Positions 1-64,000 of a DNA stretch of 64,000 nucleotides are shown in pieces. A program made the position numbers and the translations under genes. This DNA comes from Sphingosinicella sp. LHD-64 (lineage in GTDB: Bacteria > Pseudomonadota > Alphaproteobacteria > Sphingomonadales > Sphingomonadaceae). Every line of letters begins with the position of its first letter. Within the stretch, counting starts at the first letter, position 1. Below the pieces are notes generated by a model. The model was given only the letters and a program-made list of their open reading frames with translations, ran no database searches and was not told the DNA's origin. Where the stretch lies: positions 1,302,001 to 1,366,000 of the forward strand of contig NZ_JAVIFV010000001.1 of NCBI RefSeq assembly GCF_031157375.1, in the 5' to 3' direction.

Positions 1-78
1 CGAGACGCGCGAGCCGTCGACCAGCCCGGTCTCGCCGGCATCGCCGGTGCGGGTATAGATCTTGTTGAGCCTGACCAC
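1..78 (-). CDS. Cob(I)yrinic acid a,c-diamide adenosyltransferase, PduO type (N-terminal 26 residues only)
   Basis: Read on the minus strand from a GTG codon at 78 the sequence gives [20 protein letters not shown] followed by DGSRVS and then leaves the window. The motif [14 protein letters not shown] is the ATP-binding N-terminus of PduO-type corrinoid adenosyltransferases, which move the 5'-deoxyadenosyl group of ATP onto cob(I)alamin to make the B12 coenzyme. The gene lies just downstream of the twin-helix protein at 95-301 with a 16-bp gap, so the two are probably co-transcribed. Only the first 26 codons are visible, so catalytic completeness cannot be judged. Confidence 0.85.
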
Positions 79-94
79 CGCCCCGGAGTCGACG

Positions 95-301
95 CTAGCG
101 GCGGCCGCCGCCCGCGACGAGCAGCAGCACGACGGCGATCAGAATCGCGACCGCCTGGAAGAGGACGCGCTTGCGCATCAGCTCCTGCGAGCGCTGGCCA
201 GTGAGGTCCTTCTGCTGCGCCATGTTGATGACGCCCTTGATCAGCACGAACAGGGTCGCGCCGGCGGCGAGGACGAGCAGGATCACCAGAAGCCAGGTCA
301 T
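95..301 (-). CDS. Small twin-transmembrane protein of the HIG1/hypoxia-induced family
   Basis: The 68-residue product has two hydrophobic helices (about residues 2-22 and 47-65) joined by a short charged loop with a [16 protein letters not shown] stretch. This is the layout of the bacterial HIG1-like twin-helix proteins, whose mitochondrial relatives associate with respiratory supercomplexes. The molecular role in bacteria is not established. It precedes the cobalamin adenosyltransferase gene, an arrangement I recall as common in alphaproteobacteria. Its upstream region is occupied by the structured repeat 313-549, leaving only about 11 bp between the start codon and the repeat, so its promoter may lie inside the repeat. 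Confidence 0.8.
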
Positions 302-312
302 GGCGCCTATCT

Positions 313-549
313 AGGGCCCAGACCCATGATCGGCAACGGCCGTGACGGAGCGGATTTTGGGTCAGGGCAAGGAGCGAGGAGGGAGCGATGCTTGGCGCAT
401 CGTGACCGACGAGCGACGCTGCCCTGGCGAAAAATGGGCAGGTGCGAATGTCCCGCGGACATTCGCGGCCATGCCGGGGGCATGGCGACCTGCCCATGCC
501 CGCCTTCTCCGGGCGATTACGACCATTGCCGATCATGGGTCTGGGCCCT
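313..549. repeat. Structured inverted-repeat element A (237 bp)
   Basis: The ends are a 31-bp inverted repeat (313-343 against 519-549) that matches at 29 of 31 positions. Both differences would still pair as G-U in RNA. Inside are a 7-bp stem (363-369 with 420-426) around a CGATGC/GCATCG hairpin (386-391 with 397-402), and a perfect 10-bp stem (434-443 with 488-497) that encloses two hairpins (444-453 with 457-466, and 468-475 with 479-486). The boxes GGCAAGGAG (366-374) and CGACGCTGCC (414-423) recur in element B at 41058-41232 with almost the same spacing. No open reading frame of note fits it. It could be a non-autonomous mobile element or a structured RNA. I cannot see a target-site duplication. 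Confidence 0.8.
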
Positions 550-1402
550 CGGCTTCTACGAGCGAATATCCAGCCGGATATTCCCCTCGACGCATGGCCG
601 CCACCAGCGCCGCCGGATCGGCGCCCGCCTCGCGCAGGCTGGCGATGGTCGGGGCGCCGTGCCGCTTGGCGAGGCGCGACCCGTCGGCGCCGGTGAGGAG
701 GCCGTGATGGTGGTAGCGCGGGGTCGGCAGGTCGAGCAGCGCCTGGAGCAGGCGGTGGACGTGGGTCGCGGCGAACAGGTCCTGCCCCCGCACGATGTCG
801 GTCACGCCCTGCGCCGCATCGTCGACGGTGACGGCGAGATGATAGCTCGCCGGCGCGTCCTTGCGGGCGAGCACGATGTCGCCGAACGCTTCGGGGGTGG
901 CGATGATCTCTTTGTCGTCGTCCATCCAATTCGGCATGCTCCCGCGTCCGCGGGAGAACACGGGAAGGGCTTTCGTCATGTCGAGCCGCCAGGCATGGGG
1001 CCGGCTTAGATCGCGATCGACGAGCCCGCGGCACGTCCCCGGATAGACGGGACCGTCGGGCCCATGCGGCGCCGCCACGCTCGCGGCAATGTCCGCGCGG
1101 GTGCAGAAGCAGGGATAGACCAGACCTGCAGCCTTCAGCTGGTCCAAGGCTGCGGCGTACAGATCCAGCCGCTCGGACTGGTAGATCATCTCCCCGTCCC
1201 ATTCGAGCCCGAGCCAGATCAGGTCCTCGAGGATCGCATCGACATGCTCGAGGCGCGACCGGCCGGGATCGATGTCCTCGATCCGAAGCAGAAAGGTCCC
1301 GTCCCGTTCCCGGGCGAAATCATGGGCTGCCAGCGCCGAGAAGGCGTGCCCCAGATGGAGCCGGCCGGTCGGCGAGGGAGCGAAGCGGGTGACGGGATGC
1401 AT
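533..1402 (-). CDS. gluQ: Glutamyl-Q tRNA(Asp) synthetase
   Basis: The 289-residue enzyme activates glutamate and attaches it to the queuosine at position 34 of tRNA(Asp). It is a shortened glutamyl-tRNA synthetase: the catalytic Rossmann domain is present with FAPSPTGRLHLGH at residues 7-19 (HIGH signature) and RLAKRHG near residue 243 (KMSKS equivalent), while the anticodon-binding half is missing, as expected for the family. The zinc site is visible as CFC near residue 98 with a later Tyr and Cys. The stop codon (533-535) lies inside the right terminal repeat of element A, so the last five codons (GPDP plus stop) are repeat-derived. A true GltX is encoded at 31224. Confidence 0.95.
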   Translation of the reverse strand: MHPVTRFAPSPTGRLHLGHAFSALAAHDFARERDGTFLLRIEDIDPGRSRLEHVDAILEDLIWLGLEWDGEMIYQSERLDLYAAALDQLKAAGLVYPCFCTRADIAASVAAPHGPDGPVYPGTCRGLVDRDLSRPHAWRLDMTKALPVFSRGRGSMPNWMDDDKEIIATPEAFGDIVLARKDAPASYHLAVTVDDAAQGVTDIVRGQDLFAATHVHRLLQALLDLPTPRYHHHGLLTGADGSRLAKRHGAPTIASLREAGADPAALVAAMRRGEYPAGYSLVEAEGPDP

Positions 1403-1554
1403 GGCCTTCGTAAAATTCCGCGCTTGACCGGGAGTCGCAACCTATGGTGTCATCATGGCGTCACGTCCACCAGCCATGGGCGTGGCGGACAGGAGAAGAC
1501 GGCCGGACCGACCGCTTTCTCCCTCGTTTCGGGTGCGACGGTATCGGGGGCGGC

Positions 1555-1579
1555 GTTTCGGGAGTAGTCTCCGCGAAAC
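1555..1579 (+). promoter_or_regulatory. Leader hairpin in front of the HNH gene
   Basis: GTTTCG (1555-1560) pairs with CGAAAC (1574-1579), and the inner GGAG (1561-1564) pairs with CTCC (1569-1572) around a TAGT loop with one bulged G. The likely ribosome-binding sequence GGGAG (1580-1584) begins immediately after the stem. The hairpin could therefore affect access to the GTG start at 1596. It may equally be a fortuitous structure in GC-rich DNA. Confidence 0.4.
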
Positions 1580-1595
1580 GGGAGCCTTTTGAACC

Positions 1596-2162
1596 GTGTA
1601 CCATCCCGATCTCCTCCGCCACCCCGAAAGCTGCCCCGCGCTCGTCCTGAACGCGGACTACACCCCCCTGAGCTACTATCCGCTGAGCCTGTGGCCGTGG
1701 CAGACCGCGGTCAAGGCGGTGTTCCTGGAGCGGGTCGACATCGTCGCCCAATATCGGCGCAAGGTGCACAGCCCGAGCTTCGAGATGAGCTTGCCGAGCG
1801 TGATCGCGCTTCGGCAATATGTGCGCCCGAGCGAATATCCGGCCTTCACCCGGTTCAACCTGTTCCTGCGCGACCGCTTCCAGTGCCAATATTGCGGGAC
1901 CTTCTCGGAGCTCACCTTCGACCATGTCGTGCCTCGCGCCCAAGGCGGCCGGACGACCTGGGAGAATGTCGCCACCGCCTGCGCACCGTGCAACCTCAAG
2001 AAAGGCGGCCGCACGCCCAGAGAGGCGCACATGCACATCTTCCGCCATCCCTACCGGCCGACCAGCTGGCAGCTCCAGGAGCATGGCCGCAGCTTCCCGC
2101 CGGGCTATCTCCACGAGAGCTGGCACGACTATCTCTACTGGGACGTCGAGCTGGAGGCGTAA
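1596..2162 (+). CDS. HNH endonuclease family protein
   Basis: The 188-residue protein starts at GTG with MYHPDLLRHPESCPALVLNA, which I recall as a typical N-terminus for this chromosomal alphaproteobacterial family. The C-terminal half carries an HNH fold: a CQYC knuckle near residue 108, then FDHVVPRAQGG with the metal-binding DH, TWENVATACAPCN with the central Asn and second CxxC, and LKKGGRTPREA. These residues predict a metal-dependent nucleic-acid nuclease held by a zinc ribbon. Its substrate is unknown. It is transcribed divergently from gluQ and converges on the small HNH gene at 2165-2443, with two bases between stop codons. Confidence 0.85.
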   Translation: MYHPDLLRHPESCPALVLNADYTPLSYYPLSLWPWQTAVKAVFLERVDIVAQYRRKVHSPSFEMSLPSVIALRQYVRPSEYPAFTRFNLFLRDRFQCQYCGTFSELTFDHVVPRAQGGRTTWENVATACAPCNLKKGGRTPREAHMHIFRHPYRPTSWQLQEHGRSFPPGYLHESWHDYLYWDVELEA

Positions 2163-2164
2163 CG

Positions 2165-2443
2165 TCAGCGCCGCCGTCGCGTCGGCGCGTGGAAATCCGG
2201 GTCCTTGTCCTGCACCCAGGCGATGAACCTTGCGATCTCGGGATGTGCCCGCAGCGCCGCGGCATCGACATAGTCGCGCTCAAGCGCCTTGTTGTCGATC
2301 GCCGCGTGGATGGTGCGGTGGCAGATCGGATGGATCGGCACTGTGTCGCGCCCGCCGCGGCTCTTCGGCAACGGATGGTGCCATTCGATCCGGCGCCCGA
2401 GCGGACGACCGCGCAGGAAGCAGTCCGATGGCGCGTCGCTCAC
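2165..2443 (-). CDS. Small HNH-type endonuclease domain protein
   Basis: The 92-residue product is little more than an HNH core: GRRIEWHHPLPKSRGG near residues 16-31 gives the His-His pair, HPICHRTIH near 38-46 the second strand and helix, and a basic tail ends in TRRRR. No CxxC zinc ribbon is present, unlike the neighbour at 1596. The start ATG overlaps the zntB stop as ATGA (2440-2443), so it is the last gene of the chain argH-lipoprotein-galU-zntB-HNH. Function is unknown. Similar small proteins occur scattered in sphingomonad genomes without a restriction partner, and none is seen here. Confidence 0.75.
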   Translation of the reverse strand: MSDAPSDCFLRGRPLGRRIEWHHPLPKSRGGRDTVPIHPICHRTIHAAIDNKALERDYVDAAALRAHPEIARFIAWVQDKDPDFHAPTRRRR

Positions 2444-3393
2444 CGGTTGATCCAGTGCCTCCAGTAGAACCAGCCGAACACGCCGACCCCGATCGCGACG
2501 CAGATCGCGACCATCACCCAGAAGGCGGAGGCGTGGGTCGCATAGGGAATGCCTTGCACGTTCATCCCGAACAAACCGGTGATGAAGGTCAGTGGCAGGA
2601 AGATGAAGGCGACGATCGAGATGTAGAGCGCCCGGTTGTCGATCTGCTCGGCGCGCAGGTCGGTGATCTGCTCGTGGAGCAAAGCGGCGCGCTCCCGCAC
2701 CGCCTCCAGCTCCTCGGCCATGCGCGCGAAGCGGTCAGCGGCCTCGACGATGTGCAGCCGATCATCCTGCGCCAGCCAGTCGAAATCGAGCGTGGCGAGG
2801 GTGCGCAGCGCGTCCCGGTCCGGCGCGACGAAGCGGCGGAAGCCGATCGCGTCGGAGCGCACCGCCGTGATCCTGCGGCGCAACGCATAGAGCTGGCTCG
2901 ATTCGAGGTCGCTCTCCACCTCGTCGAGCGTGTCGCCGAGCCCCGCCACCTGCGGATCGAGCTCGGTGCTGATCGCCCAGGCGTAGGCGGCGACGAGATC
3001 GCCGGAATCCTGGACGTGGCCCGCCTCCATCTTGGCGACCACCGCGTTCGTGGCGCTGAGGGTGCGGCGGCTGAGCGACGTCACCTTGTTGTGGGTGACC
3101 CAGAGGCGGATCGAGACCAATCGGTCCGAATCCTGCGGATCGCAGTCGCCGGGACCGCGCAGGTTGATGATCGCGCCATTGTCGATCGCGTCGCAGCGCG
3201 GCCGGGTCTCGGTCGCGACGAGCGCGCCGGCCGCGACATGGGGGATGTCCTTCTGGGTCTTGAGGCGCGCGAGATCGTCCTCGTCCTTCCCTTCGAAATG
3301 GACCCAGAGGAAGCCGGGACCGCGATAGGCGGCGGCTTCGTCGAGGCCGAGGCGCTTGGGCGGCCCGTCGCCGACGACGACCGCCCCTTCCAT
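2440..3393 (-). CDS. zntB: CorA-family zinc transporter ZntB
   Basis: A 317-residue inner-membrane divalent-cation transporter. The long acidic and helical cytoplasmic domain (about residues 1-250) is followed by two C-terminal transmembrane helices. The selectivity loop is FGMNVQGIP between the helices, containing the GMN triad of CorA proteins, and the QGIP extension is typical of ZntB. The start MEGAVVVGDGPP at 3393 is chosen because its ATG overlaps the galU stop as ATGA. An upstream in-frame extension to 3495 lies entirely within galU. ZntB has been described as an efflux or proton-coupled uptake system, so direction is not inferred here. Confidence 0.88.
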   Translation of the reverse strand: MEGAVVVGDGPPKRLGLDEAAAYRGPGFLWVHFEGKDEDDLARLKTQKDIPHVAAGALVATETRPRCDAIDNGAIINLRGPGDCDPQDSDRLVSIRLWVTHNKVTSLSRRTLSATNAVVAKMEAGHVQDSGDLVAAYAWAISTELDPQVAGLGDTLDEVESDLESSQLYALRRRITAVRSDAIGFRRFVAPDRDALRTLATLDFDWLAQDDRLHIVEAADRFARMAEELEAVRERAALLHEQITDLRAEQIDNRALYISIVAFIFLPLTFITGLFGMNVQGIPYATHASAFWVMVAICVAIGVGVFGWFYWRHWINR

Positions 3394-4253
3394 CAGGCGA
3401 TGCTCTCCAGATGCGCGCGCACCGCCGGGCCGACATCGTCCCGCGCCAGGGCCAGCGCCAGATTGGCGATGACGAAGCCCTTGGCGTCGCCGCAATCATG
3501 CCGGTCGCCATCGAACGTCACCGCATGGAACGGCTGCTTGCCGATCAAGGCGGCCATGCCGTCGGTGAGCTGGATCTCGCCGCCCGCGCCTTTGCCGATC
3601 GTCTCCAGGATCGGCATGATTCCAGGCTGGAGGATGTAGCGGCCGACTATCCCGAGCGTCGACGGTGCTTCCTCGGGCTTCGGTTTCTCGACCAGGCCCC
3701 TCACTTCGGTCAACGCGCCGTGTTGCGCGCCGGGCGTGATGATGCCGTAGCTCGCGGTGCGCGCACGCGGCACGTCCTGGGCGCAGACGATGTTGCCGCC
3801 GACCTTGTTGTAGGCCTCGACCATCTGCGCGAGGCAGCCGGGACGACCCACCATGAGATCGTCGGGGAGCAGCACCGCGAACGGCTCGTCGCCGACGATG
3901 GCGCGCGCACACCAGACAGCGTGGCCGAGGCCCAGCGGCGACTGCTGGCGCACCGACATGACTGCGCCGGGCGGGAAGCGGGTGCCCTCGAGCGGCGCCA
4001 GGCTCTTGCCGCGCGCCGTCATCGTCGCTTCCAGCTCGTATCCAATGTCGAAATGGTCCTCGAGCGCACCCTTGCCGCGGCCGTTGACGAAGATGAACTG
4101 CTCGATGCCCGCCTCGCGCGCCTCCTCGACCGCATATTGGATGAGCGGCTTGTCGACGATCGTCAGCATCTCCTTCGGCATCGCCTTGGTGGCGGGAAGG
4201 ATGCGGGTGCCGAGACCGGCGACCGGGAACACGGCCTTACGCAAGGGCTTCAT
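3393..4253 (-). CDS. galU: UTP--glucose-1-phosphate uridylyltransferase
   Basis: The 286-residue cytoplasmic enzyme makes UDP-glucose from UTP and glucose-1-phosphate, the donor for exopolysaccharide, LPS and osmoregulated periplasmic glucans (opgGH at 22470-25906 would consume it). The nucleotide-binding motif GLGTRILPATKAMPKEML lies at residues 13-30, the DD metal-binding pair is in FAVLLPDDLMVG near residue 130, and the substrate loop is GGEIQLTDG near 225. The length is normal. Start and stop both overlap neighbours by the ATGA arrangement, so it is translationally coupled to the lipoprotein upstream and zntB downstream. Confidence 0.95.
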   Translation of the reverse strand: MKPLRKAVFPVAGLGTRILPATKAMPKEMLTIVDKPLIQYAVEEAREAGIEQFIFVNGRGKGALEDHFDIGYELEATMTARGKSLAPLEGTRFPPGAVMSVRQQSPLGLGHAVWCARAIVGDEPFAVLLPDDLMVGRPGCLAQMVEAYNKVGGNIVCAQDVPRARTASYGIITPGAQHGALTEVRGLVEKPKPEEAPSTLGIVGRYILQPGIMPILETIGKGAGGEIQLTDGMAALIGKQPFHAVTFDGDRHDCGDAKGFVIANLALALARDDVGPAVRAHLESIA

Positions 4254-4537
4254 CGGGGGCCTTCACTGTCTTCAGGAACGGGAATGGTGCCGGCGGGCAC
4301 GTCGGGCGGGGGCAGGTCGAAGTGATCGTCCTCACGCTCCTCGGAGCGCCGGAGCAATTCGTCGACCCGCTGGGGGCGCGCGATGACGGGCTGGGCGAGC
4401 AGCTCGTCGGTGGTGAGCGGACGATCCATCGCCGCCGGCGCGGGCGCCGCGGTGGCGCCTTCGACCGGCTGCAGCGGCTCGCGCAGGCCGCAGGCCCCCG
4501 CGACCAGCGGCAGAATCAGAAGGGCGGTGCGCTTCAT
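4250..4537 (-). CDS. Small LptM-like lipoprotein
   Basis: The 95-residue product begins [20 protein letters not shown]: a short lipoprotein signal with a lipobox ending at Cys-16. The sequence after the cysteine, CGLREPL, resembles the CGLKGPL motif of LptM (YifL), the small lipoprotein that helps assemble the LptD/LptE translocon. The remainder is Pro/Ala-rich and acidic, probably unstructured. In many proteobacteria the LptM gene sits next to argH or lysA, as here after argH. The tail after residue 30 is longer than in enterobacterial LptM, so the assignment rests on the post-lipobox motif and context. Confidence 0.6.
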
Positions 4538-5910
4538 GTCCTTGCCCCCAATATCCTCTTCGCCTCCGCAATGCGCGCCCGGACCTCCGACGGCGCGGTG
4601 CCGCCGAAGCTCGTCCGGCTGTCGACCGACGCATCGGGCGAGAGGATATTGAAGACCTCGCCCGTGATTCGGTCGTCCACGCCCTTGAGCGCGTCCAGCG
4701 GCAATTCCCAGAGCGGCACCCCGCGCTCGTCGGCGAGCCGCACCGCCCGTCCGGTGATGTGATGCGCCTCACGGAACGGCACGCCGGCGGCGCGCACCAG
4801 CCAGTCGGCGAGATCGGTCGCGGTGGCATGGCCGGATTCGGCGAGCGCCCGCATCCGATCGGTGCGGAAGGCGACCGTCTCCACCATCCCGGCCATCGCG
4901 GCGAGTGAGAGCGTCAGAAGGTCGTGCGCCTCGAACACCGGCTCCTTGTCGTCCTGCATGTCCTTGGAATAAGCGAGCGGCAGGCCCTTCATCGTCGTCG
5001 AGAGGGCGACGAGCGTCCCCATGATCCGTCCGCTGTGGCCGCGCACCAGCTCGGCCGCGTCGGGGTTGCGCTTCTGCGGCATGATCGACGAGCCGGTCGA
5101 GAAGCTGTCGGACAGCGCGATGAAGCCGAAGGGCTGACTTGCCCACAGCACGAATTCCTCGGCAAGGCGCGAGAGGTGAAGCGCGCACTGGGCGGCCGCC
5201 ATCAGGTAATCGAGCGCGAAATCGCGGTCCGAGACTGCATCGAGCGAATTGGCGGTGGGCCGGTCGAAGCCCAAAGCCGCCGCGGTCGCCTTGCGGTCGA
5301 TCGGGAAGGAGGTGCCGGCCAGCGCCGCACTCCCCAGCGGACACTGGTTCATCCGCGCCCGCGCGTCGGCGAAACGCGAGGCGTCGCGCCGCAGCATCTC
5401 GTAATAGGCCATGAGGTGATGGCCCAATGTCACCGGCTGGGCGGACTGGAGGTGGGTGAAGCCCGGCATCACCGCCCCAGCCTGTTCCTCCGCCCGCGCC
5501 ACCAATGCCTGCTGCAGCGCCGAGATTCCCGCCAGAGCGCCGTCCATCGCGTCGCGCACCCAGAGGCGGAAATCGGTCGCCACCTGGTCGTTGCGCGAGC
5601 GCGCCGTGTGCAGCCGCCCGGCCGCCGGCCCGATCAGCTCGGCCAGCCGGCTCTCGACGTGCATGTGGATATCCTCAAGCGCCGCATCCTCCGGCACGCC
5701 GTCCGCCTCATATTCGTCGGCGATCCGGTCGAGCCCCTCCTCGATCGCATCGGCGTCCTCCTCGGCGACGATGCCCTGCGCGGCGAGCATCGCGACATGG
5801 ACCTTGCTCGCGGCGATATCCTGCCGCCACAATCGCTTGTCGAAGCCGATCGAGGCATTTATCTCGCGCATGATCGCCGAAGGGCCTTCGGCGAACCGCC
5901 CGCCCCACAT
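4534..5910 (-). CDS. argH: Argininosuccinate lyase
   Basis: The 458-residue enzyme splits argininosuccinate into arginine and fumarate, the last step of arginine synthesis. The start [14 protein letters not shown] at 5910 is the family N-terminus, and a longer in-frame reading to 6039 would run into the divergent thioredoxin gene. The fumarase-superfamily signature [16 protein letters not shown] is present near residue 280, and the general-base region [16 protein letters not shown] near residue 110. It is the first gene of a minus-strand chain of five genes that all overlap by 4 bp. Its start codon is only 19 nt from that of the divergent thioredoxin gene. Confidence 0.95.
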
Positions 5911-5929
5911 GGTGTTGGAGTCTTGATCC

Positions 5930-6520
5930 TTGCGGCTCGTAATCGCCCTTCTCCCTGCCCTGTCTATGGGCCTCGCGCTGGCCGGATGCGATAGGCAAAA
6001 CGCCTCCGCCCCGCAAGGCAACGACACCGCCACGGCCAATGCCGCCGAGCCTCAGGGCCAGCGCTACCCGACCGGCCGGCTCGACCGCTCCCATGCGGGC
6101 ATGCCGGCTCCAACGATCAATTTCGAGGACCCCGAGGGCCGCCCGACCACCATGGCCGCCTTCCGCGGCCGGCCGGTGCTGGTCAATCTCTGGGCGACCT
6201 GGTGTGGCCCCTGCGTCGTCGAGATGCCGGCGCTCGACGCGCTTGCGGCACGCGAGGGCGAAAATCTCCAGGTGGTCGCGATCAGCCAGGACATGGACGG
6301 CCGCCGGAAGGTCACCGACTTCTTCGCGGCCCGCCGCTTTTCGGCGCTCCAGCCCTATCTCGACTCGCGCCTCGACTTCATGATGGGCCTGCGCGTCGAC
6401 ACGCTGCCTACCACCATCCTCTACGACGCCGAAGGGCGGGAGGTCTGGCGGATGACCGGCATGGCCGAATGGGGCGACACGCGCACGACGCGGCTGCTCG
6501 ACGAGGCAGAGGCGGGATAG
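5930..6520 (+). CDS. TlpA-family thiol:disulfide oxidoreductase lipoprotein
   Basis: The 196-residue protein starts at TTG (5930) with GGAG 9 nt upstream. It has a lipoprotein signal ending LALAGC at Cys-20, then a low-complexity linker and a thioredoxin fold. The redox centre is WATWCGPC near residue 90, and the cis-Pro loop is DTLPTTIL near 162. Such proteins sit on the periplasmic face and reduce thiols, often for cytochrome c maturation or copper-site assembly. The partner here is not evident. It is transcribed divergently from argH with almost no room for two separate promoters, so at least one promoter must lie in the other gene. Confidence 0.88.
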
Positions 6521-6521
6521 C

Positions 6522-7454
6522 TTAGACCGCCGCAGGTCGCTCCCGACGGAGCAGCCGCAGCAGCCGCCCGTCGATCGCCGCGAGGCCCAGTCCGATCAGC
6601 GCCATGCCGGCGAACTGGCGGGGCTCCAGCCGCTCGCCGAGAAACAGGGCGCCGAGCAGGATCGCACTGATCGGGATCAGGAAGGTGACGAGCAGCGAGT
6701 TGGTCGCGCCCGCAGAGGCGAGCAGGCGGAAATAGAGGATGTAGGCAAGGCTGGTGCAGAAGATCGCGAGCGCGACGAGTGCGACCCAGGCCTCCGGCGG
6801 GGGGGCGGGCGAGGTCCAGGGCGGTTCGAAGAACAGGACCAGCGGCAACATCACGATCGCGCCCGCGGTCAGCTGGCCGGTCGCGACCGAGATCGGCGCG
6901 ATCCCCATCGGCCGGAAACGGCGGGCATAGACGCCGGCCAGCGCATAGCAGAGCGTCGCGCCGAGGCAGGCGAGCTGGGCGAGCGCATCGGAACCGATCT
7001 GTCCGAGGAGGCTTGGCCCGATCATGACGGCGACGCCGCCGAAGCCGAGGACCACGCCCGCGACCTTGCCCGGCGTCGCCCTTTCATCCGTGGTGGCGAT
7101 ATGCGCGACGATCACGCCCCAGATCGGCGTCGTCGCGTTGAGGATCGAGCCGAGCCCGCCGGTGATCGTCCCCTGCGCCCAGGCGAACAGGATGAAGGGC
7201 ACGACATTGTTGAGCAGCGCCAGGATCAGGAACGCGCTCGCCGCGCCGGGCGGCAGCGGCAGCCGCTCGCGCTTCGCCAGCAGCACGCCCCACAGCACCG
7301 CGCCGGCGAGCACCAGCCGCGCCAGCACCAGGCTGAACGGCGCCACGGATTCCACCGCGATCTCGATGAAGAAGAAGGAGCCACCCCACAGCACGGACAG
7401 CGCGAGCAGAATCGCCCAGTCCCTGCCGCTCATGCTGGTCGGTTGGGTCGCCAT
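6522..7454 (-). CDS. EamA/DMT-family drug-metabolite transporter
   Basis: The 310-residue protein is almost wholly hydrophobic, with about ten predicted transmembrane helices forming two EamA repeats (roughly residues 12-145 and 160-300). The second repeat contains GATNSLLVTFLIPISAILLG, the conserved region seen in this exporter family. Substrates for this class range from amino acids to purines and cannot be read from sequence. It converges on the thioredoxin gene with one base between stops and stands alone as a transcription unit. The 77-bp gap to dapD shows no clear terminator. Confidence 0.85.
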   Translation of the reverse strand: MATQPTSMSGRDWAILLALSVLWGGSFFFIEIAVESVAPFSLVLARLVLAGAVLWGVLLAKRERLPLPPGAASAFLILALLNNVVPFILFAWAQGTITGGLGSILNATTPIWGVIVAHIATTDERATPGKVAGVVLGFGGVAVMIGPSLLGQIGSDALAQLACLGATLCYALAGVYARRFRPMGIAPISVATGQLTAGAIVMLPLVLFFEPPWTSPAPPPEAWVALVALAIFCTSLAYILYFRLLASAGATNSLLVTFLIPISAILLGALFLGERLEPRQFAGMALIGLGLAAIDGRLLRLLRRERPAAV

Positions 7455-7531
7455 GCGACGGACATAGGCATTCGAAAGGGTGGGGCGTCACGAAACTTGC
7501 GGCCGAACTGATAAACTCGGCTTATCGACGG

Positions 7532-8347
7532 CTAATCCCTGAGCAGCTCGTTGATTGCCGTCTTGGACCGGGTCTGGGCATCGACGCGCTTCACGATCAC
7601 GGCGCAGGCGAGGCCGGGGCCGCCATCCTTGCCGGGCAGGGTGCCGGGGACCACCACGGAATAGCTCGGCACTCTCCCTAAGAAGACCTCGCCGGTCGCG
7701 CGGTCGACGATCCTGGTCGAGGCGCCGATGAACACGCCCATCGACAGCACTGCGCCCTGCTCGACGACGACGCCCTCCGCGACTTCGGATCTCGCGCCGA
7801 TGAAGCAGTCGTCCTCGATGATCACCGGCCCGGCCTGCAGCGGCTCGAGCACGCCGCCGATGCCGGTGCCGCCGGAAATGTGGACGTTGCGGCCGATCTG
7901 GGCGCAGCTCCCGACCGTTGCCCAGGTGTCGATCATCGTTCCCTCGCCGACATGGGCGCCGATATTGACGAAGCTCGGCATCAGCACCGCGCCCCTGGCG
8001 ATATGGGCGCCGCGCCGCACGATCGCGCCCGGCACGGCGCGGAAGCCGGCCGCCTCGAACTCGGCGCTCGTCCAGCCGAGGAACTTCGACGGCACCTTGT
8101 CCCACCAAACCGAGCCGCCGGGCCCGCCGGAGATCGGCTCCATCGGATTGAGGCGGAAGGAGAGCAGAACCGCCTTCTTGAGCCACTGGTTGACGGTCCA
8201 GCCGTCGGCCCGCTTCTCAGCCACTCGCGCCGCGCCCGTATCGAGCAGCCCGATCGCCTCGGCGACCGCGGTCGCCACCGCGACGTCGCCCGCCCCGACG
8301 CTGTCACGACGCTCCCAGGCGTCCTCGATGACCTGCTGAAGCGTCAT
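7532..8347 (-). CDS. dapD: 2,3,4,5-tetrahydropyridine-2,6-dicarboxylate N-succinyltransferase
   Basis: The 271-residue enzyme succinylates tetrahydrodipicolinate in the succinylase route to meso-diaminopimelate and lysine, so it feeds peptidoglycan synthesis. The N-terminal domain contains [17 protein letters not shown] near residues 48-64. The central left-handed beta-helix is visible as repeated hexapeptide turns ([45 protein letters not shown]). Length is normal. The start ATG overlaps the stop of the upstream nucleotidase gene as ATGA (8344-8347), so the two are translationally coupled. Confidence 0.95.
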
Positions 8348-9018
8348 GCCACTTCCTCCCCCAGTATCTCGTGCAGCCAGGCGGCGATGTCGCCGGTGCG
8401 ATGGTCGATATAGTCCGGCGCCGCGACCCCGCCCGCCTGCTCCGAGCCGTTGTCGACCCAGAGCGTCGCCATGCCGATCGCCTTGGCCGGCGCGAGGTTG
8501 CGCGCCATGTCGTCGGCAAAGAGCGCGCGCGCCGGATCGATGTCGTGCCGGTCGCAGATCAGCCGGTAGGCGGACGGACTCGGCTTGGGCACATAGCCCA
8601 TCTTATGGATGTCGTGGAAACCGTCGAACGCATTGGCGAGGCCGAGCTTGTCGAGCACGCGCCGGGCATAGCTCTCGTCCGCATTGGTGAAGACGAACTT
8701 GCGCCCCGGCAGCCGATCCAGCGCCGCGACCAGATCGGGATCGGCGACGACGCGCGCCATGTCGATGTCGTGGACGAAATCGAGGAAGTCGTGCGGATCG
8801 ATCCCGTGCGTTGCCATCAGCCCGGCAAGGGTCGTGCCGTGGGTCGCGAAATAACCCTTCTGCACCCGCCGCGCCTCGACCGGATCGAGGCGGAGCAGCC
8901 GCTGCACATAGTCGCCGATCCGTTGATCGACGAGCGCGAAGAGGTCGCACGAAGCGGGGTATAGGCTGTTGTCGAGGTCGAAGATCCAGTTCTCGACATG
9001 GGCCAGCGCGGGAATCAT
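8344..9018 (-). CDS. Pyrimidine 5'-nucleotidase, HAD superfamily
   Basis: A 224-residue HAD phosphatase of the SDT1/PYRIMID type. Motif I is [11 protein letters not shown] at residues 11-21 (nucleophile Asp-14, acid Asp-16), motif II is FVFTNAD near residue 109, motif III is the Lys in [10 protein letters not shown] near 144, and motif IV is LFADDMARN near 165. The family dephosphorylates pyrimidine nucleotides and can clear damaged nucleotides. It precedes dapD with an ATGA overlap, a pairing I recall in other sphingomonads although no metabolic link is obvious. Confidence 0.85.
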
Positions 9019-9065
9019 GGCGTCGCCCTACGGTCCGCGGGCCCGTCCCGCAATGGCCGGAAACG

Positions 9066-9770
9066 TCAGGACACCGGGCCGAAGGTCAGGCTGACGGTCG
9101 ATCCGCCGCGCGGCACATCGACATTGGCGCTGGTGAAAGCGACGCGGCCGCTCGGCTGGAGCTCGCGGACCGGCGGCGCGATCGACCAAGTGTAGACGAC
9201 GCGGCCCTGGGCGTCCTTCAGATCGGCACGGATCTGTGGCACGCGCTGGACCTGCTCTGTCCGGTTGACGATCTCGCCGCGCACCTCGAGCAGCTCGTTG
9301 CCGCTGGCGAGGCGCCGCCGCTCGGCGTCACCATCGAGGCTGAGCGCGTCGCCTGACTGGACCGGAAGGCCGATCCGCTCGCCGATCTGCGGCAGTCCGA
9401 AATACTGGATCGCGAACACCGCACCGGCCATCAGTACGGCGACGAGGATCGCGGCGATCGTCCAGAGCTTGGCCGGATTGCGCCGCGGCCGCGCATAGGG
9501 ATCCTCATCGTAGTCGTAGCTCTCCGGCTGCGCAGGCGCGGCCGTAGCAGGGGCCGGCGCCTCAGGCCACGGCGCGGGCTCCGACGACTGCGGAGGCGCG
9601 GGCGCAAGTGTAGGGATGGGCGCCGCGGCCGGCGAGGCGAGATCGAGCGGGGCAGGCTCCTGGAACCAGCTGTGCCGGCATTTCGCGCAGCGCACCTTCC
9701 TTCCGGTCGGCCCGATCGCGCTGTCCGGCACGACGTAGCGGGACTGGCAGGACGGACAGGACAGGATCAT
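9066..9770 (-). CDS. MJ0042-type zinc-ribbon membrane protein
   Basis: The 234-residue protein opens with [20 protein letters not shown] and continues with a CAKC pair near residue 28, an N-terminal MJ0042 zinc ribbon. A Pro/Ala-rich linker (about 40-95) leads to one transmembrane helix (about 100-123). The C-terminal part has the character of the DUF3426 domain that often follows such ribbons: a beta-rich module with [20 protein letters not shown]. The expected topology is ribbon inside, C-terminal domain outside. Role unknown. It is divergent from ftsE across 156 bp, which must hold both promoters, and is a frequent ftsE neighbour in this group. Confidence 0.75.
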
Positions 9771-9926
9771 CGATGCGGCGCACCCCCGTTGCGTTCATGG
9801 GACTCTAAACATCACGCGGGCGCATCGTGCAAGCAAATGCGCGGGTTTTCGGGAGATGTTTCGCATGAAGCCGCGCTTGAAGCGCCCCCCACGCCCGTGC
9901 CATTGCTGGTTCGCCGGGAGACGTTT

Positions 9927-10643
9927 TTGAGCAGCAGCGGTTCCATCGTCCAGTTCGAGAATGTGGGCCTGCGCTACGGCACGGGCGCCGAGACGCTGTC
10001 CGATCTCACCTTCTCGCTGAAGGAAGGGGGTTTTTACTTCCTCACCGGGCCGTCCGGCGCCGGCAAGACGTCGCTTCTCAAGCTGCTCTATCTGGCGCTT
10101 CGTCCCAGCCGCGGCCTCATCCGGCTGTTCGGCGAGGACATCGTCACCATGCCGCGCGGCCGCCTGCCCGGCTTCCGCCGCCGGATCGGTGTCGTCTTCC
10201 AGGAGTTCCGTCTCGTTCCGCACCTTTCCGCCTATGACAATGTCGCACTGCCGCTGCGCGTTGCCGGGGTCGAGGAGAGCGATCTCGAGACGCCGGTCCG
10301 GGAAATGCTCGCCTGGGTCGGCCTTGCCGATCGCGCCTCGGCCCGCCCTGCAACCCTCTCTGGCGGCGAGCAGCAGCGCGTCGCGATCGCACGGGCGGTG
10401 ATCGGCCGGCCCGAGCTGCTGGTCGCCGACGAGCCGACCGGCAATGTCGATCCGGAGATGGCGCAGCGCCTGCTCCATCTGTTCGATTCCCTGAACAAGC
10501 TCGGCACCACAGTGATCGTCGCCACCCACGATCTGCATCTGCTCGCCCGCATCCAGCGCGCCGAGATGCTGCGGCTCGACCGCGGCCAGGTGTCCGATCC
10601 CACCGGGGCGCTCCGGCACCCGCCGAAGCGGGCGGACCAATGA
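9927..10643 (+). CDS. ftsE: Cell-division ATP-binding protein FtsE
   Basis: The 238-residue ABC ATPase forms FtsEX with the downstream gene product and regulates peptidoglycan hydrolases at the division septum. Walker A is GPSGAGKTS near residue 37, the Q-loop is in VVFQEFRLVPHLSAYDNVA near 87, the signature is LSGGEQQRVAIARA near 145, and Walker B is LLVADEPTGNVD near 170. The TTG start at 9927 is chosen because GGGAG lies 6 nt upstream and the product then has normal FtsE length; an in-frame extension reaches back to 9672 into the divergent gene. It overlaps ftsX by ATGA. Confidence 0.93.
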   Translation: MSSSGSIVQFENVGLRYGTGAETLSDLTFSLKEGGFYFLTGPSGAGKTSLLKLLYLALRPSRGLIRLFGEDIVTMPRGRLPGFRRRIGVVFQEFRLVPHLSAYDNVALPLRVAGVEESDLETPVREMLAWVGLADRASARPATLSGGEQQRVAIARAVIGRPELLVADEPTGNVDPEMAQRLLHLFDSLNKLGTTVIVATHDLHLLARIQRAEMLRLDRGQVSDPTGALRHPPKRADQ

Positions 10644-11536
10644 AGGCCGGCGTCCGCAAGTTCGGCGCGGCCGAGCGCGGTTTGCTCCCCGAGGGCCGGC
10701 TCGCCGGGCCGATGCCGTGGGTGATCGCGATCATGATGTTCCTGACCGTGCTCGCCGCCGCGGCCGGGATCGGCCTTTCCGGCGCCGCGGCCCGGCTCGC
10801 CGGACAGATCGGGGGGCGCGTCACCATTCAGGTGGTCGAGGCCAACCCGGACACGCGGCGGGCACAGGCCACGGCCGCGGCAGAAGCTGCTCAAGCGATT
10901 CCGGGCGTTGCCGCCGTCCGGATCGTCCCCGACGCGGAAATCTCGGCCTTGCTCGAGCCATGGATCGGCGCGGGCGGCCTGGAGGCGGATCTCCCCGTGC
11001 CGGCCCTGATCGACGTCGACCTGACCGAGGAAGGACGCGGATCGCTCGACCGCCTGCGCGCTGCCGTGGCCGCGGCGGCCCCCGCAGCCCGTGTCGACGA
11101 CAATGCGCAATGGCTGGCGCCGCTCGCCTCCCTGATCGGCGCGCTCAAATGGCTTTCCGCCGGCCTCGTCGTGCTGATGGTCGGCGCGACCGCGGCCACC
11201 GTGGTGCTGGCCGCCCGCGCCGCGCTCGACACCCATCGCGAGACGATCGAGATCCTCCACATGATGGGCGCGACCGACGTCCAGGTCGCCCGCCTCTTCC
11301 AGCGCCGCATCGCGCTCGATGCCCTGTTCGGCGGGGCTGTCGGCTTCCTCCTCGCCGGCGCCGTGCTGGTCGCGCTCGGCGACCGGGTCGCGGCCCTGGG
11401 ATCGGAGCTGCTCGGCTCGGCGGCGATCTCGCCTCTCGGCTGGGCGGTGCTCGTCGCGCTGCCGCTGTTCGGCGTGGCGCTCGCCATGCTGGTTGCCCGC
11501 GTCACCATCCTGCGCGCACTGGGGCGGATGCTGTGA
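10640..11536 (+). CDS. ftsX: Cell-division permease FtsX
   Basis: The 298-residue inner-membrane partner of FtsE has an N-terminal transmembrane helix (about 27-50), a periplasmic domain (to about 160), and three more helices (about 170-195, 225-250 and 265-290) in the usual FtsX/MacB arrangement. The segment RETIEILHMMGATDVQVARLFQRR near residue 198 is the coupling region contacting FtsE. The ATGA overlap with ftsE and a GTGA overlap with the next gene imply stoichiometric co-translation. The length is typical of alphaproteobacterial FtsX. Confidence 0.9.
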   Translation: MKAGVRKFGAAERGLLPEGRLAGPMPWVIAIMMFLTVLAAAAGIGLSGAAARLAGQIGGRVTIQVVEANPDTRRAQATAAAEAAQAIPGVAAVRIVPDAEISALLEPWIGAGGLEADLPVPALIDVDLTEEGRGSLDRLRAAVAAAAPAARVDDNAQWLAPLASLIGALKWLSAGLVVLMVGATAATVVLAARAALDTHRETIEILHMMGATDVQVARLFQRRIALDALFGGAVGFLLAGAVLVALGDRVAALGSELLGSAAISPLGWAVLVALPLFGVALAMLVARVTILRALGRML

Positions 11537-12072
11537 TCAAAATCCTCGTCCGCCTCTTCGCCTTCCTGCTGCTGATCTACGCGCTCGGCTACGCGATCTT
11601 CGCCGTGACCCTGCCCAAACCGGCCGGCGACGAGCGGACCGACGCGGTCGTGGTGCTGACCGGCGGCAGCGGCCGGCTGGAGCGGGGCTTCGAGATCCTC
11701 CGCCGCGGCCTCGCCCAGCGCATGCTGATCTCCGGCGTCGCCCGCACGGTGCGCCCGCAGGAGCTTGCCGCGGCCTATCATGTCGAGCCCGGCCTGTTCG
11801 AGTGCTGCATCGCGCTCGGCCGCGAATCCTTCGACACCCGGTCCAACGGCGACGAGGTCGCGCGCTGGATGGAGCGGCGGCGCTACCGCTCGCTCCGCCT
11901 CGTCACCAACGACCTGCACATGCCGCGCGCCGGCTATGAACTGAGGAAGCGGATTGGCGATGATATCCGGATCGTGTCCGACGCGGTGCCGACCAGCCCG
12001 AGCTTCGAGGCGATCTTCATCGAGTACAACAAGTATCTGCTCGGCCGAGCCGCGGATCTGATCGGCATCTGA
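11533..12072 (+). CDS. YdcF/ElyC-family (DUF218) membrane-anchored protein
   Basis: The 179-residue product starts at GTG 11533, which overlaps the ftsX stop as GTGA. One N-terminal transmembrane helix (about 5-27) is followed by a DUF218 domain: TDAVVVLTGGSGRLERG near residue 37, RMLISG near 68, and RLVTNDLHMPRAGYELRK near 126. ElyC-type members influence lipid carrier recycling and envelope integrity in E. coli. The exact reaction is unsettled. Position between ftsX and plsC in a coupled operon fits an envelope role. The chain continues into plsC through a one-base TGATG overlap. Confidence 0.82.
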   Translation: MIKILVRLFAFLLLIYALGYAIFAVTLPKPAGDERTDAVVVLTGGSGRLERGFEILRRGLAQRMLISGVARTVRPQELAAAYHVEPGLFECCIALGRESFDTRSNGDEVARWMERRRYRSLRLVTNDLHMPRAGYELRKRIGDDIRIVSDAVPTSPSFEAIFIEYNKYLLGRAADLIGI

Positions 12073-12764
12073 TGAACCTCCTCCGTTCGACCCTGTTCGC
12101 GCTCGTCTTCTATGCATGGACGGTGATCGCTGTGCTGCTGTCCTTCCCGATCGGCCTGTTCGGGCAGCGCGCAATCCGCGGCTGGGCGCACTTGTGGGTC
12201 CGGTTCCACCGTACCTGCGCCCGCCACCTGCTCGGCATCCGCACCGTCGTTGAGGGAGCGCCACCCGCAGGCGCAGTCCTCGCCGCCGCCAAGCATCAGT
12301 CGATGTTCGAGACGCTGGAACTGCTCCTCATGTTCAACGAGCCGGCGGTGGTGCTGAAGCGCGAGCTCGCCGCCATCCCGCTCTGGGGCTGGGTGGTGCG
12401 GCGTTATGGCGTCATCCCGGTCGACCGCGGCGCCGGCGCGACGGCGCTGAGGCGGATGATGCGTGCTGCCGAGGCGGCGATCGCGGAAGGACGCCCCATC
12501 CTGATCTTCCCTGAGGGCACCCGCGTCCCGGTCGGCGAGACGCCGCCGCTTCAACCGGGCTTCGCCGGCCTCTACCGCGCGCTCGGCCTGCCGGTCGCCC
12601 CGATCGCGCTCGACAGCGGCCGCCTGTGGCCGCGCAACAGCTTCGTGAAGCGTCCGGGGATCGTCACCATGCGCTTCCTCCCGCCCGTCCCGCCGGGCCT
12701 GCCGCGGCGCGAGATGGAGGCGCAGGTCCACACCGCGATCAACGCGCTGGAGATGAAGGCGTGA
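12072..12764 (+). CDS. plsC: 1-acyl-sn-glycerol-3-phosphate acyltransferase
   Basis: The 230-residue membrane enzyme adds the second acyl chain to lysophosphatidic acid to give phosphatidic acid. An N-terminal helix (about 9-31) precedes the acyltransferase motifs. Block I reads AAKHQSMFETLEL near residue 76 with H-x4-E in place of the commoner H-x4-D, a variant I have seen noted in alphaproteobacterial members. GVIPVDRG lies near 117, and block III FPEGTRVPVG near 145. It is coupled by one-base TGATG overlaps to the YdcF gene before it and the glycosidase gene after it. Confidence 0.9.
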   Translation: MNLLRSTLFALVFYAWTVIAVLLSFPIGLFGQRAIRGWAHLWVRFHRTCARHLLGIRTVVEGAPPAGAVLAAAKHQSMFETLELLLMFNEPAVVLKRELAAIPLWGWVVRRYGVIPVDRGAGATALRRMMRAAEAAIAEGRPILIFPEGTRVPVGETPPLQPGFAGLYRALGLPVAPIALDSGRLWPRNSFVKRPGIVTMRFLPPVPPGLPRREMEAQVHTAINALEMKA

Positions 12765-13828
12765 TGCCGGAGCTTGGCATCATCGAGGGCTTTTTCGGCC
12801 GCCCCTGGAATTGGGCAGATCGCGCCGAAACGATCCGCGTCCTCCGCCCCCATGGCTACAGCTTCTATTTCTATGCGCCCAAGGCCGATGCACATCTGCG
12901 CAAGCGCTGGCAGGAGCCCTGGCCCGAGGCGACCTTTACCGAGCTCGCCGCCTTTCGCGACACCTGCCGCGCCGAGGGCGTGCGCTTCGGCATCGGCCTC
13001 AGTCCGTTCGAGCTGCACCTCCACCCCGAGCGCGGCTGGCAGGACCGGCTCGCCGCCAAGCTCGCCGAGCTGGCGCAACTGAAGCCCGACGATCTCGCCA
13101 TCCTGTTCGACGACATGCGCGGCGACATCCCCGACCTCGCCGAGCGGCAGGCCGCCATCGTCCATTTCGCCGCCGAGCGGAGCGGCTGCCGCCGCGTGCT
13201 GATGTGCCCGTCCTACTATTCGGACGATCCGATCCTCGACGTGGCGTTCGGCGTCCGCCCGCCTTTCTATCTCGAGCAACTCGGCCGCCTGCTCGATCCC
13301 GCCATCGACATGTTCTGGACCGGCCCGGAGGTCTGTTCGCGCGAATATACGCCCGGCCACCTCGCCCGCGTCGCCGGCCAGATACGGCGCAAGCCCATCC
13401 TCTGGGACAATTATCCGGTCAATGACGGCGCCCGCATGTCGCAGCACCTGCACTTGCGCGCCTTCACCGGCCGCCCGGCAACGATCGGCGGGCTGATCGC
13501 CGGCCACGCCATCAACCCCGCCTCGCAACCGTTGCTCAGCCGTATCCCCGCCCTGACCCTTTCTGAAAGCTACCGCGAAGGCGACGGCTATGATTACGGC
13601 ACGGCTTTCGATCGGGCCGCGCAAACAGTACTCGGCGGCACGCTCGCCGCGCGCCTCGCCAGGGACATTCTCACCCTGCAGGACCGCGGCCTCGACCGTC
13701 TCGGCGACGACCGTCGCGCCGCCCTGCGCGAGCGCTACGCCGCCTTCGACCACCCGGCCGCGCGCGAGATCGTCAGCTGGCTCGACGGTCACTGGAACGT
13801 GACCGACGAACTGGTGCAGACGCAATAG
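12764..13828 (+). CDS. GH84-like beta-N-acetylglucosaminidase, no signal peptide
   Basis: The 354-residue protein starts MPELGIIEGFFGRPWNWADR, matching the GxxEGFYGxPW opening of glycoside hydrolase family 84. The adjacent catalytic Asp pair is in LAILFDDMRGD near residue 110, and later conserved parts include MCPSYYSDDP near 148, FWTGPEVCS near 185 and LWDNYPVND near 213. GH84 enzymes remove terminal beta-linked N-acetylglucosamine by substrate-assisted catalysis. No signal peptide or membrane helix is present, so a cytoplasmic role such as muropeptide recycling or amino-sugar removal is inferred. It is the last gene of the ftsE-ftsX-ydcF-plsC chain, with a TGATG overlap. Confidence 0.82.
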   Translation: MPELGIIEGFFGRPWNWADRAETIRVLRPHGYSFYFYAPKADAHLRKRWQEPWPEATFTELAAFRDTCRAEGVRFGIGLSPFELHLHPERGWQDRLAAKLAELAQLKPDDLAILFDDMRGDIPDLAERQAAIVHFAAERSGCRRVLMCPSYYSDDPILDVAFGVRPPFYLEQLGRLLDPAIDMFWTGPEVCSREYTPGHLARVAGQIRRKPILWDNYPVNDGARMSQHLHLRAFTGRPATIGGLIAGHAINPASQPLLSRIPALTLSESYREGDGYDYGTAFDRAAQTVLGGTLAARLARDILTLQDRGLDRLGDDRRAALRERYAAFDHPAAREIVSWLDGHWNVTDELVQTQ

Positions 13829-13837
13829 ACAATCAGC

Positions 13838-13921
13838 CGTCATTGCGAGGAGCGTAGCGACGAAGCAATCCAGATCGACCTCAACGCCGCACTGGATTGC
13901 TTCGCTTCGCTCGCAATGACG
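13838..13921. repeat. CATTGCGAG palindromic repeat, copy 1
   Basis: An 84-bp imperfect palindrome: CGTCATTGCGAG at the left end pairs with CTCGCAATGACG at the right end, and GAAGCAATCCAG (13863-13873 area) pairs with CTGGATTGCTTC. It lies between the convergent glycosidase and pheT genes, where it could act as a two-way terminator. A second copy is at 45627-45712. Repeats with this CATTGCGAG...GCAATCC core are known from many unrelated bacterial genomes. Confidence 0.85.
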
Positions 13922-13928
13922 TAGGGAG

Positions 13929-16298
13929 TCAGGCGCGCAGGCTCGCCCCGAGCTTCGCTGCCGCCGTGACGACCCGGTCGGAAATCGCCTTCAGCTCCTC
14001 GTCGGTGAAGCTCTTCTCGGTCGGCTGCAGCACCACCTCGATCGCCAGGCTCTTCTGCCCTTCGGGCACGCCCGCGCCAGTGAAGACGTCGAACAGGCTC
14101 ACACTGGTGATCGCGGCCTTGTCCGCCCCCTTGACCGCGCGCAGCAGCTGGTCGGCGGCAAGGCTTTCGGGCACAAGGAAGGCGAAGTCGCGCCGCACCG
14201 GCTGGAGCGCCGGTGGCGCATAGGCGCTGCGCATCCGCCCCTGCCCGCCGCGCTTCGGCGGGATCGCGTCGAGATAGACCTCCGCCGCGACGACCGGTCC
14301 GTCGAGATCGAACGCCCTGGCGACGCGCGGATGGAGCACGCCGAACTCGGCCAGCACCGTCTTCGGGCCCAGGGTCAGCCTGCCCGACCGGCCGGGATGG
14401 TAGACGTCCGACGCCGCCGTCGGCACCTGCAGGTTCTCGACCGGCGCGCCCGCCGCGGCGAGCAGGACCAGCGCCTCCGCCTTGGCGTCATAGGCATCGA
14501 AGCTGCGCTTGCCGCCGCGCCAGTCGCGCGGCTCGGCACCGGCGAGGACGATGCCCACCGTCGGATGCTCGGTGTCGCCCAGATAGCGCCGGCCGACCTC
14601 GAACAATTTCACACCCTCGGCGCCGCGCGCGAGGTTGCGCCGCGCTGCGGCGAGCAGGCCCGGCAACAGCGAGGGACGCATCGCCTTCATGTCCTCGCTG
14701 ATCGGATTGGCGAGCACCCAGGCCGAGCCACCGAACGGGGCCGCTTCCTCTTCCGAGATGAAGCTCCATGTCACCGCTTCGTTGAGCCCGCGCGCTGCCG
14801 CCGTCCGGCGGACCCAGCGCTCTGCCATCTGTGCGGCGGTCGCGGTCGGCTTGGCCACGCCCGGTGCACGCGGCAGCGGCGTCGACGGCACCTTGTCCAG
14901 CCCCTCGATCCGGATCACCTCCTCGACGATGTCCGCGGCACCGTCGATATCGCGCCGCCACGAGGGCACCGCGATCTTCCACACATCGTCCCGCGTCACG
15001 GTGAAGCCGAGCCGCTGCAGGATCTGTGCCTGCCGGTCCCCCGGCACCGCGACCCCGGCCAGTTCGGCGCAGCGTTCCGGCCGATAGTCGACATGCCTGT
15101 GCGGGATCGGCAACGTCCCGGCATGGGTGACCTGCGACGGCTCGCCGCCGGCCAGTTCCAGCACCATCGCCGTGCCGAGCTGCAATCCGGCCTCGACAAA
15201 CGCCGGATCGACGCCGCGCTCGAAGCGGCTGCGCGCATCCGAGGTCAGCGCCAGCTTCTGGCCCGACAGGGCGATGCGCTCCGGGTCGAAGAAGGCGCAT
15301 TCGATGAAGACGTTGGTCGTCGTCTCCGAGACGCTCGATTCCTCGCCGCCCATGATGCCGCCGATCCCGTCCGGCCCTTCGTCATTGGCGATGACGGTGA
15401 TGCTGGGATCGAGCCCGTAGACCTTGCCGTTGAGCGCTAGCACCTCCTCGCCCTCGCGCCCACGCCGGGCGGTGAGGCCGCCCTTCAGCTTCGCGAGATC
15501 GTAGACGTGCAACGGCCGCCCATAGCTCAGCGAGATATAGTTGGTCATGTCGACCAAGGCGCTGATCGGCCGCTGGCCGACCGCCTTCAGCCGCTGCTGC
15601 AGCCAGTCCGGCGACGGCCCATTGGTCACGCCGCGCACGACCCGGCCGTAAAAGGCCGGACAGCCTTCTGCGTCCTCGATCGCGATCGGAACCGGGCAGG
15701 GGTAAGTGCCGGCGATGTCGGGCACGTCGACGGCCTTCAGCGTCCCCAGCCCCGCCGCGGCGAGATCGCGCGCGATGCCGTGCACGCCCATCGCGTCCTG
15801 CCGGTTCGGCGTCACCGAGACGTCGATCACCGGATCGTCGAGGCCGGCATAATCGGCGAAGCGCGCGCCCACCGGCGCATCGGCCGCGAGCTCGATGATC
15901 CCCTCATGATCCTCGCCCAGCTCCAGCTCGCGGGTCGAGCACATCATGCCGTTCGATTCGACGCCGCGGATCGCCGCGACCTTCAGCACCATGCCGTTGG
16001 CTGGCACCACCGCGCCCGGCGCGCCGAACACGCCGACCAAGCCGGCGCGGGCATTGGGCGCCCCGCACACCACCTGGAGCGGCCCATCGCCCGCATCGAC
16101 GGTCAGCACCTGCAATTTGTCCGCCTGCGGATGCGGCGCCGCGGTCAGCACCCTGGCGACGCGGAAGGCGGCGAGCTTCTCGGCCGGATTCTCGACGCCC
16201 TCGACCTCGAGCCCGATCGCCGTCAGCGTGTCGAGCACGGCCTGGAGGTCCGCCCCCGTGTCGAGATGCTCCTTGAGCCAGGACAAGGTGAACTTCAT
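13929..16298 (-). CDS. pheT: Phenylalanine--tRNA ligase beta subunit
   Basis: The 789-residue subunit starts [16 protein letters not shown] at 16298, with its ATG overlapping the pheS stop. The order is N-terminal EMAP/OB tRNA-binding domain (about 40-150, with [16 protein letters not shown]), B3/B4 editing domain (about 210-380), B5 domain (about 400-475), the catalytic-like core, and the C-terminal ferredoxin-fold anticodon-binding domain (about 695-789, with RRDFAFLV near its start). Length is normal. With PheS it forms the alpha2-beta2 enzyme charging tRNA(Phe). A longer in-frame reading to 16685 is inside pheS and is rejected. Confidence 0.96.
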
Positions 16299-17374
16299 GC
16301 GCCGACTCCCCCGGAGAGCGTGGGCACATCGAGCGCGCGGAAGCCGTAGTGGCGCAGCCAGCGCATATCGCCGTCGAAGAAGGCGCGCAGATCGTCCATA
16401 CCGTATTTCAGCATCGCGAGCCGGTCGATGCCGCAGCCGAAGGCAAAGCCCTGCCAATCGTCGGGGTCGAGCCCGCAATTGGCGATGACGCGCGGATGGA
16501 CCATGCCGGAGCCCAGCAGCTCCATCCAGTGATCGGTCCCGCCGAGCACGCGCCGGCCGTTCTGGATGGTGTAGCCGACATCGACCTCCGCCGAGGGCTC
16601 GGTGAAGGGGAAATAGGACGGTCGCAGCCGCAGCACGATGTCGTCCCGCTCGAAATAGGCCTTGAGGAAGGTCTCCAGCGTCCATTTGAGATGGCCGAGC
16701 GTGATCCCCCGGTCGATCACCAGCCCCTCGACCTGATGGAACATCGGCGTGTGCGTCGCGTCGCTGTCCGAACGGTAGGTCCGCCCCGGCGCGATCACGT
16801 AGATCGGCGGCTCCTGGCTCTGCATCGTGCGGATCTGCACCGGCGAGGTGTGGGTACGCAGCAGCATGGAACGGCCCTCGCCGTCCTTGCGGTCGAAATA
16901 GAAGGTGTCGTGCATCGCCCGCGCCGGATGGCTTTCGGGAATGTTGAGCGCGGTGAAGTTGCGCCAGTCGTCCTCGATCTCCGGCCCGGTCGCGACCGCG
17001 AAGCCGAGATCGGCGAAAATCTCGGCGAGCTCGTCCATCACCTGGCTGACCGGATGGACGCTGCCCTCGCTTGCGCCGGCGACCGGCAACGTCATGTCCA
17101 GCCCCTCGGTCGCCAGCCGCCGCTCCAGCTCGGCCCCCTCCAATGCCGCCTTGCGGTCCGCGATCGCCGCCGTCACCGCCTCGCGCAGCGCGTGGATGCG
17201 CGGCCCCTCGCTTTGCCGTTCCTCCGGCGACATGCCGCCCAACGTCTTGAGCAGGCCCGTCACCACACCCTGCTTGCCGAGCGCCGCGACGCGCTCCGTC
17301 TCCAGCGCGGCAAGGTCGCCCGCGGCGCCGATCCGGGCGAGCCAGTCCCCGGTCATCTGTTCGAGATCAGCCAT
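16295..17374 (-). CDS. pheS: Phenylalanine--tRNA ligase alpha subunit
   Basis: The 359-residue catalytic subunit has an N-terminal coiled-coil (about 1-90) followed by the class II core: [10 protein letters not shown] near 106, motif 2 region [20 protein letters not shown] near 200, and [17 protein letters not shown] (motif 3) near 315. The ATGA overlap with pheT implies translational coupling for the heterotetramer. The gene starts 77 bp from the first ATG considered for the divergent DUF5996 gene, so the promoter lies in that gap. No phenylalanine-rich leader peptide or obvious attenuator was seen there. Confidence 0.96.
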
Positions 17375-17451
17375 GACCGGCGGCCCTAGAGGACTTTCCG
17401 CGCGGATTGAAGCCGTCTAGCGAAGGGCGCTCACAGCGCATGGAATCGCAT

Positions 17452-18393
17452 ATGGCGAACGATCCCCGGTGGCCGGCGCTGTCGGCCGAACGCGACGGCC
17501 CGACCATCGCCGCCCTGCACCTGTTCAGCCAGGTGATCGGCAAGGTGCCGACCGCGGTCCTGCCCTGGCGCAACCATGGCTGGCACCTCACCCTCCATGT
17601 CGGCCCGCGCGGCCTTTCGACCGAGCCGGTCCATGCCGAGGGCGGGACGTTCACGCTGGCGTTCGACCTTGCCGGTCATCAGATCGTCTACGAAGACACT
17701 TCCGGCCGCGCCACGGCGCCGCTCGCCTCGATGAGCGTCGCCGACTTCCACCGGAGCGTGTTCGATCTGCTGAAGGCGGCCGGCCACGACATCGCCATCC
17801 ATGCCGCGCCCAACGAGATTGATCCGGCCATCCCCTTCGACGAGGACACCGCCCCACGCACCTACGATCCGGCCAGCGCCCGCCGGCTGCTCGGCGCCCT
17901 GCTCTCGGCCGACCGCGTCTTCCGGCTCTTCCGTTCGTCCTTCCTCGGCAAGGTCAGCCCGGTCCATTTCTTCTGGGGCAGCTTCGATCTTGCCGTGACC
18001 CGCTTTTCCGGCCGGACGGCGCCGCGTCATCCCGGCGGCATCCCCAACCTCCCCGACGATGTCACCCGCGAGGCCTACAGCCACGAAGTGTCGAGCGCCG
18101 GCTTCTGGCCCGGCGGCGCCGGCGGCCCGGGCGGCCCCTTCTTCTATTCCTATGCCTATCCCACCCCGGACGGCTTCGCCGCGGCAAAGGTTGCGCCCGA
18201 GGCCGCGCGGTTCGACACGACCTTGGGCGAGTTCATCCTCGACTATGAAGCCGTCCGCACTGCCCCGGACCCCGACGCGGCGCTGCTCGCCTTCCTCGAC
18301 AGCACCTATGCCGCTGCTGCCGACCTGGCCGGCTGGGACCGTGCCGCGCTCGAATGCGCCACCGGCCACCCCGGCATTCCCCGCGCCGTCTGA
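17452..18393 (+). CDS. DUF5996 family protein
   Basis: A 313-residue soluble protein starting MANDPRWPALSAERDGPT, without signal peptide. Recognisable family segments are LHLFSQVIGKVPTAVLPWRNHGWH near residue 24, SPVHFFWGSFDLAVTRFSGR near 166 and the Gly-rich GFWPGGAGGPGGPFFYSYAYP near 218. The family is conserved across proteobacteria and actinobacteria but has no assigned function. ATGs at 17407 and 17440 are in frame; 17452 is preferred because a GGAA lies about 7 nt upstream and the family N-terminus begins there, but the start is not certain. Confidence 0.8.
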   Translation: MANDPRWPALSAERDGPTIAALHLFSQVIGKVPTAVLPWRNHGWHLTLHVGPRGLSTEPVHAEGGTFTLAFDLAGHQIVYEDTSGRATAPLASMSVADFHRSVFDLLKAAGHDIAIHAAPNEIDPAIPFDEDTAPRTYDPASARRLLGALLSADRVFRLFRSSFLGKVSPVHFFWGSFDLAVTRFSGRTAPRHPGGIPNLPDDVTREAYSHEVSSAGFWPGGAGGPGGPFFYSYAYPTPDGFAAAKVAPEAARFDTTLGEFILDYEAVRTAPDPDAALLAFLDSTYAAAADLAGWDRAALECATGHPGIPRAV

Positions 18394-18402
18394 AACCACC
18401 AT

Positions 18403-18496
18403 CGTCATCCCGGACTTGATCCGGGATCCATGAACACCGTGGGATACGGACCGGCACCGGTCGCGTTCATGGCTGCTGACTTTCGTCAGCATGACG
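18403..18496. repeat. Multi-stem palindromic repeat beginning CGTCATCCCGGA
   Basis: The outer CGTCAT (18403-18408) pairs with ATGACG (18491-18496). Inside, CCCGGA/TCCGGG (18409-18414 with 18420-18425), CCATGAAC/GTTCATGG (18428-18435 with 18465-18472) enclosing GACCGG/CCGGTC (18449-18454 with 18457-18462), and CTGAC/GTCAG (18476-18480 with 18485-18489) give a cloverleaf-like fold. It fills most of the gap between the DUF5996 gene and the Gre gene and ends about 30 bp before the latter's start. CGTCATCCCGG-type repeats are frequent in alphaproteobacterial intergenic DNA. Confidence 0.75.
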
Positions 18497-18527
18497 AATA
18501 TGGCTTCAGGATGAAGGAGATGGACAG

Positions 18528-18995
18528 GTGAGCGTCGCCTTCCGCCGCGAGAGCGACGAGGAGCATAAGGAACCCCGGTTTGAGCTGCCGCTCCCGCCAG
18601 GCCCCAATCTCGTCACCGCCTCCGGCCTCAGACAGGCCGAAGACATGGTCGCGGCCCTCGAAGCCGAAGTCGCCGCCGAAACCGACGAAGCCGCGCTGGC
18701 GGACAAGCAGCGCACCCTGCGCTACTGGCGCACCCGCCTCGTCACCGCCGAACTCGCGCCACCGCCGCCCGCGGATGAGGTCGCCTTCGGCAGCCGCGTC
18801 ACCTTCCGCCTGAACGGGCAGCAGCGCACTATCGACGTCGTCGGCGACGATGAGGCCGATCCTGCCGCGGGCAAGATCGCCTTCTCCGCCCCGCTCGCCC
18901 GGGCGCTGATCGGTACCGGCCCCGGCGATTTCGCCGGCTTCAACGGGAAGGCGAACGCGATCGAGGTGATGAGCGTCGAATCGATCGAGAATTAG
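18528..18995 (+). CDS. GreA/GreB-family transcription elongation factor
   Basis: The 155-residue protein starts at GTG with an AGG-type ribosome-binding sequence (AAGGAG at about 18514) upstream. Residues 25-75 look like the coiled-coil finger (GLRQAEDMVAALEAEVA onward), and the C-terminal globular half contains VAFGSRVTFRLNG near 86 and the DDEADPAAGKIAFSAPLARAL region near 111, the pattern of the Gre C-terminal domain. Gre factors rescue backtracked RNA polymerase by stimulating transcript cleavage. The N-terminal 20 residues are unusual for GreA and suggest a GreB-like side branch. The 3' end overlaps the opposite-strand gene 18940-19311 by 56 bp. Confidence 0.75.
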   Translation: MSVAFRRESDEEHKEPRFELPLPPGPNLVTASGLRQAEDMVAALEAEVAAETDEAALADKQRTLRYWRTRLVTAELAPPPPADEVAFGSRVTFRLNGQQRTIDVVGDDEADPAAGKIAFSAPLARALIGTGPGDFAGFNGKANAIEVMSVESIEN

Positions 18996-19311
18996 GCGCC
19001 TGCTTCTGCCAGCAGGCATGCCGTTCCGGAACTACGCCGTTCATACCTCGCACTTCGAAGCCCGGAAGCTGACCAAGACGCGCTAAAACCTCGGCTTCTC
19101 CGGTCGAGCCGAGAGGGAAGCAGATATCGATAGCCGACAAGGCTCCCTCGAGTATCCACCAATCTGGATCATAAGGGCCATCACCAGTGGTGAAATAGAC
19201 TGCTTCGAGATCGGGGATCCGAAGTCGAAGAGCTGCGCCACCCGGCGAAAGGCAAACGACTGAATCTCCCTCGGTCCAGACTTTGAATTCGCTTTCGCGA
19301 CCAAGCGTCAT
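18940..19311 (-). CDS. Conserved hypothetical protein (unrecognised)
   Basis: A 123-residue reading with a mixed, ordinary amino-acid composition for the first 105 residues, including DPDWWILEGALSAIDICFPLG near 48 and LPGFEVRGMNGV near 82, the look of a small immunity- or SMI1-like alpha/beta protein but not assignable. The last 18 residues (Arg/Ser-rich, read antisense to the Gre gene) are atypical, as if the original stop had been lost. The gene stretch is visibly lower in GC than its neighbours. Start ATG at 19311, immediately after the regulator's stop at 19320. Real gene likely, function unknown. Confidence 0.55.
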   Translation of the reverse strand: MTLGRESEFKVWTEGDSVVCLSPGGAALRLRIPDLEAVYFTTGDGPYDPDWWILEGALSAIDICFPLGSTGEAEVLARLGQLPGFEVRGMNGVVPERHACWQKQAPNSRSIRRSSPRSRSPSR

Positions 19312-19319
19312 GCCGACTG

Positions 19320-20723
19320 CTATCCCCCCAGAAACGGATAGGGCGAGATCGTCTTCCGCGTCTCCTGCACGGTCAGGGTCCGCCCGGCGGGCGCGGCGGC
19401 GCGCTGGGGGCAGCGGGCGCGGGGGCAGAGGGTGCAGGCGGGGCCGATCGGGGTGACGTAGGGGGCGGCGAGGTCGAGGCCGGCGGCGTAGGCGATGCGG
19501 GCCGCGTGCCTGAGGTCGCAGCCGAGGCCGATGGCGAGCTTGCTGTCCTCGCGCGGGTCGAGCCGGACCGAGCGGTCGACGGTGCAGCCGATGGTGAAAT
19601 AGCGCTGGCCGTCCGGCGTCTCGACCACTTGCGTGACCACTCGGCCGGGCGTCTGGAAGGCCGAATGCAGGTTCCAGCGCGGACAGGTGCCGCCGAAACG
19701 CGAGAAGGGGAAGCTTTCGCCGGCGAAGCGCTTCGAGACGTTGCCGGCCGCATCGACGCGCAGCATGAAGAAGGGAATGCCGCGCGCGCCGCTGCGATTC
19801 AGCGTGGTCAGCCGGTGCGCGACCTGCTCGACGCTCGCGCCGAACTCGGCGCAGAGGCGGTCGATATCGTAAAGGTGCTGCTCCGCCGCCTTCAGGAAGG
19901 GCGCATAGGGCATCATGATCGCGCCCGCCGCATAATTGGCGAGGCTCATGTGCAAGAGCCGCCGGGTCGGCGCGTCCGGCGGCGCGGCGGCCTCGATCAT
20001 CCGCTCGAGCAGCGGCCGGAACTCGATCAGGGCCAGCTGGTAGGCGATCGCGAAGGTCCGGCTCTCGGCGCGCAGCAGCGCCGAGAGCATCAGGCGCTTG
20101 CGGTGCAGATCGTAATGCTGGCTCGCCCCGTCGAGCAGCTCGGGCGGCACCACCCGTGCCTCGATTCCGAACGCCTCCCTGAGGCGCCGCCGCAACGGCT
20201 CGGCGATGGCGAGCGGATCGCCAAGCGCCCCGGCCAGCGTCTCCGCCGCGTCCTCGATATAGGGGAAATGGTTGCGCTGCGCCTGGATGAAATCGCGCAC
20301 CCAGCTTTCCGGTGTCAGGGTCGGCGCTGCGACGTCGCCGTCCGCCGGACGCCGCCTCAGCTCGGCATAAGCCGCATACAGCCGTGACACGGCATCCGCC
20401 ACGGCGGGCGCGCTGTTGGCGATCTCGACCAGCTCGTAGCGCGGGATGCCGAGATCGGCGAACATCGGATCGGCGAAGATCTCGCCGAGCTCATCCGGCC
20501 CCGTCCCGTCCGCGCCCTCGGCGGCGAAGGTTTTGAGGTCGAGGTCATAGGCCTCGCTCAAACGCAGCAGCACCTGCGCCGTCACCGGCCGCTGGTTGCG
20601 CTCCATATGGTTGAGATAGGAGGGCGACACGCCGATCTCGCCCGCCATCGCGTTCTGGTTCAGCCCCAGCTCGCGGCGCAGTCGCCGCAGGCGCCCACCC
20701 AGATACAGCTTTCGTTCCGCCAT
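19320..20723 (-). CDS. XRE-family regulator with IrrE/ImmA-like peptidase and DUF2083 domains (ScfR/RamB/MccR class)
   Basis: The 467-residue protein has an N-terminal helix-turn-helix (residues 8-63, with LGLNQNAMAGEIGVSPSYLNHMER), a central region corresponding to the DUF955/ImmA-IrrE domain (about 155-290) and a C-terminal DUF2083 region with four or more cysteines (CTLCPRARCPQRA near 440). The HExxH metal site is not visible, since the helix reads FAIAYQLALIEF, so the peptidase-like domain is probably non-catalytic and sensory. This architecture is that of short-chain acyl-CoA or propionyl/acetate regulators such as RamB. Its divergent position to aceA suggests it controls isocitrate lyase. 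Confidence 0.85.
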   Translation of the reverse strand: MAERKLYLGGRLRRLRRELGLNQNAMAGEIGVSPSYLNHMERNQRPVTAQVLLRLSEAYDLDLKTFAAEGADGTGPDELGEIFADPMFADLGIPRYELVEIANSAPAVADAVSRLYAAYAELRRRPADGDVAAPTLTPESWVRDFIQAQRNHFPYIEDAAETLAGALGDPLAIAEPLRRRLREAFGIEARVVPPELLDGASQHYDLHRKRLMLSALLRAESRTFAIAYQLALIEFRPLLERMIEAAAPPDAPTRRLLHMSLANYAAGAIMMPYAPFLKAAEQHLYDIDRLCAEFGASVEQVAHRLTTLNRSGARGIPFFMLRVDAAGNVSKRFAGESFPFSRFGGTCPRWNLHSAFQTPGRVVTQVVETPDGQRYFTIGCTVDRSVRLDPREDSKLAIGLGCDLRHAARIAYAAGLDLAAPYVTPIGPACTLCPRARCPQRAAAPAGRTLTVQETRKTISPYPFLGG

Positions 20724-20757
20724 ATCTGTAGAATTGTCATGATTTTACAAAAGTCGC

Positions 20758-20774
20758 AAGTCGTAACACGACTT
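20758..20774. promoter_or_regulatory. Palindromic operator candidate between the regulator gene and aceA
   Basis: AAGTCGT-AAC-ACGACTT is a perfect inverted repeat with 7-bp arms. A further half-site-like AAAAGTCGC lies just upstream (20749-20757). It sits 34 bp from the regulator start and 80 bp from the aceA start, within the only shared control region. This makes it the leading candidate for the binding site of the divergent XRE-type regulator. No experimental motif is known to me for this subgroup. Confidence 0.45.
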
Positions 20775-20854
20775 CACGACCTCTTTCCCTGCTGCCAGAC
20801 GGGCGCCTTCGTGGTTCTTGGCCTGACCTTTGACTGACTTTTTGGATTCGACCG

Positions 20855-22135
20855 ATGACCGATTTCGCCGATCTCGTCCCCGCCCCGACCGGCCGTTTCG
20901 ACGGCATCACCCGGCCCTACACCCCGGCCGAGGTCGCGCGGCTTCGCGGCTCGGTGCCGATCGAGCACAGCCTCGCCCGCCGCGGCGCCAACCGCCTCTG
21001 GGAGCTGCTCCAGACCGAGGACTACATCAACGCGCTGGGCGCGATGAGCGGCAATCAGGCGATGCAGCAGGTCCGCGCCGGCCTGAAGGCCATCTACCTC
21101 TCCGGCTGGCAGGTCGCGGCCGACGCCAACACGGCGGGCGCGATGTATCCCGATCAATCGCTCTATCCGGCCAATGCCGGCCCGGAACTCGCCCGCAAGA
21201 TCAACAACGCGCTGCTGCGCGCCGACCAGATCGAGCATAGCGAGGGCGGCGTCACCCGCGACTGGCTGGCGCCGATCGTCGCCGATGCCGAGGCCGGGTT
21301 CGGCGGGCCGCTCAACTGCTTCGAGATCATGAAGGCCTATATCGCGGCCGGTGTCGCCGGGGTGCATTACGAGGACCAGCTCGCCTCCGAGAAGAAATGC
21401 GGCCATCTGGGCGGCAAGGTGCTGATCCCGACCCAGGCCCATATCCGCAATCTTGATGCCGCGCGCCTGGCCGCCGACGTTTGCGGCGTGCCGACGATCC
21501 TCGTCGCCCGCACCGACGCGGAGAGCGCGAAGCTCATCACCTCGGACGTCGACGAGCGCGATCGCGAGTTCCTGACCGGCGAGCGCACGCCAGAGGGCTT
21601 CTTCCGCTTGAAAGAGGGTACCGGCGTCGATCACTGCATCAAGCGCGGCATCGCCTTCGCGGAGCACGCCGATCTCTTGTGGTGGGAAACAAGCCACCCG
21701 AATCTGGAGGATGCGAGGCGCTTCGCCGAGGCGGTGCAGAAGGCCTATCCGGGCAAGATGATGGCCTATAATTGCTCGCCCAGCTTCAACTGGGAGGCGA
21801 AGCTCGACAAGGAGACGATCGCCAGATTCCAGCGCGAGCTGGGCGCGATGGGCTACAAGTTCCAATTCGTGACCCTGGCCGGCTTCCACCAGCTCAACCA
21901 CGGCATGTTCGAGCTGGCTCGCGGTTACCGGGATCGCGGCATGGCCGCCTATTCCGAGCTGCAGCAGGCCGAGTTCGCCAGCGAGGCGGCGGGTTACACC
22001 GCGACGCGCCACCAGCGCGAGGTCGGCACCGGCTATTTCGATCTCGTCGCGACCACCCTTGCCGGCGGCAATTCGTCGACCACGGCGCTCGCCGAATCGA
22101 CCGAGGCCGACCAGTTCACCAAAGAAGCCGCTTGA
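20855..22135 (+). CDS. aceA: Isocitrate lyase
   Basis: The 426-residue enzyme cleaves isocitrate to succinate and glyoxylate, opening the glyoxylate shunt for growth on acetate and fatty acids. The catalytic loop [10 protein letters not shown] near residue 188 contains the active-site cysteine, and metal/substrate contacts are in DAEAGFGG near 148 and in NCSPSFNW near 308. Length matches prokaryotic ICL1. No strong Shine-Dalgarno is seen before ATG 20855. Malate synthase is not in the window. Regulation by the divergent 19320-20723 gene is inferred. It is followed by the DUF4170 gene and then a strong terminator. Confidence 0.96.
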
Positions 22136-22146
22136 GGAGGCCCGAG

Positions 22147-22344
22147 ATGACCATGCGTTACTGGATCGTCGGGGGAGAATATGAGGACCCGGACTTCCGC
22201 ACCCTGATCCCCGGCAGCGAGACGATGGCCGGCCCGTTCGATTGCGAAGGCAAGGCCCGCAACGAATGGATGCGCCTGACCTACAGCCCGGGCACCGACC
22301 CGGCCAACACCCGCTATTCGATCGCGGCGGAGACCGTGCACTAA
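22147..22344 (+). CDS. DUF4170 domain-containing protein
   Basis: A 65-residue soluble protein, MTMRYWIVGGEYEDPDF onward, with a GPFxxxxxAxxxWMRLTYSPGTDPANTRYSI core that is the DUF4170 signature. These very small proteins are conserved in alphaproteobacteria, function unknown. GAGGAGG at about 22135 is a good ribosome-binding site 5-7 nt before the ATG. It follows aceA by 11 bp and precedes the terminator at 22369, so aceA and this gene form one transcript, linking it to glyoxylate-shunt conditions. Confidence 0.85.
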   Translation: MTMRYWIVGGEYEDPDFRTLIPGSETMAGPFDCEGKARNEWMRLTYSPGTDPANTRYSIAAETVH

Positions 22345-22368
22345 AAGCCAGGAGAGGGTGGCAGCACT

Positions 22369-22402
22369 GGGCCGGGCCGCATGTCGGCTCGGCCCGCTTT
22401 TT
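22369..22402 (+). terminator. Rho-independent terminator of aceA-DUF4170
   Basis: GGGCCG (22369-22374) and GCCG (22376-22379) pair with CGGC (22385-22388) and CGGCCC (22390-22395) around a CATGT loop, followed by GCTTTTT. The spacing, 25 bp after the DUF4170 stop, is right for ending the aceA transcript. Confidence 0.85.
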
Positions 22403-22469
22403 GCGCCGTCCATCGGCTTTGCGGCCCATTTCGGGCGGCGTTCATCTTTCCCGTGGCTAAGCGCCGTCC

Positions 22470-23978
22470 ATGCTTTTTGCACGACGCGATATCCTGCTCG
22501 GCGCGGCCGTGGGGGCCGTTCTCGGCCTGCCCGCCAAGGCCGTCCGCGCGGCGACGCCGTTCTCGGCCGCGGAGGTCGACCGGATCGCGCGCCGCCTCGC
22601 CGGCGCGCCCTATCAGGCGCCCAGCACCGATGTGCCGGCCGATCTCGCCGGGATCGGCTATGACGGCTATCGCGGCCTGAGGCCGGCGCGAAGCCGCCTG
22701 ATCTTCCCCGACAGCCCGATCCAGCTCGAACCGATGCCGCGCGGCGGCCCGCTCTACCGCGACCGGATCGAGCTTTCGACCGTGGATGGCGGACAGGCGC
22801 AGCCGATCCCGTTCGATCCCGCCGCCTATGCCGAGGTGCCGGCGGGCGTGCGGCTGCCGACCGATCCGGAGTTCGGATTCTCGGGCTTTCGGTTGCTGGG
22901 CGAGCTTAATCGCCCGGGCCTCATCGACGAGATCGCGGTGTTCCAGGGCGCTAGCTATTTCCGCGCGCTCGGACGGGGCAGCCTCTACGGCCTCTCCGCC
23001 CGCGGTCTCGCACTCGGAACCGGCGGCCCGGCGGAGGAATTCCCGGTCTTCCGCGCCTTCTGGATCGAGCGCCCGGCAGCGGACGGCAGCCTGCGCGTCC
23101 ATGCCTTGCTCGACGGGCCGAGCGTCGCCGGCGCCTATCATATGAACATCCGCCCCGGAGAGATGACGCGTTTCGACATCGCTGCGCGCCTCTATCCGCG
23201 CGTCGCGCTCGGCGCCGCCTGCGTGGCGCCGATGAGCAGCATGTTCCGCTCCGGATCTGCCAGCGCGCGCCGCTTCGACGACTACCGCCCCGCGGTGCAC
23301 GATTCCGACGGCCTCGAAATCTGGACCGGGCGCGACGAGCGGCTGTGGCGGCCGCTCGGCAACCCCACAGCGCTGGCGATCAGCGCCTTTGCCGACGAAT
23401 CGCCGAAGGGTTTCGGCCTGATGCAGCGGTCGCGCGATTTCGCCGATTTCGAGGACGCGGAGGCGCATTATCACCAGCGTCCCAATCTCTGGGTCGAGCC
23501 GCTCGGCGACTGGGGTCGCGGCAGCGTCCAACTCCTCGAGATTCCGACCGAGAACGAATATCATGACAATGTCGCCGCCTTCTGGCGTCCGGCGGCCCCC
23601 TGGCCGGCCCGCCGCGAGGTTCGCCTCGCCTACCGTCTGCACTGGGGCAATGCGGCCGTGGCACCAAATCCGCCGTTGCGAGTTAAAGCCACCAGAACCG
23701 GGGCTCGTTTCGCCGGCAACCAAACCGAAAATACCCGTTTCTATGCGGTCGATTACGAGCCCGACCGCAATGCGGGGGAGTTGAACAGCTTGAGCCCAGT
23801 TGTTTCGGCGAGCGCCGGCACGATCAGCGATGCGCGTCTCGAGATCATTCCCGGTGGGTTGGCGCGCGCCAGCTTCGCCTTCGCGCCACCGGCCTCGGGT
23901 ACTGCGGACCTGCGCCTGAATCTCGCCCCCGGCGGCACGCCGGTCGGCGAGACCTGGCTGATGCGGTGGCCGTCATGA
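22470..23978 (+). CDS. opgG: Periplasmic glucan biosynthesis protein (OpgG/OpgD family)
   Basis: The 502-residue protein begins MLFARRDILLGAAVGAVLGL, a Tat-like signal with a twin arginine, cleaved around AVRAATPF. The mature part is the two-domain OpgG fold: residues 32-370 carry the beta-sandwich/catalytic domain with YHMNIRPGEMTRFDI near 225, SSMFRSG near 258 and the DYRPAVHDSDGL region near 271. The C-terminal Ig-like domain starts near 400. OpgG/OpgD proteins shape the branched or cyclic glucan backbone in the periplasm; the Tat signal is more like OpgD. Overlaps opgH by ATGA. Confidence 0.9.
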   Translation: MLFARRDILLGAAVGAVLGLPAKAVRAATPFSAAEVDRIARRLAGAPYQAPSTDVPADLAGIGYDGYRGLRPARSRLIFPDSPIQLEPMPRGGPLYRDRIELSTVDGGQAQPIPFDPAAYAEVPAGVRLPTDPEFGFSGFRLLGELNRPGLIDEIAVFQGASYFRALGRGSLYGLSARGLALGTGGPAEEFPVFRAFWIERPAADGSLRVHALLDGPSVAGAYHMNIRPGEMTRFDIAARLYPRVALGAACVAPMSSMFRSGSASARRFDDYRPAVHDSDGLEIWTGRDERLWRPLGNPTALAISAFADESPKGFGLMQRSRDFADFEDAEAHYHQRPNLWVEPLGDWGRGSVQLLEIPTENEYHDNVAAFWRPAAPWPARREVRLAYRLHWGNAAVAPNPPLRVKATRTGARFAGNQTENTRFYAVDYEPDRNAGELNSLSPVVSASAGTISDARLEIIPGGLARASFAFAPPASGTADLRLNLAPGGTPVGETWLMRWPS

Positions 23979-25906
23979 CCGGGCCGTGGAGCCAGCTCGA
24001 CGGCGACATTCTCGAGGTTCTGCCGCCTGAAGCGCCGCTCGACATGCCGGTGCAGGATTTCAGGGCGCGTCCGCCCCGGACCGCGCCGCTGCCCACCTCG
24101 CCGCTCAACATCGGCATCCGCCGCGCGATCATGATCGGTACCACCCTGCTGGTGACGATCATCGCCAGCACCCGCATGGCGGGCTTCGCGGCGATGGACG
24201 GGATCGACTTGCGCGAGACGCTGCTGATCATGATCTTCACGCCCCTCTTCGCCTGGATCGCATTGTCCTTCGTCAGCGCGGTCGCCGGCTTCCTGTGCAT
24301 GATCGGCGCCGCGCAGCATGATACGATCGCGATCTCGCCCATCGGGCGCCTGCGCCACCGCACAGCCGTTCTCAGCCCGGTCTACAACGAGGATATCGAG
24401 GAGGTGCTGGCGCGCCTGCGGCGGATGGCCGATCAGCTCGCCGCGACCGGCCAGGGCGCCATGTTCGACATGTTCATCCTGAGCGACAGCACCCGGCCCG
24501 AGGCCCGCAAGGCGGAACGCGCGGCCTATCTGCGTATGCGCGAACGCTTCCCGGTCCGCCTCTACTACCGCCTCCGGCCGAAGAATGTCGGGCGCAAGCC
24601 CGGCAACATCGCCGAATGGATCGGTCGGTTCGGCGACGCCTATGAGCATATGTTCGTGCTCGACGCCGACAGCCTGGTCGATGGCCGCACCATCGTCCGG
24701 CTGGCGGCGACGATGGAGCGGCGCCCCCGCGTCGGCCTGATCCAGACCGTGCCGCGGATCGTCGGCGCGCGGACACTCTTCGCGCGTTGGCAGCAGTTCA
24801 CCTCCAGCCTCTACGGGTCGATCGGCACCGCCGGCCTCATCTGGTGGTCCGGGGCGGAAGCCGGCTTCTGGGGCCACAATGCGATCGTGCGCACCCGCGC
24901 CTTCGCCGAATCCTGCGGCCTGCCTTCGCTGCCCGGACCCGAACCGCTCGGCGGCCCGATCCTCAGCCACGACCTGGTCGAGGCCGCGATGCTGCGCCGG
25001 TCGGGCTGGGCCGTGCATATGGTCGATCTCCCGGGGAGCTACGAGGAGACGCCACCGTCGACGATCGACCACGCGATCCGCGACCGGCGCTGGTGCCAGG
25101 GCAACGCCCAGCATGTCCGGCTGCTCAACGCCCGCGGCTTTCACTGGGTCAGCCGGCTGCAGCTGTTGATGGGTTGCTCGGCCTATTTCACCTCGCCGAT
25201 GTGGCTGCTGCTGCTCATCGCCGGCATCGCCGCCAGTCTCGGCACCGGCTCGGACTGGAACCATTTGCCCGTGGGCGAGGTGACGATCTTCGTGACCCTG
25301 GTCCTGCTGTTCGGGCCGAAGCTGCTCGGCCTCGCCTGGACGCTCGCCGATCCCGTGCGGCGTGCCACGTTCGGTGGCGCCCGCCGCGTCCTGGTGAGCA
25401 CCGCGATCGAGATCCCGCTCGCCATGCTGCTGGCGCCGATGGTGATGATGACCCAAACGATCGTGGTGGTCGATATCCTGCGCGGCCGCAGCTCGGGCTG
25501 GTCGGCGCAGCGCCGTCAGGTGGACGGGATCACGTTCGGCGAAGCGGCCCGCTTCTATGCACCGCACGTCCTCGTCGGCGTCCTGCTCGCCACCGCCGCG
25601 ATCGCGGCCGGCCAGTCGATCGGCTGGGTCGCACCGGTCGCGATCGGGCTCGTCGCGGCGCCCTTCATCTGCATGGCGACCTCGCGCGGAGATGCCGGCG
25701 ACTGGTTCGCCCGCCACGGCCTGTTCCTGTCGCCCAACGATGCGGTCGACCTGCCGCGCCCGCTGCGCGTCGTATCGGTCAAGCGCCCCGAGCCGCGGCC
25801 AAACGAAAACGGGCGCGGGGAATTGGCCCCACGCCCGCTGATTCGTCGCGGCTATGACCTGGTCAGGCCGGCAGGGCCGCTTTCGCTTGCGCTACGATCG
25901 CTTTGA
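23975..25906 (+). CDS. opgH: Glucans biosynthesis glucosyltransferase H
   Basis: The 643-residue GT2-family membrane enzyme polymerises UDP-glucose into the osmoregulated periplasmic glucan backbone. GT motifs are [12 protein letters not shown] near 132, [10 protein letters not shown] near 166, [11 protein letters not shown] near 230 (DxD), [11 protein letters not shown] near 301, [13 protein letters not shown] near 330 and [12 protein letters not shown] near 370 (QxxRW-type). Membrane helices flank the catalytic domain (two before, about five after). Start ATG 23975 overlaps the opgG stop; a GTG at 23966 is possible. The last 44 bp overlap the convergent rplT gene, and the rplT terminator lies inside its 3' coding region. 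Confidence 0.93.
25801..25837 (-). terminator. Rho-independent terminator of rpmI-rplT, inside opgH
   Basis: Read on the minus strand, CGGGCGTGGGG (25837-25827) pairs with CCCCGCGCCCG (25820-25810), one pair being G-U, around a CCAATT loop, followed by TTTTCGTTT. It begins 26 nt after the rplT stop and sits entirely within the opgH reading frame of the other strand. Confidence 0.85.
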
Positions 25907-26222
25907 AGGCGTCGCCTTCGTGCATCGCGATGTCGGCGAGGACCTTGCGGTCCAGCTCGACGCCGGCCAGCTTCAGGCCGTGCATGAACTGGCTGTAGGT
26001 CAGACCCTCGGCCCGGACGCCGGCGTTGATGCGCTGGATCCACAGGCCGCGGAAGGTCCGCTTCTTCACCTTGCGGTCGCGATAGGCGTACTGGCCGGCC
26101 TTCTCGACCGCCTGGCGGGCGATGCGGATCGTGTTCTTGCGGCGGCCGTAATAGCCCTTCGCCTGTTCCAGGATCCGCTTGTGCTTGGCGCGCGTCGTGA
26201 CGCCGCGCTTGATGCGTGACAT
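25863..26222 (-). CDS. rplT: 50S ribosomal protein L20
   Basis: The 119-residue basic protein matches L20 along its length, with [25 protein letters not shown] at residues 11-35 (the long N-terminal extension that enters 23S rRNA) and the globular [16 protein letters not shown] near 54. L20 is an early assembly protein. It follows rpmI by 14 bp. Its transcript ends at the terminator 25801-25837 within opgH. infC, usually upstream of rpmI, is not in the window. Confidence 0.98.
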
Positions 26223-26236
26223 GCCTCAGTACTCCC

Positions 26237-26440
26237 TTATTTCAGGCCGTAGGGCGCCCAGAGCTTCACCCGCGCCGTATCGGCGTCGGCGAGCACGTCG
26301 GTGCCGCGGTTCTGGCGGATATACTTGGCATTGTGGCTGATCAGCCGGTGCCGCTTGCCGGCGACGCCGTGCTTGATCTTGCCGGTCGCGGTGAGCTTGA
26401 AGCGCTTCTTCACACCGCTCTTGGTCTTGAGCTTGGGCAT
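26237..26440 (-). CDS. rpmI: 50S ribosomal protein L35
   Basis: The 67-residue protein [20 protein letters not shown] onward is a standard L35. The start at 26440 is fixed by homology and by AAAGGAG 6 nt upstream; an upstream in-frame ATG at 26485 is rejected. Transcription probably begins at the promoter 26539-26567, giving an untranslated leader of about 90 nt that could carry L20 autoregulation, although the known L20 binding fold was not recognised. Confidence 0.97.
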
Positions 26441-26538
26441 TTCGTCTCCTTTTTCGGCGCTTGTCCGACATTCGAGAACAGCCATGGCAGCCCTTGTCGC
26501 CAGGCGGTTCGTTTTTCCACCAATCTGGAAAGCGCGCG

Positions 26539-26567
26539 CCTATAAGCGGCTCCGGCGATTCTTGCAA
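26539..26567 (-). promoter_or_regulatory. Sigma-70-type promoter for rpmI-rplT
   Basis: On the minus strand TTGCAA (26567-26562), a 17-bp spacer and TATAGG (26544-26539) make a good -35/-10 pair, with transcription expected to start near 26532. The -35 overlaps the leader of the divergent glyoxalase-like gene. Confidence 0.6.
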
Positions 26568-26580
26568 GGGAGCTAAGTCG

Positions 26581-26994
26581 ATGGCGCACGAGGAACAGGG
26601 TCCAGCCGGCGGCGTCACCGCCCATCTCACCATCCGCGACAAGCGCGCCGCCGAGGCCGTGGAATTCTACAAAGCGGCGTTCGGCGCCGAGACGGCGATG
26701 GATCCGGTCAAGGCCGACGACGGCGAGCGGATCATGCATGCCCATCTGCTGCTCAATGGCGGCCACCTGATGCTCAATGACGACTTCCCCGAATATAGCG
26801 GCGGCGAGACCGCGCCGGGCAGCCTCACCCTGCATCTGCAGGTAATGGATGCCGACGCCGCCTGGGCCCGGGCGGTGGACGCGGGCGCCGAGATCGTGCT
26901 GCCGCTCGACGACCAGTTCTGGGGCGACCGCTACGGCCAGGTCCGCGACCCGTTCGGCTTCCGCTGGTCGATCGGCGCACCGGTCAAGGCCTGA
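26581..26994 (+). CDS. VOC-family (glyoxalase-like, PhnB type) protein
   Basis: The 137-residue protein has one vicinal-oxygen-chelate domain with paired beta-alpha-beta-beta-beta units: AHLTIRDKRAAEAVEFYKAAFGA near residue 14 and GSLTLHLQVMDADAAWARAVDAGAEIV near 81, ending DRYGQVRDPFGFRWSIG. This is the PhnB/YjdN subgroup, whose substrates are mostly unknown. ATG 26581 is preferred over an in-frame ATG at 26461 because GGGAG lies about 9 nt upstream and the domain starts there. It is 11 bp before the AraC gene, so the two are likely co-transcribed. Confidence 0.83.
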   Translation: MAHEEQGPAGGVTAHLTIRDKRAAEAVEFYKAAFGAETAMDPVKADDGERIMHAHLLLNGGHLMLNDDFPEYSGGETAPGSLTLHLQVMDADAAWARAVDAGAEIVLPLDDQFWGDRYGQVRDPFGFRWSIGAPVKA

Positions 26995-27005
26995 ACACCC
27001 GCCCG

Positions 27006-27869
27006 ATGGACCCGCGCCCGATCTCGGTGCGACGGCACGATGACGGCGTCGACCGCTGGGAGATGGTCGATGCTGCGCCGTCCCCTGAGCTGCGCGGACG
27101 GATCGGCCGCTATTCCGACTATTGGGAGGAGATTGCGAGCTTTGCCGCCCGGCGCGAGCTCGCCACGACCGAAGTCGTGCTGATCTACGCGCTCGCCGCG
27201 CCGCTGGAGATTACCGGCGCTGATGGCCGCGTGGTCACGGTCCGAGCCGGCGAGGCGTTCGTCGGCGGCATTTCCGATGCGACTTCATTGTCGCGCGGCC
27301 TCGGCCCGCAAGCCGGCATCCATGTTTTCATGCCGCTCGCCAGCATGGCGACAGTAACCGGCGCGCCGGTGGCCGAGATTGCCAACTGCGTGGCGCCGCT
27401 GCGCGACCTCATCGGCCGGGGCGCCGACGATTTCGGCAATGCGCTTTGCGACGCGGTGAATGCCGAAGCCCGGTTCGACCTGCTCGACGCCTTCTTTGCA
27501 CGGCGATTCGCGGACGCGCAGGAGACGGACCGGTCGGTCCCCTGGGCGATGCCGCACCTCGCCTCCGCGGTCGGCCCGCTGACTTCGAAGCTCGCCGCCG
27601 AGATCGGCTGGAGCCGCAAGCATTTCATCCAGCGCTTCCGCGACGCGACCGGCGTCTCGCCCGACCGCTATCGCCGCATCGCCCGGTTCGAGCGATTCGC
27701 CGCCGCCATTGCCGCCAGGCCGGACGACGGCCTCGCCGGCCTGGCGGCGGACTGCGGCTTCGTCGACCAGGCCCATCTCGCCCGCGACGTGCGCGCCTTC
27801 GCCGACATGACGCCCGGCGAGCTGCGCACGCGGCTGATCCCCGGCGGCGGCGGCGTGCGCCACGATTGA
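27006..27869 (+). CDS. AraC-family transcriptional regulator
   Basis: A 287-residue regulator whose N-terminal sensor half (about 1-170) lacks obvious ligand motifs. The C-terminal AraC/XylS domain has two helix-turn-helices: LTSKLAAEIGWSRKHFIQRFRDATGVSPDRYRRIARFER near residue 197 and LAGLAADCGFVDQAHLARDVRAFADMTPGELR near 245. It sits between two VOC-domain genes and is followed by the second after 64 bp, so it may sense the substrate handled by them. The link is inference from position. Confidence 0.88.
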   Translation: MDPRPISVRRHDDGVDRWEMVDAAPSPELRGRIGRYSDYWEEIASFAARRELATTEVVLIYALAAPLEITGADGRVVTVRAGEAFVGGISDATSLSRGLGPQAGIHVFMPLASMATVTGAPVAEIANCVAPLRDLIGRGADDFGNALCDAVNAEARFDLLDAFFARRFADAQETDRSVPWAMPHLASAVGPLTSKLAAEIGWSRKHFIQRFRDATGVSPDRYRRIARFERFAAAIAARPDDGLAGLAADCGFVDQAHLARDVRAFADMTPGELRTRLIPGGGGVRHD

Positions 27870-27933
27870 GGTAACAACGATACAAGAAACGGCCCCGCGA
27901 TCCGCCTATCCGGCAGACGAAAGGAGCAAGACC

Positions 27934-28365
27934 ATGAGCAATGCCGTCATCTTCCCCTGTCTGCGCTACGACGACGCGCCGGCCGCGATCGACTTCCTGT
28001 GCGAGGCCTTCGGCTTTGCCCGCCACGCGGTCTACACCGACGAACAGGATCCCGGCATCGTCCACCACGCCCAGCTCACCCTCGGCAGCTCGATGGTGAT
28101 GCTGGGTTCGGCAAGGCCGGGCGAATATGTCGAACGCTACGGCTGGAAGACGGTGGCCGAGGCGGGCGGCATCACTTCCTGCATCGCCGCTTTCGTCGCC
28201 GATCCCGACGCGCACCACGACCGCGCCAGGGCGGCGGGCGCCGAGATCGTCACGGCCCCGCACGACAATCCCGGCTATCCCGGCCGCAGCTACGATGCCC
28301 GCGATCCCGGAGGCTATGTCTGGAACTTCGGCAGCTACGATCCCTGGGCCGAACCCGGCGCTTAA
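27934..28365 (+). CDS. VOC-family (glyoxalase/bleomycin-resistance-like) protein
   Basis: The 143-residue protein has a single VOC domain: IFPCLRYDDAPAAIDFLCEAFGFARH near residue 6, HHAQLTLGSSMVMLGS near 42, and a C-terminal PGRSYDARDPGGYVWNFGSYDPW that supplies the last metal-ligand strand. It is a different branch from the PhnB-type protein at 26581. AAAGGAG 8 nt upstream supports the start. Members include antibiotic-binding and isomerase enzymes, and no specific substrate can be assigned. Confidence 0.83.
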   Translation: MSNAVIFPCLRYDDAPAAIDFLCEAFGFARHAVYTDEQDPGIVHHAQLTLGSSMVMLGSARPGEYVERYGWKTVAEAGGITSCIAAFVADPDAHHDRARAAGAEIVTAPHDNPGYPGRSYDARDPGGYVWNFGSYDPWAEPGA

Positions 28366-28432
28366 TTTGGCTCTTTCCGGGCCGGGCCCGCAGTCTATGA
28401 CTGGCGTGCAAATATTGAGGGGAGACTCGTCA

Positions 28433-29611
28433 ATGCGCGGCACGCGATTCTACAGCGTTCTGACCACCGCCCTCGCTGTTGGCGTCCTAGCCGTTCCTGC
28501 CGCCGCCCAGCAACGAGGCCGCGCCATCGACGTGGGCCCGCCATTCAACGCCGAGTTGGTGGCCGACCTGGCGGAACCCTGGGCGATGACCTTCCTGCCT
28601 GACGGGCGGATGCTGGTCACGGAGAAGCGCGGGACTCTGCATCTGGTGACCCGGGAGGGTCAGGTCTCGCGGGCGATCAGCGGCGTGCCCCCGGTCGTCT
28701 ACAACGTTCATGGCGGTTTGGGCGACGTGGTGCTGCACCCGAGCTTTGCGGAAAACGGCTTGGTCTATCTGACCTGGGCCGAAGCCGGCGAAGGCGGCAC
28801 GAGCGGCGCCGCCATGGGCCGCGGCCGCCTGAACCCGGAGACGCTGCGGCTGGAGGGCTTCGAGGTGCTGTGGCGCCAGACCCCCAAGGTGGCGCAGGAG
28901 CGTCATTACTCCTATCGCATGGCCTTCTCGCCGGACGGCCAGCATCTGTTCGTCACCTCGGGCGATCGCTGGATGCCCGAGACCGCCCAGGACAACAGCG
29001 ACAATCTTGGCGCTGTGCTACGCCTGACCCCCGACGGTCGGGCCGCGCCCGGCAATCCGATGTACAGCCAGGGCGGCGCGACCGCCGAGATCTGGTCCTA
29101 CGGCCATCGCAGCCTGGTCGGCATCGCCTTCAACGCGCAAGGCGAGCTGTGGGAGACCGAAATGGGACCCACCGGCGGTGACGAGCTCCAGAGGATCGAG
29201 CCCGGCCTGAACTATGGCTGGCCGCTCGTCTCCTATGGCGACAACTATCGCGGCGGCGACATCCCGGGCCACGACACCCGTCCCGATCTCCGCGCCCCCG
29301 AAGCCTATTGGAATCCCGTCATTTCGCCCACGAGCATGATCTTCTATTCCGGCGACCTGTTCCCCGAATGGCGCGGCTCGGCCCTGCTCGCCGGGCTGAC
29401 TTCCAAGGCCCTGATCCGCGTCACCTTCCAGTGCACCCTGGCCTTCCGCACGATCTGCGAAGCCGAGCGCTTCCCCCTGAACGCCCGCCTGCGCGAGGTC
29501 GAACAGGGGCCCGACGGCGCGGTCTGGCTCCTGGAAGACGGCGGCGGCGGGGACGATCCATCAGCCGGGCGGCTCATACGGCTCGCGCCGCGAGGATCGC
29601 CGCCTGGTTGA
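28433..29611 (+). CDS. PQQ-dependent sugar dehydrogenase (soluble aldose dehydrogenase family)
   Basis: The 392-residue secreted protein has a Sec signal cleaved near VPAAAQQR (residue 25) and a six-bladed beta-propeller of the GDH-B/YliI type: EPWAMTFLPDGRMLVTEKRG near 44, the metal and PQQ contacts RHYSYRMAFSPDGQHLFVTSGDR near 162, SYGHRSLVGIAF near 220 and MGPTGGDELQRIEPGLNYGWP near 242. Such enzymes oxidise aldoses in the periplasm using PQQ; no PQQ synthesis genes are in the window. The start follows GAGGGGAG. An upstream in-frame reading through the VOC gene is rejected. Confidence 0.88.
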   Translation: MRGTRFYSVLTTALAVGVLAVPAAAQQRGRAIDVGPPFNAELVADLAEPWAMTFLPDGRMLVTEKRGTLHLVTREGQVSRAISGVPPVVYNVHGGLGDVVLHPSFAENGLVYLTWAEAGEGGTSGAAMGRGRLNPETLRLEGFEVLWRQTPKVAQERHYSYRMAFSPDGQHLFVTSGDRWMPETAQDNSDNLGAVLRLTPDGRAAPGNPMYSQGGATAEIWSYGHRSLVGIAFNAQGELWETEMGPTGGDELQRIEPGLNYGWPLVSYGDNYRGGDIPGHDTRPDLRAPEAYWNPVISPTSMIFYSGDLFPEWRGSALLAGLTSKALIRVTFQCTLAFRTICEAERFPLNARLREVEQGPDGAVWLLEDGGGGDDPSAGRLIRLAPRGSPPG

Positions 29612-29620
29612 GCGCTGAGC

Positions 29621-30556
<936 letters not shown>

Positions 30557-30665
30557 GCGCCAAGAGCCCCGGCTGCGACAGTTTCGTGAAGCCGCACCCT
30601 TAGGCGGGCGTGGCGCGCTCGAAAAGGGTGTTGTTCGGGCCCCGGTCCCAATTAGGGTGCCGGTC

Positions 30666-31184
30666 ATGGGGCAAACCACCTTCCGATACACTGAGGCCGA
30701 TCTCATCGCGGCGAACCACGCCTTTCAGCGCACCCAGCTGCGCAGCCGTAAGGCGTTGTTCTTCGCGACGTTCATGATCATCTGGTGCGCGGGCACGGGC
30801 GCGGTGATGGCGATGCTCGATCGAAAGACGATATGGCCGTCCGCTCTGGGAGGCTTCGTGATCGGGCTCGCGGTCCTGGCCCTCATCCTGCTCGGGAACC
30901 GGCTCTATGCCGTTCGCTACGCCCGCCGCAACTTCGCCCAGCAGCGCAATCTCGCCGACGAGTACCGGATCGCCTGGGACGACCAGGGTTTTGAGAGCGT
31001 CGCCGAACGGGGCAGCTTCAGACAGGACTGGGCGGAATTCCATCGCTGGCTGGAGGATGACAGGCTGTTCATGCTCTTCCTGTCCGAGCGCTTGTATATC
31101 GGGATTCCGAAGCGGGCGTTACCGCCCGATCAGCTGATATCGCTGCGCGGACATCTCGAGCGTGCCGGACCCCCGAAGCTCTGA
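30666..31184 (+). CDS. YcxB-like membrane protein
   Basis: A 172-residue protein with two adjacent transmembrane helices (about residues 30-50 and 56-78) followed by a cytoplasmic C-terminal module: [32 protein letters not shown] near 96, [19 protein letters not shown] near 135. This is the YcxB-like C-terminal domain pattern (PH-like fold), of unknown function. Start ATG 30666 is chosen; a GTG six bases earlier is possible. It is divergent from prs. Confidence 0.75.
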
Positions 31185-31223
31185 AAGCTTGTCGACCTGC
31201 GGGTGGGGGCCTAGGCGGGCGCG

Positions 31224-32561
31224 ATGACCGTCGTCACCCGCTTCGCTCCCTCCCCGACCGGCCGGCTCCATGTCGGCAACATCCGGGCGGCCGTCCATAA
31301 CTGGCTGTGGGCGAAGAAGAACGGCGGGCGCTTCCTGCTCCGGCTCGACGACACCGACCGGGCACGCAGCGAGGAGGCGTTCGTCGCGGCGATCCGGGCC
31401 GATCTCGCCTGGCTCGGGCTGAGGCCGGACGCGGAGGAGCGCCAGTCCGCCCGCTTCGGCCGCTACGAGGCGGCGCTCCAGCAGCTGATCGCAAGCGGGC
31501 GGGTCTATCCGGCCTATGAGACGGCGCAGGAGCTGGATCTCAGGCGCAAGGTGCTGCTCGGGCGCGGCCTGCCGCCAGTCTATGATCGCGCGGCACTGGC
31601 GCTGACCGAGGCGGAGCGGGCAAAGCTGGAGGCCGAGGGGCGCCGGCCGCACTGGCGCTTCAAGCTCGATCATGAAGCGCCGATTGTCTGGGACGACCTG
31701 ATCCGGGGGCCGCAGAAGTTCGATCCGGCGCTGCTCAGCGATCCCGTCATCCGGCGCGAGGACGGGAGCTGGCTCTATATGCTGCCGAGCGTCGTCGACG
31801 ACATCGACATGGCGGTGACCCATGTCGTGCGCGGCGAGGACCATGTCACCAACACCGGCCTCCAGCTCCAGATGTTCGAGGCGCTCGGCGCGACGCCCCC
31901 GGTCTTCGCGCACGAGGCGCTGCTGACCGGATCGGAAGGCAAGCTTTCCAAGCGGCTGGGGTCGCTCGGGGTCGACGCGATGCGCGAGGCGGGGGTGGAG
32001 CCGGAGGCGATGGTGTCGAAAGTGGCGCGGATCGGGACGTCGCTGCCGGTCGAGGCGTTCGTCGACGCGGGACCGCTCATCGATGGGTTCGATTTTGCGA
32101 CATTCGGGCGGGCGCCGGCGCGGTTCGATATGGACGAGTTGGCGGCGCTGAGTGCGCGGATCGTGCACCAGCTGCCCTTCGAACGTGTCGCCGGGCGCCT
32201 TCCGGCGGGCATGGGTGCGGCGGACTGGGATGCGCTCCGGCCGAACCTCAAGGCCGTCGCCGAGGCAGCGGACTGGTGGGAGATCCTGCACGGCCATGTC
32301 GAGCAGGCGGCGCCCGCGGAGGACCGCGCATTTCTCGCCGAAGCGGCAGAGGCCGCAGCGGCGATCGACTGGGCGGCAGCGCCCTGGACCCAGCTCGTGG
32401 CACGGCTCAAGGACACCAGCGGGCGCGCCGGCAAGAGCCTGTTCCATCCGCTGCGCCGGGCGCTCACCGGGCGGGACAGCGGGCCGGAAATGGCGGCCCT
32501 GTTGCCGCTGATCGGCAGGGACGAGACAGTGGCGCGACTGCGGGCGGCGGCGGGCGCCTAG
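31224..32561 (+). CDS. gltX: Glutamate--tRNA ligase
   Basis: The 445-residue class I synthetase has FAPSPTGRLHVGNIRAAV at residues 7-24 (HIGH motif as HVGN), a KLSKR motif near 240 and the C-terminal anticodon-binding helical domain (about 300-445). No zinc-knuckle Cys cluster is visible, as in the GlnRS-proofreading GluRS2 type common when a genome has two GluRS. Its stop codon TAG shares CTAG with the stop of the convergent OsmC gene. gluQ at 533 is a paralogue lacking the anticodon domain. Confidence 0.95.
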   Translation: MTVVTRFAPSPTGRLHVGNIRAAVHNWLWAKKNGGRFLLRLDDTDRARSEEAFVAAIRADLAWLGLRPDAEERQSARFGRYEAALQQLIASGRVYPAYETAQELDLRRKVLLGRGLPPVYDRAALALTEAERAKLEAEGRRPHWRFKLDHEAPIVWDDLIRGPQKFDPALLSDPVIRREDGSWLYMLPSVVDDIDMAVTHVVRGEDHVTNTGLQLQMFEALGATPPVFAHEALLTGSEGKLSKRLGSLGVDAMREAGVEPEAMVSKVARIGTSLPVEAFVDAGPLIDGFDFATFGRAPARFDMDELAALSARIVHQLPFERVAGRLPAGMGAADWDALRPNLKAVAEAADWWEILHGHVEQAAPAEDRAFLAEAAEAAAAIDWAAAPWTQLVARLKDTSGRAGKSLFHPLRRALTGRDSGPEMAALLPLIGRDETVARLRAAAGA

Positions 32562-33061
32562 GTCAACGCCTGCTGCATCTGCTGCTCGTGACGCTCGGCC
32601 GGCTCGCCGGGCATGTGCTCGGCGGGCGAGCCGGTGTCGGTCACGACCTCGAAGCCGCGCATGAAGGTGCGGTGGACCGGGCATTTGTCGGCGATCTCGA
32701 GCAGCTTCGCACGCCGTTCGGGCGCGAGGCCGCCCTCCAGCACGATCAGCCGGTTGAAGCGGTCGCGCGGCGGCGCGCCCTCGGTGCCCGGCAACAGGAC
32801 GTGGGCGACCTCGACGCTCAAGGGCGGCAGCTCCCACCCCTTGCGCTCGGCATAGAGGCGTAGCGTCATCGCGGTGCAGGCGGCGAGCGCGGCGGAGAGC
32901 AGCTCATAGGGCGTCGGACCCGTGCCGCCACCGCCGACCGCCTCCGGCTCGTCGGCGAGGATGACGCCGCCGCGCACTGCGATCTCCGCCTGGAAGCGGC
33001 CGAATCCGGTCGGGCGTGCGACGACTGCATTGTCCGCGGTCTCAAACTGTTTCAGGGCCAT
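32558..33061 (-). CDS. OsmC-family protein
   Basis: A 167-residue OsmC/Ohr-like protein. The family core is GGTGPTPYELLSAALAACTAMTLRLYAERKGW near residue 45, with the first redox cysteine in AACTAM, and the second region is LLEIADKCPVHRTF near 122 with CPVH. OsmC-type proteins reduce organic peroxides using these two cysteines, which fits a thiol-peroxidase role. Start MALKQFETADNAV at 33061; the longer reading runs through the LysE gene. Its stop shares the palindrome CTAG (32558-32561) with the gltX stop. Confidence 0.85.
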   Translation of the reverse strand: MALKQFETADNAVVARPTGFGRFQAEIAVRGGVILADEPEAVGGGGTGPTPYELLSAALAACTAMTLRLYAERKGWELPPLSVEVAHVLLPGTEGAPPRDRFNRLIVLEGGLAPERRAKLLEIADKCPVHRTFMRGFEVVTDTGSPAEHMPGEPAERHEQQMQQALT

Positions 33062-33078
33062 GCGGCCCTTCTCGGCCG

Positions 33079-33690
33079 CTAGCGCGTCGCGATCAAGGCC
33101 CCGGCGCCGACCATCGTGCCGCCGGCGGCGCGGTTCACCGCCCGGATTCGCGCCGGCGTGCGCAGCCAGCGCGCCGCGCGGCCGGCGAGCAGCGCATAAG
33201 CGCTCATGATCAGGAGGTTCACCGCAAAGACTATGGCGGCGATCACCAGCGCGTCGGCGAGGGTCAGCCGGGTCACGTCCATCAGCAGCGGCATGAGGCT
33301 GGCATGGAACAGGATCGCCTTGGGATTGCCGAGCGCGATCGCCCCGCCGAGCCAGAGCTGGCGCGACAGGCGATGCTCGCGCGCCGCCGCGTCGCCCAGC
33401 GGCTGGACCGGCGCACGCCACATCCGGATGCCGAGCCAGACGAGCCAGGCGGCACCAGCATATTTGACGAAGGCGAACAGCCAGCCGAACGCCGCGGCGG
33501 CGGCGGCGAGACCGAGGATGGCGAGGCCGACGAGGACAACGTCGCCGATCGCGACGCCAAGGCCCATGGCGAGCGCCGGACGGGCGCCCCTGACCACGCC
33601 GGTGGAGAGCACGGCGAGCATCGCCGGGCCGGGCGTGGCGGCGGCGATGAACAAGGCGACGGCGTAGGCGATCGCGGCGGTGGTTGTCAT
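33079..33690 (-). CDS. LysE-family amino-acid exporter
   Basis: The 203-residue membrane protein has six predicted helices and the LysE/RhtB signature: AAATPGPAMLAVLSTGVVRGARPALAMGLGVAIGD at residues 16-50 and LWLGGAIALGNPKAILFH near 118. The family exports amino acids or homoserine lactones; the specificity cannot be told. It is separated by 17 bp from the downstream OsmC gene, so both may share a transcript. ATG 33690 is preferred to the longer reading at 33810. Confidence 0.85.
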   Translation of the reverse strand: MTTTAAIAYAVALFIAAATPGPAMLAVLSTGVVRGARPALAMGLGVAIGDVVLVGLAILGLAAAAAAFGWLFAFVKYAGAAWLVWLGIRMWRAPVQPLGDAAAREHRLSRQLWLGGAIALGNPKAILFHASLMPLLMDVTRLTLADALVIAAIVFAVNLLIMSAYALLAGRAARWLRTPARIRAVNRAAGGTMVGAGALIATR

Positions 33691-33806
33691 GGTGGACCTC
33701 CTGACAGAGGCGGATGGTCTAGGATCGGCGGGCGCGGCCAGCAATGCCGATGAGGACGAGATTCCGGGCGGGAGATCAAGGGGAGTTTGGGCTGGTCGGC
33801 ACCCTC

Positions 33807-34319
33807 TCACGCCATCTTGAGCAGCAGCACCCAGGCGCAGCCGAGGATGGTGACGGCGCCGCCGGCCACGGTCAGGCGGGCCGCCCAGGCAACGAGGCGG
33901 CTCTGGGCGTCGACCGACGCGACATAGGCGGCGAGCAGGCGCTGGGCGAGCGCGACGGGATCGTCCTCGATCCCTTCCGGCGAGAATTCCTCGCCGATCA
34001 TGATCGCGCGCACGCAGAGCAGCGACGAGGCCGCGAGCAGGATCACGCCGAGGCCGATCAGCACGACCTCGAACGGCTGGTTCGCCGCATCGAGGCTCAG
34101 GGGCGCGCCGGGCGAGGCGGTGAGCGGGTTGATGCCGGCGGTAATGAGCAGCGCATCGAAGGCGAGCAGGGCGCCGATCCGGACCGACAGGTCGAGATCC
34201 TTGTGCTGCGCATAAGCGAGATCGGCCATGAAGCCGGGATCGGGCGCGCCGCGATGGATCGCCTGGAAAGCGCGGAGCATCGACCGGGCGGAAGCGGGGC
34301 GCAGGCGGCGGAACGGCAT
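33807..34319 (-). CDS. Unrecognised membrane protein, three helices
   Basis: The 170-residue product has a cytoplasmic N-terminus (about 1-40, with FMADLAYAQHKDLDLSVRIGALLAFDALLITAG leading into the first helix at about 46-63), a second helix at about 84-104, a long charged middle and a third helix at about 143-166. Layout (paired helices, amphipathic linker, last helix) resembles small membrane proteins of the DUF5706/PycTM type, but the sequence match is too weak to assert this. No nucleotide cyclase or defence partner is adjacent. Start at ATG 34319. Confidence 0.6.
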   Translation of the reverse strand: MPFRRLRPASARSMLRAFQAIHRGAPDPGFMADLAYAQHKDLDLSVRIGALLAFDALLITAGINPLTASPGAPLSLDAANQPFEVVLIGLGVILLAASSLLCVRAIMIGEEFSPEGIEDDPVALAQRLLAAYVASVDAQSRLVAWAARLTVAGGAVTILGCAWVLLLKMA

Positions 34320-34367
34320 GACCCGATCATGCCATCGGTGCGCCGCGACGGCGAGAGGGGATGTGCG

Positions 34368-34796
34368 TCAGCTCCCCGGCGTGCTGAAGCGGGCGAATTG
34401 CGGGAGCGCGGGATTGGCCGCCTCCCAGGAGAGGCGCTCCCTGGTCCAGATTTCCTTGGACGGCGGGCAGGCCTCGGGGTCATCGAGCGAAGCGGTGGTG
34501 ACATCGAACAGGCCGGGGCGGTTGGCGCGGGTGTAACTGAGCGACGTGCCGCAGCGGGCGCAGAAGCCGCGTTCGACGCCGGGCGACGATTCGTAGATGG
34601 CGAGCGTGCCGGCGACGATCTCGACCGCCTCCTCCGGGAAGATCGCCCAGGCGAGCGACGGTCCGCCGGTCGCCCGACGGCAGGAGTCGCAATGGCAGAG
34701 CGAGGTGGCGTTGGGAGCACCGGTGGCGCGGTAGCGGACGGCGCCGCAGAGGCAGCCACCGGTAAGGATTGTCGAGGCGTCGGGTGATTGGGTCAT
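34368..34796 (-). CDS. GFA-family (glutathione-dependent formaldehyde-activating-like) zinc protein
   Basis: A 142-residue protein with the GFA zinc-binding cysteines: GGCLCGAVRYRATG near residue 13, LCHCDSCRRATGGPS near 32 and GFCARCGTSLSY near 76. These are structural zinc sites of a Mss4-like fold. Founding members bind glutathione-formaldehyde adducts, but most family members have no proven activity. ATG 34796 (MTQSPDAS) is preferred over the longer non-ATG start at 34811. The 157-bp gap upstream contains repeat 34850-34935. Confidence 0.83.
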   Translation of the reverse strand: MTQSPDASTILTGGCLCGAVRYRATGAPNATSLCHCDSCRRATGGPSLAWAIFPEEAVEIVAGTLAIYESSPGVERGFCARCGTSLSYTRANRPGLFDVTTASLDDPEACPPSKEIWTRERLSWEAANPALPQFARFSTPGS

Positions 34797-34849
34797 GCCC
34801 GCTTGTGCCACAGCCGTGTCGGCGCGGCGAGGCGGGGTTCATCTCAACA

Positions 34850-34935
34850 CCGTTCGGGCTGAGCTTGTCGAAGCTTTGCCCTTTTCCCCTGCACCAGCAA
34901 GAAAGGCAGCCCTTCGACAAGCTCAGGGCGAACGG
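34850..34935. repeat. GAGCTTGTCGAAG palindromic repeat
   Basis: CCGTTCG (34850-34856) pairs with CGAACGG (34929-34935), and CTGAGCTTGTCGAAG pairs with CTTCGACAAGCTCAG, with a short central loop. It lies between the start of the GFA gene and the end of the lipoprotein gene (both minus strand). Repeats with this TGAGCTTGTCGAAGG core are very common in proteobacterial intergenic DNA. It may act as a terminator for the upstream GFA-side or as an mRNA end stabiliser. Confidence 0.85.
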
Positions 34936-34953
34936 AGTTTGTGACGAGCGCGG

Positions 34954-35511
34954 TCAACCCCGCGGCACCTCGATCGTCGGCCCCAGATTGGCGACGACCT
35001 CGCGGGCGTTGAAGTCGCGGCGGCCCTGACGCTGGCCGTCATACATCAGGATCTCGGCGACCGCCTCGAAGCTCTGGACGGTGCGCACGTCGATATTGTC
35101 GGCCCAGAAGGGATCGCCGAACCAGGGGTCCCAGCGCCGCCAGCCCCAGGCGCCGCGATAGCGCCAGGACGGGCGCCACCAGCCATAGGGGCCGCCCGGG
35201 AACGGATCGCGGTAGACGCGGGTCTCGACATTGCGATCGGTGACGCGGTCGACAATGGTGAAGCCGTCATGGCCCTGTTCCAGCGTCAGCTCGGCAGCGC
35301 GGAACAGGAGGTAGGTCTCGACCCGCTGGCGCGAGGTGAGGCTGTTGCCGGCGAAGCTCACCTGCCAGCGGTTGCGGGCGATCCGCTGCTCGGCAAAGCC
35401 CCCGGAGGAGCGCGCGCCGGGCGCACCGATCGGCTGATAGGGTGTGGGCGTGGCGCAGGCGGCGACGAGCAGTGCGGCGGCGAGCGCGGACGCGCGGAAG
35501 ATGCGAGCCAT
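34954..35511 (-). CDS. CC0125/CC1285-family lipoprotein
   Basis: The 185-residue protein begins MARIFRASALAAALLVAACA with a lipobox at Cys-19 and is expected to be anchored in the outer membrane. The body contains FAEQRIARNRWQVSFAGN near 40, ETYLLFRAAELTLEQGHDGF near 64, and a Trp/Tyr/Pro-rich central stretch (about 105-130). This fits a Caulobacter-named small lipoprotein family of unknown function. It is a single gene divergent from the DUF1905 gene. Start ATG 35511; the longer in-frame reading is antisense to that gene. Confidence 0.75.
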   Translation of the reverse strand: MARIFRASALAAALLVAACATPTPYQPIGAPGARSSGGFAEQRIARNRWQVSFAGNSLTSRQRVETYLLFRAAELTLEQGHDGFTIVDRVTDRNVETRVYRDPFPGGPYGWWRPSWRYRGAWGWRRWDPWFGDPFWADNIDVRTVQSFEAVAEILMYDGQRQGRRDFNAREVVANLGPTIEVPRG

Positions 35512-35604
35512 GACGGCCTCCTTCCCGTAAAGCGACTGGGTCCTGAAGACATCAACACTTTCGGGCCGCCGCCGTTCCGGCACGGCTGATCGGGAGGCAG
35601 ACCA

Positions 35605-35928
35605 GTGGACGACGGCATCGTCATCGAGAGCGCGCTCTTCCTGTGGACGCCCGAGCCGCCGGCGACGGCATCCTGGCATTTCATCCGGGTGACCGGCGGC
35701 GCCGCGGATCAGGTGCGCGCGGCAGCGATGGAGGCGCGGGCGGCGGGCCTGGCGCGGGGCTTCGGATCGGTGCGCGTCGCGGCGACGATCGGCGGCATGG
35801 CCTTCCACACCTCGCTCTTCCCGCACCGCGAGACCGGCGGCTACCTGCTGCCGGTCAAGGCCGAGGTCCGGCGGCGCGAGGGGATCGTGGCCGGGGAGAC
35901 GGTGCGGGTGCGCCTCCGCATCGTCTGA
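35605..35928 (+). CDS. DUF1905 domain-containing protein
   Basis: A 107-residue soluble protein with WHFIRVTGGAADQVRA near residue 24, RGFGSVRVAATIGGMAFHTSLFPHRETGGYLLPVKAEVRR near 51 and VRVRLRIV at the end. These are the DUF1905 (YdeI/OmpD-associated related) segments. The function is unknown; the fold is a small beta-barrel. GTG start at 35605 with GGGAGG about 13 nt upstream. No operon partner in the same direction. Confidence 0.8.
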   Translation: MDDGIVIESALFLWTPEPPATASWHFIRVTGGAADQVRAAAMEARAAGLARGFGSVRVAATIGGMAFHTSLFPHRETGGYLLPVKAEVRRREGIVAGETVRVRLRIV

Positions 35929-35938
35929 GCGCCCGCAC

Positions 35939-36373
35939 TCAGGGCTGCAGGAAGGCGATGAAATAGAGGGCGACGGCGGCGAGGCCGAGCAGGGTGCGCA
36001 AGGCGTGGAGACTGCCCCAGCGGGCGAGCAAGACGCGCGTCTCCGGGCCGGCGGCCTCGATGTCGGTCGCCTTGAGACGACGGTTGGCCGGCATGATGAC
36101 GAGCAATGTCAGCGGGATGTTCGCGCCGATCGCCAGCGCGCCGGCGAGCAGCCAGGGATCGCCGAGCGTCCACCAGGTCCAAGCCCCGAGCAGGAAGGAG
36201 AGCAGGGCGAGGCCGGCCTGGAGCGGCGCCGCGCGGGCATAGCTCGGCTGCCACTGGGCCAGCGCGGCGGGTTCGGCGAGGCGCATGCGGGCCGGATGCT
36301 CGGCGACGCTGACATAGAGGGCGCCGCCGGCGAACAGGGCGGCAGTGACGAGGGCAAGAAGGGCGGTGAACAT
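35939..36373 (-). CDS. DUF1772 membrane protein
   Basis: A 144-residue integral membrane protein with four helices (about 3-23, 50-68, 73-93 and 121-142). The segment YVSVAEHPARM near residue 20, with a following RAAPLQAGLALLSF, fits the DUF1772 family (anthrone-oxygenase-like). The enzymatic activity is documented only for fungal and polyketide members, so no reaction is inferred. Convergent with DUF1905 (10 bp gap). Confidence 0.78.
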   Translation of the reverse strand: MFTALLALVTAALFAGGALYVSVAEHPARMRLAEPAALAQWQPSYARAAPLQAGLALLSFLLGAWTWWTLGDPWLLAGALAIGANIPLTLLVIMPANRRLKATDIEAAGPETRVLLARWGSLHALRTLLGLAAVALYFIAFLQP

Positions 36374-36470
36374 GGCGGCGTCCTTTGCGGGCCCTTTCCG
36401 GGGCGAAACGAGAACGCACGACGGGCGCGGACGGATGCGCTAGCGAGAAACGATTCAGTCCACGAGGGGA

Positions 36471-36497
36471 TCCTCCCCGGCGCGGAGCCGGGGAGGA
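36471..36497. repeat. Strong hairpin downstream of pal
   Basis: TCCTCCCCGGC (36471-36481) and GCCGGGGAGGA (36487-36497) form a perfect 11-bp stem around GCGGA. It lies 9 bp after the pal stop (36506 side) and before the DUF1772 start. No T-run follows on either strand, so it is more likely a repeat or mRNA-stabilising 3' end than an intrinsic terminator. The ATCCTCCCCGGC motif recurs widely in alphaproteobacterial intergenic sequence. Confidence 0.65.
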
Positions 36498-36505
36498 GAC
36501 CGGCC

Positions 36506-37024
36506 TTATTCCGGCACCACCGTCACGGCGCGACGATTCTGCGCCCAGGCGCTCTCGTTCGCGCCTTCGACCGCCGGGCGCTCCTTGCCCCAGCTGATCG
36601 TCTGCATCCGGTTCGCCGCGACGCCGCGCGACTGGAGATAGTCACGGGCCGCATTGGCGCGGCGGTCGCCGAGCGCGAGATTGTATTCGCGGGTGCCGCG
36701 CTCGTCGGCATGGCCCTCGATGGTGACTCGGGTATTCTGGTTGCGGTTCAGCCATTCGGCCTGCGCGTCGAGCGTGCTGCGCGCCGCCGCGTCGATCGAA
36801 TAGGAATCGAGCGCGAAGAAGACCCGGTCGGACGGCACGTTCTGCAGGAAGTCGGCGCGCGAGCCCGGGACGACGGTGGTGCCGACGCCGGTGTCCTGGG
36901 TGGCGTCCTCCGGCGTGGTCGAGCTCGGCGGCTCGGGCGGCAGCTCCTGGGTGCGGCGGGCGCAGCCCGCGGTCAGCGTGAGAGCGGCGGCGATGGCGAT
37001 GAGGCCCGTCGTTCGCATCTTCAT
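36506..37024 (-). CDS. pal: Peptidoglycan-associated lipoprotein Pal
   Basis: The 172-residue protein starts MKMRTTGLIAIAAALTLTAG and then Cys-21 as the lipid-anchored residue. After a linker (22-60) comes the OmpA-C domain (about 62-172): VFFALDSYSIDAAARSTLDAQAEWL, the peptidoglycan-binding VTIEGHADERGTREYNLALGDRRANAARDYL near 98, and ISWGKERPA near 142. It tethers the outer membrane to peptidoglycan and is pulled by TolB. Last gene of the tol cluster, 34 bp after tolB. Confidence 0.96.
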   Translation of the reverse strand: MKMRTTGLIAIAAALTLTAGCARRTQELPPEPPSSTTPEDATQDTGVGTTVVPGSRADFLQNVPSDRVFFALDSYSIDAAARSTLDAQAEWLNRNQNTRVTIEGHADERGTREYNLALGDRRANAARDYLQSRGVAANRMQTISWGKERPAVEGANESAWAQNRRAVTVVPE

Positions 37025-37058
37025 GATTGTCTCCTTTTCGTTCGTCGTGAAACTCGTG

Positions 37059-38423
37059 TCAGTCGCGTAACGGCGACCAGGCCGGATCGGATCCACCCAA
37101 AGGCGTCGGCACCCGCCGCGTCGTCCCGGAAGCGACGTCGACATACCAGAGCTGGCCGGCGCCGAGGCCGCGGGTGAACATGATCGCGCGGCCGTTGGGC
37201 GCCCAGCTCGGCCCCTCGGCGCCGCCGCTGGTCAGGATGCGCCCGGCGCCGCCGCTCGGGGGCATCACGCCGATCGCGAAGCTGCCGGTGCGGGTGAAGG
37301 CGATGAGGTCGCCGCGCGGGCTCCACACCGGCGTCGCATAGCCGCCGCCCCCGAAGCTGATCCGGCGCTGGTTCGAGCCGTTGGCGTTCATGACGTAGAG
37401 CTGCTGCGTGCCGCTGCGGTCGCTTTCGAACACGATCTGGCTGCCGTCCGGCGAGTAGGAGCCGCCGGTGTCGATGCCGGGCGCGTTGGTGAGCCGCTGC
37501 GGCGTGCCGCCCCCGACCGGGATCCGGTAGATGTCGGTGTTCCCGTTCATCGCCATCGAGAAGATGATGTAGCGGCTATCCGGCGAGTAGCGCGGCGCGA
37601 AGGTCATGTGCGGCTGCTGGACGAGCGGCCGGGTCTGCCCGGAATCGAGCTCGTAGAGCATGACGCGCGGCCGGTCGCCCTCATAGGTCATGAAGGTGAT
37701 CGTTTGCTGGTTCGGCGCGAAGCGCGGGGTCAGCACGGTAAACTGGCCGTTTGTGAGGAAGCGGTGGTTGGCGCCGTCATAGTCCATGATGGCGAGGCGC
37801 TTGATCCGCCGCCGCGCGGGGCCGGTTTCCGAAACATAGACGATGCGGGTGTCGAAATAGGCGCCCTCGCCGGTCAGGCGCGAATAGATCGTGTCGGCGC
37901 AGCGGTGCGCGGCGCGGCGCCAGTCACGCGGATTGACCACATATCCCTGCCTGGCGAGTTCGCTCCGCGCCGAGACGTCGTAGAGGTAGCAGCCGACGGT
38001 GATCGAGCCGTTGCCGTTGGCCTGGACGAAGCCCTGGACGAGATTCTGCGCGCCGGTCGTCTGGAAATAGCCGAAATCGGGCGCGGTCACCTGCGGATAG
38101 GCGACCGGCCTCAGGCCATTGGGGCCGATCGGGGTGAACAGGCCGGAATTGCGCAAATCTGTGGAGACGATCTCGGCGACCTGGCGGCCGAGCGCCTGGG
38201 TGTTGCCGGCCGGCGTGTCGGCGGGGGCCGGGGTGGGCATGTAGGGGACGGCGATCGGCAGCGCGGCGCGGCGGCCGCCGGTCACGTCGACGACGAGCTG
38301 CCCGTCCTCGCCGACCTGATCCTGGCCCTGCTGGGCCGGAGGCGGCGGCGGCGGGGTCTGGGCGAAGGCGGCGGCGCCGAGGACCAGGCTCCAGGCGGCG
38401 GCGATGATCAGGGGGATACGCAC
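37059..38423 (-). CDS. tolB: Tol-Pal system protein TolB
   Basis: The 454-residue periplasmic protein has a Sec signal (about 1-22, ending AAFAQ), a Pro/Gln-rich spacer, an N-terminal alpha/beta domain (about 45-175) and a C-terminal six-bladed propeller with WD40-like PD40 repeats such as FAPRYSPDSRYIIFSMAMNGNTDIY near 265 and GGSYSPDGSQIVFESDRSG near 314. TolB binds Pal through the propeller and TolA through its N-terminus. Length normal. Preceded by tolA with an 11-bp gap. Confidence 0.96.
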   Translation of the reverse strand: MRIPLIIAAAWSLVLGAAAFAQTPPPPPPAQQGQDQVGEDGQLVVDVTGGRRAALPIAVPYMPTPAPADTPAGNTQALGRQVAEIVSTDLRNSGLFTPIGPNGLRPVAYPQVTAPDFGYFQTTGAQNLVQGFVQANGNGSITVGCYLYDVSARSELARQGYVVNPRDWRRAAHRCADTIYSRLTGEGAYFDTRIVYVSETGPARRRIKRLAIMDYDGANHRFLTNGQFTVLTPRFAPNQQTITFMTYEGDRPRVMLYELDSGQTRPLVQQPHMTFAPRYSPDSRYIIFSMAMNGNTDIYRIPVGGGTPQRLTNAPGIDTGGSYSPDGSQIVFESDRSGTQQLYVMNANGSNQRRISFGGGGYATPVWSPRGDLIAFTRTGSFAIGVMPPSGGAGRILTSGGAEGPSWAPNGRAIMFTRGLGAGQLWYVDVASGTTRRVPTPLGGSDPAWSPLRD

Positions 38424-38434
38424 GGGTCAGCTCC

Positions 38435-39238
38435 TCATCCTGGCAGGCGGTAGTTCATGGTGAAATTGCTCCAGCCGCGCGGCACGTCATACAGCTCCTG
38501 CGGCAGGCCGCGCAGCGGCGAGCAGCCGGTGAAGGCGGCGATGGCGAGGTCGGCGACGCGATCGGCGTAGCGGCGGTTCTCGTCGTCCACGCCGGACTGG
38601 CGGCCGACGCGCGGGCGGGCGGCGAGCGAGCCGTCGCGATTGAGGCGAAGATTGACCTGGGTGACGATCCGCTCGGCGCCGGGCCCGGGATAGACCTGCC
38701 GGTCGGCGCAGGGCTGGATCTGGCGCTGGATCGCCTGGCCGATGCTGGCCGCGGCGGCGGCGCTCATCGTTGCGGCGGGCGCGGCGTTCTGCGTCCGCGC
38801 GCGCGAAGGATCGCGGCCGAGATTGCTGAGATCGAGATCGGCGAGGCGCGGCGCGCGGCTGCGATGGCCGTCGCGGTTGCGCGCCTCCTCGGGCCGGCGG
38901 CGGTCGCGCGGGTCGGTCTGGGCGGTGCGCTGCTTCGGCTGGGCGCGCTGGGGCGAGGGCGACGCCTCGCGCGGGGTGGGAGCGGGGGCGGGTGGCGCCG
39001 GGGCGGGCGCGGCCTCCTCGGCCGGGCCGAGATCGGGCGCCGAAGCCGCGGCGGGCGGCTCGGCGGCAGGGGTGGGCGACGCCGATTCGAGCGCGACCTC
39101 GTCGACGAAGGACACTTCGACCGCGTCGGAGATCGGCGGCGGGCTGCCGGCGGCGAACAGGCCGAAAGTGAGCGCGGCGAGCAGGGCCGCATGGCCCACC
39201 ACCGCGACGCCCAGGCCGGTTGCCTCCGCGCGCTCCAT
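38435..39238 (-). CDS. tolA: TolA-like energy-transducing protein
   Basis: The 267-residue protein has one N-terminal transmembrane helix (about 9-30) followed by SFVDEVALE, a long Pro/Ala-rich then Arg-rich periplasmic linker (about 50-155), and a C-terminal domain (about 165-267) with two cysteines (QIQPCADRQV and FTGCSPL) as in TonB/TolA C-terminal folds. TolA spans the periplasm to touch TolB/Pal. The linker is shorter and far more proline-rich than the helical domain of enterobacterial TolA, usual for this order. One base separates it from tolR. Confidence 0.88.
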   Translation of the reverse strand: MERAEATGLGVAVVGHAALLAALTFGLFAAGSPPPISDAVEVSFVDEVALESASPTPAAEPPAAASAPDLGPAEEAAPAPAPPAPAPTPREASPSPQRAQPKQRTAQTDPRDRRRPEEARNRDGHRSRAPRLADLDLSNLGRDPSRARTQNAAPAATMSAAAAASIGQAIQRQIQPCADRQVYPGPGAERIVTQVNLRLNRDGSLAARPRVGRQSGVDDENRRYADRVADLAIAAFTGCSPLRGLPQELYDVPRGWSNFTMNYRLPG

Positions 39239-39239
39239 C

Positions 39240-39683
39240 CTAGCGCGCCTCGTCCTGCGCGGTGCTGACCATCGCCATCCGCCTAAGGCCGGCGCGGTTG
39301 ATCTCGCCCATCACCTGCATGACCCGGCCATATTCCAGGCTGGTGTCGGCGCGCAGGAAGATGCGGGGGCCGCCCTCCTCGGAGGAGCCGGCCGCGATCG
39401 ACTGGAGCCGCGGCCCCAGTTCCTCCATTCCCACCGGCGTGTCGTCGACGAAGATCGCGCCGGTCCGGTCGATCGAGATCGACACCGGCTCGTTGTCCTG
39501 ATCGAGCGGCGCCGCCTTGCTGTCCGGCAGGTCGACCTGGACGCCGGTGGCGAGCAGCGGCGCGGTCACCATGAAGATGATCAGCAGCACCAGCATCACG
39601 TCGACCATCGGCGTGACGTTGATCTCCGCCATCGGCGCGCGGCGCCCGCGCCGGCCGGGACCGAGGATGGGGCCCATGGCCAT
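39240..39683 (-). CDS. tolR: Tol-Pal system protein TolR
   Basis: A 147-residue ExbD/TolR protein: short cytoplasmic N-terminus, one transmembrane helix (about 22-42) with EINVTPMVDVMLVLLIIFMV containing the proton-binding Asp near residue 27, then a periplasmic dimerisation domain (about 65-147). Start ATG 39683 is preferred because GGGGAGG lies 5 nt upstream. The in-frame reading extends 75 more codons up to 39908 through a repeat and into tolQ, but has no homology. The ribosome-binding site lies partly in repeat 39691-39813. Confidence 0.93.
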   Translation of the reverse strand: MAMGPILGPGRRGRRAPMAEINVTPMVDVMLVLLIIFMVTAPLLATGVQVDLPDSKAAPLDQDNEPVSISIDRTGAIFVDDTPVGMEELGPRLQSIAAGSSEEGGPRIFLRADTSLEYGRVMQVMGEINRAGLRRMAMVSTAQDEAR

Positions 39684-39690
39684 CAGCGCC

Positions 39691-39813
39691 TCCCCTCCCT
39701 TCCAGGGAGGGGATTGAGGGGTGGGTGCGAGCGAAGCGAGCCTTTCGGCGGGCACGGCGTTTGGAGCGCCTGCGGCGCTACCCACCCCCGGCCCCTCCCT
39801 TGCAGGGAGGGGA
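39691..39813. repeat. Palindromic repeat between tolQ and tolR
   Basis: Two near-identical hairpins CCCCTCCCT-nnn-AGGGAGGGG (39692-39712 and 39792-39812) flank an outer stem GGGGTGGGT/ACCCACCCC (39718-39726 with 39780-39788), the interior being GC-rich with a further TTGGAGCGCC-type hairpin. The whole unit sits in the 148-nt tolQ-tolR gap. Its minus-strand distal end, GGGAGGGGA, forms most of the Shine-Dalgarno of tolR, and the same bases pair in the terminal hairpin. The CCCTCCC...GGGTGGG type is frequent in alphaproteobacteria. Confidence 0.85.
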
Positions 39814-39831
39814 GGATATGGGTCACCATCC

Positions 39832-40517
<686 letters not shown>

Positions 40518-40521
<4 letters not shown>

Positions 40522-41009
40522 TCGACTCCTTCCCCTTTCAGCCGCTCGAACCGTTCCACCCACGCACGCGGCTGGCGCGCCGGACGGCCGCGCTTCAGGA
40601 AAGCGGCCGTAATCTCGGCGTCGGCCAAAAGTTCCCGCCCGCGCATGACTCGTTGATGAATGAGGCAGGAGGCGGCCCGCACCGCGCGCACCACGCTCAG
40701 CACCCGGAGATCTTCGTCCAGCCGCGCCGAGGCGCGATAGCGGATGTGGGCCTCGGCGACGACATAGACGCCCTCCCCCGCCTCCAGCGTCGCGCGCTGG
40801 TCGATGCCCGCGGCGCGCAGCATGTCCGAGCGCGCTCTTTCCATGAATTTCAGATAGTTGGCATAATAGACGATGCCGGCCGTGTCGGTGTCCTCGAAAT
40901 AGACCCGCAGCGCGAAATGGTGGGTGCCGCCCATCCAGGCGCCGGCATAGGGCTGATCGATCGGGTCCGTCACGTCCGAGGCTCTATCGGGGGGTGACTC
41001 AGTGTCCAA
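40518..41009 (-). CDS. ybgC: YbgC-type acyl-CoA thioesterase
   Basis: The 163-residue hot-dog-fold protein carries HHFALRVYFEDTDTAGIVYYANYLKFMERARSDML near residue 30, with the catalytic Asp in DTDTAG, and ASCLIHQRVMRG near 117. YbgC is the first gene of the tol-pal operon in many proteobacteria and acts on acyl-CoA or acyl-ACP near the membrane. The start is uncertain: TTG 41009 gives 163 residues, GTG 40973 or ATG 40934 would be shorter. Element B lies just upstream (41058-41232), so the promoter is probably within or beyond it. Confidence 0.88.
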
Positions 41010-41057
41010 CCCCCACAGGGCAGGGCGGGACGAACCGAGCCTTCCGCGCGATAGGTG

Positions 41058-41232
41058 AGGGTCCAGACCCGCTATCCATGAGGTCGTGACAGGGCTTGGC
41101 CGGGATGCATGGCAAGGAGGAGGACCGTGAAAAGCGGGCTGTGCAGCCCGCTTGAGCGGTCCGACGCCGCCAGGCGCCCGGAAAAGCCCTGCCCCGAAGG
41201 GGTGGGACGCATGGATAGCGGGTCTGGACCCT
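41058..41232. repeat. Structured inverted-repeat element B (175 bp)
   Basis: Termini are a perfect 23-bp inverted repeat (41058-41080 with 41210-41232) starting AGGGTCCAGACCCGC. Next inside is CAGGGCTT/AAGCCCTG (41090-41097 with 41184-41191), then GGACCG/CGGTCC (41122-41127 with 41157-41162) and a perfect 10-bp hairpin AAGCGGGCTG/CAGCCCGCTT (41132-41141 with 41144-41153). The boxes GGCAAGGAG (41111-41119) and CGACGCCGCC (41162-41171) match element A (313-549) with similar spacing. It lies between ybgC and the end of the DUF3089 gene and supplies two bases of that gene's stop codon. Confidence 0.8.
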
Positions 41233-42379
41233 AACGCCGGGCGAAGGCGGCGGCCTGCGCGCCCACCAGCCGGACGAGGTCGCCCTGCGCCACCGCCATG
41301 TCGATGAGGTGGGTGCCCCAGCCCGGATTGCGCTGCCCGAGCAGATAGACGTCGCCCGGTATCCGGTCGGTCCGCGCGTCGGCCGGATCGGCATTCACGG
41401 TGAGCGCGAGATAGCCGACCTGTCCGCTATGGACGCAATTGCCGGAGACCAGGCCTTCGGTGTGCAGGAACTGCGCCGGCGGCGGGCCGGTGCGCGACCA
41501 GGTAATCGGCTCGGCGCCCGGCTGCAGCGGCGCCGCGGTGAACCAGTAGGAGTCGAGCCGGCCGGTGCCACCTCCGAGGTTGGCGGGGTTGGTGCAGGCC
41601 GCCGTCATGCCCGGCCGCACGGCGCGGCCGAACATCGATCCGTCCGGCGGCGGCGCATCGGCGCGGAAGGTCATGTAGCTCACCACGCAGCCGGTCTGGC
41701 CGGCGCGGGTGCAGAGCGGGGTCTGGCGGAAGGTCCCCCCGGTCGTCTGCCCCTCCGGCACCTCGACTGCCCAGCCGAGCAGGATCGCCGACACCATCTG
41801 CGCGGCCGCCGGCTTACCCTCGATCTCCTGCGCGATCAGGCCCTGGAGGTGGATCATGCCCTGGCTGTGGCCGATCAGGACATAGGGCCGGCCGCGATTG
41901 TAGTGCGCCATGTAGTGGCGCCAGGCGGCGAGCACGTCGCGATAGGCGAGCGCCATCACCGGGGCGACATCGGTGCCCTGCGCCATCGCGAAGATGCTGG
42001 CGAGCGTCGCCTGGCGGTAGAGCGGCGCATAGGTCTTGCAGACGCTGCCGAAGCGCGCGAGCTGCACCGCGGCGGCGGCCTGCTCCTCCGGCCCGGGATT
42101 CATGTCGCTGTTCAGCGTGCTGTCGCGCGACAGGGTCGGATAGACGTAGAAGCAGTCGATCGGCGGATCGGCCGCCGGCGCGCTCCGCGTCACCGGCCCG
42201 TAGCCGGCCGGCGTGAGGTCGGCCACCTGCTGCGGCGCGCCGCAGGCGTCGGCGCGGCCGGGCAGGCAGAGCCAGCTCGCCTGATTGGCATAGTCGACCT
42301 GTGCCGGCGCCTCGGCCGGCGCCTGCGCCGCGGCAGGGACGGCGAGACCCAGAGCCAGAACGGCGAGCAGCGTCTTCAT
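41231..42379 (-). CDS. Secreted DUF3089 alpha/beta-hydrolase
   Basis: The 382-residue protein has a Sec signal (MKTLLAVLALGLAVPAAAQ, cut near 19) and an alpha/beta-hydrolase-like domain with the nucleophile elbow VLIGHSQGMIHLQGLI near residue 148. DUF3089 segments include IDCFYVYPTLSRD near 75, VCKTYAPLYRQATLAS near 114 and SYMTFRADAPPP near 216. Lipase or esterase activity is plausible but unproven. It sits 10 bp behind ruvB in the same direction, interrupting the usual ruvB-ybgC-tol order, and ends at element B. Confidence 0.83.
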   Translation of the reverse strand: MKTLLAVLALGLAVPAAAQAPAEAPAQVDYANQASWLCLPGRADACGAPQQVADLTPAGYGPVTRSAPAADPPIDCFYVYPTLSRDSTLNSDMNPGPEEQAAAAVQLARFGSVCKTYAPLYRQATLASIFAMAQGTDVAPVMALAYRDVLAAWRHYMAHYNRGRPYVLIGHSQGMIHLQGLIAQEIEGKPAAAQMVSAILLGWAVEVPEGQTTGGTFRQTPLCTRAGQTGCVVSYMTFRADAPPPDGSMFGRAVRPGMTAACTNPANLGGGTGRLDSYWFTAAPLQPGAEPITWSRTGPPPAQFLHTEGLVSGNCVHSGQVGYLALTVNADPADARTDRIPGDVYLLGQRNPGWGTHLIDMAVAQGDLVRLVGAQAAAFARR

Positions 42380-42389
42380 CGGCACTCCT

Positions 42390-43415
42390 TCACTTCGCAT
42401 CGAACAGGCCGGCCTGGCCGGTGCTGGGCTGGGGCAGGCCGAGATGGGTCCAGCCGGGGCCATTCAGCATCCGCCCCCGGGCGGTGCGGGCAATGAGACC
42501 CAGCTGGATGAGGTAGGGCTCGATCACTTCCTCGATCGTGTCGCGCGGCTCGCTGAGGCCGGCGGCGAGCGTCTCCACGCCGACCGGGCCACCGCGATAG
42601 ATGTCGGCGATCATGTGGAGGTAGCGGCGGTCCATCGCGTCGAGGCCGAGATGGTCCACCTCCATCCGGTTGAGCGCGGCATCGGCGACCTTCGCGTCGA
42701 CCTCGCCGTCGCCTGCGGCCTGGGCGAAGTCGCGCACCCGGCGGAGCAGCCGCCCGGCGATCCGCGGCGTGCCGCGCGAGCGGCGCGCGACCTCCTTCGC
42801 TCCGTCCCCGGTGAGGTGAAGCCCGAGCAGCCGCGCCGCACGGCGCACGACCTGCTCCAGCTCGTCCACGGTGTAGAAGTTGAGCCGCACCGGAATGCCG
42901 AAGCGGTCGCGCAGCGGCGTCGTGATCAGCCCCTGCCGGGTCGTCGCCCCCACCAGGGTGAATTTGGGGAGGTCGATCCGGACCGAGCGGGCTGACGGCC
43001 CCTCGCCGATCATCAGGTCCAGCACCCGGTCCTCCATCGCTGGATAGAGGATTTCCTCGACCGCCGGCGCGAGCCGGTGGATCTCGTCGATGAACAGGAC
43101 GTCGCCGTCCTCGAGATTGGTCAGCAAGGCGGCGAGATCGCCCGACTTGGCGATCACCGGCCCGGAGGTGGCGCGAAAGCCGACGCCGAGCTCGCGCGCG
43201 ATGATCTGCGCCAGCGTCGTCTTGCCCAGCCCCGGCGGGCCGAAGAAGAGGACGTGGTCGAGCGCGTCGCCGCGGGCCTTGGCAGCCGCGATGAACACGC
43301 GCAGATTCTCCCGCGCCGCCTTCTGTCCGACGAACTCGTCCAACGACTTCGGACGCAGGGCGGCGTCCAGGTCCTCCGGGCGGCGTTCGGGGGTAGTGAG
43401 GCGGTCCTGGTCCAC
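42390..43415 (-). CDS. ruvB: Holliday junction branch migration helicase RuvB
   Basis: The 341-residue AAA+ motor drives Holliday junction migration with RuvA. Walker [15 protein letters not shown] near residue 57, Walker [14 protein letters not shown] near 105, sensor 1 [20 protein letters not shown] near 145 and the C-terminal winged-helix (about 255-341). Start GTG 43415, giving [20 protein letters not shown], is preferred: it matches family length and lies downstream of the half-element 43428-43472; a TTG at 43451 would add 12 residues encoded by that repeat. ruvA and ruvC are not in the window. Confidence 0.95.
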
Positions 43416-43427
43416 GCCCTTTGCTTT

Positions 43428-43472
43428 AGGGGCCAGATTCAGGGCGGGCAACGGTCGTGACGGCGCGGATTT
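43428..43472. repeat. Decayed left end of an element-A-like repeat
   Basis: Aligned base by base with 313-357 (left end of element A), 36 of 45 positions agree, including 24 of 26 over GGCAACGGYCGTGACGGMGCGGATTT. No matching right end, boxes or hairpins follow. It fills the short divergent gap between ruvB (start 43415) and the radical SAM gene (start 43490), so it probably contributes to one of their promoters or leaders. Confidence 0.6.
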
Positions 43473-43489
43473 CCGCGCTATGCTCGGCC

Positions 43490-44428
43490 ATGGCCGGGAT
43501 CACCCATGCCCAGATCGAGCCGACGACGCGCTGCAACTTCACCTGCGGCTTCTGCGCCGGCCGCGCGATGGCGCAGGGCGACCTCGACTGGAACGACTTC
43601 ACCCGCTTCCTCGACATCCATCCGGACCTCGCCCATGTCGAGTTGCAGGGCGAAGGCGAGCCGATGTTGCATCCACGCTTCTTCGACATGGTCGATGCCT
43701 GCCGGGCGCGCGGCATCCGGGTCGGCCTCATCACCAACGGCAGCCTGCTGGGCGAGGAACGGGTCGCGCGGCTGCTCGGTGCCGGCCTCACGTCGATCCA
43801 CGTTTCGATGGAAAGCAGCGACCCGGGTCAATTCGAGGCGATCCGCGGCGGCAGGTTCGCCAAGGTGTGCGAAGGCTTGGTCCGGCTCATCGACTCCCGC
43901 CGCGCCCTCGGGCTGGAGCAGCCGGTGATCGGCCTTGCCGTCACCGTGCTGCGCGACACGCTGGCGGCGGTCGACGGCATCTGTCGCCTTTATGACGCGC
44001 TCGGGCTCGACGGCGGCATCGTCGCCCAGCCGCTTCAGACCATGCCCGCCTACCGGCGCCATTATCGCGCGGGGATCGCCGCCCAGATGCTGCCGGCATC
44101 GCTGATGCCGCACTTTGCCGAGCTGCGCCGCACCCTCGCCCGTCGCGCGCCGGTCCGGCGGACGGAGGACTTCTTCTATTTCTCGCTGTTCGCCGGCTTC
44201 GACGGCAGCTCTTGCCCGTGGCTGGAGCGCGGCGCCTATCTTGCGCAGGACGGCCGTGTCACCGGCTGCTGCTTCATGAAGGACGACGCGCTCGGGCCGC
44301 TGACCGCGCCGGATGCCGTCGCGGCGCGGCGCGCGGCCTTGCGCGCCGCGCTGAACGCCGGCGAGGTGCCGGACGCCTGCCGGGGCTGCTCCACGGCCGC
44401 CGCGGTGGCCGTCCGTCATCGCCCTTGA
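43490..44428 (+). CDS. Radical SAM protein with C-terminal SPASM-like cysteines
   Basis: The 312-residue protein starts [20 protein letters not shown] and carries the radical SAM cluster motif CNFTCGFC (CxxxCxxC) at residues 15-22, then [15 protein letters not shown] near 59 and the SAM-binding GLITNGSLL near 82. C-terminal cysteines ([33 protein letters not shown]) suggest a second iron-sulfur site of SPASM type. Such enzymes modify peptides or small molecules; no RiPP precursor or partner gene is adjacent. The following gene is a Tat-exported dipeptidase, with a 51-bp gap. Substrate unknown. Confidence 0.85.
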
Positions 44429-44479
44429 GCCCCGGCCATTCCCGTATTACCGTTCCAACACAGCAAGGGGGCAGACCAG

Positions 44480-45604
44480 ATGGACCGTCGCAGCTTTCTC
44501 CTCGCCGCCGGCGCCGCGGGCGCCACCCTCGCCTTTCCGGTCGCGGCGCAGGACGCCCCGGCCCGGCCGCGCGGCGCCCGATCGATCTATGTCGACGCGC
44601 AGGGCGCGCCCGACGGATTCGACGAGCCGGAACCCGGCCGCTACGTGCCGAACCAGCGGCTGATCGACGCGATGCGCGCGCGCCGCATCGACCTGATCAG
44701 CGCCACCGTCGCGCCGGTCGGCAATGGCGACCACCGCTTCCGCGAATCGACCGAGGCGATCGCCAGCTGGGACCGGATCATCGCCGCCAACGCCAGCCTG
44801 CTGCACAAGATCGAAAGCGCGGCCGACATCCGGGCGGCCCACAATGCCGGCAAGCTCGCCATCCTCTACAATTTCCAGGACACGGTCGCGCTCGAAGGCG
44901 ATGCGTCGCGGGTCGATACCTTCGCGACGCTCGGCGTGAAGCAGATCCAGCTCACCTACAACAAGCGCAACCTGGCCGGCGACGGCTGCTTGGAGGGCGC
45001 CAATGCCGGCCTCTCCGATTTCGGCCGCGAGGTGATCGCCAGGATCAATACCGCCAAGGTGCTGCTCGATCTCAGCCATGCCGGGCAGCGCACCCAGGCT
45101 GAGGGCATCGCAGCGAGCAGCGCGCCGCCGGCGATCACCCACAGCGGCTGCCGGGCGCTGGCCGATCTTCCCCGCAACACCCACGACGCCGAAATGCGCG
45201 CGCTCGCCGGGAAGGGCGGCGTGTTCGGCGTCTACCTGATGCCCTTCCTGCGCACGAGCGGCCAGCCGGGCACCGAGGATCTGCTGAGGCATGTCGAGCA
45301 TGCGGTGAACGTGTGCGGCGAAGACCATGTCGGGATCGGTACCGACAACCCGTTCCTGGGCTATGAGATCAACGACGAGACGCGCGCGCAGCAGCGGCGT
45401 TTCTTCGAGGACCGGCAGCGCCGCGGCATCGCGGCCCCCGGTGAGGCGGCGGACGTGCTCAACCTGGTCGAAGGCTATAACAGCGCCGACCGGTACGACC
45501 GGATCGGCGCGGATCTTCGCCGCCGCGGCTGGAGCACGGCGCGGGTCGAGAAGGTGCTCGGCGGCAATTTCGTCCGGCTGTTCGGCGAAGTCTGGGGCGG
45601 CTAG
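44480..45604 (+). CDS. Tat-exported membrane dipeptidase (M19 family)
   Basis: The 374-residue protein begins MDRRSFLLAAGAAGATLAFP, a Tat signal (DRRSFLL). The mature part is an M19 renal-dipeptidase-like metallohydrolase: RIDLISATVAPVGNGDHRF near 72, ILYNFQDTVALEGDASR near 129, LLDLSHAGQRTQAEGI near 195, AITHSGCRAL near 216 and VGIGTDNPFLGYE near 283. It differs from the classic HxD...E...H...H zinc set in parts: the HIDG-type N-terminal motif reads DLISATVAP. The substrate class is dipeptides, often D-containing. A second M19 enzyme is at 58774. Confidence 0.83.
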   Translation: MDRRSFLLAAGAAGATLAFPVAAQDAPARPRGARSIYVDAQGAPDGFDEPEPGRYVPNQRLIDAMRARRIDLISATVAPVGNGDHRFRESTEAIASWDRIIAANASLLHKIESAADIRAAHNAGKLAILYNFQDTVALEGDASRVDTFATLGVKQIQLTYNKRNLAGDGCLEGANAGLSDFGREVIARINTAKVLLDLSHAGQRTQAEGIAASSAPPAITHSGCRALADLPRNTHDAEMRALAGKGGVFGVYLMPFLRTSGQPGTEDLLRHVEHAVNVCGEDHVGIGTDNPFLGYEINDETRAQQRRFFEDRQRRGIAAPGEAADVLNLVEGYNSADRYDRIGADLRRRGWSTARVEKVLGGNFVRLFGEVWGG

Positions 45605-45626
45605 TTAGCTCCCCCTTCTCGTTGGT

Positions 45627-45712
45627 CGTCATTGCGAGCGCTGCGAAGCAATCCAGTACGATCTTGGAAGACCCCACTGGATTGCTTCGTCGCTTCGCTC
45701 CTCGCAATGACG
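45627..45712. repeat. CATTGCGAG palindromic repeat, copy 2
   Basis: An 86-bp palindrome with CGTCATTGCGAG at the left and CTCGCAATGACG at the right, inner GCGAAGCAATCCAGT pairing with ACTGGATTGCTTCGT. It has the same arms as the copy at 13838-13921, but with the longer arm on the opposite side, i.e. inserted in inverse orientation. Like the first copy it lies between convergent genes (dipeptidase and TonB-dependent receptor). Confidence 0.85.
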
Positions 45713-45752
45713 AGCAGTAGTCAAGGCGACGGTGCATCAGCCCACCGGGAGG

Positions 45753-47810
45753 TCAGAAGCTCACCTCCACGCCGGCCGTCACGCGCCGCGGGCGGATGAT
45801 GTTGCCATTGTCCTGCGCATAGGTCGCGCCCGGCGCCAGCAGCACCGCATCGGTCGTGTCGAACAGGTTGGAGGCGGCCACGAACAGCCGCGCCGGGCCG
45901 GTCTGCCAGGCGATCTGGGCATTGGCGATCAGATAGGGATCGGTGCGGCCCCGGGCGTTGTTGAACGCGTCGGAATAATAGGCGTCGGTGTAGCGCAGAT
46001 CGAAGGACAGCTCGAGCGGCGCGACCGGCTGGGCGAACAGGCCGGCGTTCAGCGTGAAGGCCGGCGCGCGCGGCAGATCGTTCCCCTCGACGCCCGGCTC
46101 GGCATAGCGGTTGACCCTGGTCTTGAGGAGGCCCGCATTGGCGAAGAGCGTCAGGCCGTCCAGCGCACGAAAGCGGGTCTCGATCTCGGCGCCGTAGGTG
46201 GTCGCCCGTTCGGCATTGCGGATGACGTAGGAGAAGATCGCCGGATCGGGATTGATGTCGAAGGGCAGCTGCAGCCCGGCATAGTCGTTGAAAAAGACAT
46301 TGGCGCGCAGGTTCAACCGGCCGCCGGCGAGCGACGCACGGACGAAGCCTTCGTAATTGGTCACCGTCTCCTTGTCGTAGGTATAGCTCGGGAACGGCGG
46401 CTCGAAGCTGAAGCCGGCGCCGCCGGCATTGTAGCCGCGTCCGACGGTGGCGCCGACCGTTACCCGGTCGCTCGCCTGCACGGCGACGGTGATGCGCGGC
46501 AGGAAGGCTTCGAAGGTGCGGTGGAAATCGATGACGAACGGGCCGGCGCCGCCGGTGCGGTCGCGCTCCTCGGATTCGTAGCGGGCGCCGAGAGTCACGT
46601 CGAGAATCGGCGTCGCGCGGACGCGCACCTCGCCGAACACCGCGTTCGTCTCGGTGCTGTCGTCGAAGACGCCGTCGAACAGGTCGATCTCCTCGTCCTG
46701 GCTTGCGCGGTAGATCAGGCCAGCGATGAAGCCGGAGACCCTATCGTCGCCCGACCCGAAGCGCAGCCGTGGCTCGGCGGTATATTCGCGGCCGTCGATG
46801 AGCGCGTTGCCGCCGCCGAGCTGGGCGAAACGCTGGATGCGGAAGTCCGAGACGGTGCCGAGGAAGGCCAAGGTGAAGAGGTCGGAAATCCGCAATTCGG
46901 TGTCGGCGATCGCCACATTGGCACGGGTGCGGAAGCGCGGCATCGGCGGGAAGGAGGCGACATGGTCCTCGAACGGACGGACGAGGCCGGCATCCTGCGG
47001 CGCGAAAGAGTCGTTGTGCGAGACCGTGAGCAGCGCGCGCACGTCCGGCGAGGGCGTGAACAGGAGCTTGCCGCGCAGGGTCAGGGAGCGCGAGAGTTCC
47101 GGGTCTTCGATCTCGCGCGTCTCGATCGACAAGCCGGTGCGGCGGGCGGTGAACAGCGCGAAGTCGATGAACGAGCGATCGGTGCGCCAGTCGGCGGCGA
47201 CGCGGAAGGCGAGCATGTCCGGCACGATCGGGCCGCCGACGGCGCCGGAGATCTGGCGGGTGCGTTGCTCGCCGATCAGCGCGCGCGCCCGGCCGCTCCA
47301 ATCGAAGCCGGGATCCGCGGTCTTGACCGCGACCACCCCGCCGATCGCGTTGCGCCCCTGCAGCGTCGATTGCGGGCCGCGATAGACCTCGATTTGCTGG
47401 AGGTCCCAGAGCAGGCCGTCGATATAGATCGTCTCGTTGAAGCTCAGCGTCCGGTTGTCGACCTGGAAGTTCACGCGCGGCCGGGTGCCGCCGAAGAAGG
47501 CGTCGCCGCCGATCGCCGGGCCGGTGCCGTCGATGCCGCGGATCGCCGGCGCGGTGCTCGACGGCCGGGTGGTGACGAGGTTAGGGGTGCGGCCGATCAC
47601 GTCGTCGGTGCTGTAGGCGCCACCGAGACGGTCGACGTCGGCCTGGGTCGCGACCGACACGCTGGCGGCGGTCTGCGCGAGGGTTCGGTCGGTCCGCTCT
47701 GCAGTGACGACGATCTCGTCGCCCGCGCCGTCGGCGATCAGGGCATGAGTAGGCGCTGCCAGGGCCGCCAGGCTCGCGCCGGCAAGCATCGTCGTTCGCA
47801 GAATCATCAT
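45753..47810 (-). CDS. TonB-dependent outer-membrane receptor
   Basis: The 685-residue protein has a Sec signal (about 1-24), a TonB box DEIVVTAER at residues 29-37, a plug domain (about 45-155, with GGDAFFGGTRPRVNFQVDNR near 97) and a 22-strand beta-barrel ending GVEVSF with terminal Phe. Such receptors import siderophores, cobalamin, sugars or other ligands using TonB-ExbBD energy. No ligand-specific neighbour exists. A partial Fur-box-like site lies at 47849-47863 in the promoter region, hinting at iron control. The first of two receptors in tandem. Confidence 0.9.
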   Translation of the reverse strand: MMILRTTMLAGASLAALAAPTHALIADGAGDEIVVTAERTDRTLAQTAASVSVATQADVDRLGGAYSTDDVIGRTPNLVTTRPSSTAPAIRGIDGTGPAIGGDAFFGGTRPRVNFQVDNRTLSFNETIYIDGLLWDLQQIEVYRGPQSTLQGRNAIGGVVAVKTADPGFDWSGRARALIGEQRTRQISGAVGGPIVPDMLAFRVAADWRTDRSFIDFALFTARRTGLSIETREIEDPELSRSLTLRGKLLFTPSPDVRALLTVSHNDSFAPQDAGLVRPFEDHVASFPPMPRFRTRANVAIADTELRISDLFTLAFLGTVSDFRIQRFAQLGGGNALIDGREYTAEPRLRFGSGDDRVSGFIAGLIYRASQDEEIDLFDGVFDDSTETNAVFGEVRVRATPILDVTLGARYESEERDRTGGAGPFVIDFHRTFEAFLPRITVAVQASDRVTVGATVGRGYNAGGAGFSFEPPFPSYTYDKETVTNYEGFVRASLAGGRLNLRANVFFNDYAGLQLPFDINPDPAIFSYVIRNAERATTYGAEIETRFRALDGLTLFANAGLLKTRVNRYAEPGVEGNDLPRAPAFTLNAGLFAQPVAPLELSFDLRYTDAYYSDAFNNARGRTDPYLIANAQIAWQTGPARLFVAASNLFDTTDAVLLAPGATYAQDNGNIIRPRRVTAGVEVSF

Positions 47811-47848
47811 TCCCCCTTTTCCGCTGGTTCTTGCTCAGGGGGCCTTAT

Positions 47849-47863
47849 TGAGAATGAAATTCA
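47849..47863. promoter_or_regulatory. Weak Fur-box-like site upstream of the TonB receptor
   Basis: TGAGAATGAAATTCA matches 10 of 14 symmetric positions of the 7-1-7 Fur consensus (TGATAAT-n-ATTATCA), 38 bp upstream of the receptor start. Good enough to suggest iron regulation but not conclusive. The wider gap 47811-48086 also holds the terminator of the upstream receptor and nothing else recognised. Confidence 0.3.
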
Positions 47864-47966
47864 GGTGCAACAGCTTTGGATCGGAGCCTGGGAAATGTCC
47901 GATATGCCGGTGCGCTCGCAAGATGCGAAGCCTGGCAGTTGTGCAAGCGGACACAAAGGTGGCCGC

Positions 47967-48003
47967 TGCCAAAGAAGAGGGCCGGAAGCGTCGCTCCCGG
48001 CCC
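47967..48003 (-). terminator. Terminator after the large TonB receptor gene
   Basis: On the minus strand GGGCCGGGAGC (48003-47993) pairs with GCTTCCGGCCC (47989-47979), one G-U pair, around GAC, followed by TCTTCTTTGG. It is 84 nt after the receptor stop at 48087. Confidence 0.65.
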
Positions 48004-48086
48004 AGGTAGATGATTTCTTCGGTCAGTTCCTGGACGGGCTAGGGAACCGCCCAGGAAAAAGACCGCATTTGAACGAACGCCGACCC

Positions 48087-51086
48087 CTAGAAGCGGAAGG
48101 CGGCCGAGATGAAGAAGTCGCGACCAAGCACGTCATAGGTGCCCGGCCAGGTGTTCCCCTGCTGGGCGTTGGCACCCATGATCGGCGGCTTCTTATCGAA
48201 CAGGTTGTTCACGCCCGCGGTCATCGACAGATTGTCGTTGACGTCGAACGAGAAGGCGAGATCGAAATAATCGAACGCCGGGATGCGCTCGGTCACGCGG
48301 ACCGCGGCGGCGTCGTCGTCGACCGCGCTCACATGACGCCAGCGGAGGCTGGCGGTAAGCGGCCCGTCGATCCAGGTCAGGCGGGTCGCCCACTTCCAGA
48401 CCGGGGTCGGCTCGCCGCAGGTCGAGCCGAACGCGCCGGCGCATACGTTGACCGTATCGAGACCGACGACCGGAATGAAGTCGCTGGTGTTCGTCCACGT
48501 GCCGAGGAAGCTGAACGCAAGGCGCGAACTGCCGGAGCCAAGCGCGCTGAAGCCCAGCGGCAGGCTGTAGTCGACGCCGAGGTCGATGCCGTCCGTGAGC
48601 AGCGCACCGAGGTTGGCATTGTTCGCCCGGACGACGAACTGGCCGCCGGAGATGACGCCGTTCAGCGGGTTGCGGATGATCGCCTGGCAGAGCGGATTGG
48701 CGGCATCCTGGATGGTGAGGTAGCACAGGTTCAGAATGTTGGCGACGCCGCCGGCCGCCGCCGCGATCGCATTGCGCACCTCGATGTCGAAATAGTCGAT
48801 CGTGATGTTGAGCCGCGGAATGAACCTCGGCCGGATCACCGCACCGACCGTCCAGGTATCGGAGACTTCTTCCTGAAGGTTCGGGTTGCCGCCGAACGTT
48901 CCCTGGATCTGGGGATTCGGCTGCAGGGCGGTGGTGAACACCGCTGACGCCGGCACGCCCGTGGCTTGGCACAAGGCCCGAATGGTCGCCGCATCGGATC
49001 GGCCGGCGTTGGCCGGCACGGCGCACGGATCGGTCGCCTGCGGGAAGCCGATCGACTGGCCACCGAACAGCTCGCCGACGTTCGGGGCGCGCACCGCACG
49101 CTGATATTGACCGCGGAAGGTGATGTCGCGGATCGGCGCCAGCTCGACACCGCCCGCATAGGTCCAAACGCCGCCGACATTGTCCAGCGAATAGTCGGAA
49201 TAACGACCGGCGCCGCTGAGCTCCAGGCGATGGATGAAATTGTCCTGGATGATCGGGACGCGAAGCTCGGCGAACACTTCCTTCACGTCATAGGATCCCA
49301 AGGTCGGGCTGCCGGCGTTGAAGCCGACCACGTCGCCCGAGGCCAGGGCCGTATCCGGGATGAACTGGCCGCGCATGCTGCGCCACTCGACACCGGCCGC
49401 GAACGCCACCGGATCGGTCGCGGTGCCGAAGGTGAAGAGCGGTCCGGAGATGCTCGCCTGAGCAACCTGGAGCGTCGAGATTTCGGTGTTCTGCGCGACG
49501 ATGGTGATGTTCGCGATGCACTGCGAGCTGAGCTGCCCGAAGCCGAATACGTTGCAGGTGCCGTTCGCGACGTTGTTGTAGAAGGCCCGGCGCGAAATAT
49601 TGCCTTCCTGGATGTTGGAGTTCCGGTTGCGCGCATACAGATAGTAGACGTCGTAGGTCAGCGAGTCGGTGATGTTCCCGCGTGTACCAACCAGGGCCCG
49701 CCAGGAGTTGCGCTCGAAATCGGCGTTGCGCGAACCGACCTGGGTCACGCGCTGGTTGACCTCGATGCGAGCAAACCCGGGCTGAAGCGCCCCCACGTTG
49801 ACCAGGCTGCCACCGGTGTTGAAGGTGAAGGCACCGAACGGCAAGGCGACACCGGCGGCCGCAGCGGCAGCATTGGCCGCCAACTGGTTGGTCGAAATCG
49901 TCGCGAGCGCGGTGCGGTCGGCCGGCGAGAGGAACGGCGCGACGGCGGCCAGGTTGACGTCGACCGTCTGCGTGATCGGCGTCGCCGCCAGCTCGTTGGC
50001 AACGGTGTTGTTGACGAAGGCGACCTCGGTATAGATGTTGATGTCGTCGGTCACGGCATATTCGCCGTAGCCGCCCAGCATCCAGCGCTCCTGCGGAACC
50101 ATTAGGTAGTTCTCAGGCGCGTAGTTCCACGCATCGACGTTGTTGACGTACGGCCGGCTGACCGCCGGGGTCGCAAAGAAAGCGCCGAGGCCCTGATAGT
50201 TGGTCCCTTCGGCGATCGGCCGACATCCGGCATTACGTGGAGGCTGCCCTGCGCCGCCGCAGCTCGCACCCGGGCCGACCGCAACCGTTCCCGGAACGGC
50301 GATACGGCCGAACGGCGTGTTGGCCGAGCCTGCCGGCACGAGCGTGCCAGCCGCCGCGCCCGTCCCTTCGCCAAGCGCGAAGAAGGACCAGTCGCGATCG
50401 GCCTGCATGATCTGGCCGCGATTGTAATATTCGCCGAACACCGCGACGTGGCCGCGACCGTCGGCGAACTGGGTGCCCATCGCGATATAGGCGTTGTAAC
50501 GACGGCCGTCGCCTTCCTCGGTGATGTTGTACTGCGCGCCGGCAATCAGACCGTCGAGATCCTGGCGCAGGCGGAAGTTGACGACGCCGGCGAGCGCGTC
50601 CGAGCCGTAGACCGCCGAGGCACCGCCGGTGACCACGTCGACGCTGTCGATCAGGAACTGCGGGATCGTGTTGAGGTCGACCGTCTGGGTCGGCGAGAAG
50701 AACACCCAGCGCCGGCCGTTGACCAGCACCAGGGTGCGCTGCGAGCCGAGACCGCGCAGGTTCAGCGTCGCGAAACCGCCGCCCGGATTGTTCGAGAAGG
50801 AGGTCGTGCCCGGGATCACCTGCGGCAGGGTGTTGATCACCTGCTCGACGTTGACCGCACCGGACAGCTGGAACTCCTCGCTGTTCACCACCGCCAGCGG
50901 GCTGGCGGACGTGAGGTCGCGCCGGGCGATGCGCGAACCGGTGATGACGATCGCCTCGCCGGTGTCAGACTCGCCAGTCGCAACGGTCGTCTGATTGTCC
51001 TGCGCCTGTGCGGGCGCGGCGACGACAAGCGCCGCCGTGCTGAGCAGGGCGGCGTGAAAAGCGCTCTTCGACGTAATCAAGGTCAT
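48087..51086 (-). CDS. Large TonB-dependent receptor with an extended N-terminal plug (sphingomonad type)
   Basis: The 999-residue protein has a Sec signal (about 1-29, ending AAPAQAQ), the motif GEAIVITGSRIARRDLTSASPLAVV near residue 41 that starts the plug in many sphingomonad receptors, ALQTLPQ-like NVEQVINTLPQ, LRGLGSQRTLVLVNGRRW near 113, and a barrel ending GRDFFISAAFRF. Receptors of this GSRI-containing group are linked to import of oligosaccharides and peptides. The start ATG 51086 follows AAGGGGG with good spacing. It has its own 276-bp upstream region, in which a 16-bp palindrome sits at 51327. Confidence 0.9.
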   Translation of the reverse strand: MTLITSKSAFHAALLSTAALVVAAPAQAQDNQTTVATGESDTGEAIVITGSRIARRDLTSASPLAVVNSEEFQLSGAVNVEQVINTLPQVIPGTTSFSNNPGGGFATLNLRGLGSQRTLVLVNGRRWVFFSPTQTVDLNTIPQFLIDSVDVVTGGASAVYGSDALAGVVNFRLRQDLDGLIAGAQYNITEEGDGRRYNAYIAMGTQFADGRGHVAVFGEYYNRGQIMQADRDWSFFALGEGTGAAAGTLVPAGSANTPFGRIAVPGTVAVGPGASCGGAGQPPRNAGCRPIAEGTNYQGLGAFFATPAVSRPYVNNVDAWNYAPENYLMVPQERWMLGGYGEYAVTDDINIYTEVAFVNNTVANELAATPITQTVDVNLAAVAPFLSPADRTALATISTNQLAANAAAAAAGVALPFGAFTFNTGGSLVNVGALQPGFARIEVNQRVTQVGSRNADFERNSWRALVGTRGNITDSLTYDVYYLYARNRNSNIQEGNISRRAFYNNVANGTCNVFGFGQLSSQCIANITIVAQNTEISTLQVAQASISGPLFTFGTATDPVAFAAGVEWRSMRGQFIPDTALASGDVVGFNAGSPTLGSYDVKEVFAELRVPIIQDNFIHRLELSGAGRYSDYSLDNVGGVWTYAGGVELAPIRDITFRGQYQRAVRAPNVGELFGGQSIGFPQATDPCAVPANAGRSDAATIRALCQATGVPASAVFTTALQPNPQIQGTFGGNPNLQEEVSDTWTVGAVIRPRFIPRLNITIDYFDIEVRNAIAAAAGGVANILNLCYLTIQDAANPLCQAIIRNPLNGVISGGQFVVRANNANLGALLTDGIDLGVDYSLPLGFSALGSGSSRLAFSFLGTWTNTSDFIPVVGLDTVNVCAGAFGSTCGEPTPVWKWATRLTWIDGPLTASLRWRHVSAVDDDAAAVRVTERIPAFDYFDLAFSFDVNDNLSMTAGVNNLFDKKPPIMGANAQQGNTWPGTYDVLGRDFFISAAFRF

Positions 51087-51326
51087 TCTTACCCCCTTGG
51101 GTTGCAATAGGTCCCCACCCCCGCCGCTTTGCGGTCGGGAGCATCTGGCGGCCTTTTCTCGAATAGATTCTCGCGCCAGTTGGATGAGGCGGCGTAACAG
51201 GAAGCCCCAGGCTCCACGATTTGTCGAAGGTTATTGGGGGAGCTAACTTTGGACAGATTTCCCGCGATGGCGTCTTAGACAAGGAACTAGGCGCGCCATC
51301 CGCAAGCACACGAATATGTCGCTGGC

Positions 51327-51342
51327 GTTGCAGCGCTGCAAC
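51327..51342. promoter_or_regulatory. Perfect 16-bp palindrome GTTGCAGC/GCTGCAAC
   Basis: A loopless perfect inverted repeat between the end of the response-regulator gene (stop at 51363) and the start of the receptor gene at 51086, 240 bp upstream of the receptor. It has no T-run on either strand, so a regulator-binding site is more likely than a terminator. NarL-family proteins bind inverted repeats, and the regulator gene is adjacent, but no direct evidence links them. Confidence 0.35.
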
Positions 51343-51362
51343 AGATCATCAGGTGCTTCCGA

Positions 51363-52007
51363 TCAATCCTTGATAAGCCGATCGTTGTTCTCGCGGACCA
51401 GGATCGCGAGCTCGGTCCGATTGGTGACCTGGAGCTTCTCGTAAATACGGTTGAGATAGACTTTGATCGTTCCCTCGGTCAGCCCGAGTTGGGCAGCGAT
51501 GTCGCGGTTGCGCAAGCCTTGCGCCACAAGTGCGACGATCGTGCCTTCTCGCGGGCTGAGCGTCGAGAAGCTGTTGGGCGTGGCCATGCTTTCACGCAAT
51601 TTGAGATCCAGCGCCTGCTGAACGAGGCCCGGTTCAAGCCAGCGCCCGCCACGCGCCACCTCGTCCAGGCATGAGAGCAAATGGCTATGTGCATTTTCTT
51701 TCAGGACGATGCCTTCCACGCCAAGCTCGACCGCGTCGAGCAGCTTGCGATCGCTGAGATCGGCCGTCAGCAACACGACCGGTCTGCGGTCTCCTCTTTG
51801 GCGCAGTGCGCGCAGGACTTCGATGCCGCTCAGCTCGGGCATGCGCTCGTCCAGAACCAGGATATCCGGCCTCTTCTCGTCGACGAGCTTGAGGGCGCTC
51901 GCGCCGTCGCGCGCACTGCCAACGATGTCGTACGGGGTGTCTTTGAGAACCGCCTCGACACCCGACAGGATGATGGGGTGGTCATCCGCGATGAGGATAC
52001 GTGTCAT
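51363..52007 (-). CDS. NarL/LuxR-type response regulator
   Basis: A 214-residue two-domain regulator: receiver (about 1-120) with DDHPIIL near 8, phospho-acceptor in DILVLDERMPELSGIEVL near 49, Lys of KENAHSHLL near 103, and LuxR-type helix-turn-helix (about 148-210) with LSPREGTIVALVAQGLRNRDIAAQLGLTEGTIKVYLNRIYEKL. Its start overlaps the stop of the histidine kinase gene as ATGA (52004-52007), identifying the pair. Positioned beside the large TonB receptor, which is a plausible target. Confidence 0.92.
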   Translation of the reverse strand: MTRILIADDHPIILSGVEAVLKDTPYDIVGSARDGASALKLVDEKRPDILVLDERMPELSGIEVLRALRQRGDRRPVVLLTADLSDRKLLDAVELGVEGIVLKENAHSHLLSCLDEVARGGRWLEPGLVQQALDLKLRESMATPNSFSTLSPREGTIVALVAQGLRNRDIAAQLGLTEGTIKVYLNRIYEKLQVTNRTELAILVRENNDRLIKD

Positions 52008-53662
52008 GCCGCGCGACCGATCGGTAGGGAAATCGTGATCTGAGAACCCGCGGTGCTGGAGACGAGCGCCATATGCCCGCCAAGGGCGCGGACGCGCTCG
52101 CTGAGCGACCAGGGCGCCTTGCCGCCACGCTCGGTGGCGAAGTGACCATCTCCAGGGAAGCCCGAGCCGTCATCGGTCACGACGAGTTCCATTGCATCGT
52201 CATTGCTGTCCACCCGAATGGCGACATTGCTCGCTTTGCCATGCCGGACCGCGTTCGCGACCGCCTCCCGAATCAGTTGATGGCAATCACGCTCGAGCAG
52301 CGCCGATGTCTCGAGACCCGGCGGGCAGTGATCGATGCTGCATGCGACATCCCATTGCCGCGACATACGTGCCGCAAGGTCGCGAAGACCCTGATGGAGA
52401 TCGGCCGTGCAGTCAGGGCCGCGGCCACGCAGCTGCTCGATGAGCGCTCGCAGGTCGCGCTGTTCGGCAACGAGATCTGTCTGGAGGATGCTGATTTCCT
52501 CGTCGATGTTTCCGCCCTTCAACACCGACCTCTTGACTCCTTCCAACCGGAATGTCGTGCCCGCCAACAGCTGAAGCACGCTGTCGTGCAGGTCGCGTGA
52601 CAGCGACAGACGAACACGGACCGAAGCCGCCTCCTCAAGCAAGGCCATCGCGGAGGCGCGCTCGAACGCCGCCGAGATTTCCTCGCCGAGACTCTCACCT
52701 TGGGCGATGTCGTCCGAGCAGAGACCAGGTACGTCGAGCGCGAAGATCACGCCACCATAGCCGCTGGAGGCCACCGGTACCGCAAGGCCGCTGGTCAGGC
52801 GATAATGCTCGATGAATTTGCTCTCCAACGTGGTCGCCAGCGCCAGCAAATGTCTGCGACGCCCATCGCATCGAAGAATCCAGCCATGATCGACGTCGAA
52901 CAGAAAGGCGTCGCCCTTCAACTTGCCGTCGACAAGTGGACCGAAAACGTCGGGACCATGCCGCGCCTCGCCGAACCTCCCGTCTTCCAGGAAAACGACA
53001 TCGGTTCCCGGTTCTTCATTGCTCCACCAGGCCAGGATCACCCGCTTGGCGCCGGTATAGGCCGCAACGAATGCGGCGACTTCCCGGACTGGAGGGGCTG
53101 CGCTCGACGGATCGGAGAGCCTGCTCTGCTCGAACCGCGGCATACGGGGGCGCAACTGGTTGAGCCCGAACCAGATCAGGATGAATGACAGCACCACCAG
53201 GAAGATGCTGCGGAAGAAGAATCTCCGCGCACTGAAATCCGCTGCATCCCAGATGAGCCCTGCCGCGCTCGCCGCGAAGAACAGCACGATCAGCACTGCC
53301 GCGGTGACGGCGGTCTCGCGCCAGCCCCAGCGCAGCGCGGCCGACATGATGATGAAGACGAAGATCGGGAAGAACGGGTTGGCATAGCCTTCGGTCAGGA
53401 AGACCAGTGCCGCAAAAAGGGCCAGATCGACGATCAACGCAGGGAGCGCGAGCCGTGTCTCCAGCCGCCAGTCATTCCAGGTGACCAGGAGAAAGACGAA
53501 TGCCGCGACGAGATAGCTCGCGAGCATCGGATAGCCGAACTCGGGGTGACGGAGCGGCTGGCTGGGATCGAGCCAGATCCCGACCGGAAAGGCCGCAGCC
53601 AGCACGAGGCGGCTGAGCGAGATGACTCGCCCCGAGCGATGCTGGAACGTCTGCTGGATCAT
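52004..53662 (-). CDS. Sensor histidine kinase of the HisKA_3 (NarX/DesK) type
   Basis: The 552-residue kinase has about six membrane helices in the first 170 residues (ISLSRLVLAAAFPVGIWLD and PMLASYLVAAFVFLLVTW onward), a GAF-like cytoplasmic region (about 190-325), a HisKA_3 dimerisation domain with LSRDLHDSVLQLLAGTTFRLEG near 360 (phospho-acceptor His in DLHDS) and an HATPase_c domain (DDGSGFPGDG and LSERVRALGGHMALVSS near 515). Start ATG 53662 is preferred; an in-frame ATG at 53731 lies upstream of the palindrome 53679-53703 and adds 23 unconserved residues. Confidence 0.9.
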   Translation of the reverse strand: MIQQTFQHRSGRVISLSRLVLAAAFPVGIWLDPSQPLRHPEFGYPMLASYLVAAFVFLLVTWNDWRLETRLALPALIVDLALFAALVFLTEGYANPFFPIFVFIIMSAALRWGWRETAVTAAVLIVLFFAASAAGLIWDAADFSARRFFFRSIFLVVLSFILIWFGLNQLRPRMPRFEQSRLSDPSSAAPPVREVAAFVAAYTGAKRVILAWWSNEEPGTDVVFLEDGRFGEARHGPDVFGPLVDGKLKGDAFLFDVDHGWILRCDGRRRHLLALATTLESKFIEHYRLTSGLAVPVASSGYGGVIFALDVPGLCSDDIAQGESLGEEISAAFERASAMALLEEAASVRVRLSLSRDLHDSVLQLLAGTTFRLEGVKRSVLKGGNIDEEISILQTDLVAEQRDLRALIEQLRGRGPDCTADLHQGLRDLAARMSRQWDVACSIDHCPPGLETSALLERDCHQLIREAVANAVRHGKASNVAIRVDSNDDAMELVVTDDGSGFPGDGHFATERGGKAPWSLSERVRALGGHMALVSSTAGSQITISLPIGRAA

Positions 53663-53678
53663 GTCGCCCCCGCGGCCA

Positions 53679-53703
53679 GCGTATTTCCGGAAGGAAAATA
53701 CGC
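53679..53703. promoter_or_regulatory. Palindrome upstream of the histidine kinase gene
   Basis: GCGTATTT (53679-53686) and AAATACGC (53696-53703) form 8-bp arms, extended by CC/GG (53687-53688 with 53693-53694) with one bulged A. It lies 17-41 bp before the preferred kinase start, so it is either an operator or a leader hairpin. The AT-rich arms stand out in this GC-rich region. Confidence 0.4.
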
Positions 53704-53761
53704 TAGTTCGATCTCGCCGAGAGTCAAACATCGAAAGGGGCGGTTCGGCGCATTCTGTCCC

Positions 53762-53854
53762 TGGCGGAGACGGAGGGATTCGAACCCTCGGTAGGAGTAA
53801 TCCCCCTACGGCGGTTTAGCAAACCGCTGGTTTCAGCCGCTCACCCACGTCTCC
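53762..53854 (-). tRNA. tRNA-Ser (anticodon GCU)
   Basis: Minus-strand cloverleaf with the 7-bp acceptor stem GGAGACG/CGTCTCC (5' end 53854), D-arm GGTGAGCGGCTGAAACC, anticodon stem GCGGT/ACCGC around TTGCTAA (anticodon GCT), a long class II variable arm GTAGG/CCTAC, and T-arm GAGGG-TTCGAAT-CCCTC. The discriminator base is G and CCA is encoded (53764-53762). It reads AGC/AGU serine codons. No other tRNA was seen in the window. Confidence 0.97.
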
Positions 53855-54011
53855 GGGAAGGCCGATGTGGCTATAGAGGGGCGATTCCAAAGGTTCAACC
53901 GGCTGAAATCGACTCGCTTGGCCGCAGGATCGACTCGGCTCGCCGACCGTTCATGGACGGGCAAGCTTCGCGCGCGCTATTTCGCGGCAGGAGCGTTCGG
54001 GGGTTATTGCG

Positions 54012-54800
54012 ATGTTGAAATTCTTCATGAATCTCGCCGCTGCAGCAGCGTTCGTGGCTACGATGCCGGCGCTCGCGCAGGTCGAGACGGTCGACCCCAA
54101 CCAAGCCTATCAGGAATATCGGCCCGCCCCCGACGCCGCACCCGCTTATCCCGAACCGGAACCCTATCAGTCCGATCCGCTGCCGGCCGACAACGAGGCC
54201 GCCCCCGCCGATTCGGCCTGGACCCCGATCGAGCAGCAGCCTCCGGTGGCAGCGCCCGACAACTCTGGCAGCCAGCGTGATGTCTACGCGGCACCGGCCA
54301 ATCCCTATGAATCCCGCGCGACCGTTCCCCGCGAGGACGTGTTCACCGCCGCCGAGGGCGTGTTTGGCCGCGGTGCGCGCGGACTTGGCGAGATCCTCGA
54401 GAGCATCCTGCGCGATCAGGGCGAGCCCAGCGCTTATATCGCCGGCGAGGAGGCGAGCGGCGCCTTCGTGATCGGTGTGCGCTACGGCTCCGGTGTGATG
54501 CACCACCAGATCGAGGGTGAGCGCAATGTCTACTGGACCGGTCCGTCGATCGGTTTCGACGTGGGCGCCGACGCCAACAAGGTGTTCGTGCTCGTCTACA
54601 ATCTCCACGACAGCCAGGACCTGTTCCGTCGCTATCCGGGCGCCGAGGGCCATGCCTATTTCGTCGGCGGCTTCAATGCCCAGTATATGCGCCGCGGCGA
54701 CGTGGTGCTGATCCCGGTCCGGCTCGGCGTCGGCGTCCGGCTCGGCGTCAATGCCGGCTATATGCGCTTCTCCGAACGCAACCGCTGGCTGCCCTTCTAG
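54012..54800 (+). CDS. eipA: EipA/DUF1134 envelope integrity protein
   Basis: The 262-residue secreted protein has a Sec signal (about 1-22, ending MPALAQ), a Pro-rich linker (about 25-110) and a C-terminal DUF1134 domain (about 112-262) with [20 protein letters not shown] near 113, [20 protein letters not shown] near 144, [25 protein letters not shown] near 175 and an end of SERNRWLPF. EipA was described in Brucella and Caulobacter as a periplasmic beta-barrel needed for envelope integrity. Its stop shares CTAG (54797-54800) with the pyrC stop. Confidence 0.9.
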
Positions 54801-55840
54801 GCGATCAGACGCCAGGGAAGCATCTCGCCGGCGTGGAACGGCACGATCCGTGTCCCAGCGGCCGGCAGGGTTTCGGGCACATCGACCGGTGACCGTTCCA
54901 GTGTGATCCGCGCCTCGTTCAGCGGCAGGCCGTAGAAACGCGGTCCGTTCTCAGACGCGAACGCTTCCAGCCGCTCGAGCGCGCTTTCCTCGTCGAACAC
55001 GCTCGCATAGGATTCGAGCGCGAACGGCGCGTTGAAAATGCCGGCGCAGCCGCAGGCCGCCTCCTTCTTCTCCACCGCATGCGGTGCGCTGTCGGTGCCC
55101 AGGAAGAATTTCGGCGAGCCCGATACGGCGGCGCGGCGCACGGCGAGCCGGTGCGCCTCGCGCTTGGCGACCGGGAGGCAATAGGCGTGGGGCCGGAGTC
55201 CGCCCTCGAAGATCGCATTGCGGTTGATGACGAGATGCTGCGGCGTGATCGTCGCCCCGATGTTCGGGCCGGCGCCGGTCACGAAATCCACCGCGTCGGC
55301 CGTGGTGATATGCTCGAAGACGATCTTCAGCGCCGGAAAGTCGCGCACCAGCCGCGCGAACACGCGTTCGATGAACACCGCCTCGCGGTCGAAGATGTCG
55401 ATCTCCGGATCGGTGACCTCGCCGTGGACGAGGAGCGGCATGCCGATCCGCTGCATCCTCTCCAGCGCCGGATAGAGATTGCCGATATCGGTGACGCCAC
55501 GCGCGGAATTCGTCGTCGCGTGGGCGGGGTAAAGCTTGGCGGCCGCCCAGACGCCGGTCTCGAAGCCGAGCGCGATCTCCGCCGCATCGGCCTGGTCGGT
55601 CAGGTAGCAGGTCATCAGCGGCGTGAAGTCAACGCCTTCGGGCACCGCCGCGCGGATACGCTCCCGATAGGCCCCGGCGGCCGCGACGCCGGTCACCGGC
55701 GCCGCCAGGTTCGGCATCACGATCGCCCGCGCGAACTGCCGCGCCGTATAGGGCACGACCGCCTTCAGCATCTCGCCGTCGCGCAGATGCACGTGCCAGT
55801 CGTCGGGGCGGCGGAGGGTGAGGCGCTGCGGTTCGGTCAT
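54797..55840 (-). CDS. pyrC: Dihydroorotase (class II, homodimeric type)
   Basis: The 347-residue enzyme closes N-carbamoyl-aspartate to dihydroorotate in pyrimidine synthesis. The metal site is DWHVHLRDG at residues 13-21, the carbamylated Lys is in [13 protein letters not shown] near 100, HGEVTD near 139, [13 protein letters not shown] near 176 and [22 protein letters not shown] near 248. Length and motifs fit the E. coli-type PyrC. Starts 44 bp from the divergent ygfZ gene and converges with eipA, sharing the stop palindrome CTAG. Confidence 0.95.
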
Positions 55841-55884
55841 CGGGGCTTCTTCATTTTCGGCTCCGGCCTCCCTAACTGCGGATC

Positions 55885-56598
55885 ATGACCGGGACCACCC
55901 TCATCGATCGCGCGCTCGTCCGTTTGTCCGGTGAAGACGTTCGCGGCTTCCTTCAGGGGCTCGTCACCAATGATGTCGCCCAGCTCGCGCCGGAGCGGCC
56001 GCTCTGGGCCGGACTGCTGAGCGCGCAGGGCAAGGCGCTGTTCGACTTCATCTTGTGGGCCGACGGCGACGACGTGCTGATCGATTGCGAGGACGATCAG
56101 GCTGAAGCACTGGCGAAGCGCCTGACGCTCTACCGTTTGCGCCGTCCGGTCACGATTGCCCGCGAAGAGACTCTCGCCGTCCAATGGGCACCGGACGGGG
56201 ATCACCCGGCCGACCCGCGATTGCCGGAGCTGGGTCGTCGCTGGCTCGGACCGGCGGCCGACCCGGCCGAGGGCTGGCTGAAACACCGTCTCTCGCTCGG
56301 CGTCACCGAGGGGACGGCGGAGCTGGGGCAGGACAAGACGCTCTGGCTCGAATGCAATGCCGCCGAGTTGAACGGCGTCAGCTTCGCCAAGGGCTGCTAT
56401 GTCGGCCAGGAGAATACGGCGCGGATGAACTGGCGCAACAAGGTCAACCGCCGCCTCGTCGTGGTTCCCGCCGGGGCCGCGAGCGAACGTACCCGTATCC
56501 ACTATCCGGAGCTCGGCCTCGCGGTCGAGCATCGCCGGGTCGACGATCTGGGCAATGCGCTGGTGCCGGACTGGCTGAAGGCGGCGCTCAGCGCCTGA
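55885..56598 (+). CDS. ygfZ: YgfZ/IBA57-family iron-sulfur cluster repair protein
   Basis: A 237-residue folate-binding protein related to the GcvT aminomethyltransferase. Family markers are DVRGFLQGLVTNDV near residue 18, WADGDDVLIDCE near 57, and KGCYVGQENTARM near 169, which contains the conserved Cys needed for function. YgfZ supports assembly of [4Fe-4S] clusters in MiaB-type enzymes. It is divergent from pyrC, and its last 11 bp overlap the end of the hybrid kinase gene on the other strand. Confidence 0.92.
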   Translation: MTGTTLIDRALVRLSGEDVRGFLQGLVTNDVAQLAPERPLWAGLLSAQGKALFDFILWADGDDVLIDCEDDQAEALAKRLTLYRLRRPVTIAREETLAVQWAPDGDHPADPRLPELGRRWLGPAADPAEGWLKHRLSLGVTEGTAELGQDKTLWLECNAAELNGVSFAKGCYVGQENTARMNWRNKVNRRLVVVPAGAASERTRIHYPELGLAVEHRRVDDLGNALVPDWLKAALSA

Positions 56599-58705
56599 TT
56601 CGCGCGGGTAAGGCGGCGCGGATTATCTGTGCCAGCTCGTCGATCCCGAACGGCTTGCGCAGCACCATGACGCTCCGCCCCAGCGCCTGCTCGATCTGGC
56701 CGCTCTCGGCATAGCCGGTGATGAACAGGATCGGCAGGTCCGGATGGCGCGCCCGCACCGCCATGGCGAGCTCGGCGCCGTTCATGTCCGGCATCGCGAA
56801 ATCGACCAGCATCAGGTCCGGCACGGCCTCGTCGAGCGCCGCGAGCGCGGCCTGTCCGCTCGGCGCCACTGCCCCCCGATGGCCGAGATCGCCCAGTGCC
56901 GCCGCGATGAAGGCGCGCACGTCGGCATCGTCATCGACCACCAGGATATCGGCGACGGGGCCATCGTCCGACCTGGTCTCGCGGGGACCGGGCGGGGTCG
57001 CCGTGACCCCCTCGGGCTCGACCCGGGGCAGCAGGATCTGCACCGTCGTGCCCGCGGTTTCGCGACTGTCGATCCTGAGCGTGCCGCCCGACTGGTGGGC
57101 GATGCCATGAACCTGGGCGAGGCCGAGGCCGGTACCCTTGCCGAACGGCTTGGTGGAGAAGAAGGGCTCGGTCGCGCGCGCCGCCACCTCGGCGGTCATG
57201 CCATGTCCGGTGTCGGCGACGCTGACCCGGACATAGGTGCCGGCGGCCAGCTCCGCGTCGCCGGGCTCGTCGACGGCGGCGGTGGAGATGGTGAGCACGC
57301 CGCCGTCCGGCATCGCGTCGCGGGCGTTGATCGCGAGGTTGAGAATCGCGTTCTCGAGTTGGTTCTCGTCGCACAGGGCATGGCCCGCGACCCTGTCCAA
57401 CACGGTGCGCACGTCGATGTCCGGGCCGATCGTGTGGGCCAGGATCTGCCTGAGATTGCCGATCACCTGGTTCACCGCCACCGGGGCCATGCTGAGCCGC
57501 TGGATGCGCGAGAAGGCGAGGAGCTGGGTGGTGAGCTTTGCGCCGCGCCGACCGGATTCGAGCGCCGCCTCGGCGATCCGTTTCAGCCGCGGGTCGTCGA
57601 GCCTGCCGACGATCATCTCCAGCCCGCCGATGACCGGCGTCAGCAGATTGTTGAAATCGTGCGCGATGCCGCCCGTCAGACGCCCGACCGCCTCCATTTT
57701 TTGCGCCTGCCGCAGCGCCTCCTCGGCCCGTTCGCGCTCGGTCTGCTCGGCGCGCAATTGCGCCAGCGCCGCACCGAGATCGGCGGTGCGCTCGGTGACG
57801 CTGCGCTGCAGCGTCCGGTTGGCGCCGAGCATCGCCTCCTCGGCCAGCTTCCATTCGGTGATGTCGTGAGCGACGCCGATGAAGCCGATATGCTCGCCAC
57901 CCGGCCCCCAGCGCGGCTGCGAGATCGAGCGCAGCCACCGCCACTCGCCGTCGCCGCGGCGGAAGCGCCCCTCCAGCATGAAGGTCTCCAGTGAAGCCTC
58001 GCCGGCGAGCGATTCGGCGAGGATGCGCGGCCCGTCCTCGGGATGGATGATGTGCCGCCAGTCATAGTCGACCGCCTCCTCGTAGCTGATGGCGAGGAAG
58101 TCGACATAGGCGCGGTTGACGAAGCTGCGCTTGCGGTCGAGCCGGGTCACCCACATCGGCACCGGCGCGGAATCGGCGATCAGGCGGAAGCGCTCCTCGC
58201 TTTCCCTTATTCGCTGCTCGCCGCTTTCGTCGCTGATGCCCGCGACGACGCCGAAGATGCCTTCGATCCCGCCGCCCTCGCCGCGGACCGGCGTGTAGCA
58301 GGAGGTGACCCAGATCGTCTCTGCGACACCACCACGGCGCCGCGGCCGCGGCGCCGCCTCGACGAACACGGTCTCGCCCGACAGCACCTTTGCCCTCAGC
58401 GGATCGAGCTGGTCCCAGATGTCCGACCAGATCTCGGGCAGCGGCTTGCCCAGCGCCGGGCGGCGGTCGCCCAGCACCTCGCCGTAACTGTCATTGTGGA
58501 GAACGGAGAGTTCCGGCCCCCAGGCGAGGAACATCGGTACGTTCGACCCAAGCACGATGCTCGCCGCCGTCTTTAGCGATTGCGGCCAATCCTCCGGCGG
58601 ACCCAGCGGCGTCGCCGCCCAGTCATGCGCCCAGGCCGCCGAGGCATTGCCGCCCGGCGGCAGCGGCAGGCCGGCCGCGCCCGGCTGGGGCAGGATCGAT
58701 TTCAT
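56588..58705 (-). CDS. Hybrid histidine kinase with PAS domains and C-terminal receiver
   Basis: A 705-residue soluble hybrid kinase. Domain order: PAS/GAF-like region (about 25-160, with WAATPLGPPEDWPQSLKTA near 30), a PAS/PAC unit (about 165-295, FVNRAYVDFLAISYEEAVDYDW), a coiled-coil (about 300-340), HisKA with LTGGIAHDFNNLLTPVIGG near 345 (phospho-acceptor His), HATPase_c with LNLAINARDAMPDGG near 450 and FGKGTGLGLAQVHG near 515, and a receiver (about 585-700) with phospho-acceptor Asp in LMLVDFAMPDMNG. No membrane helices. Signal and output unknown. No response-regulator gene adjoins. Confidence 0.9.
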   Translation of the reverse strand: MKSILPQPGAAGLPLPPGGNASAAWAHDWAATPLGPPEDWPQSLKTAASIVLGSNVPMFLAWGPELSVLHNDSYGEVLGDRRPALGKPLPEIWSDIWDQLDPLRAKVLSGETVFVEAAPRPRRRGGVAETIWVTSCYTPVRGEGGGIEGIFGVVAGISDESGEQRIRESEERFRLIADSAPVPMWVTRLDRKRSFVNRAYVDFLAISYEEAVDYDWRHIIHPEDGPRILAESLAGEASLETFMLEGRFRRGDGEWRWLRSISQPRWGPGGEHIGFIGVAHDITEWKLAEEAMLGANRTLQRSVTERTADLGAALAQLRAEQTERERAEEALRQAQKMEAVGRLTGGIAHDFNNLLTPVIGGLEMIVGRLDDPRLKRIAEAALESGRRGAKLTTQLLAFSRIQRLSMAPVAVNQVIGNLRQILAHTIGPDIDVRTVLDRVAGHALCDENQLENAILNLAINARDAMPDGGVLTISTAAVDEPGDAELAAGTYVRVSVADTGHGMTAEVAARATEPFFSTKPFGKGTGLGLAQVHGIAHQSGGTLRIDSRETAGTTVQILLPRVEPEGVTATPPGPRETRSDDGPVADILVVDDDADVRAFIAAALGDLGHRGAVAPSGQAALAALDEAVPDLMLVDFAMPDMNGAELAMAVRARHPDLPILFITGYAESGQIEQALGRSVMVLRKPFGIDELAQIIRAALPARIRR

Positions 58706-58773
58706 CGGAGGCTTGCGGCTCTCCTTCCACGCTCGTGCGCCACCCTAACTGCCTCAGCGGCATGAAAAAAGCC

Positions 58774-59979
58774 CTAAGCGGCGGGCCTTGCGGCACCGGC
58801 CTGCACCTGGCGCATCACGCGCAGGAGGTTGCCGCCCAGGATCTTCTCGACATCGCCGTCGCTGAGGCCCTCGCGCTTCAGGCGCGCGGTGATGCGCGGC
58901 AGCAGCGCGATGTCCTCCATGCCGATCACGCCGCCGCCGCCGTCCCAGTCGGCGCCAAGGCCGACATGGTCCGCGCCAACCAGCCGGACGACGTGCATCA
59001 CGCTGCGCATGAACAGGTCGAAATCGACCTGGGTGAAGCGCTGGCGGGCGTCGAGCGCGGCCTTGTCGGCGAGCAGCTGACGGCGTTCCGCCGGGCTCAG
59101 GCTCGCCCAGCGCCCCTGCCGTTCCTCGATCTGGCTGCGCTCCGGCGACCGGTCGTCGGGCGCGAGGAACAGGGTGTTCATGAAGATCACGCCGCCGCCC
59201 TGCGCGACGCGGCGCAGCCGCTCGTCGGTGGTGTTGCGCGGATGGTTGTAGAGATCGCGCGGGCCGTGGTGCGAGAGCACGATCGGCACGCGCGACAGCT
59301 CCAGCATCTGGTCGATTGCCGCGTCCGAGGAATGGCTGCCGTCGATGATGATGCCGAGCCGGTTCATCTCGGCGACCCATTGCCGTCCGAGCGGGCTGAG
59401 GCCGCGCCAGCGCCCCTCGCCGGTGGTCGAATCGGCGAGCTGGTTGTCGCGGCTGTGCACCGGTCCCGCCATCCGCACGCCGAGATTGTAGAAGGTGGTG
59501 AGCAGCGACAGGTCCTCGCCGAGCGGCCAGCTGTTCTCGATCGAGAGGAAGGCGATGCGCTTGCCTTCGCGCGCGAGCCGCTCGGCATCGTCGGCGGTGA
59601 GCGCCAGGCCCATATGGTCCCGATTCTCGCCGATCACCCGGCGGATCGCGGCGGCGCGGACCAGCGCCCGGTCGCGCGCCTGACGATAGCCCTCAGGCGT
59701 GTTCTCGCCCTGGCCGGTGTAGATGACGAAGACGCCACCATCGAGCCCGCCCTCGATCATGCGGGGCAGGTCGACCTGACTGCCGTCCCAGTCGAAATGG
59801 TGGCGCTCGGTGAAGTCCCACTGGCCGTCGTCGAAGCGCGACGGGATGTCGAGATGGGTGTCGAGCACGATCGCCCGCTCGTGCAGCTCGCGAATCTGGG
59901 GCGTCACGTCCGGATCGCCCTGGGCGGAGGCGGGGATGGCGAACAGGGCGGCAAGCGGCAGGGCAAGGGCGAAGCGCAT
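58774..59979 (-). CDS. Secreted membrane dipeptidase (M19 family)
   Basis: The 401-residue protein starts MRFALALPLAALFAIPASAQ, a Sec signal, and carries the M19 zinc site: LDTHLDIPSRF near residue 38 (HxD), ENSWPLGEDLSLLTTF near 147 (Glu), IIDGSHSSDAAIDQML near 223 (His) and PIVLSHHGPRDLYNHPRN near 243 (His), with a DHVGLGADWDGGGG near 341. This is a complete zinc set, unlike the Tat-exported paralogue at 44480. Cleaves dipeptides, including D-amino-acid containing ones. Start ATG 59979 preferred to 60015. Confidence 0.9.
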   Translation of the reverse strand: MRFALALPLAALFAIPASAQGDPDVTPQIRELHERAIVLDTHLDIPSRFDDGQWDFTERHHFDWDGSQVDLPRMIEGGLDGGVFVIYTGQGENTPEGYRQARDRALVRAAAIRRVIGENRDHMGLALTADDAERLAREGKRIAFLSIENSWPLGEDLSLLTTFYNLGVRMAGPVHSRDNQLADSTTGEGRWRGLSPLGRQWVAEMNRLGIIIDGSHSSDAAIDQMLELSRVPIVLSHHGPRDLYNHPRNTTDERLRRVAQGGGVIFMNTLFLAPDDRSPERSQIEERQGRWASLSPAERRQLLADKAALDARQRFTQVDFDLFMRSVMHVVRLVGADHVGLGADWDGGGGVIGMEDIALLPRITARLKREGLSDGDVEKILGGNLLRVMRQVQAGAARPAA

Positions 59980-60011
59980 CGGGGGTGTCTCCGGATTTGG
60001 TGGCGGCCCAT

Positions 60012-62459
60012 TCAAGGGGTCCGCGCGTCATCCGTCAACCGCATCGCTTCGGCAGCCAGTTCCTCGGCCTGGATCAGGAGCTCGTCCTCGGCCACGCCGG
60101 CGGGCACCGTCTCGCGCCCGATCATGATCAGGGTCGGCACGGCGAGCGGCGAGACGCGGTCGAGATCGACATGGAGCATCGTCCCCGCCGCCCGGTCGAG
60201 CAGCGCCCCGAGCCGCGCCACGTCGGTGAGACGCGTGCGCGCGTCGTCCCACGCGGCGCGCAGGAGGAGATGGTCGGGCTCGTAGCGCCGCAGCACATCG
60301 TAGATGAGGTCGGTCGAGAAGGTGACCTGCCGCCCCGACTTGCGCTGGCCCGGATGCTGGCGCTCGACCAGCCCGCCGATCACCGCCACCTCGCGGAAGG
60401 CGCGCTTCAGCAGGCTCGATTGCTGCACCCAGTCGACGAATTCGTGTTCGAACAGGTCGGCGCCGAACAGGCTGGCGGGATCGGTGATCGGCTCCAGCCC
60501 GTAGCAGGCCAGCGCATAATCGTTGGCGACGAAGCCGAGCGGCTTCAGTCCGGCCGTGTCCATCCGCCGGGTGAGCAGCATGCCGAGCGACTGGTGTGCG
60601 TTCCATCCCTCGAAGCTGTAGGCGATCATGTGGTGCCGCCCCTCGTGCGGGAAGGTCTCGACGAGCAGCTGGTCGGGCCGGGGCAGGACGGAGCGGTACT
60701 TCTGCACCTCCAGCCACTCGCGCACATCGTCCGGGAAGCGCCGCCACGACTCCGGATCGGCGAGGAACTGGCGGACCCGGTCGGCGAGCCGCGTCGTCAT
60801 CGCCAGCCGCGTTCCGGCATAGGTCGGGATGCGCGCCGATTTCGTCGTCGCGCGCACCACGATCTCGGCGGCGTCCATCCGCTCGACCTCGAGGCTGAGG
60901 CCGGAGAAGAAGAAGGTGTCGCCGACGCTGAGCGTCGAAGCGAAATAGTCCTCGACCGTGCCGAGCTTGCGCCCGTTCCTGAACCGCACCAACAACACCG
61001 GCGCATCGACGATGATGCCGGCGTTCATCCGGTGCTGGAGGATGAAGCGCGGATGGCTGACCCGCCATGTCCCGTCCGGCTCGCGCGTCAGCCGCTTGAA
61101 CTTGTCGTAGGCGCGCAGCGCATATCCGCCGCTCTCGATGAAGCCGAGGATGCGCGCGAAGGTTTCCACGTCCAGCCCGGCATAGGGTGCCGCGCCGCGT
61201 ACCTCGTCGAGCAATTCGTCTTCGCGGAACGGCCCGGCGCAGGCGACCGCCATCACATGCTGGGCGAGCACGTCCAGCGCGCCGGGCCGGAAGGTCTCGG
61301 CGTCGAGTTCGCCCGCATCGATCGCGTCGAACGCCGCGCGCGCCTCCAGATATTCGAAGCGGTTGCCGGGGACGAGGATCGCCTCCGAGGGCTCGTCGAG
61401 CCGATGATTGGCGCGGCCGATGCGCTGGATCAGGCGCGAGGCGCCTTTGGGCGCACCCATCTGGATGACGAGATCGACGTCGCCCCAGTCGACGCCGAGG
61501 TCGAGGCTGGCGGTGCAGACCAGCGCCCGGAGCTTGCCCGCCGCCACCGCCGCCTCGACCTTGCGCCGCGCCTCCACCGCGAGGCTGCCGTGATGGATGC
61601 CGATCGGCAGATTCGCGGGGTTCGCGTTCCACAATTCCTGGAAGATCAGCTCGGCGAGCCCGCGCGTGTTGCAGAAGACGAGTGTCGTTCGATGCGCCTC
61701 GATCTCCTTCATCACCTGCAGCGCCGCCCATTTGCCGCTGTGGCCGGACCAGGGAATGCGCTCGTCATCGGGCAGCATGATGCGGATCGTCGGCTCCGCG
61801 CCTGGGTCGCCCCAGACCAGGGCCACGTCCTCGGCATCGCCATGGGGGGCAAGCCAGCCCTGATAGGCCTCGGAATCGGCGACGGTGGCGGAGAGGCCGA
61901 CCCGGCGCAGCCCCGGCACGATCCTCTGCAGCCGCGCCAGCGCCAGGCTCAAGAGGTCGCCACGCTTGCCGCTGGCGAAGGCGTGGATCTCGTCGACCAC
62001 GACCGTGCTCAGATCGGCGAACAGCATCGGGCTGTCCTCGTGGCTCAGCAGCAGGCTCATCGATTCCGGCGTGGTCAGCAGCATCTGCGGCGGGCGGACG
62101 CGTTGGCGCTGCTTGCGGTCGGACGGCGTATCGCCGGTGCGGGTCTCGACCCGGATGTCCAGGCCCATTTCCCGGACCGGGTCGAGGAGGTTGCGCTGCA
62201 CGTCGACCGCGAGCGCCTTGAGCGGCGACACGTAGAGTGTATGCAGGCCTTCGGTCGGCGCCTCGATCAGCTCGACGAGGCTCGGCAGGAACCCCGCCAT
62301 CGTCTTGCCCGCCCCGGTCGGCGCGACCAGCATCGCGCTCTTCCCGGCCCGCGCCGCCGCCAGCATCTCCAGCTGGTGCCGCCGCGGCGCCCAGCCGCGC
62401 CCGGCGAACCAGTCCGCGAGGACGGCGGGTAGGGCCGGGGACTCGGAACTTCGCGGCAT
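60012..62459 (-). CDS. Lhr-core ligase-associated DEXH-box DNA helicase
   Basis: The 815-residue superfamily 2 helicase starts MPRSSESPALPAVLADWF at 62459 (an in-frame ATG at 62468 is possible). Walker A VAPTGAGKTMAGFLP near 50, DEIH box VVVDEIHAF near 154, motif III LSATVAD near 186, motif V-VI region DLGVDWGDVDLVIQMGAPKGASRLIQRIGRANHR near 325, then the winged-helix and Lhr-core C-terminal beta-barrel domain (about 430-800). It is the helicase partner of the DNA ligase-associated exonuclease at 63002. The methyltransferase gene separates them on the opposite strand. Confidence 0.93.
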   Translation of the reverse strand: MPRSSESPALPAVLADWFAGRGWAPRRHQLEMLAAARAGKSAMLVAPTGAGKTMAGFLPSLVELIEAPTEGLHTLYVSPLKALAVDVQRNLLDPVREMGLDIRVETRTGDTPSDRKQRQRVRPPQMLLTTPESMSLLLSHEDSPMLFADLSTVVVDEIHAFASGKRGDLLSLALARLQRIVPGLRRVGLSATVADSEAYQGWLAPHGDAEDVALVWGDPGAEPTIRIMLPDDERIPWSGHSGKWAALQVMKEIEAHRTTLVFCNTRGLAELIFQELWNANPANLPIGIHHGSLAVEARRKVEAAVAAGKLRALVCTASLDLGVDWGDVDLVIQMGAPKGASRLIQRIGRANHRLDEPSEAILVPGNRFEYLEARAAFDAIDAGELDAETFRPGALDVLAQHVMAVACAGPFREDELLDEVRGAAPYAGLDVETFARILGFIESGGYALRAYDKFKRLTREPDGTWRVSHPRFILQHRMNAGIIVDAPVLLVRFRNGRKLGTVEDYFASTLSVGDTFFFSGLSLEVERMDAAEIVVRATTKSARIPTYAGTRLAMTTRLADRVRQFLADPESWRRFPDDVREWLEVQKYRSVLPRPDQLLVETFPHEGRHHMIAYSFEGWNAHQSLGMLLTRRMDTAGLKPLGFVANDYALACYGLEPITDPASLFGADLFEHEFVDWVQQSSLLKRAFREVAVIGGLVERQHPGQRKSGRQVTFSTDLIYDVLRRYEPDHLLLRAAWDDARTRLTDVARLGALLDRAAGTMLHVDLDRVSPLAVPTLIMIGRETVPAGVAEDELLIQAEELAAEAMRLTDDARTP

Positions 62460-62477
62460 CGCGGTCATATAGGTTTC

Positions 62478-63002
62478 ATGGCCTTCCAGGGTTCCCGGAT
62501 CGAGCACTTTCCGATCGCCGTATCTGCCCGGATCGTGGCGGCAATCGACCTGTTCGCGCCCCGGGACGGCGAGCGCCTGCTCGAGATCGGCTGCGGCACC
62601 GGCCAGGCCACCGCGCTGATCTGCGCGCGGACCTCCGCCCGAGTCGTCGCCATCGATCGGTCCGACACCGCCGTCGCGCGCGCGCGCATTGTCAATGCCG
62701 GCGCCATCGCCGCCGGCCAGGCCGAGGTCCGTTCGGGCGACATCGACACGGCGCCCATCCCGCCCCGCGACTTCGATCGCACCTTCGCGCTGCGGGTGAA
62801 CAGCTTCTGGACAAAACCGGGGGTCGCGCTCCCGAACCTCGCCGCCAGCCTGCGCTCCGGTGGCGAGGCTTGGATCCTCTATGACGCGGACCTTGCCAAA
62901 TCGACTGAACCGGTCCTGCGCTCATTGGAGGCGCGCGGCTTCACCGACGTCCGCACGTTCGCGGCGCCCGGTGCCTTCGCCATCGTGGGGCGCAAGCGCT
63001 GA
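62478..63002 (+). CDS. Class I SAM-dependent methyltransferase
   Basis: A 174-residue Rossmann-fold methyltransferase: motif I LLEIGCGTGQATALI near residue 34, VVAIDRSDTAVARAR near 56 (motif II, Asp), RSGDIDTAPIPPRDFDRTFALRVN near 84 and SLRSGGEAWILYDAD near 124. The substrate is unknown. Its start is 9-18 nt from that of the divergent helicase, and its stop overlaps the exonuclease start as TGATG (63002), so it is translationally coupled to the exonuclease. This suggests, but does not prove, a shared repair role. Confidence 0.85.
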   Translation: MAFQGSRIEHFPIAVSARIVAAIDLFAPRDGERLLEIGCGTGQATALICARTSARVVAIDRSDTAVARARIVNAGAIAAGQAEVRSGDIDTAPIPPRDFDRTFALRVNSFWTKPGVALPNLAASLRSGGEAWILYDADLAKSTEPVLRSLEARGFTDVRTFAAPGAFAIVGRKR

Positions 63003-64000
63003 TGGCCCGCCTCGGCGCCTGGATCGAGCCGCGTCCCGAGGGCATCTATGTCCGTCCGGCCGATGCGTGGATCGATCCCTCCCAGCCGAAGGCCAGGGCG
63101 CTGGTCACCCACGGTCATGCGGATCATGCCCGCGGCGGCCATGACAAGGTCTGGGCGACGCCCGAGACGCTGGCGATCATGGCCTGCCGCTACGGGCCGC
63201 AACCCGAGAACCCGGTGGCCTATGGCGAGAGCGTCCGGCTCGGCGAGGTCGACATCCGCTTCATCCCCGCCGGTCACGTCCTCGGATCGGCCCAGATCGT
63301 GCTCGACCATGGCGGCGAGCGGATCGTCGTCTCCGGCGACTACAAGCGCCGGCCGGACCCGACCTGCGCGCCCTTCGAGCCGGTGCCCTGCGACGTGTTC
63401 GTCACCGAGGCGACCTTCGGCCTGCCCGTCTTCCGCCATCCGGCGACCGCCGAGGAGATCGATCGCCTGCTCCAGCGCCTCCACGACAATCCCGATCGCT
63501 GCATCCTCGTCGGCGCCTATGCGCTCGGCAAGGCGCAGCGGCTGATCGTCGAGATGCGCTGCCGCGGCCACCACGATCCGATCTATATCCACGGCGCTCT
63601 CGAACGATTGTGCGATCTCTACGCCCAATTCGGCGTGCCGCTCGGCGACCTCCGTCCGGCCACCGGCGTGTCCAAGGAGAAGCTGAAGGGCCGGATCATC
63701 CTTGCCCCACCTGGCTCACTCAACGATCGCTGGTCGCGGCGCCTGCCCGATCCGATCACCGCCATGGCCTCGGGCTGGATGCGCATCCGCCAGCGCGCGC
63801 GCCAGCGGCTGGTCGAAATGCCGCTCATCGTCTCCGACCATGCCGATTGGGACGAGCTTACCGAGACGATCCGGGAGCTCGCCCCGCGCGAGGTCTGGAT
63901 CACGCACGGTCGCGAGGACGCGCTGAAGCATTGGTGCATGACCCGCCAGATCAAGGCGCGCGAGCTGAACCTGGTCGGCTACGAGGACGAGGACGACTAG
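63002..64000 (+). CDS. Ligase-associated DNA exonuclease (metallo-beta-lactamase fold)
   Basis: The 332-residue nuclease has the metallo-beta-lactamase/beta-CASP signature VTHGHADHARGGHD near residue 35 (HxHxDH), AGHVLGSAQIVLDHG near 87 (His), VVSGDYKRRPDP near 110 (Asp), TEATFGLPVF near 132, and LIVSDHADWDELTE near 280 with a C-terminal WITHGREDA near 300. This is the Mn-dependent Exo protein of the lhr-exo-lig-mpe cluster. The stop TAG is the last codon of the window. An ATP-dependent DNA ligase gene is the expected next gene, but lies outside. Confidence 0.93.
   Translation: MARLGAWIEPRPEGIYVRPADAWIDPSQPKARALVTHGHADHARGGHDKVWATPETLAIMACRYGPQPENPVAYGESVRLGEVDIRFIPAGHVLGSAQIVLDHGGERIVVSGDYKRRPDPTCAPFEPVPCDVFVTEATFGLPVFRHPATAEEIDRLLQRLHDNPDRCILVGAYALGKAQRLIVEMRCRGHHDPIYIHGALERLCDLYAQFGVPLGDLRPATGVSKEKLKGRIILAPPGSLNDRWSRRLPDPITAMASGWMRIRQRARQRLVEMPLIVSDHADWDELTETIRELAPREVWITHGREDALKHWCMTRQIKARELNLVGYEDEDD

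Follow-up and report, generated by a model that had tools for sequence, protein, structure and literature searches.

The window, a stretch of 64,000 nucleotides of Sphingosinicella sp. LHD-64, contains two elements, A and B, which raise the question of whether they are mobile DNA, a structured nucleic acid, or both. An earlier note had described them, at 313-549 and 41058-41232, as sharing near-identical inverted termini and two boxes, with unrelated hairpins between the boxes. All these features were found at the places described, as were the box gaps of 39 nt in A and 42 nt in B. The bounds were right as to place, but the inserted DNA proper is 314-548 and 41059-41231, with the TA outside. 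The CAGGGC proposed as a shared second stem turned out not to be the same feature in the two elements: it begins at 363 in A, only 3 nt ahead of box 1, and at 41090 in B, 21 nt ahead of that box. The pattern AAGGAG-N20..50-CGACGCYGCC matched twice in the window and never in 100 dinucleotide shuffles. Folded as RNA, A (z -11.6) and B (z -13.2) both surpass 200 shuffles. As in MITEs, both have terminal inverted repeats and are shorter than 500 bp (235 and 173 bp), too short for a transposase gene. The core model R1 does not detect B, so that the kinship of B rests on its ends, its boxes and its empty site. The coordinates of all features are collected in Table 1.

Table 1. Coordinates of elements A and B and of their parts in the window.
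Feature	Coordinates	Strand	Remarks
Element A proper	314..548	+	235 bp, module M1 forward; empty TA site in relatives
Left TA target copy of A	312..313	.	within CTAG; T-A in 16/16 relatives with letters on both sides (L297: 6 bases only)
Right target copy of A	549..550	.	now TC, A changed
Left terminal inverted repeat / stem P1 of A	314..345	+	inverted repeat
Right terminal inverted repeat / stem P1 of A	517..548	+	inverted repeat
Module M1 of A (stem P2, tandem G.A helix, hairpin)	356..430	+	model R1 78.8 bits, E 1e-22; A itself absent from the alignment of the model, close copy L003 present there
Box 1 of A, GGCAAGGAG	366..374	+	5' strand of the G.A helix
Replaceable hairpin of A, CGATGC/GCATCG	386..402	+	
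Box 2 of A, CGACGCTGCC	414..423	+	3' strand of the same G.A helix as box 1
Second dispersed repeat in A	434..497	+	unrelated, three-way junction; occupies the place of module M2 in full-length copies
Element B proper	41059..41231	+	173 bp, single-module version; empty site in G186/L304
Left TA target copy of B	41057..41058	.	now GA; L304 reads TTAACG at the site
Right TA target copy of B	41232..41233	.	inside the stop codon of ORF 41231..42463(-)
Box 1 of B, GGCAAGGAG	41111..41119	+	
Box 2 of B	41162..41171	+	CGACGCYGCC pattern

The joined flanks of A were searched in 26 genomes of the genus, and a single match crosses the join in 22 of the 25 others. Twenty-four loci were given to the junction alignment; 18 are shown, and all 16 with letters on both sides read T-A, eight of them as CTAG. 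The window reads TA-element-TC at this place. The target of A is thus TA, duplicated, and its right copy changed. The in-frame stop on the minus strand at 548-550 has been lost at A, and the ORF 533..1402(-), in a frame read from window coordinates rather than relative by relative, runs into the terminal repeat and ends inside it. At B, the closest relative (G186) reads TTAACG and the window GA-element-TAACG. A and B each entered a TA lying at the stop codon of an adjacent ORF, and this TA was duplicated; for these two copies both the empty site and the target-site duplication are established, with one of the two TA copies changed in each. Since relatives carry the empty sites, both window copies are TA insertions and can be regarded as MITE-like and non-autonomous; the elements are almost certainly mobile at TA. 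The suggestion that A and B are non-autonomous mobile elements is borne out by these empty sites, by the many dispersed copies and by ends that resemble known IS termini, as described below.

The family is much larger than the two members first proposed. The genome of the window (3.89 Mb, 8 contigs) holds three further A-type copies, one of them split over two contig ends, while no second copy of B was found there by blastn. A 341-base query taken from one copy matched in 17 of 41 genomes, namely its own, 14 of 24 others of the same genus and two from other families of the order; in this sample a genome contains as many as 16 matches. A scan of named genome contigs with a core pattern returned at least 119 stretches, whose taxon counts are not frequencies; the 80 titles listed include Sphingomonas, Novosphingobium, Sphingopyxis, Sphingobium, Hephaestia, Aureimonas, Gordonia, Propionibacteriaceae and Muribaculaceae, plus chance matches. 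From the fetched loci we extracted at least 115 distinct elements of 155-391 bp, each defined by a core match, inverted ends scoring at least 14 and 30 bases of flank. They fall into classes of 262-283 bp (74 elements), 183-200 bp (15), less than 183 bp (17) and other lengths (9); in 111 of the 115 the distance from the left end to the core is 76-86 nt. Among the 74 copies of 262-283 bp, those that can be placed by title or as members of the own genus are mostly from Sphingomonadales, L119 being from a Muribaculaceae MAG; the 74 include 18 scanned loci (L194-L230) outside the assignment by title. Three loci (L165, L172, L179) come from a record titled Bacillus sp. 2B10, whose label was taken as given, and have ends of the alphaproteobacterial type.

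These 115 elements were chosen for their inverted ends, and the association of ends and core was therefore checked independently on 96 pattern matches, 23 near locus ends being skipped. Inverted ends were found at 79 of 82 cores with the GAGGAGGG box, at none of 14 pattern matches lacking the box and at 1 of 237 random positions. Boxes and stems thus co-occur with the termini, at least for the M1 core on which the comparison was run, and the refuting outcome named in the earlier note, a failure to do so in other copies, was not seen.

Other searches delimit what each query can detect. The box pair is a weak detector, with 26 matches in 298 genomes of the family vs 11 for the reversed control pattern; 12 of the 26 were judged by reading to lie inside elements and the other 14 were left unopened. 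A strict core pattern, too narrow to gauge spread, matched only in the genome of the window among 289 genomes of the class. No blastn match to a 271-bp copy was obtained in the plasmid and phage collections; short core matches are present on Streptomyces plasmids. In a search for longer elements sharing these ends, one Sphingomonas end occurs at 26 places in six genomes; nine of the places were opened and read for partner ends and cores, and no longer element was noted at them. Near 1460-1520 of L238 a lone end with a GTGACGG junction, at which no partner repeat or core was found, is apparently a remnant. Near 1467-1482 of L263 (own genome, contig C3) a single 12-bp terminal tip has TA on both sides (TA-GGGTCCAGACCC-TA); it adjoins an 876-bp IS5-like element with other ends and is perhaps a collapsed family copy.

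The fold was derived from full-length copies (262-283 bp). The alignment, A1, contains 31 of the 36 non-redundant copies, L099, L110, L114, L119 and L202 being left out by choice. In its consensus, the terminal repeats pair as an outer stem (P1); inside it are stem P2, which carries module M1, the short hairpin P3, and stem P4, which carries an inverted module M2. Compensatory change, with both sides changed, was observed in 77 of 98 pairs, and 94.5% of the cells are paired. The covariation score is 0.530, compared with a mean of 0.164 for shuffled and 0.068-0.093 for slid alignments. The structure is thus conserved with compensatory change, and arm-to-arm copying of DNA can give the same for Watson-Crick stems. 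The window elements depart from this plan: A has another repeat (434-497) in place of M2, and B is a shorter, single-module version.

The repeat that replaces M2 in A forms a three-way junction, AGGT-hairpin1-AGCC-hairpin2-GGCGACCT, with variable stems. Further copies were found at L005-L008 and L014-L016, and inside elements at L129 (two copies), L139, L202 and L229, so that it sits inside family elements in A and four other loci. Nine copies were read whole; in five of them the loops of hairpin 1 (CCCCCGG) and hairpin 2 (CCGGGGG) are reverse complements of each other, which makes kissing loops possible. The copy in the window has no match in Rfam.

Wobble pairs were then counted in the 36 non-redundant copies, with p-values that overstate the significance, as they treat cells of related sequences. 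Stem P2 contains 34 G.U and 7 A.C pairs (p 2.5e-5), and stem P4, where the module is inverted, 9 G.U and 31 A.C (p 7e-4); the helix and the hairpin of M2 itself have no preference (8 vs 9 and 9 vs 7). Each module's stem hence admits wobble pairs on the strand of that module, as expected of a folded single strand, and because of this enrichment the core most likely acts in such a form. The asymmetry is mostly C-to-T on one arm, and a mutation bias may explain it. The terminal stem covaries with no strand preference (30 G.U, 35 A.C), as expected if one arm had been copied from the other. This is what would be seen in an ordinary MITE family of internally deleted ISs, with a functionless inner palindrome in which switches of template from one arm to the other in replication, rather than selection, would preserve the pairing. 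We consider this explanation rather doubtful as a full account of the family. It gains from L256 (1244-1521; Sphingomonas gilva, the genome of L139), in which M2 is flipped inside its own arms relative to the other A1 copies, as an intramolecular inversion at the arms would give, which points to hairpin events at the level of DNA.

What this explanation does not accommodate is the helix of M1. Read outward from the hairpin in the 115 elements, positions 1-2 are A.G then G.A (110 and 103 of 115), and the same order recurs at positions 5-6 (104, 99), 8-9 (102, 59) and 12-13 (49, 67), the tandem G.A steps being separated by G-C pairs. This order of pairs indicates that the two boxes are the two strands of a repeated tandem G.A helix; the earlier note had listed them as two boxes, and they are the opposite strands of one helix. 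Copying from arm to arm would make perfect complements and cannot keep a non-canonical helix of this kind, in which A.G or G.A is the commonest pair at the tandem positions; moreover, GAGGAG together with CGACGA recurs in other phyla. The hairpin stem and most of the 3' box had been built into the scan pattern and the element finder, so that their conservation among scanned loci is in part a product of the search; the scan pattern did not include GAGGAGG, which lies on the 5' side. A protein-coding core was considered because the M1 box resembles a ribosome site before an ATG, and was rejected by inspection only, since the length of the hairpin varies out of frame and B has no ATG.

Beyond the helix, the hairpin is replaceable: copies from Streptomyces and other Actinobacteria carry other stems on the same helix. 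Model R1 was run at E up to 1e-4 on genomes from two phyla. In the phylum to which a Gordonia belongs it detected the core in 22 of 296 genomes, and in that of a Muribaculaceae MAG in 4 of 395; both figures include the centre genome, and copies per genome were taken from the best 16 and the best 12 scored candidates respectively. These cores vary more in their inner part than the scanned ones, and in some matches the inner part of the helix is altered while AAGGCGCGAGGAG and CGACGAGCAACG are retained. Inverted ends scoring at least 14 were present at 14 of 26 (Gordonia) and 7 of 16 (Muribaculaceae) loci vs 1 of 130 and 0 of 80 controls, 4 and 6 loci being skipped as too short; the one-sided window misses reverse-strand matches, and beyond this the shortfall of inverted ends could be real. 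The ends differ again at these loci (e.g. CTAGTGTCGCGTGT, CTAGTGGGCCTCCG and AGGGTCTGTTAACA). Together, these results show that the core is recognisable in Alphaproteobacteria, Actinobacteria and Bacteroidota, with the ends and most stems replaced and the pairing kept. As non-canonical pairs are conserved across phyla, the core is probably under selection.

The ends were compared with those of transposons. DNA similar to a degraded IS5-like element of Sphingomonas sp. Leaf32 is present in 593 plasmid records. The eight plasmid elements that were opened are annotated as IS5-family and end in TAGG(G/C)TCAGGAC(C/T)C; the one that was Pfam-scanned contains PF13340 and PF01609/PF13586. These ISRhsp4-like IS5-family ISs have a terminal repeat, TAGGGTCAGGACCCATTGAT, which matches the ends of the Sphingomonas elements, and differ from them in their length of about 840 bp and their transposase gene. 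An IS630-type element of 1056 bp on the Sphingopyxis plasmid pRW412b has a DDE_3 transposase (PF13358) and the ends TAGAGCGGTTTTCGA; a similar element of 1058 bp on the Sphingobium plasmid pTomRC1a, annotated as hypothetical proteins, has the same ends. In both, the ends TAGAGCGGTTTTCGACC match those of the 190-bp class, from which these elements differ in length. In the genome of the window, where the search covered this IS5-type only, PF13586 gave one match, below the family cut-off and with other ends.

When a match was defined as at least 13 of 20 nt, the two types of ends were distributed by size class. In the 250-310-bp class, 66 of 154 ends match IS5 (1 when shuffled), 88 fall below the IS5 threshold and 6 match IS630. 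In the 183-200-bp class, 24 of 30 ends match IS630 (0 when shuffled) and 1 matches IS5. None of the 34 ends of elements below 183 bp matches either, and 7 of 12 ends of other lengths match IS5. All six IS630-like ends of the long class come from three elements, L061, L171 (Hephaestia caeni) and L199, in each of which both ends are of this type and the body has two modules. Mainly on the evidence of these two-module elements with IS630-like tips, we infer from the sequences that core and ends have been exchanged between transposons.

Taken as a whole, we favour, with a probability of about 75%, the reading that these are MITE-like elements moved in trans, in which a structured core has been combined with different transposon ends. 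The transposase of a resident IS would cut at the terminal repeats and insert the element at TA, for which stop codons and CTAG would offer sites near genes. Judging from the match of the termini, the helper would most likely belong to the IS5 family (ISRhsp4-like) in Sphingomonas and to the IS630 family for the 190-bp class. A core joined to the ends of different transposons would be kept for its own sake, and selection on the folded single strand, be it RNA within read-through transcripts or a hairpin formed by DNA during replication, would maintain the inner structure. A stronger form of this reading is tentative: the core might be a nucleic-acid module in its own right, selfish or functional, that occurs in at least three phyla and persists through repackaging between ends from unrelated families of transposons. 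With the same reserve, it may be seen as a "passenger" structure: one that lasts longer than the transposons carrying it and that, in either half of the element, is read on its own strand in the form of a folded single strand.

The gene context bears on the function of the structure. Related copies are mostly intergenic. According to a simple home-made gene finder, among 96 elements (19 of the 115 were dropped for unusable flanks) the predicted flanking genes are divergent for 30, tandem for 43 and convergent for 20, and the other 3 are inside a predicted gene. Many copies abut predicted gene ends, and the copies occur in all gene orientations, which also agrees with an ordinary MITE family. 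A mobile structured or regulatory RNA gene (terminator, mRNA stabiliser or RNase III substrate) spread by transposition would explain the large branched structure, the strong covariation and the wobble of each module on its own strand, and insertion at a stop codon would place the element in 3' untranslated RNA. The numbers above give no clear preference for 3' ends, and in Rfam 15 no element of the window or of its relatives matches at the gathering score; seven loci searched at E up to 0.5 gave two weak matches far below it. We therefore regard a mobile RNA gene or regulatory RNA of this kind as rather unlikely. The sole match in the window at the gathering score is a tRNA gene at 53765-53854 (-). 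A dedicated terminator was tried as a candidate and set aside, as the gene orientations speak against it. The structured RNA family suggested by the earlier note has very strong covariation in its favour, and its members may be transcribed.

A further alternative, very improbable, is a REP/REPIN-like element of large size that a REP-associated tyrosine transposase would mobilise: the two hairpin modules in inverted orientation, and the variable stems alongside short constant tags, do resemble paired REPs, and CGTC-tagged REPs are given as frequent in alphaproteobacteria with no known transposase in the part of PMC3733652 consulted, but the long terminal inverted repeats, the TA duplication and the length of 155-391 bp fit DDE transposons and not REPs of 20-40 bp, many ends match IS5 or IS630, and the elements are not 20-40-bp palindromes with a GTAG/CGTC tag.

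The three alternatives overlap with parts of the favoured reading, that of MITE-like elements moved in trans with a structured core and exchanged ends. A MITE is commonly regarded as the deletion derivative of a single IS, of which the inside should decay and the ends be kept. In the present family the inside can be recognised across phyla and it is the ends that vary. If the favoured reading is true, a gene-less element is able to carry a selected structure through changes of transposon, which can be tested, and the family provides a model from nature for nucleic-acid helices in which repeated tandem G.A pairs hold the strands together.

In the open-licence papers searched, we recognised no description of these elements. 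Several known systems resemble them in part. The CIR repeats of Caulobacter, as summarised in the relevant part of a review (PMC2229807), are intergenic, alphaproteobacterial and of conserved inverted-repeat structure; compared by description and not by sequence, they differ in their length of about 110 bp, their GANTC methylation site and their build of two arms and a linker. CGTC-tagged REPs, in the sections of PMC3733652 consulted, are short tag-bearing palindromes with varying stems and no assigned transposase, found in alphaproteobacteria and several phyla; they differ in having stems of 8-9 bp, and those sections mention neither long terminal inverted repeats nor a TA duplication. Correia/NEMIS and ERIC share the terminal inverted repeats and TA termini and form long stem-loop transcripts; they differ in that the relevant part of PMC2229807 lists them for Neisseria and enterobacteria and describes no exchanged ends. 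Among the systems compared from their descriptions, the nearest parallel is RUP of Streptococcus pneumoniae. In the same part of that review (PMC2229807), RUP differs in its length of 107 bp, in having no G.A-helix core described, and in being given for one species with one matching IS named; like the family described here, it is small, gene-less and intergenic, uses a TA target and has an IS630-like terminal inverted repeat.
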